A stretch of DNA of 42,770 bases, taken from NCBI GenBank assembly GCA_024281375.1, contig JAJSAD010000076.1, positions 1 through 42,770 of the forward strand. The letters are read 5' to 3'. A program made the translations under genes and the position numbers. Positions 1-42,770 of the stretch are shown piece by piece. Source of the stretch: Alphaproteobacteria bacterium. Lineage in GTDB: Bacteria; Pseudomonadota; Alphaproteobacteria; Caedimonadales; UBA9215. Within the stretch, counting starts at the first letter, position 1; each line of letters opens with the position of its first letter. The notes under the pieces were generated by a model. That model did not search any database. It saw nothing but the letters and a program-made list of their open reading frames with translations, and was not told where the DNA came from.

Positions 1-127
1 AGGGCTCAACCCCTGATTCCAAAAGAGTTTTGAGCTTTTGAAGGCGTGCTGCGCGGAATTGATTTTTCTCCGTAGAGAGTTCTTGAGTAACAAGCTCAAG
101 TTCTTGTTGATCAGTGGTATGAGACAT
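1..127 (-). CDS. lysS: Probable lysyl-tRNA synthetase, N-terminal fragment (runs off the window)
   Basis: The minus-strand frame opens with ATG at 127 and stays open to the window edge for 42 codons. The peptide begins MSHTTDQQELEL and continues to an R-x3-L-x2-L-x3-L-x3-G-V-E-P pattern. That pattern resembles the N-terminal helix of class II lysyl-tRNA synthetase, where an R..KL..L...G.nP motif precedes the anticodon-binding OB fold. No OB-fold or catalytic residue lies inside the window, so the call rests on this short motif alone. Upstream, the lapA-like gene ends at 222 with its own terminator, so this gene probably has a separate promoter. Another coiled-coil protein is possible. Confidence 0.5.
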   Translation of the reverse strand, partial: MSHTTDQQELELVTQELSTEKNQFRAARLQKLKTLLESGVEP

Positions 128-186
128 CTTTACAACTTCTTTTAACCATTAAATTTTAGAGATGTTCTCAATATGCTTCTGCTAAC

Positions 187-215
187 AAAAAAAATCAAGC
201 CTTCCTTTGAGGAAG
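187..215 (-). terminator. Rho-independent terminator after the lapA-like gene
   Basis: Read on the minus strand, a 6-bp stem (CTTCCT/AGGAAG, arms 210-215 and 201-206) with a 3-base loop is followed by a short spacer and a run of eight T (187-194). It starts 7 bases after the stop codon of the lapA-like gene. The stem is short but the position and T-tract fit an intrinsic terminator. Confidence 0.6.
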
Positions 216-221
216 AAACGC

Positions 222-485
222 CTAAAGATCACGCGGCAAATGATCATAATCAACTTTAGCTTTATCTTTGAAAAGGCGTTTCGTGATTTGGGAAATCCAA
301 ACAAGCAGCCCCCCTGCAACGGCGCCCACCGTAAAAGTCCCAATCAAAACAAGAGAGAGCGTGAGCTTGAATTGTAAAGGTAATGGCCAAAGATTAATGG
401 CCACCACATGGCTATTTTTCACAGCAAAAACCGTTAATATCAGAGCAATCAATACAGAAAAAATAATTTTAAAGGCTTTAATCAT
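222..485 (-). CDS. LapA-domain (DUF1049) inner-membrane protein
   Basis: This is an 87-residue protein with two hydrophobic segments, about residues 5-23 and 41-66. Between them is the N-S-H-V-V-x-I-N-L-W-P stretch characteristic of the LapA/DUF1049 family, and a short basic cytoplasmic tail follows. In gammaproteobacteria the family member LapA works with LapB in controlling lipopolysaccharide synthesis through LpxC turnover. In alphaproteobacteria the role of the single-gene homologue is less clear. A Shine-Dalgarno AAGGA lies 6 bases before the ATG. No lapB neighbour is present. The gene is transcribed divergently from the repeat protein at 647. Confidence 0.75.
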   Translation of the reverse strand: MIKAFKIIFSVLIALILTVFAVKNSHVVAINLWPLPLQFKLTLSLVLIGTFTVGAVAGGLLVWISQITKRLFKDKAKVDYDHLPRDL

Positions 486-646
486 CTGAGGTCCTTAAAA
501 TGATGGGTAATTTATGGATCTTAACATACCCCCCCTCTTTCAGGCAAATAGGGATTCTAAATCTTTCTTCAAGTAAATTAACGATAATTTAAACTATTTC
601 AGTTAGAATTAATAGTGTGTGTAGTTTTATTTGAAGGTTAATGACA

Positions 647-2731
647 ATGAAAAAAACAGATGAAATCACATTATTAGGAAATACAATTGCATCTGAAGAG
701 GGGAGTTTGTCAGAGCTGGTGTCTGAGCAGGACGACTTAGGACACCTCATCGATCAAGAAACGAACCTTCTTGACGTTGCTGCCGGAGGAGATACCCTTC
801 CAGGAGAGACACAGCCTTTAGATACCGCCACTCCCCTTACAATAGACCCAAGCGTTAATATCAAGGACGCTCCCCCTATAATAAGTGTGCGTGATGTCCC
901 TGCTGAGGTCAGTCAAACACATTTAACAGAAGCGAGTGAATTTCTTGATCCTGTTGATTTATCCCTTATTCCTACTGATGCTGATACACGGGGTCTTTTA
1001 CCAGAGGATGATCGCTTGCCCGAGGAAAACAATGTATTTAATGAGGGTGATGACTTTCAAGTCCTTGTACCAACGGCGGCACCAACAGGACCGGTAGACG
1101 ATAGCACGTTTATTTTCTTGGACCAGGTCGAGGGTGATGATACCCCCTCCGACGGTTTTAGTTTTCACCTCACAGGAGGGGGAGACCCTTACATTGATTT
1201 TAGCGGTCGCGGCGAAGCCGGTGCCACAGTTACCCTACAAATTTTTCAAACAGACCCACAAGGTAATCTTATTGAAATAGAGAGTGTCACTGACATTATT
1301 GTTGGGGACGATGGTCAATGGACAACATCTGTCTCTGCACTTGATGATGGGGACTATACGATTACAGCTTCTATTGTTCATGGGGCTGGCAATCAAGATT
1401 CTGTCGATAATACCCTAGAAATAATTCCTCTCTCCACCATCACTGTAGATAATCTTACCGCTGATAATGTGCTGGCGGGGCCAGAAATTGAAGAGTTCCA
1501 CGGGTTATATCAATTAACAGTAACCGTTGGGGGAGGTGCCAGACCGGGAGATACTGTAACTATAACAACTCCCAGTGGTACAGTGTATCAAACACAAGTT
1601 TTCCCCGACAACACCTATCAAGCCATAGTAAATATTGATGATCTAGATAACATAATTGGCATTAATGATGGTAATTACCAATTAGAAGCAACAGTTAACA
1701 ACGTTTCTACTGTTAAAGACTATACTATTGATCAAAGCACTTTTGTGAATGTAGTAAACATTAATGATGCAGGCGATCAAAGTCCTGACAACGGCTTTCA
1801 AGTAACCAATACTGGACAAGTCACAGATTACAAGTTATCTGGAAATTTGGAAGTTGGAAATAGTATTTTAGGTATCACCGTAACATATAATAATGGAAAT
1901 GATAATGCGACCATTTCTGGAATAACAGTTGATGAGCAAGCAGGAACTTGGGAAGCAACATTTACGGCCGTCACAGAGTTTGATGACAAGGGTCGACCTA
2001 CATTTATTACGAATTACGAAGCAACTCTCAACACATCAGATCCTTTTGAAAACGTTGCCGTATCCCAACAATCTATAGAAATCGTAGAAAACCTTCCTAT
2101 CATTAACATTGATAATATTACCGCTGATAATATATTAACGGGCCCAGAAATTGATGGTCTCCAAGGAGGAGTATATACCGTCACAGGAACCGTTGGAGGA
2201 GGTACCAATCCCGGGGACACCCTAATTTTTACAACACAAAATGGAGAAATATACAGCTTTCAAATAGGAAACAAAAATTCTTACAGCGTGGATATTGCTG
2301 CAAGTGATTTAGGAAGTGCCAACGATGGGGACTATCAATTAACAGCGACAATTGGAACAACGTCCGTTGTGAAAGATTATAGCGTTGACCAAAGCACTTT
2401 TGTGAATTTATCACAAATTAATGGCGCCGGTGACGAAATAGCTGGGAGTAATGTTTTTGAAGTCCTTGATGGTGGACGAGATAGAACATATGACTTATCT
2501 GGAAGTTTGGAAGTGGGAAATAATATTTTAGATGTCACTGTGAGATCTGACAATGGCGAGGCTAGTGCTATTAGTAACATAACAGTTGATGCAAATAGCG
2601 GAACTTGGTCAGCAACATTCACGGCCGTTGATGCAACAAATTATAGTGCAACTATCACCACAACAGATCCTTTTGGCAACACCGATGTATCTCAACAAGC
2701 TATAGAAATCATCCCTGGTAGTCTTGCTTAG
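647..2731 (+). CDS. Large acidic protein with two tandem Ig-like modules (putative surface or secreted adhesin)
   Basis: From the ATG at 641 the frame encodes 696 residues. The ATG at 647 is preferred because GAAGG at 633-637 is 9 bases from it but only 3 from 641. The first ~145 residues are acidic and low in structure (T-L-L-G-N-T-I-A near the start, many D/E/P). A single β-rich domain follows (about 155-260, with DGQWTTSVSALDDGDYTI). Two related modules of about 200 residues then begin with TADN(V/I)L(A/T)GPEI, continue through VGGG..PGDT, KDY(T/S)(I/V)DQSTFVN, LSG(N/S)LEVGN and ITVD..(A/S)GTW.ATFTAV, and end in VSQQ(S/A)IEI. This resembles bacterial Ig-like domains of large repetitive adhesins. 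No Sec signal peptide, RTX nonapeptides or anchor is visible, so the export route is unknown. Confidence 0.65.
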   Translation: MKKTDEITLLGNTIASEEGSLSELVSEQDDLGHLIDQETNLLDVAAGGDTLPGETQPLDTATPLTIDPSVNIKDAPPIISVRDVPAEVSQTHLTEASEFLDPVDLSLIPTDADTRGLLPEDDRLPEENNVFNEGDDFQVLVPTAAPTGPVDDSTFIFLDQVEGDDTPSDGFSFHLTGGGDPYIDFSGRGEAGATVTLQIFQTDPQGNLIEIESVTDIIVGDDGQWTTSVSALDDGDYTITASIVHGAGNQDSVDNTLEIIPLSTITVDNLTADNVLAGPEIEEFHGLYQLTVTVGGGARPGDTVTITTPSGTVYQTQVFPDNTYQAIVNIDDLDNIIGINDGNYQLEATVNNVSTVKDYTIDQSTFVNVVNINDAGDQSPDNGFQVTNTGQVTDYKLSGNLEVGNSILGITVTYNNGNDNATISGITVDEQAGTWEATFTAVTEFDDKGRPTFITNYEATLNTSDPFENVAVSQQSIEIVENLPIINIDNITADNILTGPEIDGLQGGVYTVTGTVGGGTNPGDTLIFTTQNGEIYSFQIGNKNSYSVDIAASDLGSANDGDYQLTATIGTTSVVKDYSVDQSTFVNLSQINGAGDEIAGSNVFEVLDGGRDRTYDLSGSLEVGNNILDVTVRSDNGEASAISNITVDANSGTWSATFTAVDATNYSATITTTDPFGNTDVSQQAIEIIPGSLA
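1441..2712 (+). repeat. Two-copy internal tandem repeat of about 620-655 bp in the Ig-like protein
   Basis: Module 1 (about 1441-2089) and module 2 (about 2101-2712) share similar DNA, for example the ACCGCTGATAAT segments near 1457 and 2119 and the GACCAAAGCACTTTTGTGAAT-like segments near 1731 and 2387. The copies have diverged at both synonymous and non-synonymous positions, so this is an old duplication rather than an assembly artefact. Confidence 0.75.
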
Positions 2732-2740
2732 CTCCCTGGG

Positions 2741-3391
2741 TCACCCCACCTTTTGACACAAACTCTTAACGAATTTGCTCATGCCGATTTGACGGACGCG
2801 CTTAAGGCGTTCTGATTCAAGGATAGCTCGGACTTGCGCCATCGCATTCTCAAGACCATCATTCACAATTACATAGTCGTATTCCGCCCAATGACTTATT
2901 TCGTCCGTCGCTTTTGCCATGCGTTCTTGGACAACCTCATGGGAATCTTGAGCCCGTTCAATAAGGCGACGTTCCAACTCTCCCCAAGTCGGCGGCAGCA
3001 AAAACACTGTCACAAGGTCCCCTCTCGCACTTTGACCAAGCTGTTGAGTGCCCTGCCAATCAATATCAAACAAAATATCTTTTCCCTGGCTCAACGCTTT
3101 TTCAACAGGGTCTTTTGGAGTGCCATAATAATGATCAAAAACCTTTGCCCACTCAAGAAATTCATCCCGCGCAATGGACTCATTAAAAGACAATTCATCA
3201 ACAAAATGATAATCATATCCAGCACTTTCACCAGGACGGCGCTTGCGCGTTGTATGAGACACCGACAAAGACAAGTCCGTATCCGCCTGCAACAACTTTC
3301 TGGATATAGTTGTTTTCCCCGCCCCCGAAGGTGAGGAAAGCACAAACATCAAGCCTCTGCGTTTAATATTATTTTTCTCGAATTCACCCAT
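2741..3391 (-). CDS. gmk: Guanylate kinase
   Basis: The 216-residue protein phosphorylates GMP to GDP with ATP in the cytoplasm. It carries a P-loop S-P-S-G-A-G-K-T-T at residues 20-28 and the GMP-binding stretch S-H-T-T-R-K-R-R-P-G-E-S-A-G-Y-D-Y-H-F, both diagnostic of the family. Its short N-terminal extension before RRGLMFVLSS is common in alphaproteobacterial homologues. It is the last gene of an atpC–lnt–metK–gmk series on this strand, but 137 bases separate it from metK, so it may have its own promoter. Its stop lies 9 bases from the end of the convergent Ig-like gene. Confidence 0.95.
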   Translation of the reverse strand: MGEFEKNNIKRRGLMFVLSSPSGAGKTTISRKLLQADTDLSLSVSHTTRKRRPGESAGYDYHFVDELSFNESIARDEFLEWAKVFDHYYGTPKDPVEKALSQGKDILFDIDWQGTQQLGQSARGDLVTVFLLPPTWGELERRLIERAQDSHEVVQERMAKATDEISHWAEYDYVIVNDGLENAMAQVRAILESERLKRVRQIGMSKFVKSLCQKVG

Positions 3392-3528
3392 AAATTTTGA
3401 TACTCAATTTTTCTCTATCCTATCGTATTTCTAAAAAAAAATCCAACAGCCTTAACTTAGCATCTTAGCACTGAGCAGATTATTTTCTCTTTCTGTCCGG
3501 TGGTGAGAGGGGGTAACCATTCCGAGGA

Positions 3529-4731
3529 TTAAATAGCTTTTTCACGGGGAATATTGAATTCTTGACGGAGGGTGTCTGCAAGGTCAGTGCGCTCCCAGGG
3601 GAAGGCTTTTGTCTTCTTATCGTAGGCTCTGCCAAAATGACCGTAGCTTGCTGTCACCTTATAAATAGGACGGCGCAGATCCAAACGGTCAATAAGGCCT
3701 TTGGGCGTGAGATCAATATTTTTTGAAATGAAATCAGCCAACGCCATTTCGCTCACCCGCCCCGTTCCATGGGTATCCACAAACAAAGAAAGAGGCTCAA
3801 CAAGACCAATACCATAAGCCACCTGGATTGTACAACGTTCTGCTAACCCTGCTGCGACAACATTTTTTGCTAAATAACGTGCGATATAGGCCCCTGAACG
3901 ATCAACCTTCGTGGGATCCTTTCCAGAAAAAGCACCCCCCCCGTGAGCCGCCGCCGACCCATAGGTATCCACAATAATCTTGCGACCTGTGAGACCACTG
4001 TCCGCCACGGGCCCTCCGATAACAAAACGCCCCGTGGGGTTTACATGAAAATGCTCATCGGAACACATCCAGCCTTTTGGTAAAACCTTTTCAACATAAG
4101 GACGGACAATATCTTTGATATCTTCTGGACTCAATCCTTCTTGATGTTGCGTTGACAGCACAATCGCACTGACCGAAATAGGTTTAAAATTTTTATAATT
4201 CAGGCTGAGTTGCACTTTCGCATCGGGCCCTAATTGAGGCAAAAAACCACGTTTACGATCAATGGCGAGGAGCTCTAGAATGCGATGGGAATAATGAAGA
4301 GGCGCTGGCATCAAGGTTTCTGTTTCATTGGACGCATAGCCAATCATCATCCCCTGGTCCCCTGCCCCAATCACACCATCCTTAAGCTCAATGCCCTGGG
4401 CAATATCAGCAGATTGAGTATGTAGGTGATCTTCAAGAATACAATGTTGCCAATGGAAATCCTCTTGTTCATAGCCAATATCTTTAATGCACTGGCGGAT
4501 AATTTTCTCACGTTCTTTTTTAGAGACGGGCTGAACGCTGCTAACCTCCCCAACCACAATCACCCGATTGGTCGTCACAATAGTCTCAATAGCCAGCTTT
4601 GCATAAACATCTTTTGCTAAATAAGCATCTACCAACGCATCAGAAATAATATCACAAATTTTGTCGGGGTGACCTTCAGAAACAGATTCAGATGTAAAAA
4701 CATATGGCCCTCTAGCTGTCTTTTGTGTCAT
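3529..4731 (-). CDS. metK: S-adenosylmethionine synthetase
   Basis: The 400-residue enzyme makes S-adenosylmethionine from methionine and ATP. It has the N-terminal [13 protein letters not shown] signature, the G-A-G-D-Q-G ATP-binding motif near residue 122, and the [19 protein letters not shown] phosphate-binding signature near residue 265. It is of normal family length. The start codon overlaps the lnt stop as ATGA (4728-4731), which suggests translational coupling. SAM made here would also serve the Rsm22-type methyltransferase at 41050. Confidence 0.97.
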
Positions 4732-6365
4732 AAAGAAACCTTTCTACAACTTTTTATTGAGTATATAGTTAAGCATAACATAAAAAGACCCAACAATAAA
4801 AGCATCAAAACATAAAGACTACTCCCGTAAATACTATAGAAGGTTCGATTTTCTAGAGATCTTGGCAATTGTGTCACCAATCCCTGGGCTTCATCAAAAG
4901 GAATTTGGGATGTCATACGACCATTCCCATCAAAGACCGCACTGATGCCGCGGTACACCACACGCACGAGGGGAATCCCCTCTTCAATGGCCCGCATCCT
5001 CGTCAAATGGAGGTGCTGATAAATACCCGCAGAGTCCAAATACCACCCATCATTAGTGAGATTCAACAACCACTTCGGGCGTTCTCCATTGGTCTCCGTC
5101 AAGACCTCTTGTGTAAAAATAGCTTCATAGCAAATCAAGGGACTAAAAGTTGGAATGCCTGGTACATCGAGGGTTTTAATGCCTTCTCCCGGAGAATATT
5201 CATGATCTCCCGGAGCCAATTGCTCTACAAAAGAGGGCAATACATTTCGATAAGGAACATATTCTCCAAAGGGTACTAGATGCGTTTTATCATAAGTTTT
5301 TAAAATCTGTCCCTCATGATCCAAAACAAGGAGAGAGTTAAAATGGCGATCCGTTAACGCGTCATGGCGAGGGGCTCCTAGAATCAGGTAATCTCCGGGT
5401 TCCAAAGGCTGAGTAATATACTTAGAAAAAGCCGTTCCCGATTGAATAAGATAGGGCACGCTCGCTTCGGGCCAAATAAAAATCTTAGGCTTATATTTTG
5501 TTCCCAACTGGGGTTGCAAGCGGCTTTGTTGTGACAAACGCACAAGGGTGTCGATATTGAAACGCAAACGATCTGGCGCCCATTTGTGGATTTGCAAGAT
5601 ATTCGGCTGCACAATCACCAAGTCAAAATTCGTGTATTGCCGTTGAGGCTCTTGTGTCAAATGCACCTTTCCATTAATCAATAACACAGTACTTAACGCC
5701 AAAAAGGCTATAAAAAATTTAGAACGATACACACGTTCAAAAAAGATAACACCATAGAGAAGTACAAATAATAAAAGCGTTAACAATCCCAATCCATAAG
5801 GCCCCATAAAGGCAAGGTTCTGAATCATCACATCGCCAGACAACCAAATTTCAGCCATATTCAACCAGGGAAACCCTGTTAAGAGATGCCCTTTGACCCA
5901 CTCAAAAAGACTCCAGGTCAGAACAAATCCCAGCAAAGGGACCAAACGCCCAAAGGCCTTTAAACGCGCCGCTACAAAAGTCGATAAACCCAGCCCAAGG
6001 GCAAGCACCGCCGGAATGCCAAGGGCCGCGAGGGGAATCAAAACAGCATATTTCAGCCAATCAATATGCAACGCATAGGCAATCCAATAAAGTCCTCCCG
6101 CAAAATAGCCAAAGCCATACCAATAGCCTATGGAAAAGGCATTCTCCGCGGAATACATCATACGTTTTTCAAAATGACGGTAAAATAACAGGAGACTCAA
6201 AAATCCCAGAATCGTATAATTGTGAGGCTGAAAAGCAAAGGAGAGCATCAGCCCTAACAAAAAAGGGGACAGCATTTTCTTAAGCCGTGACTTCGGATAA
6301 TCAAAGAAAAAATACTCGAAAAATGTCGATTTAAACTGGAAATTAGATTGAAAACGCTGAATCAT
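4728..6365 (-). CDS. lnt: Apolipoprotein N-acyltransferase
   Basis: The 545-residue inner-membrane enzyme adds the third acyl chain to the N-terminal cysteine of lipoproteins. The N-terminal half holds several membrane segments (about residues 31-230). The periplasmic nitrilase-like domain follows, with the catalytic triad visible as E300 (I-W-P-E-A-S), K360 ([11 protein letters not shown]) and C412 (L-I-C-Y-E). A final hydrophobic segment lies near residues 515-540. The first 30 residues form a basic, Phe-rich extension; the Met at residue 31 is an alternative start. Only 6 bases separate it from atpC upstream, and it overlaps metK by 4 bases. Confidence 0.95.
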
Positions 6366-6371
6366 AGTAGC

Positions 6372-6788
6372 CTAATGATGTGACAGTTTTTTAAGAAGCT
6401 GAATTTTCAACATCATCAACTCGCGACTGCGACGAAGCTCACGCTTTTCACTTTCATCACGGGCGATGTCAATTTCTTCTTGAAGTTTTTGATAAAGATT
6501 TTCCATTTCTTCGATATTAAGATCTTCAACAAATTCTGATGATTCCGCTAATACGGTGCAAGACTTCTCATTCACATTGGCAAAACCCTCTGTGATAAAG
6601 ATATGTTTTTTCTCATCGCCTTGAAAAATAGTCACAAGCCCCGGACGCAAATTGGAAATCATAGCGGCATGATGGGGCAGCACCCCAAAATCTCCTTCTT
6701 CTCCCGGCACAACAACCATATCAACAAAATCACTCATGATATGTTTTTCAGGAGAAACAAGGGTGAACTCAACTTTATCCTGTGACAT
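6372..6788 (-). CDS. atpC: ATP synthase F1 epsilon subunit
   Basis: The 138-residue protein matches the epsilon subunit of F-type ATP synthase. It has an N-terminal β-sandwich containing V-P-G-E-E-G-D-F-G-V-L-P-H-H-A and a C-terminal pair of helices ending in R-E-L-R-R-S-R. It couples rotation to catalysis and inhibits ATP hydrolysis. In most alphaproteobacteria atpC directly follows atpD. Here it is the first gene of an lnt–metK–gmk series, and the upstream neighbour is a divergent toxin-antitoxin pair. Confidence 0.93.
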   Translation of the reverse strand: MSQDKVEFTLVSPEKHIMSDFVDMVVVPGEEGDFGVLPHHAAMISNLRPGLVTIFQGDEKKHIFITEGFANVNEKSCTVLAESSEFVEDLNIEEMENLYQKLQEEIDIARDESEKRELRRSRELMMLKIQLLKKLSHH

Positions 6789-6855
6789 CTGATTAACCTA
6801 CCTTATTTCTTAATGACATAACTCTAGCATAATTTTTCACAATACCAACAGGAAC

Positions 6856-6885
6856 TTGACACGGATATACAATGTATATTATAAT
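6856..6885 (+). promoter_or_regulatory. Near-consensus sigma-70 promoter with internal operator for the mazEF-like pair
   Basis: A TTGACA box (6856-6861) and a TATAAT box (6880-6885) are separated by 18 bases. Between them lies a perfect inverted repeat, ATATAC-AAT-GTATAT (6865-6879). A dyad in this position is what is expected of an autorepressor site for the AbrB/MazE-type antitoxin. A strong Shine-Dalgarno AGGAGGG (6904-6910) precedes the antitoxin ATG. Confidence 0.7.
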
Positions 6886-6918
6886 AAAAATATATAGAAA
6901 ATAAGGAGGGTAAAGGCA

Positions 6919-7139
6919 ATGACACTTAATATTGGACAATGGGGAAACTCTTTAGGGGTTCGAATACCCAGCAGCCTCAGCGAAAAATTGGACCTCAAAA
7001 AAGGGACAAAGATCGACATATTCGAAAGCAAAGGACGGCTTATTATTAAGAAAAAAGAAACACTTCAAGACTTATTAACCCACAGTCCTGACTGCCCTTA
7101 TACTGAAATAGAAACCGACGGTCCCATTGGCAGCGAAGA

Positions 7140-7146
<7 letters not shown>
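6919..7146 (+). CDS. MazE/AbrB-type antitoxin
   Basis: The 75-residue protein has the swapped-hairpin AbrB/MazE DNA-binding fold signature: an N-terminal G-Q-W-G-N-S-L-G-V-R-I-P segment followed by L-D-L-K-K-G-T-K-I and R-L-I-I-K. The acidic C-terminal tail (about residues 50-75) should wrap the toxin. It overlaps the toxin gene by 7 bases, which couples their translation. The operator-like dyad in its promoter points to autoregulation. Confidence 0.9.
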
Positions 7147-9586
<2,440 letters not shown>

Positions 9587-9686
9587 TCATCTTATTTTTT
9601 GCTTATTTTATAACACATTTCATCCCTTAGCACTCTGAAAAAAATATACCCATCCTCTTTCAACGTCTGGGACTTTTTTGAAACGA

Positions 9687-11213
9687 CTATACCTTTTTCA
9701 ATCTGATATTCGGGACCTTGAGGAAATAACAAAGCAAACGTGTTACAAAAGCCCCAATAATTGTGACTATAACGGCATAAGTGATGGGTTTTGCACTGAC
9801 AGAATCCGATTGATAGATTAAAAAGAGAGACAATAACGTTCCCCATATCATAGCAATTTCTGCATAAAGAGCACCATTCAAAGCAATAATATCACGGCTC
9901 TCACTTAAAAGATCTCGCATAATGCTACCCCCTGCTGAGGTTAAAAACGCAAAGAAACCACCCCATAACCAAAGGGGCTCTGCCTTTGCAAGAACAGAGA
10001 CAATCACACCCGTCACCGTAAAGCTTGCAAGCCCCAAAGCATCCGTCACCATCAAAAAGGTAGTGGCTCTGGACGTTAAAGAGAAGGGTTGTTTTTCCAG
10101 CTTATCTTTATTCTTCCTTTTATGGAGTATGCGAATAATAAACGTTCCTCCCAAAACAGTCAGAATCACAATAGACAAATAAATAGGCGTCCTTAAAAGT
10201 CCAATGGGGTCCCGCTGGAAAATAACATCACGGACAATTCCTCCCCCAAGAGACGGCAAAAGAGCAAACAAAAAGGCCCCGAATAAAGTTGCATTTTGGC
10301 GGTAAGCAATCAGCAAGCCTGAGATAGCAAAAGCAAAAATCCCCAAAATCTCAATTAATTGAAACCACCAGGCTGATGCCGTTTGCAATAAAAGAACGGG
10401 ATAAAGATAAGAGCGAATAATTTCTTGGTACTGATTCGTTTCACGCACTTTATCAATGGCAGCATTAATTTTTTTTATGGTTTCGGGTGTTGTGATCTTT
10501 TTACTAAACATCAAATGAATGGGCGTTTTAAGAGGGAGAGGAACTTCATTAAGCTGCCCCCCTAATTCATGACGCCAAATCATCGTCGCCCCCACCAAGC
10601 GATCGGCAAGAAAGCCTTGAACTTTACCAGCAAGCAAAGCTTCTATACTGCCCTGATCCGTTGGAACTTTTAGGATATAGGGCTCGTTTTTAGGGTCTTT
10701 TATCCATTTATTAATCTTAGGATCGGCGTAAATAAACCCATTAATCACGGAAATTTTGAGATTTTTTTTCACGATACTCTTTAGAAAATTATCCACAGAA
10801 GATGAATCAAATAAAGCCTCTTCCCCCCGCAAAACAAACAACGAATTTTCCTCAAAACGATAGGGTTTGGTAAAATAGACAAAAGCTTCTCTTTCTTTTG
10901 TCTTGGTGGCTCCCATAGAAAAATCCCGTTTACCGGCACGCAAATCGTCTTGCTGTTCCTTCCAAAAACGCTCTTCAAAAATAAGATTAAAACCGGCTTC
11001 TTTTATAATGCTTTTTACCAAAGCCACATCAAGGCCTGTCACCTGTCGTTGGGCATTTATAACTTCTTCAAATTGGTAAGGATCCCAAGAATACCACCCC
11101 GTTAACAGCTCCTTTTTAGGAGACGAATCCTTTGCAAACACAAGGGGAGCAAAAGAAAGAAAAGAAAGAAAAGAAAGGAAAATAAGGCTAAAAAAGAGTA
11201 GTAAACGTTTCAT
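9687..11213 (-). CDS. Fusion of a family 3 solute-binding domain with a UPF0126/TRIC-like membrane domain
   Basis: The protein starts with a strong signal peptide (M-K-R-L-L-L-F-F followed by an L/F/S-rich core ending F-A-P-L-V-F-A). This favours the ATG at 11213 over one 11 codons upstream at 11246. About 230 residues of SBP_bac_3 type follow: G-W-Y-S-W-D-P-Y-Q-F near the start, G-L-D-V-A-L-V-K-S-I, and the T-K-T-K-E-R-E...Y-F-T-K-P-Y segment. The C-terminal half has six to seven membrane spans and two copies of the UPF0126 motif, G-G-G-I-V-R-D and G-G-S-I-M-R-D. Stand-alone UPF0126 proteins resemble trimeric cation channels and some are linked to glycine transport. Ligand-gated or substrate-delivering transport of an amino acid is an inference. 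Confidence 0.85.
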   Translation of the reverse strand: MKRLLLFFSLIFLSFLSFLSFAPLVFAKDSSPKKELLTGWYSWDPYQFEEVINAQRQVTGLDVALVKSIIKEAGFNLIFEERFWKEQQDDLRAGKRDFSMGATKTKEREAFVYFTKPYRFEENSLFVLRGEEALFDSSSVDNFLKSIVKKNLKISVINGFIYADPKINKWIKDPKNEPYILKVPTDQGSIEALLAGKVQGFLADRLVGATMIWRHELGGQLNEVPLPLKTPIHLMFSKKITTPETIKKINAAIDKVRETNQYQEIIRSYLYPVLLLQTASAWWFQLIEILGIFAFAISGLLIAYRQNATLFGAFLFALLPSLGGGIVRDVIFQRDPIGLLRTPIYLSIVILTVLGGTFIIRILHKRKNKDKLEKQPFSLTSRATTFLMVTDALGLASFTVTGVIVSVLAKAEPLWLWGGFFAFLTSAGGSIMRDLLSESRDIIALNGALYAEIAMIWGTLLSLFLIYQSDSVSAKPITYAVIVTIIGAFVTRLLCYFLKVPNIRLKKV

Positions 11214-11296
11214 AAAAAAAATCTTTTTCTTTGTAGTATAGCTCATAAAAAAGCCTAGAAAACACCAGACTTTTCATCAAAAACAATCAGAAGAAT

Positions 11297-12907
11297 TTAC
11301 TTTTCAAAGTAGCTCTTATTAATCTCAACAGAGTTCCGTTTTTTCAAATAAGCAACATAAGTTTCAAATACATCATTTCCAACTTGTTGAGCAAGGCGCT
11401 CTTGAAAAAACTTAGCTCCCTTGGGATCTTTTGCCACATCTCCATTTTTAATATCCGTAACCTTAGCAATTAAAAACAGAGTTTTACCTTCTTTACTTTG
11501 ATAGGGCACCAAGGTTGGCCGCCCCAAAGGAACCGCGAACAATTGATTAATAGCCACAAAGGGAAGATCAATAGCTGTCGGCGCCAAAGTTTTACGACGA
11601 TTTACGCGCACCGTCACAAGAGGCAATTTATTTTGCAATGCGACGGTCTTAAAGACAGCTCCCCCATCCAGTTGCTTTTGAATTTTCTCCACCAGTTCTT
11701 TTGTAAGAGCACCCTGAGCCTCTTGCCTATAGGCATCTCTCACATCCGCCATCGCCGCGCCGAAAGCAAGCTGTGCGGGATCTTTGCGATTTTCAAGATA
11801 TATAAGAACATATTGGCCGGTCTCTTGAATTTCTTCTAGGGGGGAAAGCTCTGCTTCCTCCGCCACAAAAGCAGCCGCCACAATGCCTTGGTCAACCTCT
11901 GAACGTTTTACTTTTTTATCAACCAACGGCGCATCAACAAATTCCCTATACATAACACCATTAGCTTGTGCGACATCCTTCAAGGTGCTCCCTGCCTCAA
12001 ACTCTGTCTGAATTTTATCAGCCTTGGCAATCATGGCTTCTTGAGCAGCATCATGGTGCAGTTGCTCACGAATCGCTTTCCTAGCATCCACATCTTTCAT
12101 GCCTTTATATTTTTTATCCCGTTCAAGGTCATAAATAACTTGAATATCATCTTCTTTAATAGCTATTTTTACTTTCCGAGAATCAAGTACAAGAGCCTTA
12201 AAAGTACGGCGCTGAGGAGCAACAAAGGTGTGACGGTTCTTACCGTAAAACTCACGAAGTTGGTCTTCTGTCGGAGTTTCTTTAACAACCAATAAACTTG
12301 AATCAATAGACATTCCTTGGGCTGTTCTAATTTGCTCATTCCACGCAAATAAAGGAGCCGTCGCCCCTGCTGGCAAGGACGCATTAGCAGACAAGGCTGA
12401 CATCAAACGCGCCCGAATCATTTTTGATTTTGTATAATCCACATAATCTTTCTCTGTTCTAAAGCCAAAGTTATGAATAAAGCGCATAAACGTTTCTTTT
12501 GAAAAAGAACCATCGGGGCGCTGAAAAGCTTTTTGTGCATGAAGCATCTTCACGATAAAATGATCGGAAACAGAAATATTAAGCCTATCAGCCTCAATTT
12601 TAAAAAGCGCTTCATTGATCAATTTCTCAAGAAGTTGACGATCAAGACCCCTTTTTTTAATATCCTCAGAAGAAATCTCCTGACCTGTGCGAAGGCGTCT
12701 ATTAAGACGAGTGCGTTCAATCTCAACAGCAAGGTCTCTGTTAGAAATAGAGACACCACCGACTTTGGCAACGGTTGCTTCCTTTGAGAGGCCAATCATA
12801 CGCAAACCATCTTGCCCACCCCACATAAAGGCAAAACTAATAGCCAAAAGACCAAAAAAGATACGCGCAAAAAGATTCCTACTTGCCCGGCGAAAAAATT
12901 CAATCAT
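11297..12907 (-). CDS. PpiD-like membrane-anchored periplasmic foldase (SurA N-terminal domain)
   Basis: The 536-residue protein begins with a basic segment and one membrane anchor (about residues 9-32, F-F-R-R-A-S-R-N-L-F-A-R-I-F-F-G). A SurA/PpiD-type chaperone domain follows (about 43-200, with V-G-G-V-S-I-S-N-R-D-L and L-L-E-K-L-I-N-E-A-L). The middle region (about 235-370) occupies the place of the parvulin domain, but clear parvulin active-site motifs are not visible. It may therefore be a chaperone without proline-isomerase activity. PpiD helps nascent outer-membrane and periplasmic proteins leave the Sec translocon. The gene likely has its own promoter in 12908-13022. Confidence 0.8.
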   Translation of the reverse strand: MIEFFRRASRNLFARIFFGLLAISFAFMWGGQDGLRMIGLSKEATVAKVGGVSISNRDLAVEIERTRLNRRLRTGQEISSEDIKKRGLDRQLLEKLINEALFKIEADRLNISVSDHFIVKMLHAQKAFQRPDGSFSKETFMRFIHNFGFRTEKDYVDYTKSKMIRARLMSALSANASLPAGATAPLFAWNEQIRTAQGMSIDSSLLVVKETPTEDQLREFYGKNRHTFVAPQRRTFKALVLDSRKVKIAIKEDDIQVIYDLERDKKYKGMKDVDARKAIREQLHHDAAQEAMIAKADKIQTEFEAGSTLKDVAQANGVMYREFVDAPLVDKKVKRSEVDQGIVAAAFVAEEAELSPLEEIQETGQYVLIYLENRKDPAQLAFGAAMADVRDAYRQEAQGALTKELVEKIQKQLDGGAVFKTVALQNKLPLVTVRVNRRKTLAPTAIDLPFVAINQLFAVPLGRPTLVPYQSKEGKTLFLIAKVTDIKNGDVAKDPKGAKFFQERLAQQVGNDVFETYVAYLKKRNSVEINKSYFEK

Positions 12908-13022
12908 GAAAAACTCTCTTATTTTTTATAGAATAACTAAAGAAAGAGTCTACAAGACCTGAAGAAATATTCAAGGGAATAAGAAAGGGGAAACTTCTAC
13001 AGATTTTCCTGTAAGGGTACAT

Positions 13023-13709
13023 TTACCTCTTAAGCTCGAAACGAAGGTGCATGTGGGGGACTGTTTGCCCAACGGAGGTGCCGGCATGGGTCGCGAAAAC
13101 AAAGGGGCGTTTATTTTTAACCAGCTCCTGCGATATTATGGCGGCCTGTTTCCAAATATCGGCAATCTCAGCAGGGCTCGCTTTCTTGGCAAAATCATAA
13201 AAACTCACATATCCTTTGCGGGGAAGGAGCAATACATTCTTTGAAAAGGATCTGAACATCACTGTATGCGTTGAAAACCGTGTTTCTTTATCACTTTTTC
13301 CAGCGAGAATTTTCGTAAAAGAATGCACAGGATTATAAGGCATCTCAAGAAAAATTGGTTGTTTAATGACTTTAAAATCAGGGGCCTTGAGCCTCACAAC
13401 AAATTTCCCTAGCTCATCCTCTCCAAATTCTAAACGAAATCCTTTCTTGAGGATTTTAAAACGATCAACTGCTCGCCCGATACATCTGGTATAAGCAACA
13501 GCAAAGCTCGACTCCTTGGCCATGGTCTTGAAGAAATCATCTCGATCTTGAAAAGTTTTTGTCGGTTCAACTATCACCAAAGTGTCTGTCTGAGCATATG
13601 CATCACACACATGGGCACGATGAAGGTGTGCTTGGAGGGGCAAGCAAAACATAATGGTGAATAAGAAACTAGGAAAAAAAGGTCTAAAAATCAATATTAC
13701 GTCTCTCAT
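13023..13709 (-). CDS. Exported HIT-like protein
   Basis: The C-terminal ~110 residues have the layout of the histidine triad fold: V-L-L-L-P-R-K-G-Y-V-S-F-Y-D-F, a helix with P-A-E-I-A-D-I-W-K-Q-A, then G-T-S-V-G-Q-T-V-P-H-M-H-L-R-F. The usual H-x-H-x-H becomes H-x-H-x-R; the middle, nucleophilic His is kept. An N-terminal hydrophobic stretch (F-F-P-S-F-L-F-T-I-M-F-C-L-P-L) looks like a signal sequence, which is unusual for this nucleotide-hydrolase fold. The start is uncertain: ATGs at 13739, 13736 and 13709 are all in frame, and none has a clear Shine-Dalgarno. The gene overlaps the upstream FliL-like gene by 26 bases. Confidence 0.6.
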   Translation of the reverse strand: MRDVILIFRPFFPSFLFTIMFCLPLQAHLHRAHVCDAYAQTDTLVIVEPTKTFQDRDDFFKTMAKESSFAVAYTRCIGRAVDRFKILKKGFRLEFGEDELGKFVVRLKAPDFKVIKQPIFLEMPYNPVHSFTKILAGKSDKETRFSTHTVMFRSFSKNVLLLPRKGYVSFYDFAKKASPAEIADIWKQAAIISQELVKNKRPFVFATHAGTSVGQTVPHMHLRFELKR

Positions 13710-14106
13710 GTTGTTGAAAACTAATAACCAAAACATCATTAATCTGATCGGGACCAATGATGAGATCAAGGCGACGGCGCAAACGCTTTTTCATTTCTGA
13801 AATATTTGCCCTAAAATCAGGGGACCAAATCACCCCTAGCAAGACATAGAGATCCCAAAAAAGACGATCTCGCACTATGGGGAGATATTTTGTTATTTTC
13901 TCAGAAGCTTCTTGTGTTTTACAATCAACAGCCAAAATAATAGAGAAAAAACCAGCCACATCCCGTTTTTGAACAACGGGAACAATCATCTCTTCAATTT
14001 CTACAAAAAGCTCATTATTGATGGTCAGCTCATTGGCTAAAAGAGAAAGAGGGAAAACAGAAAAAAAGCTCAAAAAGAGAGTGACGAAACGTAACTGTTT
14101 TCTCAT
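13684..14106 (-). CDS. Small exported protein with weak FliL resemblance
   Basis: The 140-residue protein has an N-terminal signal peptide (M-R-K-Q-L-R-F-V-T-L-F-L...S-L-L-A-N). The remainder resembles the C-terminal half of FliL-type proteins: a β-strand A-G-F-F-S-I-I-L-A-V-D, a helix E-K-I-T-K-Y-L-P-I-V-R-D-R-L-F, and a closing I-N-D-V-L-V-I-S-F. No other flagellar gene is in the window, so a flagellar role cannot be assumed. A general exported alphaproteobacterial family of this shape is equally likely. It is transcribed just downstream of acnA (39-base gap) and overlaps the HIT-like gene. Confidence 0.55.
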   Translation of the reverse strand: MRKQLRFVTLFLSFFSVFPLSLLANELTINNELFVEIEEMIVPVVQKRDVAGFFSIILAVDCKTQEASEKITKYLPIVRDRLFWDLYVLLGVIWSPDFRANISEMKKRLRRRLDLIIGPDQINDVLVISFQQHERRNIDF

Positions 14107-14145
14107 CTTTTATCCTCCCTGTTTGTTAGTATTATGCCACTTTTT

Positions 14146-16848
14146 TTATGCCGCTGTTTTCTTTCCAGAATCAGTCATCATGCGACGCAAAACATAATGC
14201 AAAATACCATCATTTTCAAAATATTCTACTTCATCCAATGTATCCAAACGACACATCACTTGCGTATCCCGCACGGCGCCATCGGGATAAGTAATAGAAA
14301 GAGTTAAAAGCTTTCCAGGGGCAAGGCCCTCTTCAACACCGGTGATACTAACCACCTCTGCCCCCGTAATATTAAGGCTTCGGCGGGTTTCCCCTTTGGT
14401 ATATTCAAGGGGAAGAACCCCCATGCCAATAAGATTGGAACGATGAATGCGCTCAAAACTTTCTGTAATCACAGCCTTAACACCCAACAAACGCGTGCCC
14501 TTAGCCGCCCAATCTCGAGACGACCCTGTGCCATATTCTTTACCCCCAAAAATAACCAAAGGCGTTCCCGCTTCCTTGTATTTCATCGCCGCATCATAAA
14601 TGGACATCTTCGCTCCATCGGGCATATGCTGAGTGTAACCTCCTTTTTTATCAGGGCGCATTTCATTACTCAAACGCACATTAGCAAAGGTTCCGCGCAT
14701 CATAATCTCATGGTTTCCACGTCGGGAACCAAAGGAGTTAAAATCAAGACGCTCAACATGATGATCCTTAAGGTAATCTCCCGCAGGACCATCTTCTTTG
14801 ATAGCGCCCGCCGGAGAAATATGATCCGTTGTGATACTGTCGCCCAAAACCGCTAACACACGGGCATCCTTAACATCACTCAAAGACGGTTTATCCTTGG
14901 AAATCCCCTCAAAGAAGGTTGGTAATTTCACATAGGTGCTCTTAGAATCCCAATCATAAGTCAGCGACGACGCCGTTGGCAGAGATTTCCACTCCGCGTC
15001 GCCATCAAAGACTTTGCCATAGCGTTCCCTGAACATATGGGAGGTGATACAGCTAGCAACGGCTTCTTGGATTTCTGCATTACTAGGCCAAATATCCTTT
15101 AAATAAACGGGCGTATTATTTTGATCCATGCCAAGGGGCTCTGTTGTCAGATCCTTGCACAATGTTCCCGTCAGCGCATAAGCCACCACCAGCATCGGAG
15201 AAGCTAAATAATTCAGCTTTACATGAGGATGAATACGGCCTTCAAAGTTTCTATTCCCCGATAAAACACCAGCAACGGCCAGATCATTTTCTTTAATGGC
15301 CGCGGTAATGTCATCTTGAAGGGGCCCAGAGTTCCCAATACAAGTAGTACAGCCATAGCCCACAAGATCAAATCCAAGGGCATCCAAAGATTTTTGGAGC
15401 CCTGCTTTCTCGAGATAATCCGTCACCACTTGAGAGCCAGGGGCCAAACTAGTCTTCACCCAGGGTTTCACCATCAAGCCTTTTTCCAAAGCCTTTTTCG
15501 CCACAAGTCCTGCTCCCAACATCACAGAAGGATTAGAGGTGTTAGTACAGCTTGTAATGGCTGCAATCACAACGTCCCCACTTTTAAGATCGAACTCTTT
15601 TCCGTCAACTTTAAGGGGAATAGCCTTGTCGAGGGTGGCTTTTTCAGCAGTCACAGCTATTTTAGCAGACCCTACCATCTCTGACAAAAGCACCTTATCT
15701 TGGGGGCGCTTTGGACCTGCCAAGGCTGGTTGGATAGTTGTCATATCAAGCTCGAGGGTTTCGCTAAAGACAGGATCGGGAGAATGGGTATCGCGCCACA
15801 TCCCTTGGGCTTTGGCATATTCCTCAACCAAACGCACACGGTGCGCCTCGCGGCCCGTAAAGGTCAGGTAGCGAATGGTCTCTTTATCAATGGGAAAAAT
15901 ACCACAGGTCGCTCCATATTCAGGAGCCATATTGGCAACAGTGGCTCGATCCGCTAAGGATAAATGATCCAAACCAGGGCCATAAAACTCGACAAATTTC
16001 CCGACCACACCTTGTATACGAAGCATTTGAACCACAGCCAACACAAGGTCCGTTGCCGTTGTGCCTTCTGGCAATTCTCCCGTTAACTTAAAGCCCACAA
16101 CCTTTGGAATCAGCATAGAAATAGGTTGACCCAGCATCGCAGCTTCGGCTTCAATACCACCAACACCCCAGCCCAACACCCCCAAGCCATTAATCATGGT
16201 TGTGTGACTATCGGTCCCCACAAGAGTATCGGGGTAGGCAAAGGTCTCCCCGTCACACTCCGACGTCCAAACCCCCTGGGCAAGATATTCTAAGTTCACT
16301 TGATGACAAATCCCAGCCCCCGGCGGCACAACCCGAAAATTATTAAAGGCTTCTTGGCCCCAGCGCAGAAAGGCATAACGCTCTTTATTGCGATGATATT
16401 CTGTTTTCACATTATAAGAAAAAGCGTCTTTTGAGCCAAATTTATCTACCATCACCGAATGGTCAATAATGAGGTCCACAGGAGCAAGAGGATTAATGGC
16501 CTCGGCATCCCCTCCCATACCTTGAAAGGCTTCCCGCATAGCCGCCAAATCTACAACAGCCGGCACACCCGTAAAATCTTGCATCAATACACGGGCTGGG
16601 CGATAGGCAATTTCACGGCTAGATTGACGTTTTTGTAACCATGCCGCAAGGGCCTTCACATCATCCACCTCAACGGTGCGCCCCTCTTCAAAACGCAGCA
16701 AATTTTCAAGGAGAATTTTTAAAGAGAAAGGTAACCGTGAAATATCACCAATGGTCTTTTCAGCCTCGGCAAAGCTATAGTAAGAATAGTCTTTCCCTTC
16801 AACAGTTAATGTCTTTTTTGTTTTAAGAGAATCGTGCCCGACTTTCAT
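14146..16848 (-). CDS. acnA: Aconitate hydratase A
   Basis: The 900-residue enzyme isomerises citrate to isocitrate in the TCA cycle using a [4Fe-4S] cluster. The three cluster cysteines are visible in I-T-S-C-T-N-T-S-N-P (near residue 440) and G-Y-G-C-T-T-C-I-G-N-S-G (near 505-509). The V-G-T-D-S-H-T-T-M-I-N-G-L-G and G-V-G-G-I-E-A-E-A-A-M-L-G-Q-P signatures are also intact. GAGG lies 7 bases before the ATG. The Fe-S cluster depends on the isc machinery encoded at 34568-41050. A long dyad (16863-16900) sits just upstream and may regulate it. Confidence 0.97.
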   Translation of the reverse strand: MKVGHDSLKTKKTLTVEGKDYSYYSFAEAEKTIGDISRLPFSLKILLENLLRFEEGRTVEVDDVKALAAWLQKRQSSREIAYRPARVLMQDFTGVPAVVDLAAMREAFQGMGGDAEAINPLAPVDLIIDHSVMVDKFGSKDAFSYNVKTEYHRNKERYAFLRWGQEAFNNFRVVPPGAGICHQVNLEYLAQGVWTSECDGETFAYPDTLVGTDSHTTMINGLGVLGWGVGGIEAEAAMLGQPISMLIPKVVGFKLTGELPEGTTATDLVLAVVQMLRIQGVVGKFVEFYGPGLDHLSLADRATVANMAPEYGATCGIFPIDKETIRYLTFTGREAHRVRLVEEYAKAQGMWRDTHSPDPVFSETLELDMTTIQPALAGPKRPQDKVLLSEMVGSAKIAVTAEKATLDKAIPLKVDGKEFDLKSGDVVIAAITSCTNTSNPSVMLGAGLVAKKALEKGLMVKPWVKTSLAPGSQVVTDYLEKAGLQKSLDALGFDLVGYGCTTCIGNSGPLQDDITAAIKENDLAVAGVLSGNRNFEGRIHPHVKLNYLASPMLVVAYALTGTLCKDLTTEPLGMDQNNTPVYLKDIWPSNAEIQEAVASCITSHMFRERYGKVFDGDAEWKSLPTASSLTYDWDSKSTYVKLPTFFEGISKDKPSLSDVKDARVLAVLGDSITTDHISPAGAIKEDGPAGDYLKDHHVERLDFNSFGSRRGNHEIMMRGTFANVRLSNEMRPDKKGGYTQHMPDGAKMSIYDAAMKYKEAGTPLVIFGGKEYGTGSSRDWAAKGTRLLGVKAVITESFERIHRSNLIGMGVLPLEYTKGETRRSLNITGAEVVSITGVEEGLAPGKLLTLSITYPDGAVRDTQVMCRLDTLDEVEYFENDGILHYVLRRMMTDSGKKTAA

Positions 16849-16862
16849 GATACTACCTCACC

Positions 16863-16900
16863 CATGCTAATTTATTCTTATTGTTAATAAGTTTAGCATG
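16863..16900. promoter_or_regulatory. Inverted repeat upstream of acnA (possible operator)
   Basis: CATGCTAA (16863-16870) and TTAGCATG (16893-16900) form perfect 8-base arms. Inside them is a second smaller dyad, CTTATT-GTT-AATAAG. The element ends 15 bases before the acnA start, so a bound protein would cover the promoter or early leader. No regulator can be named from the sequence. Confidence 0.4.
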
Positions 16901-16911
16901 ATCTGAGGCTG

Positions 16912-16948
16912 AAAAAAAGAGAGGCTCTCAAAACCTAAGAGAGCCTCT
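16912..16948 (-). terminator. Rho-independent terminator of the small exported-protein gene
   Basis: On the minus strand a perfect 10-bp stem (AGAGGCTCTC/GAGAGCCTCT, arms 16939-16948 and 16920-16929) with a 9-base loop is followed at once by C and seven T (16912-16918). It lies 23 bases downstream of the gene ending at 16972 and insulates acnA from it. Confidence 0.9.
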
Positions 16949-16971
16949 TACAATGCAAGCAAGAAAGATCA

Positions 16972-17421
16972 TCATTGACCTTTAATACATCTAATTTTTT
17001 TCTTGAGTTGTCCTTTTAAGATTTGCCTATCTTTCTTGAAGGTAAAGATGAGCTTCTCAAATTTATCCTGTCCTTTTATGACAGGACATTTATATTCTAC
17101 ATCTCTGCTCGTAGTTCTCGCTGCCACCTGATAGTTAAATTGATCGATTGGAACCTGAAATTCACGAGACATTCCTGGCGCCAAATCTGTGTCAGAATCT
17201 CTTCCGGTGCTTTTTATAACGGCCTGAATTTTTGCTGCCCTGTAAACACATCCGTCTTGTGTACACTGATTTGCAATTATCTTAAGCAATCCTTTGGTAT
17301 CATTGGTAATCATCACTTTCTGTTGTGGCGTTTTGATTGCCTGCGATATGACTCCCATGGCATTCGGCATATATACTAACACCCCAACCATACTTAAAAT
17401 AAAAATACTCTTCTTCATCAT
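16972..17421 (-). CDS. Small exported protein of unknown function
   Basis: I do not recognise a family. The ATG at 17421 is chosen because AAGGTGG lies a few bases upstream; a frame extension to a TTG at 17442 has nothing to support it. The 149-residue product has a signal peptide (M-M-K-K-S-I-F-I-L-S-M-V-G-V-L-V-Y...A-M-G). The mature part is basic and β-rich, with four cysteines (two close together in N-Q-C-T-Q-D-G-C-V, then one in Y-K-C-P and one near the C-terminus), consistent with two disulfide bonds in the periplasm. It is monocistronic, with its own terminator. Confidence 0.65.
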   Translation of the reverse strand: MMKKSIFILSMVGVLVYMPNAMGVISQAIKTPQQKVMITNDTKGLLKIIANQCTQDGCVYRAAKIQAVIKSTGRDSDTDLAPGMSREFQVPIDQFNYQVAARTTSRDVEYKCPVIKGQDKFEKLIFTFKKDRQILKGQLKKKIRCIKGQ

Positions 17422-17508
17422 AAACACCACCTTATTTATCAATCATCCTTAAAGTATAGTTTAATATAGTTAAGTAACTATTAATATTTATTGAAAAAAT
17501 CATAAAAA

Positions 17509-18192
17509 CTAGCGATTTTTAAAATATTTAACAATAATAGGAATAAAAGATAAAAGGGCTAGGCCTACCAAGGCGATTAAAATTTCTGGTGTCATAATAG
17601 AGCCAACGGAAAACGCATCCCCCTTGTCAAAGATACTCCCAATGCCTGTCCCAACGGACACGTATACAAAAGCCCCTGGAATAATACCAATGGCTGTGGC
17701 TAAAAAATAATCTCGAAGGTTAACCCCCAAGAAAGCCGGCACAAGGTTGATGATGAAAAAAGGAAAGACCGGCACAAGGCGCAATGTCAGCAGGTAATTA
17801 AAAGCATTTTCTTGAAAACCAACGCGCATTTTTTCAAGCCAGGGCCCTGCTTTTTTCTGGAGAGATTCCCCAAGAGCACTTTGTGCGATAAGGAAAATCA
17901 ATGTCGCTCCAAGGGTTGCGGCACTAACAGCTACAACGGTTCCCAGTAATGTCCCAAACAAAAAGCCACTGGTAATACTCATAATCCCCGCCCCGGGCAA
18001 AGACAAGGCAACCACACCAACATAAGTAAAAAAGAAAATCAAAATGGCCAAAACAAAACGCTCTTTCACAAAATCTTGTAAAAACTCACGATGGTCTTTC
18101 AAAGACTCAAAGGACAAGTAAGTATGTAAATCCAACGCATACACAAGGGCAATAACAGCACTTAAAATCCCGAGGGGAAGAAAACGTTTCAC
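17509..18192 (-). CDS. TVP38/TMEM64-family (DedA-like) membrane protein
   Basis: The 227-residue protein has five to six membrane spans and the VTT/SNARE-associated core: G-A-G-I-M-S-I-T-S-G-F-L-F-G-T-L-L-G near residues 70-87, and L-R-L-V-P-V-F-P-F-F-I-I-N-L-V-P-A near residues 138-154. Relatives of this family are thought to translocate or scramble lipids in the inner membrane. The start overlaps the stop of the REC-HPt gene by 4 bases (18189-18192), so the two are co-transcribed with the kinase upstream. Confidence 0.88.
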   Translation of the reverse strand: MKRFLPLGILSAVIALVYALDLHTYLSFESLKDHREFLQDFVKERFVLAILIFFFTYVGVVALSLPGAGIMSITSGFLFGTLLGTVVAVSAATLGATLIFLIAQSALGESLQKKAGPWLEKMRVGFQENAFNYLLTLRLVPVFPFFIINLVPAFLGVNLRDYFLATAIGIIPGAFVYVSVGTGIGSIFDKGDAFSVGSIMTPEILIALVGLALLSFIPIIVKYFKNR

Positions 18193-18977
18193 GCGATTTT
18201 ATCCTTAAATTTTTCAAGTTCATCTTGCAATAAAGGCATTTCTTTTTGAAGCTCTTCGTAGAGTTTGCGAGCATTATCAAAATTCTGATTTTTCCCCAAA
18301 TCTTCAAGAGCCTGAGAAATTTCTACAGCTCGATCGGCATAAAAAGTCCTAACAGAGCCTTTCAACGTATGGGAAGAGAGCTGTAGATCAGGCCCATTTT
18401 GAGCCTCAATGGCATTCTCAATACCTTCCATATAATCAATAGCACTCTTTAAGAATAGATCAATCATATCAGGGATCATATCCTGGTCATCATCAAAATA
18501 ATCCAGCACTTTTTCCGACTCAAAATGCTCAAAATTATGCACCGCAGCCGTTTCTATTTCTAGGTCATGCTCATCTTGTGCACTCACGCCCTTACCAGTA
18601 CTTTTAGTAATCTTTGGGGTTTTAAGAATCATCTCTTTCAGGTCTGCTAACAGGACGGGCTTACTCATGAAATCATCCATCCCCGCCCGCAAACACCGTT
18701 GGCGGTCTTTTGCCATGGCATTGGCGGTCATCGCAACAATACGCGGCCGTGTTTTCCCAGATTTTTTAAAGCGACGACAGACTTCTTTTGTGGCTTCAAT
18801 ACCATCCATTTCAGGCATCATCACATCCATAAGAATCAGATCATATTCTTTTTCATCCAAAGCTGTTAGAATTTCAAGACCATTATTTGCGACATCCGCA
18901 GAGTACCCCATCTTTCTCAACATACTTAATGCAACCATTTGATTGATTTTGTTATCTTCTGCCAAAAGCACACACAA
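18189..18977 (-). CDS. Response-regulator receiver plus HPt protein (probable C-terminal part of a split hybrid kinase)
   Basis: The 262 residues contain a receiver domain (acidic E7-D8, phospho-acceptor D51 in L-M-D-V-M-M-P-E-M-D-G, T84, K106) and a histidine phosphotransfer domain with H203 in S-H-T-L-K-G-S-V-R. No DNA-binding output is present. There is no ATG start; the only candidate is TTG at 18977, with GAGG about 8 bases upstream. The frame stays open upstream through 19015, next to the kinase stop at 19022-19024. The arrangement matches the C-terminal half of a kinase-REC-HPt hybrid read in the -1 frame. It could be a separate protein, a programmed frameshift product or a sequencing error. 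Confidence 0.8.
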   Translation of the reverse strand: MCVLLAEDNKINQMVALSMLRKMGYSADVANNGLEILTALDEKEYDLILMDVMMPEMDGIEATKEVCRRFKKSGKTRPRIVAMTANAMAKDRQRCLRAGMDDFMSKPVLLADLKEMILKTPKITKSTGKGVSAQDEHDLEIETAAVHNFEHFESEKVLDYFDDDQDMIPDMIDLFLKSAIDYMEGIENAIEAQNGPDLQLSSHTLKGSVRTFYADRAVEISQALEDLGKNQNFDNARKLYEELQKEMPLLQDELEKFKDKIA

Positions 18978-19021
18978 TTCATGGGCCTCTAAAGTCTCTC
19001 GAACGTCTTTGTTTTCAAGTT

Positions 19022-20701
19022 CTACTTTTCAACTTCTTTCTGAGTTACCAGCTCTAAAGGAAGCTCAACATAAAAAATCGAGCCTTCTCCCACGACACTT
19101 TCAAGCCAAATCTTTCCGTGCATGAGTTCCGATAATTTACGGGAAATCGCCAACCCAAGACCCGTCCCCCCAAATTTACGACTGGTACTGGTATCTGCTT
19201 GACTGAAGGGTTGGAAAAGTTCATCCACAACATGTTCTGGAATACCAACGCCCGTGTCTTTTACCGAGAATCGATAGCAAGACTTCTCTTCATAATAAGA
19301 AAGAATAAGCTTTACCTCACCTTGCATCGTAAATTTAATAGCATTACTCAAGAAATTCAAAATAATCTGACGCAAGCGATTAGGGTCTCCTTTTACAAAA
19401 AGAGGGGTAGATTCATTCATTTCAAAGTTAACACATAAATCTTGACTTTCCGCTTGAAAACGAACCAACTCTACCGTCGTCATACACATTTTTTTCACAT
19501 TAAAAGGCACCAGCTCCACGGTCATTTTACCAGCTTCAATTTTTGAAAAATCAAGAATATCATTAATAACGATCAACAAAGAATTTGCACAGCTCTTAAT
19601 AACATCCACCTGTTGTTTTTGCTCTGAGGATAGTTTTGTATCTCCCAACAAATTTGCCATCCCAATAACCCCATTCATAGGGGTGCGCAACTCATGGGTC
19701 ATGCTGGCCAAAAAGTCAGACTTAGCTTGTGTTGCTTTCTGAGCACGATTCAAGGCTAAATCTAATTCTTTATTTTTAAGGCTCATCTCTTTCTGGGTGA
19801 GTTGAAATTTCTTGTGGGTAAAAACATAATCAAAACAAAGACCGATAAAAGGTACCAAATATCCCAAAATTTTTAAGAAATGGGCAATGTTGAAATGATT
19901 ATCAAAGAGCTGCGACGACCCAAAAGCCATATGAGCTTCTGTAATCACTTCTGGAATGACACTCATCATCAGTGCATAGGAAAAAATTCCCGGGTGGCGT
20001 TTATAAAAAGGGTAATAAACAAAAATCCCTGCCAACAAAAACATCACCATGGGCACCACATCATAAGGACGAGTGATCATATTATCAGGAAACTGTGTTT
20101 GGGGAAGATTGGGACTATTAGCAGCCCAATGAATCAAGCCATATGCGGCAAAGCCAAAGGCCAAACTGGTTAAAATAATAAAGCCAAAACTTTTCTGCTT
20201 CAATTCTTTTTTAGGATAATAGAACAACAATCCGACCCCAACAATCATAATACACGCATTAAATATCCGACAAATAGCCCAGGTAAACGGGATAAGATTT
20301 TGGTTGTCTGCCACGGCTTCGATCAAACGATCCGCCGCAAGGGTGTGAAAGGCATCCATAGAGCCTGCAAAAAATAAAGCGAGACCAATAATAGGGGTTG
20401 TGACATCTCGGTTCACTCGGAAATGTGTAAAAGATAAAATCACCGTGAAAACCGCTGTACAAAAGGAGCTCCACTCAAGAATCGTATGACTAAAGGCCCC
20501 CGTGAGCCGATGAAACATCGCATCGATCATGATGGGATTTTCCAAAGAATTCACCTCTTGCCAGGGAAAATGCTTATGATCTGAGGAAAAATCCACCCCT
20601 AATAAATTCAAAAATAAGGGAAATAAAGAAACAATTAAAGTGAGAAAGATATAAATATGAGAGGGCGTTTTAAAAGATGCACGAGGCAAAGTAGTCATCA
20701 A
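19022..20701 (-). CDS. Membrane sensor histidine kinase with MASE-like sensor
   Basis: The 559-residue protein has about seven to eight membrane spans in residues 15-297. The segment E-W-S-S-F-C-T-A-V-F...G-S-M-D-A-F-H-T-L-A-A resembles MASE3-type integral membrane sensors. A coiled-coil linker leads to the dimerisation helix with H336 (T-H-E-L-R-T-P-M-N-G-V-I-G). The ATPase domain has N (F-L-S-N-A-I-K-F), G1 (D-T-G-V-G-I-P) and G2 (G-G-T-G-L-G-L-A-I) boxes. It ends with T-Q-K-E-V-E-K-stop, 45 bases before the receiver protein's start. The signal sensed is not readable from the sequence. Confidence 0.9.
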   Translation of the reverse strand: MMTTLPRASFKTPSHIYIFLTLIVSLFPLFLNLLGVDFSSDHKHFPWQEVNSLENPIMIDAMFHRLTGAFSHTILEWSSFCTAVFTVILSFTHFRVNRDVTTPIIGLALFFAGSMDAFHTLAADRLIEAVADNQNLIPFTWAICRIFNACIMIVGVGLLFYYPKKELKQKSFGFIILTSLAFGFAAYGLIHWAANSPNLPQTQFPDNMITRPYDVVPMVMFLLAGIFVYYPFYKRHPGIFSYALMMSVIPEVITEAHMAFGSSQLFDNHFNIAHFLKILGYLVPFIGLCFDYVFTHKKFQLTQKEMSLKNKELDLALNRAQKATQAKSDFLASMTHELRTPMNGVIGMANLLGDTKLSSEQKQQVDVIKSCANSLLIVINDILDFSKIEAGKMTVELVPFNVKKMCMTTVELVRFQAESQDLCVNFEMNESTPLFVKGDPNRLRQIILNFLSNAIKFTMQGEVKLILSYYEEKSCYRFSVKDTGVGIPEHVVDELFQPFSQADTSTSRKFGGTGLGLAISRKLSELMHGKIWLESVVGEGSIFYVELPLELVTQKEVEK

Positions 20702-20788
20702 TGAACCATCTTTTTCATGAGGGATGTATTTTCAATGATGCTCAGTTAATCCTTTCAAAAACGTTAAGAAATAGTATATATTGCGAGG

Positions 20789-21373
20789 ATGATGAATTTT
20801 GACTGGCGTACTTTAGAACTCGAAAAGAGAGATGTAAAATCCTGTGACCATTTTGGCTGTGACCAAGAGGGGCTTTTTCCGGCACCTAAAAATATCCATC
20901 GATTCAACGATCGTTATTACTTTTGTCTCGAGCATGTTAAAGCCTATAATGATCAGTGGAACTACCTTGATCAATTGCGCGAATCCCCCGATGACTTGCC
21001 CCCTGATGATGCCCCCCATCACCCCTTTCAACGACATGGAAAATTCTTCTCCAGATTCTTTACAAGAAATCCCAATGATCCTCTGGGGATTTTAGGAGAA
21101 GAGCAGGATGACACACTCTTTTCATCATCTCCGACGCAAAAATTCTTTTCACCCAAAACCAAAGAAGGTAAAGCTTTTGTGACCTTACAACTGTCTTGGC
21201 CTTTTACGGAAGCTGATCTCAAACAAGTTTATAAAACATTAGCAAAAAAATATCACCCCGATCTAAATCAGGATGACCCCGAGGCTATTAATCGATTTCG
21301 TGACATCAAAGAAGCCTATGAACTTTTGAACGACTTGTTGTTAATGACATTTGGTAAGGAAAACTATAGCTAA
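20789..21373 (+). CDS. DnaJ-domain protein with N-terminal Cys motif
   Basis: The 194-residue protein has a C-terminal J domain (about 132-185) with the H-P-D motif at 156-158 (K-K-Y-H-P-D-L-N). The N-terminal part carries C-D-H-F-G-C (C19, C24) and Y-Y-F-C-L-E-H-V (C46), followed by Y-N-D-Q-W-N-Y. This is the layout of a conserved alphaproteobacterial J-protein family, possibly metal-binding. It should stimulate a DnaK-type Hsp70; its client is unknown. It is distinct from the Fe-S co-chaperone HscB at 38195. It is transcribed divergently from the kinase. Confidence 0.85.
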   Translation: MMNFDWRTLELEKRDVKSCDHFGCDQEGLFPAPKNIHRFNDRYYFCLEHVKAYNDQWNYLDQLRESPDDLPPDDAPHHPFQRHGKFFSRFFTRNPNDPLGILGEEQDDTLFSSSPTQKFFSPKTKEGKAFVTLQLSWPFTEADLKQVYKTLAKKYHPDLNQDDPEAINRFRDIKEAYELLNDLLLMTFGKENYS

Positions 21374-21387
21374 TCACCTAAAAAACA

Positions 21388-21777
21388 TCATTTCTTCTTG
21401 AAACGCCTAAAAACACCAACTATTTTCTTTAGAAAAATTCTCAAAATGATCAGGACAATAAGAATCCTTAATATAATTATAAAGTCAAACTGAAAAGACA
21501 TTAAGCGATTCTTGTTTTCCTGGATTTGCCCCCTTAAATCTGACGGGTTATAGGTTAATCCGAGTTCACTCTCGGCCATTTCTGAAATGTCTGATAATTC
21601 CCCTGGGGGATTATCTAAAAGCCCTGAAATATTCAAACTTTTAAGTGTCTCTACAGCCGTACTCAGATCATTTAAAATATTTTTGCCCCCTAAATGTGAC
21701 ACAAATAAGAACAACATAACTACGAGGAAGAGCAAAATAAGAATTCTAACTATTTTTTTAAAGGTCTGAGATTGCAT
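21388..21777 (-). CDS. Small two-span membrane protein of unknown function
   Basis: The 129-residue protein has an N-terminal span (about residues 10-27, L-I-L-L-F-L-V-V-M-L-F-L-F-V) and a C-terminal span (about 97-119), ending in a basic tail G-V-F-R-R-F-K-K-K. The ~65 residues between are acidic and probably periplasmic. I do not recognise a family. It follows the SDR gene by 44 bases on the same strand and may be the last gene of that operon. It converges on the J-protein gene with a 14-base gap. Confidence 0.6.
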   Translation of the reverse strand: MQSQTFKKIVRILILLFLVVMLFLFVSHLGGKNILNDLSTAVETLKSLNISGLLDNPPGELSDISEMAESELGLTYNPSDLRGQIQENKNRLMSFQFDFIIILRILIVLIILRIFLKKIVGVFRRFKKK

Positions 21778-21821
21778 AATTTTTCTGCCTAAGGTTTTTT
21801 TACCATTAGTCTAAAAAAGTC

Positions 21822-22625
21822 TTATTCTGCTTTTTGGGGAGAAGCCGCACTTCCCGCTAAAATACCCCCATCTAACGTGAGTTCTATCCCTGTGATATAT
21901 GTCGATTCCTCTGACCCGAGATATAAAACAGCATAAGCCACATCAAGGGGCTCTCCCATATGACCAAGGGGAATACCTGCCTCAATACCGGCAATTATTT
22001 TTTCACGAGTACCTGGATGAGTTCCCAACATGGGGTCCCATATGGGTGTTAAGATCGCTCCAGGATGAAGGGAATTGCACCGAATACCGTATTTTTTCTC
22101 CGCACAATACAAAGCCACTGTTTTGGTATGATTTCGAATAGCAGCCTTACTTGAGGCATAAGCACTTGCCCCTGGTATCCCCACAATGCCAGAGCGAGAA
22201 GACATATTAATAATAGAGCCTCCCCCTTGTTTTTTCATTAAACCCATACCATGTTTGCACCCCAAAAAAACACCATCTAGGTTAATTTGATGCACATGAT
22301 GCCAGGATTCAAGGGAGATATTTTCTGGATCTTGAGATCCTAAATCTTCAGAAAGACCGATAATACCCGCATTATTAAAGAGGATATCTAGACGTCCAAA
22401 TTCTTTTTCAATACTTGAAATGACCCGTTGCCATTGAGATTCACTGGACACATCCAAAGGATAAAAGCCTCCCCCTATCTTGTCCGATAAGGCCTTACCC
22501 TCCTCCTCTAAGATATCAGTAATGATAACAGTGGCGCCCTCAGCCGCTAAAAGCTCAGCAGTCGCCGCGCCAATACCGCGGGCTCCTCCTGTAACTAACG
22601 CTATTTTTCCTTGAACGCGCCCCAT
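21822..22625 (-). CDS. Short-chain dehydrogenase/reductase
   Basis: The 267-residue classical SDR has the cofactor motif T-G-G-A-R-G-I-G (12-19), N-N-A-G (84-87), a catalytic serine in N-M-S-S-R-S-G (142/143), and Y156 with K160 (Y-A-S-S-K). It ends with the D-G-G-I-L-A segment typical of glucose-dehydrogenase and hydroxysteroid-type SDRs. D37 after the second β-strand (I-I-T-D-I) favours NAD over NADP. The substrate cannot be told. It lies 15 bases after lpd in the sucA–sucB–lpd series and is probably co-transcribed. Confidence 0.9.
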   Translation of the reverse strand: MGRVQGKIALVTGGARGIGAATAELLAAEGATVIITDILEEEGKALSDKIGGGFYPLDVSSESQWQRVISSIEKEFGRLDILFNNAGIIGLSEDLGSQDPENISLESWHHVHQINLDGVFLGCKHGMGLMKKQGGGSIINMSSRSGIVGIPGASAYASSKAAIRNHTKTVALYCAEKKYGIRCNSLHPGAILTPIWDPMLGTHPGTREKIIAGIEAGIPLGHMGEPLDVAYAVLYLGSEESTYITGIELTLDGGILAGSAASPQKAE

Positions 22626-22640
22626 GGATTATGTCCTTCC

Positions 22641-24038
22641 CTAAGAATGGATAGCCTTGCTATAAGCCGCAAGGGCAGCTTCTTTCACGGCTTCGCTGAC
22701 CGTTGGGTGAGCATGGCAGGTGCGGGCGATATCTTCCGATGACGCTCGATATTCAAGAGCTAGAACGCATTCAGCAATCATGGTCCCAGCGTCGTTGTGC
22801 ATGATATGAACGCCCAAGACTTCATCAGTGGCTTTGTCGGCAAGAATCTTAACAAAGCCCGTTGTTTCACCATTAGCCTTCGCACGAGAATTCGCCAAGA
22901 AAGGAAATTTACCCACTTTATACTCAATGCCCGCCCCTTTGAGTTCTTCTTCGGTCTTTCCAACGGTGGCGACTTCTGGGTGCGTGTAAACAACACCTGG
23001 AATGGCATCATAGTTTACATGAGGATGCTGACCCGTTAAAAGCTCAGCCACCGCAACGCCTTCTTCCTCGGCTTTATGAGCAAGCATAGGGCCGTCAATA
23101 ACATCTCCAATGGCAAAAATAGTTGGAACAGATGTTTGAAAAGCACCATTGACGGGCACACGACCGCGCTCATCAAGGTCAATGCCAACGGTCTTCAATC
23201 CAAGGCCATCGGTATACGGTTTACGTCCTGCACAAGACAACAACACATCGCATTTTAGGGTTTCAACTTTACCACCCGCCGCGGGCTCCACAGAAACACT
23301 TAAGCCAGATTTTGACTTCTTAACGGTCGTGACTTTAGTCAAGAGTTTAAAGTCTATGCCTTGTTTTTGAAGTTCTTTATGCAGAGCCTTTCCAACCTCA
23401 AGATCCATAGCAGGCACAATACGATCAGCGAACTCAACCACCGTCACCTTTGCGCCCAACCGTCGCCACACGGTTCCCAGCTCAAGACCGATATATCCCC
23501 CGCCCACAACCACAAGATGAGTGGGAACTTTTTTAAGGTCTAAAGCGCCCGTTGAGCTGACAATCTGTTTTTCATCAATCTCAATACCCGGGAGGCTCAC
23601 GACATCGGAACCCGTCGCAATAACAAAATTCTTAGACCCATAAACTTTCTTACCATCAACTTTAATTTCCGTGGCTGAGATAAATTTGGCCTTGCCATTG
23701 ATAAAATCGATTTTGTTTTTCTTAAGGAGAAAGGCAATACCCTTGGTGAGATCATCAACGACTTTATCTTTACGACCCAGAAGCTTTTTCAAGTTCAGCT
23801 TTACCTTAGATACTTCAACGCCGTGGTCGCCAAGATGATGCTCCGCTTCTTCAAATTTTTGAGACGAATGCAACAGCGCCTTTGACGGAATGCAGCCCAC
23901 ATTCAAGCATGTCCCTCCCAAGGTCTTGCGCACCTCAACGCAGGCAACGGAAAGCCCAAGCTGTGCAGCTTTAATGGCACAGACATACCCGCCAGGGCCA
24001 CCCCCAATTACCACAAGATCATAGGTTTTTTCACTCAT
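22641..24038 (-). CDS. lpdA: Dihydrolipoyl dehydrogenase (E3)
   Basis: The 465-residue flavoprotein reoxidises dihydrolipoamide on E2 with NAD. It shows the FAD-binding G-G-G-P-G-G (12-17), the redox disulfide C44/C49 in G-G-T-C-L-N-V-G-C-I-P-S-K, the NAD-binding G-G-G-Y-I-G-L-E-L, and the C-terminal H-A-H-P-T-V-S-E active-site base. AGGTGAG lies 5 bases before the ATG. It is third in sucA–sucB–lpd and thus the E3 of the 2-oxoglutarate dehydrogenase complex, possibly shared with other 2-oxoacid dehydrogenases. Confidence 0.97.
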   Translation of the reverse strand: MSEKTYDLVVIGGGPGGYVCAIKAAQLGLSVACVEVRKTLGGTCLNVGCIPSKALLHSSQKFEEAEHHLGDHGVEVSKVKLNLKKLLGRKDKVVDDLTKGIAFLLKKNKIDFINGKAKFISATEIKVDGKKVYGSKNFVIATGSDVVSLPGIEIDEKQIVSSTGALDLKKVPTHLVVVGGGYIGLELGTVWRRLGAKVTVVEFADRIVPAMDLEVGKALHKELQKQGIDFKLLTKVTTVKKSKSGLSVSVEPAAGGKVETLKCDVLLSCAGRKPYTDGLGLKTVGIDLDERGRVPVNGAFQTSVPTIFAIGDVIDGPMLAHKAEEEGVAVAELLTGQHPHVNYDAIPGVVYTHPEVATVGKTEEELKGAGIEYKVGKFPFLANSRAKANGETTGFVKILADKATDEVLGVHIMHNDAGTMIAECVLALEYRASSEDIARTCHAHPTVSEAVKEAALAAYSKAIHS

Positions 24039-24070
24039 TTCAACTCACCTGTTTTTTTATATATCGCTTT

Positions 24071-25357
24071 TTATATATCAAAAAGAATCCGCTCGGGGTT
24101 CTCAATGCATTCTTTCACACGTACCAAAAAAGTAACCGCTTCTCGGCCATCAATGACACGATGATCATAGGTTAGGGCGAGGTACATCATAGGACAAATT
24201 TCAACTTTTCCATTGACAACCATGGGGCGTTCTTGAATTTTATGCATCCCCATAATAGCCGATTGAGGCGGATTCAAAATCGGTGTCGACATCAGCGATC
24301 CAAAGGTTCCCCCATTGGTAATGGTAAAGGTACCGCCTATCAAATCTTGCATGGCGAGCTTCCCATCCCGTCCTTTTTTACCAAGGGTTGCGATGCTTTT
24401 TTCAACCTCTGAAAAGCCAAGACGATCCGCATCCCGCACCACAGGCACCACAAGACCCGTTGGGGTCGATACAGCAACACCAACATCATAATGATTTTTA
24501 TAAACCAGTTCTTCCCCATCAATTTCAGCATTCACAGCGGGGATTTCTTTCAAAGCCGCAATAGCAGCCTTCACAAAGAAAGACATAAAGCCCAGCTTCA
24601 CCCCGTGCTTTTTCACAAATTGATCTTGATATTTCTTGCGAGCTGCCATGACATGTGTCATATCAACCTCATTAAACGTCGTAAGCATTGCCGCTGTATT
24701 CTGTGCTTCCTTTAAACGAGAGGCGATGGTTTTACGCAACCGTGTCATCTTCACGCGCTCCTCACGGGGGGCCTCATCAGGTCGTACAGCAGGCGTTGAC
24801 ATCGCAACCGCCGCACTAGAAAGATCCAGAGCGATTTGAGGAGCAGGAGAATTTGAAGAAGCCGCCGGTGTACTTCCGCCTCTTTCTGATCATCTAGCAG
24901 AAAAATTTAAAACATCTCCCTTAAGAACACGAGCTTCTTTCCCAGTACCTTGAATTTGAGCAGGATTAATACCTTGCTCGGAAACCATTTTTGCAACGGA
25001 AGGCGCAAGCTTGTCTTGGGCAGAGACAGATGATTGAGTAAGGGGAGCTTGAGGGACAGGAGCAGCTTCCCCTTGAGGCGCTTTTTGAGGAGCAGGGGCC
25101 GCTTTTCCAGCACTAGCAACTGCTCCCTCAGCAATAACACCCAAAAGATCACCCTCTTCAACGGTGTCTCCCTCAGCAAACTTAACGTCTCCTAACACAC
25201 CAAATGCCGGCGCATTCACCTCTAAGGTCACCTTATCGGTTTCAAGCTCGATCAAAGGCTCATCCAACTGCACAGCATCTCCCGGATTTTTAAGCCACGT
25301 CGCTATAGTTGCTTCACTCACGGATTCCCCAAGGGGCGGAACTTTGATATCTGTCAT
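24071..25357 (-). pseudogene. sucB: 2-oxoglutarate dehydrogenase E2 (dihydrolipoyl succinyltransferase) interrupted by one in-frame TGA
   Basis: The gene reads as a single frame except for one TGA at 24890-24892. The first part (25357 down to the stop, 155 codons) holds the lipoyl domain with the E-T-D-K-V-T-L-E lipoylation motif (K43), an Ala/Pro linker, and the peripheral subunit-binding domain ending G-D-V-L-N-F-S-A-R. Twenty-nine sense codons after the TGA, in the same frame (25357 and 24802 differ by 555 bases), an ATG at 24802 opens the remaining 243 codons with the catalytic core: N-N-Q-like [11 protein letters not shown] and [12 protein letters not shown] (His/Asp). The stop lies in the flexible linker. 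AGA-TGA-TCA could arise from CGA to TGA. Nonsense mutation, readthrough, reinitiation at 24802 or sequencing error are all possible. Confidence 0.85.
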
Positions 25358-25393
25358 TTTATTTTCAGCCTATTTTTTCTTATTGCTCTACTT

Positions 25394-28300
25394 TTACTTT
25401 AAACGTAATGCCGCTTTAACTAAAGCCTCTTGTTCACGGACATGCACTTTTGCAAAACCCGTAGCTGTTGACGCAGACGGTGTCCGTCCTACATAAATCG
25501 GACGAGACGCTTTTTTCATAGACGCATCTCCCATAGCCCCTTCAAGACGACGGTCCACAAAAGTCCAAGGCCCCATATTTTCAGATTCTTCTTGGCACCA
25601 CACAACATCGGCCTTACCCGCATACTTTTTAAGCTCTGTTACGACCATATCATGAGGAAAAGGATAGAGTTGCTCGAGGCGCACAATGGCTACATTTTTA
25701 AGTTTTGCTGCTTCACGAGCTTCAATAAGATAATAATAAACCTTACCAGAGCACAAAACGACACGGGTCACCGCTTTAGCTTTTATTGCCGAATTTTCCT
25801 CAGGGATCACAGGACGGAAATGTGTCTTTCCCTTAAAATCAGCCAATTTTGACGTCGCCTTTTTATGACGCAATAATGATTTCGGGGTCATGATAATAAG
25901 GGGCTTTCTTGTTTCGCTGTGCATTTGACGACGCAAGACATGGTAATAACTCGCTGGTGTTGTACAGTTGACCACAAACATATTATCCTCAGCACACATC
26001 TGAAGATAACGCTCCAAACGAGCCGAGGAATGCTCTGGCCCCTGCCCTTCATAACCATGGGGCAACAACATCACCAACGCACTCATGCGGGACCATTTGG
26101 CTTCTCCAGCGGAAATAAATTGATCAATAATCATCTGAGCGCCATTGGCAAAATCCCCAAACTGCGCCTCCCATGGGACGAGAATATTAGGATCAGCCAA
26201 GGTATAACCATGTTCAAATCCGAGGACAGAGGCCTCAGACAGAGGACTATCAACCACTTCGATTTCCCGTTGGCCTCGGCCTATATTGTTCAAGGGCACA
26301 TAGGGCGCTGCATTCTTTTGATCATACATCATGGCATGACGTTGAGAAAACGTCCCCCGACCAACGTCTTGACCACTCAGGCGCACGGGATACCCTTCCA
26401 GTAAAAGCGTCCCAAAAGCAAGAGCCTCCCCAGTTGCCCAATCAAGGCCTTCTCCGGATTTAATCACAGCGGCTTTTGCATCGAGCTGCTTTGCAAGACG
26501 CTTATGAATGTCAAAGGTTTTAGGATAGGATGTCAGAGCCTTCGAGACTTTTGTGAGAATTTCATCATCCACCCCTGTCATCACAGGTTTATGGAGATCA
26601 ACGGAATGGCGCATCCCCGACCACACCCCCTCAAGCCAATCATTGCGCTTTCCAACAAATTTTTTCGCCTTATCAAAAGCTATTTGCAAACGATCATGAA
26701 AAACATCGGCCATTTTCTTTGCCGCTTCTGGAGTGATGACTTTTTCATCGATAAGATGTTGTGTATAAATCTTTTGTGTCGTTTCGTGGGATCGGATTTT
26801 CTTGTACATCACTGGCTGTGTAAAAGAGGGCTCATCGATCTCGTTATGGCCATGGCGACGATAACAATAGAGATCAATCACAACATCTTTCTTAAAAAGG
26901 GACCGGAATTCCGAGGCCATTCTTGCAACACGCGCAACGGCATCAACATCATCCCCATTCACATGAAAGATAGGAGCCTGAATCCCCTTCGCCACATCAG
27001 AACAATAAGGCGATGAGCGTGAAAAGTGAGGAGACGTTGTAAAGCCTATTTGGTTATTGATCACAATATGAATGGTTCCGCCTACTTTATAGCCTCGCAG
27101 TTCGGACATTCCCAAAGTTTCTGCAACCAACCCTTGACCCGCAAAAGCTGCGTCCCCATGGATTAAAATCCCAACAACTTTAGTCCTCGCATCATCCTTA
27201 AGACGCATTTGTTTCGCGCGCACTTTTCCAATGACAACGGGATTAACGCCCTCTAAGTGAGAGGGATTTGCTGTCAAGGACAAGTGTACTTTGTGACCCG
27301 CGATCACCCGATCACTGGAAACACCCAAGTGATATTTCACATCCCCAGAGCCTTGCACTTGCTCTGCTTCTTCTCCCTCGGGCTCATTCCCATGAAATTC
27401 AGAAAAAATAGCCTTATAGGGTTTTTCCATAATGTTCGCTAAGATATTCAAACGCCCCCGATGAGCCATCCCCAAAATCACTTCAGACACCCCTCGCCTC
27501 GCAGAATCTTCAAGAACAACCTCCATGGCTGGAATCAAACTTTCTCCACCTTCAAGACCAAACCGCTTTGCCCCTGGGTACTTAACGGCCAAAAACTTTT
27601 CAAAGGCCTCCGCGCGGTTTAGGTAGTCCAAAGCATGAATACGCTCTTCCTTACTAACATTGTTCTGGTAGTTCTCCATTTGCATTTGAATCCAAGACTT
27701 TTGGTCTGGTTCCTGAATGTGCATAAATTCTACCCCAATAGAAGAACAATAAGTCCGCCTCAAGATTTCCAAAATCTCACGCAAGGTCGCTTTTTCAAGA
27801 CCCAAGCTCCCCCCTAAATAAATAGAGTGATCATAATCTTTTTCCGTAAAACCGTAACTCGCAGGGTCGAGCTCAGGATGAATCTCTGTATTTTGAATCC
27901 CCAAAGGATCAAGATTCGCATTCAAATGCCCCCTCACCCGGTAAACACGAATCAACATCCCCACGCGCAACGCATCGAGAGTTGTTTGATTAATGGCCGT
28001 GATCGTCGCCCCTTGAGGCTGTTGATCCGGAGCCTTTGCGGGCGGTTTTTCCTCAGCAAAACCATTATCAAACTCACCATAACGCCCATAAGCCAAACTC
28101 TGTTCCCCAACGCGATGAGACCAACTCGCCCCCATGGCTTCTTGAAGGACATCCTGCACACCATCCCCAAGGCTTGTAAAAAATTGCGCCCATGAAGGGT
28201 CCACAGAGCGGGGGTCTTTAACATAAGAAGAATAAGTTTGCTCTAAAAACAACGCGTTACTTCCAGATAAAAAGGTTGAGAGTTCTATTTCACGTGACAT
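25394..28300 (-). CDS. sucA: 2-oxoglutarate dehydrogenase E1
   Basis: This thiamine-diphosphate enzyme decarboxylates 2-oxoglutarate and passes succinyl to E2. The ATG at 28300 is chosen because M-S-R-E-I-E-L-S-T-F-L-S-G-S-N-A-L-F-L matches the usual E1 N-terminus; the frame extends 19 codons further to a TTG without support. The product has 968 residues. Visible features are H-R-G-R-L-N, the G-D-A-A-F-A-G-Q-G-L-V-A-E-T ThDP segment with the following N-N-Q-I-G-F-T-T, C-Y-R-R-H-G-H-N-E-I-D-E-P, and the C-terminal Y-V-G-R-T-P-S-A-S-T-A-T-G. It is intact, in contrast to sucB. Confidence 0.95.
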   Translation of the reverse strand: MSREIELSTFLSGSNALFLEQTYSSYVKDPRSVDPSWAQFFTSLGDGVQDVLQEAMGASWSHRVGEQSLAYGRYGEFDNGFAEEKPPAKAPDQQPQGATITAINQTTLDALRVGMLIRVYRVRGHLNANLDPLGIQNTEIHPELDPASYGFTEKDYDHSIYLGGSLGLEKATLREILEILRRTYCSSIGVEFMHIQEPDQKSWIQMQMENYQNNVSKEERIHALDYLNRAEAFEKFLAVKYPGAKRFGLEGGESLIPAMEVVLEDSARRGVSEVILGMAHRGRLNILANIMEKPYKAIFSEFHGNEPEGEEAEQVQGSGDVKYHLGVSSDRVIAGHKVHLSLTANPSHLEGVNPVVIGKVRAKQMRLKDDARTKVVGILIHGDAAFAGQGLVAETLGMSELRGYKVGGTIHIVINNQIGFTTSPHFSRSSPYCSDVAKGIQAPIFHVNGDDVDAVARVARMASEFRSLFKKDVVIDLYCYRRHGHNEIDEPSFTQPVMYKKIRSHETTQKIYTQHLIDEKVITPEAAKKMADVFHDRLQIAFDKAKKFVGKRNDWLEGVWSGMRHSVDLHKPVMTGVDDEILTKVSKALTSYPKTFDIHKRLAKQLDAKAAVIKSGEGLDWATGEALAFGTLLLEGYPVRLSGQDVGRGTFSQRHAMMYDQKNAAPYVPLNNIGRGQREIEVVDSPLSEASVLGFEHGYTLADPNILVPWEAQFGDFANGAQMIIDQFISAGEAKWSRMSALVMLLPHGYEGQGPEHSSARLERYLQMCAEDNMFVVNCTTPASYYHVLRRQMHSETRKPLIIMTPKSLLRHKKATSKLADFKGKTHFRPVIPEENSAIKAKAVTRVVLCSGKVYYYLIEAREAAKLKNVAIVRLEQLYPFPHDMVVTELKKYAGKADVVWCQEESENMGPWTFVDRRLEGAMGDASMKKASRPIYVGRTPSASTATGFAKVHVREQEALVKAALRLK

Positions 28301-28509
28301 GACAAGGGACCAATTCTGTTTATATTTTTTTGAGTCGTGTTTTAGGAAAACATGCAATCAGTTAAAAAACTATTTAAATTCTAGTTTTTTTTCACCTTTT
28401 TGTGAAGAGGATAACGTCACGTGCACGTAAAAGTTATAGAATACAAACTTTACACCTCATCCAAAATCCTATATAGATTATTCCTTAATAAAAAAACAGG
28501 GAGCCCTCA

Positions 28510-28998
28510 ATGAAAAATCTAACTTTCTTTCTTACTCTTTTAATAACACCTCTTGCCCAAGCTAAAAACGACGAAAAAGTGTATCTCACGTGGCATCAGG
28601 TCCATGAAGATTCAAGTGCCCTAGCTGAAAAAGTCAAAGATAAAGGGCCTTTTGAAGGCGTTGTGGCCATTGCACGGGGCGGGTATATCCCAGCTATTAT
28701 TATCGCCCATAAACTTGGCATTAAAAAGGTTGTCTCCTTTTCAATTTCTAGCTATAACACTAAAAACAAACAACATAAGCTGAAAATTTATAGTGATTTT
28801 AAGGATTTTAAAGGCCGTTGGCTTGTCGTTGACGAACTCGTTGATTCAGGAAAAACCCTTGAAAAAATTAAGACATATCTTCCTAAAAGTGTCTTTGTCG
28901 TTGTCTATGCAAAACCAAAAGGAAGCAAAACCACAGACTTTTATACGAAAAAAGTTGCACAAAACACTTGGCTTGTCTTCCCCTGGGAACTGAGCTAG
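28510..28998 (+). CDS. Exported xanthine-guanine phosphoribosyltransferase-like protein
   Basis: Residues 23-162 align by eye with enterobacterial Gpt: T-W-H-Q-V-H, V-A-I-A-R-G-G-Y-I-P (53-61), S-I-S-S-Y (78-82), the PRPP-binding V-V-D-E-L-V-D-S-G-K-T (106-116), Y-A-K-P-K-G, and N-T-W-L-V-F-P-W-E near the C-terminus. The catalytic acidic pair of the PRPP motif is kept. Unlike Gpt, the protein begins with a clean signal peptide (M-K-N-L-T-F-F-L-T-L-L-I-T-P-L-A-Q-A, cleavage near residue 18). GGGAG lies about 7 bases before the ATG. Gpt salvages guanine and xanthine with PRPP in the cytoplasm, so an exported form is odd. It is monocistronic, with no purine genes nearby. Confidence 0.8.
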   Translation: MKNLTFFLTLLITPLAQAKNDEKVYLTWHQVHEDSSALAEKVKDKGPFEGVVAIARGGYIPAIIIAHKLGIKKVVSFSISSYNTKNKQHKLKIYSDFKDFKGRWLVVDELVDSGKTLEKIKTYLPKSVFVVVYAKPKGSKTTDFYTKKVAQNTWLVFPWELS

Positions 28999-29033
28999 AA
29001 AATCACCCTAGCCAGCGCCCCTTTTAGAGAAAT

Positions 29034-29230
29034 CTACTTTGATTTACGTCGCAAATAAGCGGGGATGTCCTGAACATCCGTCGTTTCAAAATCATCGCTA
29101 TCCCCCACACCCGTTTCCACTTGAGCCGTATCGAACTCATAAGACGTTGTCTCTGGAGACGCAACTTCCCCAGAAAAATCTGCTGGATCTGTGTAGCCAT
29201 CAGGGGCAGAGTGCCCAGTAATCCCCCCTA
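29034..29230 (-). pseudogene. ftsZ: 3' remnant of ftsZ (C-terminal linker and tail peptide)
   Basis: The last ~60 codons of a minus-strand frame (open 29034-29372) encode an acidic linker (T-D-P-A-D-F-S-G-E...) ending in D-V-Q-D-I-P-A-Y-L-R-R-K-S-K-stop. This matches the FtsZ C-terminal peptide, D/E-I-P-A-F-L-R-R, which binds FtsA and other divisome proteins. No GTPase domain (no G-G-G-T-G-T-G) precedes it. Upstream codons (about 29230-29372) come from purine-rich repeat DNA and give a meaningless hydrophobic peptide. It is best explained as the broken 3' end of a duplicated or rearranged ftsZ. The left boundary of homology is approximate. Confidence 0.65.
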
Positions 29231-29273
29231 AAAAAAACGGGTGGGTGGTAAGCGGGCAGCGGGGACATTCTTT

Positions 29274-29475
29274 ATAAAGGCAGAAAAAGAAAGAGGAGAG
29301 TAAAAAAAATAGGGAAAATAAAAAGGGGAAATAAAAAGGGGAAATACCATCTAAACCTTCCTCTCTTTTCACACCTTTCTCTCCTTCCTAACTTCCCTCT
29401 TTCCACACCTCCCCCGTGAAATTTTTGATATATAGACATATTTTATCAGTATTTTGGACTATTTGTACACTACCC
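29274..29475. repeat. Purine/pyrimidine arms and core copy 1 of a dispersed repeat
   Basis: A purine-rich arm (29278-29345, with tandem AAAAAGGGGAAAT) is followed by a pyrimidine-rich arm (29354-29415) and a core of about 50 bp (29416-29466) reading ATTTTTGATATATAGACA then TATTTTGGACTATTTG. The core is shared with 29628-29675 and 42138-42195. The first 27 bases of the purine arm (29274-29300) recur at 29684-29716 with a 6-base insertion. No gene is visible here. Confidence 0.7.
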
Positions 29476-29786
29476 GCCCCTTTTAAAAAAAAGGCTATAT
29501 GATCTAAACCCTTCCTGCCTCCGGCTCTTCCTTTGTTTCTCCTGCCTCTGATTCTTCCTTTGTTCCCCTTTCCGCAAGAAAACTTCCTTTTTCTTTTTTA
29601 CCCCCCCTGCCTCCCCCGCGATATTTTTGACATATAGGCATTTTTTATCGATATTTTTGACCGTTAGTCAAGAAATTGGCAGAATAAAGGCAGAAAAAGA
29701 AAGAGAAAGAGGAGAGGCGGGAAAAGAGGTAGGGGAATGAAAAAAAGGAAGTAAATAAAAGGAAGTAAATAAAAAGGGGCGGGTAG
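29470..29786. repeat. 317-bp element bounded by a perfect 15-bp inverted repeat, with core copy 2
   Basis: CTACCCGCCCCTTTT (29470-29484) is the exact reverse complement of 29772-29786, and similarity continues imperfectly a few bases outward. The left half is pyrimidine-rich, the right half purine-rich, and the central ~60 bp (about 29625-29680) hold core copy 2 (ATATTTTTGACATATAGGCA, then TTTTTGACCGTTAGTCAAGA). The whole could fold as a long imperfect hairpin, MITE-like. The interval 29373-29838 contains no gene. Confidence 0.7.
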
Positions 29787-29838
29787 CGTGCTTTTTATGA
29801 TAAAATGAAAAAAATAGGGAAAAATAAGGATATTATAA

Positions 29839-30180
29839 ATGAATCAAAAAATAATTCTTTCTTACAGCGTATTATTTTCTTTTTATTTTGGAATATCTCA
29901 TGCAGCAATCGTGACCAATGTTGATGTTCCTTATCAATGTCAATTACATGTAGAATATAATTGGGGGCGCACTCTGGATTTTGATATTCCTAAGGTCGGT
30001 AAAAGCACTGAAATAAATCTAGGTAATCATAAAATTATTAGAATGAGCTGTAAATCCTATGCCGGTGCGGGGAATGAAAAAACATTTTGCATTGTTCAAA
30101 AAGGACTCACCATAAAAACACTAAAAATCTTTAATGAAAAAGATCCCTTTGGAGATTATCCTGCATGCAAGGCCGAGTAA
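29839..30180 (+). CDS. Small exported protein of unknown function
   Basis: The 113-residue protein has a signal peptide (M-N-Q-K-I-I-L-S-Y-S-V-L-F-S-F-Y-F-G-I-S-H-A, cleavage near residue 22). The mature part is short and β-rich with four cysteines, in Y-Q-C-Q, M-S-C-K, T-F-C-I and P-A-C-K, suggesting two disulfides. AAGGA lies 8 bases before the ATG. I do not recognise a family. It sits between two repeat regions, typical of accessory DNA. The cysteine layout is loosely like the exported protein at 16972 but the sequences are not clearly related. Confidence 0.6.
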   Translation: MNQKIILSYSVLFSFYFGISHAAIVTNVDVPYQCQLHVEYNWGRTLDFDIPKVGKSTEINLGNHKIIRMSCKSYAGAGNEKTFCIVQKGLTIKTLKIFNEKDPFGDYPACKAE

Positions 30181-30277
30181 CTCTCATTGACTGTATCGTC
30201 CTTCTAAAATATATATAGAGAAAAAAAGAGAGATCATGGGTAGGACCTCCCCTCCGTTCTTGCTATAGTCAATTCAG

Positions 30278-30401
30278 TTTCGACGTGTGGATTTTAAAAC
30301 CAGACCAGAGCTCCCGGAACGTCTACTTCATACGTGAGGACATTATGATTTTGGGATGTGTCGCCATTTTGCCAATAAAGAGACTTGGCCACAGTTTGAA
30401 A
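30278..30401. repeat. Palindromic element copy A upstream of dapB (mini-ORF on minus strand)
   Basis: This ~124-bp element begins TTTCGACGTGTGG and ends CCACAGTTTGAAA, an imperfect terminal inverted repeat. It is nearly identical to copy B downstream of dapB, in the same orientation. On the minus strand a frame of 32 codons runs from GTG (30392) to TAA (30294-30296), ending T-Y-E-V-D-V-P-G-A-L-V-W-F. Copies A and B differ at 4 of 93 bases here plus one whole-codon indel. The element ends about 40 bases before dapB. Nothing else is visible in 30181-30442. Confidence 0.85.
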
Positions 30402-30442
30402 GAGGAGGGGTCTATATATAAATATTTTTTTAGGTATCCAAG

Positions 30443-31219
30443 ATGATTAATATTGGTATTTTGGGCGCCAATGGGCGCATGGGCAAAACATTACTTGAGG
30501 CTGTGATCGCTGATGAAGGAGCCATTTTGCGGGCCGCAACGGTGCGTTCTGGAAATGACTTAGAAGGACAACCTATCCCGTCACAAGACATTTGCTATGA
30601 AACAGACCTTAAAACAGCCTTTCAACACTGCGATGTTATGATTGATTTTACCCTTCCCGAAGCAACACAAAGCTTTTTGAAAGCAGCGATTTCTTTTAAA
30701 ACCCCCCTTGTTATCGGAACCACGGGTCTCAACACACCAGAACATCACCTTATGGAAGAGCTCGCCCATGTGGTACCTGTGGTTTATAGCACCAATATGA
30801 GCCTCGGCATCACCCTTTTGAATGCGCTGGTTGAAAACGCTGCCCGCACTTTGGGGGAAGAGTTTGACATCGAAATTCTTGAGATGCACCATCGCCATAA
30901 AAAAGACCTCCCCTCTGGAACATCCTTAACTCTCGGTGAATACGCGGCCCGAGGCCGTGAAGTCGATATAAAAAATGTTCAATGTAGTCGCCATCAACAC
31001 GGTGCCCGAAAACCCGGAGAAATTGGATTTGCAGCCCTACGCGGCGGTGGTGTCTTTGGAGATCATGATGTTATCCTCGCCTCTGACGAAGAGGTTATCA
31101 CACTCTCCCACCGTGCCTTAACAAGATCAGTTTTTGCCAAGGGAGCCCTGAAAGCTGCCAAGTGGATCGTCACGCAGCCCCCAGGACTTTACAGCATGAA
31201 AGATGTTCTCAAATTATAG
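30443..31219 (+). CDS. dapB: 4-hydroxy-tetrahydrodipicolinate reductase
   Basis: The 258-residue enzyme acts in the diaminopimelate/lysine pathway, which supplies peptidoglycan cross-links. It shows the N-terminal nucleotide-binding G-A-N-G-R-M-G-K (9-16), I-G-T-T-G-L, the catalytic E-M-H-H-R-H-K-K-D-L-P-S-G-T segment, and the C-terminal H-R-A-L-T-R-S-V-F-A-K-G-A-L. It appears intact. It stands alone, bracketed by direct copies of a palindromic element, which suggests it is transcribed on its own and that this locus is open to repeat insertion or recombination. Confidence 0.96.
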   Translation: MINIGILGANGRMGKTLLEAVIADEGAILRAATVRSGNDLEGQPIPSQDICYETDLKTAFQHCDVMIDFTLPEATQSFLKAAISFKTPLVIGTTGLNTPEHHLMEELAHVVPVVYSTNMSLGITLLNALVENAARTLGEEFDIEILEMHHRHKKDLPSGTSLTLGEYAARGREVDIKNVQCSRHQHGARKPGEIGFAALRGGGVFGDHDVILASDEEVITLSHRALTRSVFAKGALKAAKWIVTQPPGLYSMKDVLKL

Positions 31220-31265
31220 TCGATTCAAAAAAATATTTTTGAGTCATTCAACTATGCCTATTCAG

Positions 31266-31392
31266 TTTCGACGTGTGGGTTTTAAAACCAGACCAGAGCT
31301 CCCGAAACGTCTACTTCATACGTGAGGACATTATGACTTTGGGATGTGTCACCGTTTTGCCAATAAAGAGACTTGGGGGCCACACGTCGAAA
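31266..31392. repeat. Palindromic element copy B downstream of dapB (mini-ORF on minus strand)
   Basis: This 127-bp copy has perfect 13-bp terminal inverted repeats, TTTCGACGTGTGG (31266-31278) and CCACACGTCGAAA (31380-31392). The minus-strand frame runs from GTG (31383) to TAA (31282-31284) and ends T-Y-E-V-D-V-S-G-A-L-V-W-F. It carries one extra CCC codon compared with copy A. An AT-rich hairpin (31222-31245) lies between dapB and the element. Nothing else is visible in 31220-31415. Confidence 0.85.
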
Positions 31393-31415
31393 GAGGATGG
31401 GTATAAATTAAGATT

Positions 31416-31745
31416 TTATTCGCTATAAAGGCCTGATGCGACAAGCGCCTCTACAAAAGTTTTTTCAGACATATTAGCAGATACATGAAGACCTGCTGGG
31501 TCCATAGGCATACCGTTCAATGATTTAGACTTCATTGATAAGGACCTAGAGGTCATCATACCACCCATCGTGATAACCCAATCGGGTGTATGTTTAATGT
31601 CGGTTCGTCCATCTTTTAAAATGAACGTTTTTGTCCAATTACCAACATTTTCTTCCCCATCAGAGTCTGCTACCAAAGAGGCAGTTACGTGAGATGAAAA
31701 AAGAGTTGCAAAAAATAAAGATATAATGATTTTAGTGTATTTCAT
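31416..31745 (-). CDS. Small exported protein of unknown function
   Basis: The 109-residue protein begins at the ATG at 31745 (M-K-Y-T-K-I-I-I-S-L-F-F-A-T-L-F-S-S-H-V), a clear signal peptide, with CAGGGAT a few bases upstream. A longer in-frame reading upstream passes through the tRNA gene and is rejected. The mature part is acidic at first (A-D-S-D-G-E-E-N), then has a Met-rich stretch (M-G-G-M-M-T...M-K-S-K-S-L-N-G-M-P-M-D). No family is recognised. It lies 50 bases downstream of the initiator tRNA on the same strand. Confidence 0.55.
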   Translation of the reverse strand: MKYTKIIISLFFATLFSSHVTASLVADSDGEENVGNWTKTFILKDGRTDIKHTPDWVITMGGMMTSRSLSMKSKSLNGMPMDPAGLHVSANMSEKTFVEALVASGLYSE

Positions 31746-31795
31746 AGTGTTAATCCCTGTTTTAAATTTTTGAGTTCGTTTCTTATAAATAAACT

Positions 31796-31872
<77 letters not shown>

Positions 31873-31922
31873 CCAAGGAATACTGTTTTATAACCCAAAG
31901 CCCCAAGAACTTCAAGGGGTAA

Positions 31923-32594
31923 TTATGGAAAAGAAACACAAACAGGGGCTGAGGAAATTTTACGGGTTTCAAGCCAAGGCTCATGCTTTTCCATGATTTT
32001 TTCAAACAGCGGATGGTCTTGAAAAAAAGTAAACCATTTAAGAAGCTTGGGAAGATTAACATGTGTGTCAAACCACTCCTGATCCACCACTCGAAATTGT
32101 CTCACGAAAGAAAAGATTAAAAGGTCTGCATAGCAAGGCGTTGATGTACATAAATATTCATTTTTTTCTAAGCAGTCATTTAGTTTCTCAAGAAATTCTA
32201 GACAGTCTTGTTGAGGAGCTGCCCCGTCTTTCAAATCGTAACGCTCTGGATATTTATAACGGGTTAAGTGCCCCATAAAAGACTCCTGAAGTTCCTCAAA
32301 CAAAGAATCAGCCCCCTCTTTTTGTGCCGAGGATAACGCAACCCAGCCCTCTGGTAATTTTCTCTCCAACGCCCATATCACAATATCAAGACTTTCATCA
32401 ATAATGCGGCCCTCTGGTAATTGCAAAACAGGCACGGTGCCTTTAGGAGAAATTTCCAGCATCTCGGCGGGTTTATCCGTCAATAAAATCTCCCGAAGCT
32501 CATAGCTTTGTCCTGTAAACGCCAACGCAAGGCGGGCACGCATAGCATAGGGACAACGCCTAAAAGAATAAAGGATAGGTAATTTTTCTGACAT
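31923..32594 (-). CDS. Glutathione S-transferase-like protein
   Basis: The 223-residue protein has an N-terminal thioredoxin-like GST domain (residues 1-80: I-L-Y-S-F-R-R-C-P-Y-A-M-R-A-R-L-A-L, then K-G-T-V-P-V-L-Q-L and D-E-S-L-D-I) and an all-helical C-terminal domain. The C-P-Y-A motif (C14) is like omega/beta-class or stringent-starvation-type GSTs that use cysteine. Its role could be glutathione-dependent reduction or detoxification. Its ATG overlaps the stop of the DUF2608 gene (TAATG), so it is co-transcribed with DUF2608 and perhaps trhO. Confidence 0.85.
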   Translation of the reverse strand: MSEKLPILYSFRRCPYAMRARLALAFTGQSYELREILLTDKPAEMLEISPKGTVPVLQLPEGRIIDESLDIVIWALERKLPEGWVALSSAQKEGADSLFEELQESFMGHLTRYKYPERYDLKDGAAPQQDCLEFLEKLNDCLEKNEYLCTSTPCYADLLIFSFVRQFRVVDQEWFDTHVNLPKLLKWFTFFQDHPLFEKIMEKHEPWLETRKISSAPVCVSFP

Positions 32595-33430
32595 TATTTA
32601 ATATCCTTGTTCTTTTTAACAAACTTAGCAATTTGACGCAGGGCTTTTTTAAATTGCTTGCGCGTCACTTTCTTTGTCTCAACATGACTTGCAGCCAGAT
32701 AGTGAATCCCTGTAAATTTAATACCAGGGAAATGATGGCGCAATTTACTTTCAACATCCGCTACATTTTTAAGTCGATCGTCTATCATCACAAGGCGTTT
32801 TGGTACCAGAGACTTCTCCTTTAAATAATGGACCAACAAATCACCCTTAGTGACACCATCGTGTTGACCATTTGTCATCAACAAATGTCCTGCGCGCCTT
32901 GGGTAAGACCCTAAATGTTTTATAAAATCTTTGTATAAAACGCCCTCAGCCGGTGTATTTTGAATATCGTAGCCGGCAGACATGAGGCTAAAACCGCGCC
33001 ATTCAGCAGCATGGCTCATTTGATCAAAAGAACCCGTTAGCAAAGACGTTAAAAACAAAACACCCACCCCGGAATTTTGCAACTCCCGAACAACATCGAC
33101 CATCTTTTCATGAGTCGGAACCTGAGGAGATTGCAGCGCTATATAAAGAAGCGCAATATCCTGTCTTGAGCGAGGAATAGCCTTCATAAATCGACGAAAA
33201 TCTTTGCGATACTTCTTAAAGGTCGGCATTTGAAACACAGGATTTTGAGGCATGGTGAGAACCATATCGACATCAAAAACAATCAGATCAGAAGACGTAT
33301 ACTTTTGTTCTGTGAGATGAGCTTGCAACTCCTCGATGGATTTGAGTGTCAGAATATCAGCCTGAACGGTTACAGTCGAAAGTAGCATACACCACAATGC
33401 AAAAAGAATTTTACGGTTCTTGTTTATCAT
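32594..33430 (-). CDS. DUF2608 exported HAD-like protein
   Basis: The 278-residue protein begins with a signal peptide (M-I-N-K-N-R-K-I-L-F-A-L-W-C-M-L-L-S...V-Q-A). It carries a HAD-type F-D-V-D-M-V-L-T motif (D53, D55), L-F-L-T-S near the second HAD motif, and V-M-I-D-D-R-L-K-N near the fourth. DUF2608 proteins occur mainly in intracellular bacteria such as Rickettsiales, Legionella and Chlamydia relatives; their substrate is unknown. A periplasmic or secreted phosphatase-like role is possible. AGGGA precedes the ATG at a suitable distance. It lies 33 bases after trhO and overlaps the GST gene by 1 base. Confidence 0.8.
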   Translation of the reverse strand: MINKNRKILFALWCMLLSTVTVQADILTLKSIEELQAHLTEQKYTSSDLIVFDVDMVLTMPQNPVFQMPTFKKYRKDFRRFMKAIPRSRQDIALLYIALQSPQVPTHEKMVDVVRELQNSGVGVLFLTSLLTGSFDQMSHAAEWRGFSLMSAGYDIQNTPAEGVLYKDFIKHLGSYPRRAGHLLMTNGQHDGVTKGDLLVHYLKEKSLVPKRLVMIDDRLKNVADVESKLRHHFPGIKFTGIHYLAASHVETKKVTRKQFKKALRQIAKFVKKNKDIK

Positions 33431-33463
33431 ATCAATTCCCTGTCTACCCTTATGACAAAATTC

Positions 33464-34375
33464 CTAACAAGCGAGGTGTTTTTCACCCCGTTCCCGCGCC
33501 AATTGCATTTGGAGTTGACGATCGGCAAAACGCTTTTTTTGCCCGTCGGTGGTTTTATCGAAACACTTAGGGCAACACACACCAAGCATATATTTTTCTG
33601 ACTCTTTATCGTCTTCGGTAATGGGGTGACGGCAACCATAACATTGATCATACTGCCCTTCTTCTAACCCGTGAGTCACCCCAACACGGCCATCAAAGAC
33701 AAAGCATTCTCCTTCCCAAAGACTCTCTTCCTGGGGGATGGTTTCAAGGTACTTTAAAATACCCCCCTTCAGATGAAAGACCTCTTCAAAGCCTTCCGCT
33801 AACATATAAGCAGACGCTTTTTCACACCGAATACCCCCCGTGCAAAACATAGCCACTTTCTTGTTCTTCTTAGGATCAAGGTTTTTTGTCACATAACTTG
33901 GAAATTCACGGAAAGTTTCTGTTTGAGGATCGATGGCGTGCTTAAAACTTCCAATTTCAAACTCATAATCATTACGAGTATCCACCACGATAACCTCAGG
34001 ATCAGAGATAATAGCATTCCAACCCTTAGGGTCGACATAAGTTCCTACAATATGATTGGGATCAACACCCGGAATCCCCAAGGTAACAATCTCTTTCTTA
34101 AGACGCACTTTCATGCGATAGAAAGGATTCTCCTCACAAAAAGATTCTTTCCAATCGAGGTCCGATAAACGCGGGTCAGAACGCAGATAATCCAACACAG
34201 AATCAATACCGGCTCGCGACCCCGCAACGGTTCCATTGATGCCCTCATGGGCCAGCAAAAGCGTCCCCTTAATCCCAGCTTCTTGACATTTTTCAAGCAA
34301 GCGCGGCTGAATCTCTTTGAAATCCTCTAGAGATACAAATTTATAAAGGGCAGCAACAACAATTTGGTCAGACAT
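33464..34375 (-). CDS. trhO: tRNA uridine(34) hydroxylase, rhodanese-like
   Basis: The 303-residue protein belongs to the YceA/TrhO family, which hydroxylates U34 in tRNA anticodons using oxygen. It has an N-terminal domain with [11 protein letters not shown], a rhodanese domain with the catalytic C178 in [12 protein letters not shown], and a C-terminal Cys-rich tail (C-Y-G-C...V-C-C-P-K-C). A strong AAGGAG lies about 7 bases before the ATG. It is divergent from iscR and leads the DUF2608–GST series. Confidence 0.93.
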
Positions 34376-34501
34376 TTTTCACTCCTTTTAAGATGGAAAA
34401 AGAAAATTCACCTTCATATGTAGCAAAAAAAAGAGAGAGTTGCACGTCTTTTCCTGTACACTACCCCTAGATTTTTCTTCATTTTTATAAAATTTTTAAT
34501 C

Positions 34502-34529
34502 TTGACTATTTTAGTCGGAATACTATACT
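34502..34529 (+). promoter_or_regulatory. isc operon promoter with probable IscR binding site
   Basis: TTGACT (34502-34507) and TATACT (34524-34529), 16 bases apart, form a sigma-70-type promoter. Overlapping it is GACT-ATTT-TAGTC (34504-34516), which matches the central part of the type 1 IscR site (GACT-RWWW-YAGTC), though the outer bases fit poorly. This position allows holo-IscR to repress its own operon when Fe-S clusters are sufficient. Confidence 0.7.
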
Positions 34530-34567
34530 CAAAGTCAAAAGCTTATTATCTTTGAGAATTTTATAAC

Positions 34568-35065
34568 ATGAAATTGAGCACAAAAGCCCGTTACGCCGTC
34601 TTGGCTCTTGTTGATCTTGTGATGAATAGCAAAAAAGTGCAAGGGAAATTTGTGCCTATTTCTTTAATCGATATCGCCGAACGTCAAAATATTTCTCAAC
34701 AATATCTGGAGCAACTTTTCAGCAAACTGCGCCGTGCTGACGTTGTAAAAAGTGTCCGGGGGCAAAATGGGGGCTATTTTTTAGCGGCTCCTTCCTGTGA
34801 TTTTTCTATCTCCCAAATTGTGGATGCTGTCGATGAGCCCATTAAATCCACAAAATGTGATCCAAATTCCGACCTGAGTTGCCAAGGAAAGCACTCTAAG
34901 TGCCTGTCCCATCATTTATGGATTGGTATGGAAAAAACCATCCGCACTTATCTCAACACCGTGACCTTAAAAGATGTTGTCGACCAACGTCCTATGCCCT
35001 TATCTATTTTGACCCACGCCTCCCATAATGATGACACCATACAGGAAGCCTGTCATGTCCTCTGA
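34568..35065 (+). CDS. iscR: Fe-S cluster-sensing transcriptional regulator IscR (Rrf2 family)
   Basis: The 165-residue protein has an N-terminal winged helix (M-K-L-S-T-K-A-R-Y-A-V-L-A-L, then I-S-Q-Q-Y-L-E-Q-L-F and V-R-G-Q-N-G-G-Y) and cluster ligands C97, C105 and C112, followed by H115 in C-L-S-H-H-L-W. The Cys spacing is longer than in E. coli IscR (C92/C98/C104). It heads the isc operon and overlaps the next gene by 11 bases. It probably controls the site at 34502-34529. Confidence 0.95.
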   Translation: MKLSTKARYAVLALVDLVMNSKKVQGKFVPISLIDIAERQNISQQYLEQLFSKLRRADVVKSVRGQNGGYFLAAPSCDFSISQIVDAVDEPIKSTKCDPNSDLSCQGKHSKCLSHHLWIGMEKTIRTYLNTVTLKDVVDQRPMPLSILTHASHNDDTIQEACHVL

Positions 35066-36212
35066 CCTTCCGCCTCTCTTTTTTGATTATAATGCCACAG
35101 CTCCTCTTAAGCCTGAGGCCAAAACAGCGATGCTTGAGGTCATGGACCTTTCAGGAAATGCAGCTTCTCCCCATTTTTTTGGCCGTCAAATGCGTCAAAA
35201 AATAGAAGAAGCCCGTTGGATTTTTGCAGAAAATTTGGGGATAACACTTCTTGATGAAATTATTTTCAATAGCGGGGCTACCGAGGGCAATAATACCATT
35301 CTCAAAACCTTTGAGAACCTTGGCGCTCCAATTTTTATTTCCGCTATCGAGCACGCTTGTGTTTTAAAACCTTGTAAGTCTGCAAAAAAAATTCCCGTAG
35401 ACGCAAATGGTATTGTCGACCTTGGATGGCTTGATCAAGAATTATCAAAATGCGACTCAACGAAACCAATTCTCGTGTCCGTCATATTGGTCAATAATGA
35501 AACGGGAGTCATTGAACCCCTCAAAGACATCATCACCCTCGCCACAAAATACAATGCCTTTGTTCATAGCGATGCCGTCCAAGCTCTCGGGCGTATTCCT
35601 TTAAACCTTGACCTCTATCCCTTAGACTATATGAGTTTTTCGGGCCATAAAATTGGAGGATGTACGGGATGTGGCGCTCTTTATGTGCGTACCAAATCTC
35701 CTTATAAGCCTCTTTTACAAGGCTCTCAACATGAGAAAGGACAGCGCCCTGGAACATCAAATGTCCTTGGTGCAGTGGCTTTTGGAGCTGCCCTTAAAAG
35801 TGCTCGCACTCAAGATTGGGACCCTGTTGACACCCTCCGCAATTTCCTTGAAAAAGAAATTCTCGACTATTGTCCTGAGGCCTCCATTTGGGCCTCAAAA
35901 GCCTCCAGAGTTGCAAACACCCTTTCTATTCATATGCCAGGGGTGCCTAACATGACACAACTTATGGCCTTTGATCTTGATGGGATTGCTGTCAGTTCAG
36001 GGGCCGCTTGTTCCTCAGGAAAAGTCTCCCCCTCCCATGTGTTAAGAGCTATGGGTATCACCCCTGAAAAAGCTCTTGAAACCATCCGCGTTTCCATGGG
36101 GCCCCACACGACTCAACAAGAAGCCGACCGTTTTTTAAAAGCTTGGAAAAGTATTTATGACCGAGCCTCCAACACATCCACACCCTCCAACACATCAACT
36201 AAGGATGCGTAA
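35055..36212 (+). CDS. Cysteine desulfurase paralogue (NifS/IscS-like)
   Basis: This pyridoxal-phosphate enzyme starts at the ATG at 35055, chosen because AGGAAG precedes it and homology begins at F-F-D-Y-N-A-T-A-P. The product has 385 residues. The PLP lysine lies in S-F-S-G-H-K-I-G-G, the H-A/E-H segment in S-A-I-E-H-A-C, and the active cysteine in [10 protein letters not shown]. It is closer to short NifS-like proteins than to classical IscS. The C-terminal tail is repetitive ([11 protein letters not shown]). Rickettsia also carry two desulfurase genes in tandem here; the division of labour is unknown. Confidence 0.9.
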
Positions 36213-36216
36213 GATA

Positions 36217-37443
36217 ATGTCCACAGCAAATGATAACCTTATGATTTATTTAGACTACCAAGCGACAACCCCTTGTGATCCTCGCGTTGTCGAGAAAATG
36301 ATGCCCTATTTCACAGAACACTACGGCAATCCTCACTCTAGAAATCATGCCATTGGTTGGGTAGCTGAGAAAGCCTGCGAAGACGCACGGGCACAAATCG
36401 CTGACCTTATTTCCGCGAACCCTAAAGAAATTGTCTTTACATCGGGAGCAACAGAAGCTAATAACCTTGCCCTTAAAGGCGTGATGGATTTTTATGGAGA
36501 TGAGAAAAATCATATTATTACCTGTGTCACAGAACACAAATGTATCCTAGATACCTGTCGTCACCTTGAAACAAAAGGCTTTGATGTTACTTATTTGCCC
36601 GTTCAAAAAAATGGCTTGATCGATTTGACAGACCTTGAAGAGGCCCTCACAGAAAAAACAGCCCTTATCTCTATTATGGCCGTTAATAATGAGATTGGTG
36701 TTATCCAACCCCTTAAAGAAATCGGAGCACTCTGCCGTAAAAAAGGTGTCTTCTTTCATACCGATGCGGCTCAGGCTGTAGGGAAAATTGAGATAGATGT
36801 AAATGACATGAATATTGACCTCCTGAGTATCTCAAGCCACAAGCTCTATGGTCCAAAAGGTATTGGGGCGCTTTATGTACGCCGTAAACCACGTGTGAGG
36901 GTTATTGCTCAAATCAACGGCGGCGGCCAAGAGCGTGGCATGCGTTCAGGGACGCTCTCTCCGGCTTTGTGTGCGGGTTTTGGAGAAGCCTGTGCCCTTG
37001 CTAAAACAGAAATGGCTGCTGAGCATTCCCGCCTGAAGGGCTATTGGGAAACCATGTATAACACTCTCACAACAGAATTACCTGATGTGTTTTTGAACGG
37101 TGATAAAGACCATCGTTTTTATGGTAACTTGAACCTCAGTTTTGCATATGTTGAAGGGGAAAGTCTCTTGGGACATTTGAGCGATATTGCTCTCTCCTCA
37201 GGCTCTGCCTGCACCTCCGCCTCCCTGGAACCCTCTTATGTCTTGCGGGCTTTAGGTGTGAGTGTTGAGCTTGCTCACACGTCTCTTCGCATTGGATTTG
37301 GACGCTTTACCACACAAAAAGAAGTAGACTACGCAACCCAAAGCATTATTAAAGCCGTTAAGCGTTTACGTGACCTCAGTCCCCTTTGGGAAATGGCTCA
37401 GGAAGGGATTGATATAACGAAAATACAATGGGCTGGACATTAA
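36217..37443 (+). CDS. iscS: Cysteine desulfurase IscS
   Basis: The enzyme provides sulfur from cysteine for Fe-S assembly and tRNA thiolation. The ATG at 36217 is chosen because [19 protein letters not shown] matches the family start; the frame continues 20 codons upstream into the previous gene. The product has 408 residues. The PLP lysine is in [10 protein letters not shown] and the mobile-loop cysteine in [14 protein letters not shown]. The C-terminus, I-K-W/Q-A-G-H-like I-Q-W-A-G-H, matches the IscU-binding tail of IscS. Four bases separate it from the upstream stop. Confidence 0.96.
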
Positions 37444-37461
37444 ATTTAGGAATAAAAAAAC

Positions 37462-37842
37462 ATGGCATATGATAAAAAAGTAATTGATCACTTCGAAAAC
37501 CCGCGCAATGTGGGCTCTCTGGATAAAGAGAGTACAACCGTTGGGACGGGCCTTGTGGGAGCACCGGCTTGCGGCGATGTGATGAAACTCCAAATTCAAG
37601 TCAACAAGGATGGCATTATTGAAGATGCTAAATTTAAAACATTTGGATGCTTATCGGCCATTGCCTCAAGCTCTCTTGTGACGGAATGGATTAAGGGCAA
37701 GAACCTTGATGAGGCCGCCACCATTAAAAATTCGGATATCGCTGAGGAGCTGTGTTTACCTCCCGTGAAGATTCACTGCTCTGTGTTAGCTGAGGATGCC
37801 ATCCGAGAAGCCATCGAGGATTATAAATCTAAAAATGCCTAA
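37462..37842 (+). CDS. iscU: Fe-S cluster scaffold IscU
   Basis: The 126-residue scaffold has the three assembly cysteines C37 (P-A-C-G-D), C63 (F-G-C-L-S-A-I-A-S-S-S) and C106 (I-H-C-S-V-L-A-E-D-A), plus the HscA-recognition L-P-P-V-K (99-103). The usual G-C-G-S-A-I motif has Leu after the cysteine here. Length and N-terminus (M-A-Y-D-K-K-V-I-D-H-F-E-N-P-R-N-V-G) are typical. It lies 18 bases after iscS and overlaps iscA by 8 bases. Confidence 0.97.
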   Translation: MAYDKKVIDHFENPRNVGSLDKESTTVGTGLVGAPACGDVMKLQIQVNKDGIIEDAKFKTFGCLSAIASSSLVTEWIKGKNLDEAATIKNSDIAEELCLPPVKIHCSVLAEDAIREAIEDYKSKNA

Positions 37843-38176
37843 AACAAAAGCCATTTTCACCGTTACTGAGGCGGCTGCACAGCAAGTACAACACCTTCTT
37901 GATCAGCGAGGGAAGCCTTCCATTGGTATTCGCATCGGCGTGCGCCAACGGGGCTGTTCTGGAAATTCTTATACCCTTGAATATGCCGATGACACGAATC
38001 CTCTGGATGAGGTCGTCTCCTTTGGAGACCTCAAAATCTTCATTGATCCTAAGGCTATTTTATTTGTAATCGGAACGGAAATGGATTTCAAGGATGACAA
38101 ACTTGAATCCGGCTTCACCTTCCAAAATCCCAACGAGAAAGGCCGCTGCGGATGTGGCGAGTCTTTTCATGTTTAA
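37835..38176 (+). CDS. iscA: A-type Fe-S carrier IscA
   Basis: The 113-residue protein starts at the ATG at 37835 (M-P-K-T-K-A-I-F-T-V-T-E-A-A), inside the end of iscU; a longer frame is not supported by homology. The three ligand cysteines are C41 (R-G-C-S-G-N-S-Y) and C105/C107 (G-R-C-G-C-G-E-S-F). IscA-type proteins carry iron or clusters to target proteins, notably for [4Fe-4S] enzymes such as aconitase (acnA, 14146). Confidence 0.96.
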   Translation: MPKTKAIFTVTEAAAQQVQHLLDQRGKPSIGIRIGVRQRGCSGNSYTLEYADDTNPLDEVVSFGDLKIFIDPKAILFVIGTEMDFKDDKLESGFTFQNPNEKGRCGCGESFHV

Positions 38177-38194
38177 GGCTTTAGTGGTGTACAA

Positions 38195-38707
38195 ATGAAT
38201 GCTTTTAACCTTTTTACCCTCCCTCAAACTTTTGCCCTGGACCTTGATGCCCTTGAGAGAAAGTATCTAGAACTCTCGCAGCAGTATCATCCCGACCTTA
38301 TTCCCCCCGGAAATACCCGTGAAAAATTAGAGGCTACCCTCAAAACGGCTGATCTCAATGAAGCTTATGATATTTTAAAGAACCCTCTTAAACGAGGCTA
38401 CCATCTTTTAAATATTCTTGACCCAAATCTGAAGGCTGATCAAGAGCAAACTATCAAAGACCCCACTCTTTTGAGGGAAGCCATGGAGGATCGTGAGGCT
38501 CTGGAAAACACCTCAACTCTTGATATGATTGAAGATATTATTGAACAAACAAAATTTAAAAAAGAAAGAACCTACAGAATCATTCAACAGGCTTTTGGGA
38601 CCCAAAATTTAAAAGAAGCGCAACTTGCCCTCTATCGCTACCGTTATTATGATAAAGTCCTAACGGACGCCACTAAAAAGTTACACAGCTATGCTCCTTC
38701 AGCTTAA
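38195..38707 (+). CDS. hscB: Fe-S co-chaperone HscB
   Basis: The 170-residue protein has an N-terminal J domain with H-P-D at 32-34 (Q-Y-H-P-D-L) and a C-terminal three-helix domain that binds IscU (E-A-M-E-D-R-E-A-L-E). It delivers IscU to HscA and stimulates its ATPase. Its 3' end overlaps hscA by 17 bases. Confidence 0.94.
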   Translation: MNAFNLFTLPQTFALDLDALERKYLELSQQYHPDLIPPGNTREKLEATLKTADLNEAYDILKNPLKRGYHLLNILDPNLKADQEQTIKDPTLLREAMEDREALENTSTLDMIEDIIEQTKFKKERTYRIIQQAFGTQNLKEAQLALYRYRYYDKVLTDATKKLHSYAPSA

Positions 38708-40490
38708 AGAACCCAATGCCCCCTTAGAGAAACCAACGAATATTCCCGTTGCTATTGGTATAGACTTGGGCACGACGCACTCTCTTGCAACCTATAAAGA
38801 AAGTAGCAAAGATGATGTACGCCTCTTAACAAACCTTATACCGTCTGTTGTCTCGTATTTATCAGATACCCCTGTGGTGGGAGAGCCCGCCTTAGAGGAT
38901 CTTAAAACAGACTCCAATGCTGTTGTGACGTCTATTAAACGCCTCATGGGAAAAGGGATTGAGGATTTTGAAAGCCCTGAGCTTTATCCTTTTTCTCAGA
39001 CCCAAAAAAAGCACCTCACCCTTGATATTAAAGGACGTTTCTTAACACCCGTCGAAATTTCTGCTGAAATCCTCAAAGCCCTAAAAAAACAATCGGAAGA
39101 GGCCCTGGGAAAAACCGTCACCCAAGCCGTTATCACGGTGCCCGCGTACTTTGATGATGCTGCTAGAACTGCGACGAAAGATGCGGCACGTCTTGCGGGT
39201 CTTGAAGTCTTGCGCCTTGTGAATGAGCCCACCGCTGCTGCTCTGGCCTATGGCCTTGAAACAGGGAACGAAGGTCTTTATGGCATTTTTGATTTCGGAG
39301 GCGGCACCTTTGATTTCTCTATTTTAAAGCTGCAAAAAGGGGTATTTCAAGTCCTTGCTACCAACGGAGATGCTCACCTTGGGGGAGATGATATTGATCA
39401 GGCCCTCCTGGATTATTTTAATCTTGACCTCACAAAACAGAACCTTCAATTGGCAAAGAAAGCCAAGGAAGATTTAAGTTCTCAAAAAGAAACCTCCCTT
39501 GCAGGACAGACGCTCACCCGTGAGGACTTTAACAAAATCACTATGCCCCTTGTGGAACGGACGTTAAGTGTCTGTCGCGAGACCCTCTCGTATTCAACCC
39601 TTAAAAAAGAAGACCTCAAGGGCATTGTTCTCGTAGGAGGTGCTACCCGTATTCCCCTTGTGCGCCAAGCCGTTCAAGATCTATTCCAACAAAACCCTCT
39701 CACTAATATTGATCCTGACACAGCGGTTGCTCTTGGGGCGGGTCTTCAAGCCCACGCCCTTACCCAGGGGTCCGATACCTTGCTCATGGATGTCACGCCC
39801 CTGTCCCTTGGTCTTGAAATTATGGGCGGAATGGTGGACCGTATTATTGAGCGGAACTCTCCTCTTCCCATCTGCAAAGCCAAAGAGTTCACCACCTATA
39901 AAGATGGACAGACAGGACTCCTTCTTCATATCATTCAAGGAGAACGGGAGATGGTTGATCAGTGTCGTTCCCTTGGACAGTTTAAACTTACGGGCATTCC
40001 CCCCATGGTGGCCGGTGCGGCCCGCATTAAGGTCACTTTCCAGGTCGATAGCGATGGTCTCCTAACGGTAAGCGCCCAAGAAGAAAACACCGGCATTTCA
40101 CAACATATTGAGGTTAAACCCTCCTATGGTCTCAGTGAGGATGATAGGCACTCTATGATTATGGCTAGTCTTGACAATGCCAAAGAAGACATTAGCCAAC
40201 GTCTATTAGCAGAATCGAAAATTGAAGCCCACCGTTTTTTAGAGGCCCTTCTTCCCGCCCTTGTTTCTGATCGAAACCTCTTAAACGACCCTGAATATGA
40301 GGAGCTCCTTACCACTATAGATGCCCTAGAGGAGGCCTTAAAAGGCTCCGACCGTGATAAAATTGAGACTTACGCCAAAGCTCTTGAGCAAAATACCCAA
40401 CCCTTTGCCGAGCGCCGCATGAGCCTGAGCCTTAAAAAAGCCCTTGAAGGGAAGGCCATAAATACTGTAGAAAAGGCCCTAGAGACTTAA
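38691..40490 (+). CDS. hscA: Fe-S chaperone HscA (Hsp70 family)
   Basis: The 599-residue Hsp70 has the ATPase motifs G-I-D-L-G-T-T-H-S (23-31), I-F-D-F-G-G-G-T-F-D-F, and V-L-V-G-G-A-T-R-I-P. The substrate-binding domain begins after D-V-T-P-L-S-L-G-L-E-I-M-G-G, and an α-helical lid follows. V-N-E-P-T-A-A-A-L-A-Y-G-L is also present. It releases clusters from IscU through recognition of L-P-P-V-K. The start lies inside hscB; the in-frame Met is followed by L-L-Q-L-K-E-P as in other HscA N-termini. Confidence 0.96.
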   Translation: MLLQLKEPNAPLEKPTNIPVAIGIDLGTTHSLATYKESSKDDVRLLTNLIPSVVSYLSDTPVVGEPALEDLKTDSNAVVTSIKRLMGKGIEDFESPELYPFSQTQKKHLTLDIKGRFLTPVEISAEILKALKKQSEEALGKTVTQAVITVPAYFDDAARTATKDAARLAGLEVLRLVNEPTAAALAYGLETGNEGLYGIFDFGGGTFDFSILKLQKGVFQVLATNGDAHLGGDDIDQALLDYFNLDLTKQNLQLAKKAKEDLSSQKETSLAGQTLTREDFNKITMPLVERTLSVCRETLSYSTLKKEDLKGIVLVGGATRIPLVRQAVQDLFQQNPLTNIDPDTAVALGAGLQAHALTQGSDTLLMDVTPLSLGLEIMGGMVDRIIERNSPLPICKAKEFTTYKDGQTGLLLHIIQGEREMVDQCRSLGQFKLTGIPPMVAGAARIKVTFQVDSDGLLTVSAQEENTGISQHIEVKPSYGLSEDDRHSMIMASLDNAKEDISQRLLAESKIEAHRFLEALLPALVSDRNLLNDPEYEELLTTIDALEEALKGSDRDKIETYAKALEQNTQPFAERRMSLSLKKALEGKAINTVEKALET

Positions 40491-40502
40491 AGGAATATTA
40501 AC

Positions 40503-40835
40503 ATGTCGAAAATCACATTCATCACCCCAGATGACAAACGTATTGAAATTGAGGCGCCCGATGGCTTATCCATTATGGAGATCGCCCACCAACATGATAT
40601 CGACCTTGAAGGTGCTTGTGAAGGCTCTCTAGCTTGTTCAACCTGTCATGTGATTGTTGACCAAGAGTGGTTCGACAAGTTAGAAGAGGCCTCCGAAGAT
40701 GAAGAAGATATGCTTGATCTCGCCTTCGGCCTCACAAGAACCTCACGTCTTGGATGCCAGATCATTATGTGCCCCGAACTTGACGGCATTGTTGTACGCC
40801 TTCCCGCGACCACCCGCAATATGATGGTTGATTGA
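40503..40835 (+). CDS. fdx: [2Fe-2S] ferredoxin of the Isc system
   Basis: The 110-residue adrenodoxin-type ferredoxin has cluster ligands C39, C45, C48 ([12 protein letters not shown]) and C85 (R-L-G-C-Q-I). It supplies electrons for cluster assembly on IscU. The C-terminal L-P-A-T-T-R-N motif is typical. It sits 12 bases after hscA and two bases before iscX. Confidence 0.96.
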
Positions 40836-40837
40836 CC

Positions 40838-41050
40838 ATGCCCCTTGACCTTGCCCTCAAATGGACAGATGTTTTCGACATTGCGATAGCCCTCGAGGAC
40901 AAACATCCCACCGTGGATATTGTTCATAGTCGCTTTACGGATTTGTGGCAATGGGTCCTTGATCTTGAGGGATTTTCCTACAAGCCAGACAATAGTAGTG
41001 AAAAAATTTTGGAGGCTATTCAAGCCGCCTGGCTGGAAGAGAGAGATTAA
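40838..41050 (+). CDS. iscX: IscX (YfhJ) Fe-S assembly regulator
   Basis: The 70-residue acidic protein matches IscX: L-K-W-T-D-V-F-D-I-A-I-A-L near the start, then P-x-V-D-I-V-H-S-R-F-T-D-L-W-Q-W-V and A-I-Q-A-A-W-L-E-E. IscX binds IscS and iron and tunes cluster assembly. The ATG at 40838 is preferred to the in-frame TTG at 40832, which overlaps the fdx stop. Its last base is the first base of the next gene (TAATG). Confidence 0.93.
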   Translation: MPLDLALKWTDVFDIAIALEDKHPTVDIVHSRFTDLWQWVLDLEGFSYKPDNSSEKILEAIQAAWLEERD

Positions 41051-42015
41051 TGCCTCTTCCCGATTCCCTCTTAACGAAACTTGAAGGAGCCTTTGCCGCA
41101 ACAGACAAGCAACTTGTTCAAAATCAACGTCATCACTTAACCTACAAATATAGAGATGCAAGCGGCAGCCTCAAACGACGCATCGAAAACACCTATGAAC
41201 GCTTGTCTTATCTCGCTACCCGTGTTCCCGCCACCTACGCTGTTTGCGAACAGGTCTTTGGACGCTTGGCGGAATATGACCTCGAGTTCTCTTCTCTCTT
41301 AGATTTGGGATCAGGCCCAGGAACAGCGGCCATTTGCGCGAAATATATTTTCCCAGAACTTGAAAAACTCACCCTCATTGACCAAGACAAAGCCTTTAAA
41401 GTTTTTGCAGAATCTTTCTTAGAACTGGCCAAGCCCATCTATCATCTGCAAGACCTTACCCAAGTCTCGACATTTCCACCCCATGATTTGGTAACCCTTT
41501 CTTATGCCCTCAATGAATTAAGCGATAAAAAGGCCAGTAGCGTTGTTCATAAGGCTTGGCTGGCTACAAAATCCGCTCTCGTGATTGTAGAACCTGGTAC
41601 TCCAAAAGCCTTCAAGGGTTTAAAAACGTTGCGGGAAGAGCTCATCAATTACGGCGCCCACATCCTGGCCCCTTGTCCTCACAACACTACCTGCCCTATG
41701 GACGAGGATGACTGGTGTCATTTTTCTGTGAGGCTTGAGCGCACGTCTCTCCACCAATATATCAAACAAGCTTCCCTCAATTATGAAGATGAAAAGTTTT
41801 GCTATGTTATTGCCATGAAAAATAAAGACCTTCAACCGGCACCTGCCAGACTCATTAAGAAACCACGCAAACGCCCCGGGCACATCCTGTTTGACTTGTG
41901 CACCCCAAACGGGTTACAACAAGAAACGCTATCGAAAAAAGACAAAACCATTTATAAGGTAGCACAGAAATTAACGTGGGGTGATGACTTCCCCCTCAAA
42001 GGAACAACAAAGTGA
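41050..42015 (+). CDS. Rsm22-type small-subunit ribosomal methyltransferase-like protein
   Basis: The 321-residue protein has a SAM-binding core with L-L-D-L-G-S-G-P-G-T-A-A (about 83-94), followed by S-Y-A-L-N-E-L and V-I-V-E-P-G-T-P. A cysteine cluster follows (C-P-H-N-T-T-C-P...D-D-W-C-H-F, plus a later D-L-C), as in mitochondrial and alphaproteobacterial Rsm22 proteins, which bind an Fe-S cluster. Placement at the end of the isc operon fits an Fe-S-dependent protein. It overlaps iscX by one base. Its exact methylation target is not established by the sequence. Confidence 0.85.
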   Translation: MPLPDSLLTKLEGAFAATDKQLVQNQRHHLTYKYRDASGSLKRRIENTYERLSYLATRVPATYAVCEQVFGRLAEYDLEFSSLLDLGSGPGTAAICAKYIFPELEKLTLIDQDKAFKVFAESFLELAKPIYHLQDLTQVSTFPPHDLVTLSYALNELSDKKASSVVHKAWLATKSALVIVEPGTPKAFKGLKTLREELINYGAHILAPCPHNTTCPMDEDDWCHFSVRLERTSLHQYIKQASLNYEDEKFCYVIAMKNKDLQPAPARLIKKPRKRPGHILFDLCTPNGLQQETLSKKDKTIYKVAQKLTWGDDFPLKGTTK

Positions 42016-42040
42016 GTGAAAAACTCTTTGTAAAAAAAAG

Positions 42041-42090
42041 TTCTTAAGGGAAAACGCTCTGTAGACAAACTTCTTGAGAGAAAACGCTCT
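42041..42090. repeat. Short direct repeat of 20 bases, 30 bases apart
   Basis: TTCTTAAGGGAAAACGCTCT (42041-42060) and a copy with two changes (42071-42090) lie just after the Rsm22-type gene. They precede the pyrimidine arm of the next repeat element. No hairpin or gene is evident. Confidence 0.6.
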
Positions 42091-42240
42091 TTTCTTTCTC
42101 TCTCCCCTTTTTTTTCCTCAATCCCCTGCCTTACCCATGCGATTTTTGACAAATAGACAATTTTCATCAACATTTTGGACTATTAGTCAAAAATTCAAAA
42201 AAAGAAGGTGGAGTAGGAGAAAGAAGAGTAGTATACCACC
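42091..42240. repeat. Third copy of the dispersed core repeat with pyrimidine and purine arms
   Basis: A pyrimidine-rich arm (42087-42135) is followed by a ~55-bp core (42138-42195) reading GATTTTTGACAAATAGACAA, then TTTTGGACTATTAGTCAAAA (a GACTATTAGTC palindrome), then a purine-rich arm (42197-42230). Spacing and sequence match the cores at 29416-29466 and 29628-29675. The 42016-42326 gap holds only this and the short direct repeat. Confidence 0.75.
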
Positions 42241-42326
42241 TCCTTTTACTGACCTTCCTATGAAAGAATATTAAGGTTGGATCGTGCCGCTGCAAGTCCT
42301 TGATTAACTGTCTGACAACAATATTT

Positions 42327-42770
42327 CTATTCTAGAGAGTGTTGTGAAATTATTTGTTGCCAGTCTATTTCCTTGAAGAATGGTAAGTCTATAACATTTG
42401 TCTGCTTCTTCGATTTCCCTTTTTCATGTAATAGTGCTCCGAGATTGGATTGTGCCACTGCAAGTCCTTGATCAGCTGCCATGCGAAAGCATTCTTCTGC
42501 TTCTTCAATTTCCTCTTTTTTATTTAAGAGGAGGGCCCCAAGGTTATTTTGTGCCGTTGCAAGTCCTTGATCAGCTGCCATGCGATAGAATTTTTCTGCC
42601 TCCTTAATTTCCCCTTTTTCATGTAAGAGGAGGGCCCCAAGGTTGAATTGTGCGACTGCAAGTCCTTGATCAGCTGCCATGCGATAGAATTTTTCTGCTT
42701 CTTCAATTTCCTCCTTTTTATTTAAGAGGGCCCCAAGGTTGGATTGTGCCCCTGCATATTTTTGCGAGGC
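42327..42770 (-). CDS. Sel1-repeat protein, C-terminal part (5' end outside the window)
   Basis: The minus-strand frame is open from the window edge to a stop at 42327. It encodes at least three and a half Sel1-like repeats of about 36 residues with the pattern M-A-A-D-Q-G-L-A-x-A-Q-x-N-L-G-A-L-L, followed by (E/K)-E-A-E-x-F-Y-R. A unique tail follows (N-V-I-D-L-P-F-F-K-E-I-D-W-Q-Q). Sel1 repeats are TPR-like α/α solenoids that bind proteins and are common in intracellular bacteria. An ATG at 42680 lies inside a repeat and is not the true start. Whether the protein is secreted cannot be seen here. Confidence 0.85.
   Translation of the reverse strand, partial: ASQKYAGAQSNLGALLNKKEEIEEAEKFYRMAADQGLAVAQFNLGALLLHEKGEIKEAEKFYRMAADQGLATAQNNLGALLLNKKEEIEEAEECFRMAADQGLAVAQSNLGALLHEKGKSKKQTNVIDLPFFKEIDWQQIISQHSLE
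42420..42770. repeat. Tandem ~108-bp DNA repeats encoding Sel1 units
   Basis: Units containing CAAGTCCTTGATCAGCTGCC recur at about 42461, 42569 and 42659, with short deletions between some copies. High DNA identity between units points to recent expansion or gene conversion and to a length-variable gene. Confidence 0.8.

What the first reader, a model, noticed from the sequence alone, without database searches (positions are those of the whole stretch)
30278..31392. dapB is bracketed by direct copies of a palindromic element that carries a conserved mini-ORF
Sequence: copies at 30278-30401 and 31266-31392 share terminal inverted repeats (perfect 13 bp in copy B). A minus-strand frame of 32-33 codons is open in both, with only 4 differences in 93 bases and one indel of exactly one codon. 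Knowledge: Rickettsia palindromic elements are ~100-150-bp mobile repeats that often keep an open frame. Inference: this may be an analogous selfish family in another lineage. The direct orientation also makes dapB deletable by recombination.
Basis: partly seen in the sequence, partly recalled or inferred. Interest (0 to 1): 0.66.

Follow-up and report, generated by a model that had tools for sequence, protein, structure and literature searches.

The report
Mobile palindrome sharing rickettsial element core
The two near-identical stretches around the dapB gene are copies of a small jumping DNA palindrome that sits at 40 or more other places in this Holosporales genome, and although the tiny "gene" inside it shows no sign of being used, its central hairpin is shared with Rickettsia-type palindromic elements and with other repeats across Proteobacteria.

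Summary
The copies span 30264-30416 and 31253-31405, wider than first reported. They belong to a non-autonomous mobile family (a MITE) with at least 38 copies of 127 bp or more, plus deleted and hybrid copies, in this 1.85-Mb Holosporales genome. Its terminal inverted repeat is about 26 bp (TATACC...GGTATA). One copy nested in a second palindrome family shows a clean TA target duplication. Copies are almost all intergenic. No transposase with matching ends was found in the assembly.

The mini-ORF claim fails. Substitutions show no coding selection in any of six frames, stops arise at the chance rate, and the 127-128-bp form differs by frame-breaking indels.

The Rickettsia hunch turns out better than an analogy. 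A covariance model of this family hits elements in seven other alphaproteobacterial genomes, and one of those translates to an RPE1 domain (TIGR01045) above the curated cut-off. What is shared is a central hairpin, AGCGTAY-loop-RTACGTGA: 332 pattern hits against 10 for the reversed control in 385 class genomes. It lies inside elements with unrelated arms, including a family with 5-bp duplications. The family itself does not match RPE1 and does not insert in genes. Bracketing of dapB is what chance spacing would give.

The parts
30264..30416 (+). Copy A of the element (long form), hybrid left end TATAGTCAATTCAG, right end GGGGTCTATA; includes outer TA of each end
31253..31405 (+). Copy B of the element (long form, 153 bp), left end TATGCCTATTCAG, right end GATGGGTATA
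30316..30340 (+). Central hairpin core of copy A, GGAACGTCTACTTCATACGTGAGGA (stem carries a mismatch, as in most long forms)
31304..31328 (+). Central hairpin core of copy B
30294..30392 (-). Mini-ORF of copy A, 32 codons plus stop; not under detectable coding selection
31282..31383 (-). Mini-ORF of copy B, 33 codons plus stop; not under detectable coding selection
30443..31219 (+). dapB (4-hydroxy-tetrahydrodipicolinate reductase), single match in this genome; flanked, not part of the element
31215..31256 (+). Miniature palindrome of a second family (TATAGTCGATTCAA...); it supplies the TAG stop of dapB and abuts copy B
9645..9691 (-). 47-bp hybrid remnant: end of second family joined to right end of this family

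Best explanation
The repeat is a non-autonomous DNA element (MITE) of a Holosporales bacterium. SHOWN: about 26-bp imperfect terminal inverted repeats ending in TA; insertion at TA with TA duplication; two main size forms (127-128 bp and 148-153 bp) plus internally deleted forms down to about 31-65 bp; intergenic location; hybrids with a second TA-ended palindrome family; and a central hairpin shared with RPE1-type and other palindromic elements. INFERRED: it was moved in trans by a TA-specific DDE transposase (IS630/Tc1-mariner type would fit) that is now absent or unassembled here, and intergenic bias reflects removal of gene-disrupting copies. The open frames are a by-product of the sequence, not a selected gene. 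The central hairpin is an older module that has been re-housed in elements with different ends; what it does is not known. My best guess is a structured RNA or DNA motif that makes the insert tolerable or recognisable to a host factor.
For: Copies: 43 BLAST matches, 47 left-end and 49 right-end pattern hits with no control hits, 49 two-ended elements of which 38 are 127 bp or longer. TA duplication: the copy at C40:960-1095 lies inside a second-family copy whose uninterrupted sequence is known, giving X-TA-TACC...GGATA-TA-Y against X-TA-Y. The reverse nesting at C14:98718-98936 also fits TA. Intergenic: 36 of 38 full-length copies are not contained in an ORF of 100 aa or more; the two contained ones lie 5' of a PagL domain and in a domain-less ORF; other overlaps are at gene 5' ends, e.g. 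before gpsA. No coding selection. Core link: model R1, built only from this family and its UBA9215 relative, hits seven other class genomes (E 3e-7 to 6e-4). Its hit G033:C44 translates to TIGR01045 RPE1 at 31.3 bits (cut-off 30), and a pattern-found G165 element at 32.0 bits. Core pattern: 332 hits in 40 of 385 genomes, control 10 hits in 9 genomes (my tally).
Against: No autonomous parent or matching transposase was found: the only DDE_3 (IS630-type) hit is on contig C27, whose stretch carries none of these ends and has a different look. An empty site in a related genome was not shown; the same-genus genomes lack the family next to dapB, but synteny is also lost. Core hairpin: within this genome it is not more conserved than the rest overall (51 of 126 windows are as conserved; only ATACGTGAGGAC stands out), and most long forms carry a stem mismatch, so it is not shown to be needed for spread.
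Confidence: 0.82

Rival explanations
1. It is a bona fide Rickettsia-type palindromic element in the full sense: a selfish element kept open so that it can insert in frame in protein genes.
For: Size, palindromy and shared core. The long form is open end to end on the + strand (YLFSFDVWVLKPDQSSRSVYFIRED...) and the short form on the - strand. The short copy before gpsA continues the gpsA frame upstream.
Against: No coding selection in any frame, stops at the expected rate; no clear in-gene copy; no RPE1 profile match for its own frames.
Confidence: 0.1
2. It is a structured RNA or regulatory element (terminator, RNase III or promoter element, as known for Correia repeats) kept by the host for function.
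For: Hairpin folding with z about -2.2 for copy B on either strand; intergenic placement; central core conserved over a phylum-wide sample.
Against: Copy A folds no better than shuffled sequence on either strand (z 0.26 and 1.19). No Rfam match in the window or in the copies tested. Long forms have lost a core stem pair. No expression data.
Confidence: 0.15
3. The mini-ORF encodes a small functional peptide carried by the element.
For: Frame open in about half of long copies; starts with GTG.
Against: 63 distinct variants: codon positions 23/19/21, synonymous 18 observed against 17.1 expected, stops 5 against 4.2. Frame shifted in the short form and in the +1/-1 copies.
Confidence: 0.02
4. The pair around dapB is a special arrangement (composite transposon or programmed deletion of dapB).
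For: Direct orientation, 988-bp spacing.
Against: The two copies are not each other's closest relatives. About one pair within 1 kb is expected by chance at this copy number. dapB is a single-copy biosynthetic gene.
Confidence: 0.03

Closest known systems
Rickettsia palindromic elements, RPE1 (NCBIfam TIGR01045; Ogata et al. 2000, as reviewed in PMC2229807 and PMC10969869)
   Same: About 105-150 bp palindromic repeats with terminal inverted repeats and an open frame in the consensus; shared central hairpin AGCGTAY-loop-RTACGTGAGGA, through elements that do match RPE1.
   Different: Own frames do not match RPE1; intergenic; frame not selected; ends TATACC with TA duplication, whereas the review lists RPE target duplication as unknown.
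Correia/NEMIS elements of Neisseria
   Same: About 105-155 bp in two size forms, inverted repeats of about 24-26 bp, TA ends, target duplication, mostly intergenic for the long form (features from PMC2229807).
   Different: Different host lineage; Correia sequences were not compared here, and no shared core was looked for.
RUP of Streptococcus pneumoniae (IS630-Spn1 driven)
   Same: Small non-autonomous element with TA target, intergenic (PMC2229807).
   Different: RUP has a proposed partner IS; none found here.
GTAG- and CGTC-tagged REPs (PMC3733652)
   Same: Short palindromic repeats, CGTC ones common in Alphaproteobacteria, some inside larger palindromes.
   Different: Core stem and tag differ (no GTAG or CGTC tag in the reported arrangement); whole element 128-153 bp with inverted repeats.

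Membership tests
MITE (non-autonomous inverted-repeat element) | Many dispersed short copies without a transposase gene | tested here: met
   49 two-ended copies, 33-219 bp
MITE (non-autonomous inverted-repeat element) | Terminal inverted repeats | tested here: met
   TATACCTATTCAGTTTCGACGTGTGG / TATACCCATCCTCTTTCAAACTGTGG
MITE (non-autonomous inverted-repeat element) | Target-site duplication | tested here: met
   TA, from nested insertions at C40 and C14
MITE (non-autonomous inverted-repeat element) | Autonomous partner with the same ends | tested here: not met
   No longer element with these ends; the one DDE_3 gene has no such ends. MITEs may outlive their partner, and the assembly is a draft (104 contigs)
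Rickettsia palindromic element (RPE1) | Peptide matches TIGR01045 | tested here: not met
   Own frames, no match even at E 10; other core-bearing elements do match
Rickettsia palindromic element (RPE1) | In-frame insertions inside protein genes | tested here: not met
   Copies intergenic or at gene 5' edges
Rickettsia palindromic element (RPE1) | Palindromic 105-150 bp element with the conserved core | tested here: met
   Rickettsia genomes themselves could not be named in the collection
Rickettsia palindromic element (RPE1) | Open frame maintained | tested here: not met
   Six-frame substitution test, mini-ORF test
IS630/Tc1-mariner-driven elements | TA target and TA-ended inverted repeats | tested here: met
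IS630/Tc1-mariner-driven elements | Mobilised by an IS630-type transposase | not testable with these tools
   Needs a transposition assay
Correia/NEMIS | Sequence homology to Correia repeats | not tested
   Only properties compared, from PMC2229807

The most novel reading that the evidence does not exclude
A single ancient hairpin module, AGCGTAY-loop-RTACGTGA(G), is carried in the middle of many otherwise unrelated miniature transposable elements across Proteobacteria, including RPE1, this Holosporales family and possibly an E. coli repeat. It has been passed between elements that use different ends and different target duplications (TA here, 5 bp in genome G155), because it does something at the RNA or DNA level.
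Probability: 0.4. Interest if true: 0.75.

Novelty: new variant of a known kind. Interest (0 to 1): 0.58.

Why it matters
RPEs are described in the reviews read as a Rickettsia speciality, remarkable for peptide insertions in genes. If their central hairpin belongs to a wider superfamily of intergenic miniature elements, then what is conserved is the nucleic acid and not the peptide, and the in-gene peptide of RPE1 looks like a by-product of one lineage. The shared core in elements with different target duplications makes it testable whether hairpin modules move between transposon ends.

Tried and rejected
Plasmid and phage collections: no match to the element. Viral contigs: no match to the core pattern. 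Genome contigs pattern: only Holosporales UBA9215. Rfam: no match to the element in the window or in the copies tested. Search for an autonomous copy by paired ends: none. Idea that the 33-bp shorter copies in G155 mark insertion of the core as a unit: rejected, two of them look like a deletion between GTGAG direct repeats. E. coli nuoL-nuoM copy as an empty-site test against K-12: rejected, the K-12 spacer is unrelated sequence. Searching a Rickettsia plasmid by accession or by peptide gave nothing usable, so the RPE link rests on the NCBIfam model. Kink-turn reading of the core: rejected, the GA pairs are not conserved on the 5' side.

Full report
What is there. Copies A and B flank dapB in direct orientation. 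Their true extents, fixed by alignment with other copies, are 30264-30416 and 31253-31405. Search of the whole 1.85-Mb genome found 43 matching places. End-pattern searches gave 47 left-end and 49 right-end sites, with no hits for reversed patterns. Pairing ends gave 49 elements, 38 of them 127 bp or longer; a few of the shortest are doubtful. The host is a Holosporales bacterium by relationship: the same-genus genome G001 holds the same element-bearing 5,832-base contig as UBA9215, DOCA01000084.1.

Anatomy. Consensus short form: TATACCTATTCAGTTTCGACGTGTGGGTTTTAAAACCAGACCAGAGCTCCCGGAGCGTATACTTCATACGTGAGGACAGCGATGTGTCGCCGTTTTGAAAGnCCACAGTTTGAAAGAGGATGGGTATA. The long form has about 10 extra bases after GGACA and about 12 before the right arm. 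The one related-genome copy is of the short form, so the short form is probably older (inference). Left and right arms can be converted: some copies carry left-type ends on both arms (C51:31941, C1:1885), others right-type on both (C58:6275, C11:99746).

Mobility. At C40:960-1095 a copy interrupts a member of a second palindrome family. Removing TACC...GGATA plus one TA restores that family's sequence, so the target duplication is TA. At C14:98718-98936 the second family sits in the first, also at TA. The second family (106 bp, TATAGTCGATTCAATAAAGTCC...) has 45 matches here, 50 in G001 and 13 in G002. Hybrids between the two are common, and copy A is one.

Mini-ORF. In 26 long-form rows 63 distinct variants fall on codon positions 23/19/21; 18 are synonymous (17.1 expected) and 5 make stops (4.2 expected). 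A six-frame test on 21 long and 9 short copies shows no frame with excess synonymous or depleted stop changes. The long form happens to be open end to end on the + strand, the short form on the - strand.

Gene context. Of the 38 full-length copies only two are wholly inside an ORF of 100 aa or more: one 5' of a PagL domain, one in an ORF with no Pfam domain in low-complexity sequence. Others only touch gene edges. The dapB orthologues in G001 and G002 have no such copies beside them, but their neighbourhoods differ.

Wider family. Covariance model R1, built from this family alone plus the UBA9215 copy, hit seven other genomes among 289 of the class. Aligned, only the centre is common to all but two or three of them: (G/C)nAGCGTAY-loop-RTACGTGAG. 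The G033 hit translates to RPE1 (TIGR01045) at 31.3 bits, cut-off 30; a G165 element reaches 32.0, and G341 is weaker at 22.4 bits. The pattern AGCGTAYN{3,7}RTACGTGA has 332 matches in 40 of 385 class genomes against 10 for the reversed control (totals summed by me), and matches in 71 of 398 genomes of the phylum (singletons there may be chance). Named carriers include Phyllobacterium, Sphingobium, Shinella and Ensifer plasmids and E. coli. Loop lengths of 3 to 7 break any common reading frame, so conservation is of nucleic acid.

Different ends, same core. In G155 the core sits in elements with ends GAG(G/A)CCATTTCAAAAC; 14 of 17 have 5- or 6-bp target duplications, while mixed flanks give 4 bp in 0.4% and none longer. 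The window family duplicates TA. G249 elements share both core and TATACC...GGTATA ends with the window family. So the core has been housed in at least two transposition systems. How it moved between them is inferred; hybrid formation seen here between two families is a plausible route.

Limits. Within this genome the core is not more conserved than the rest, apart from ATACGTGAGGAC, and most long forms have a mismatched core stem. Its function is unknown. No transposase was found; the genome is a 104-contig draft. The pattern fixes the stem bases, so stem pairing in pattern-found copies is partly by construction; the model hits are free of that.

Literature. Reviews list TA ends, target duplication and hairpin transcripts as common to bacterial MITEs, and describe RPE as Rickettsia-specific with in-frame gene insertions (PMC2229807, PMC10969869). 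REP superfamilies are tagged GTAG or CGTC (PMC3733652). I found no paper describing the AGCGTAY...RTACGTGA core, but most subscription papers, including an original RPE paper that I tried, are not in the library.

Noticed in passing
L099-L128; second family, e.g. G000:C64:4059-4164: The second palindrome family (106 bp, TATAG ends) has arms that co-vary within a copy (e.g. L103 TATACTC..GAGTATA; L100 a matching 2-base deletion on both arms); own arms pair at 78% of positions, mixed arms at 69%. Either arm correction or selection on the hairpin.
   Followed up: partly
window 31215-31219: The stop codon of dapB (TAG) lies in the TATAG end of a miniature second-family palindrome.
   Followed up: partly
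window 29408-29466, 29610-29668, 42129-42187: Another dispersed repeat of about 59 bp, CCTCCCCCGTGAAATTTTTGATATATAGACAT..., three copies, two of them 78-81% identical to the first.
   Followed up: no
window 29289-29354 and 29722-29779: Purine-rich short tandem tracts (AAATAAAAAGGGG) upstream of the small ORF at 29839.
   Followed up: no
G000:C27 (L042, L043): Contig with broken IS4- and IS630-type genes that looks compositionally unlike the rest; possibly a foreign contig in the bin.
   Followed up: no
G165 (133 core matches in 0.9 Mb): An unnamed small genome packed with RPE1-like elements.
   Followed up: partly
G000:C41:7984-8111: A short-form copy directly upstream of gpsA is open in frame with gpsA, giving a possible N-terminal extension.
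   Followed up: partly
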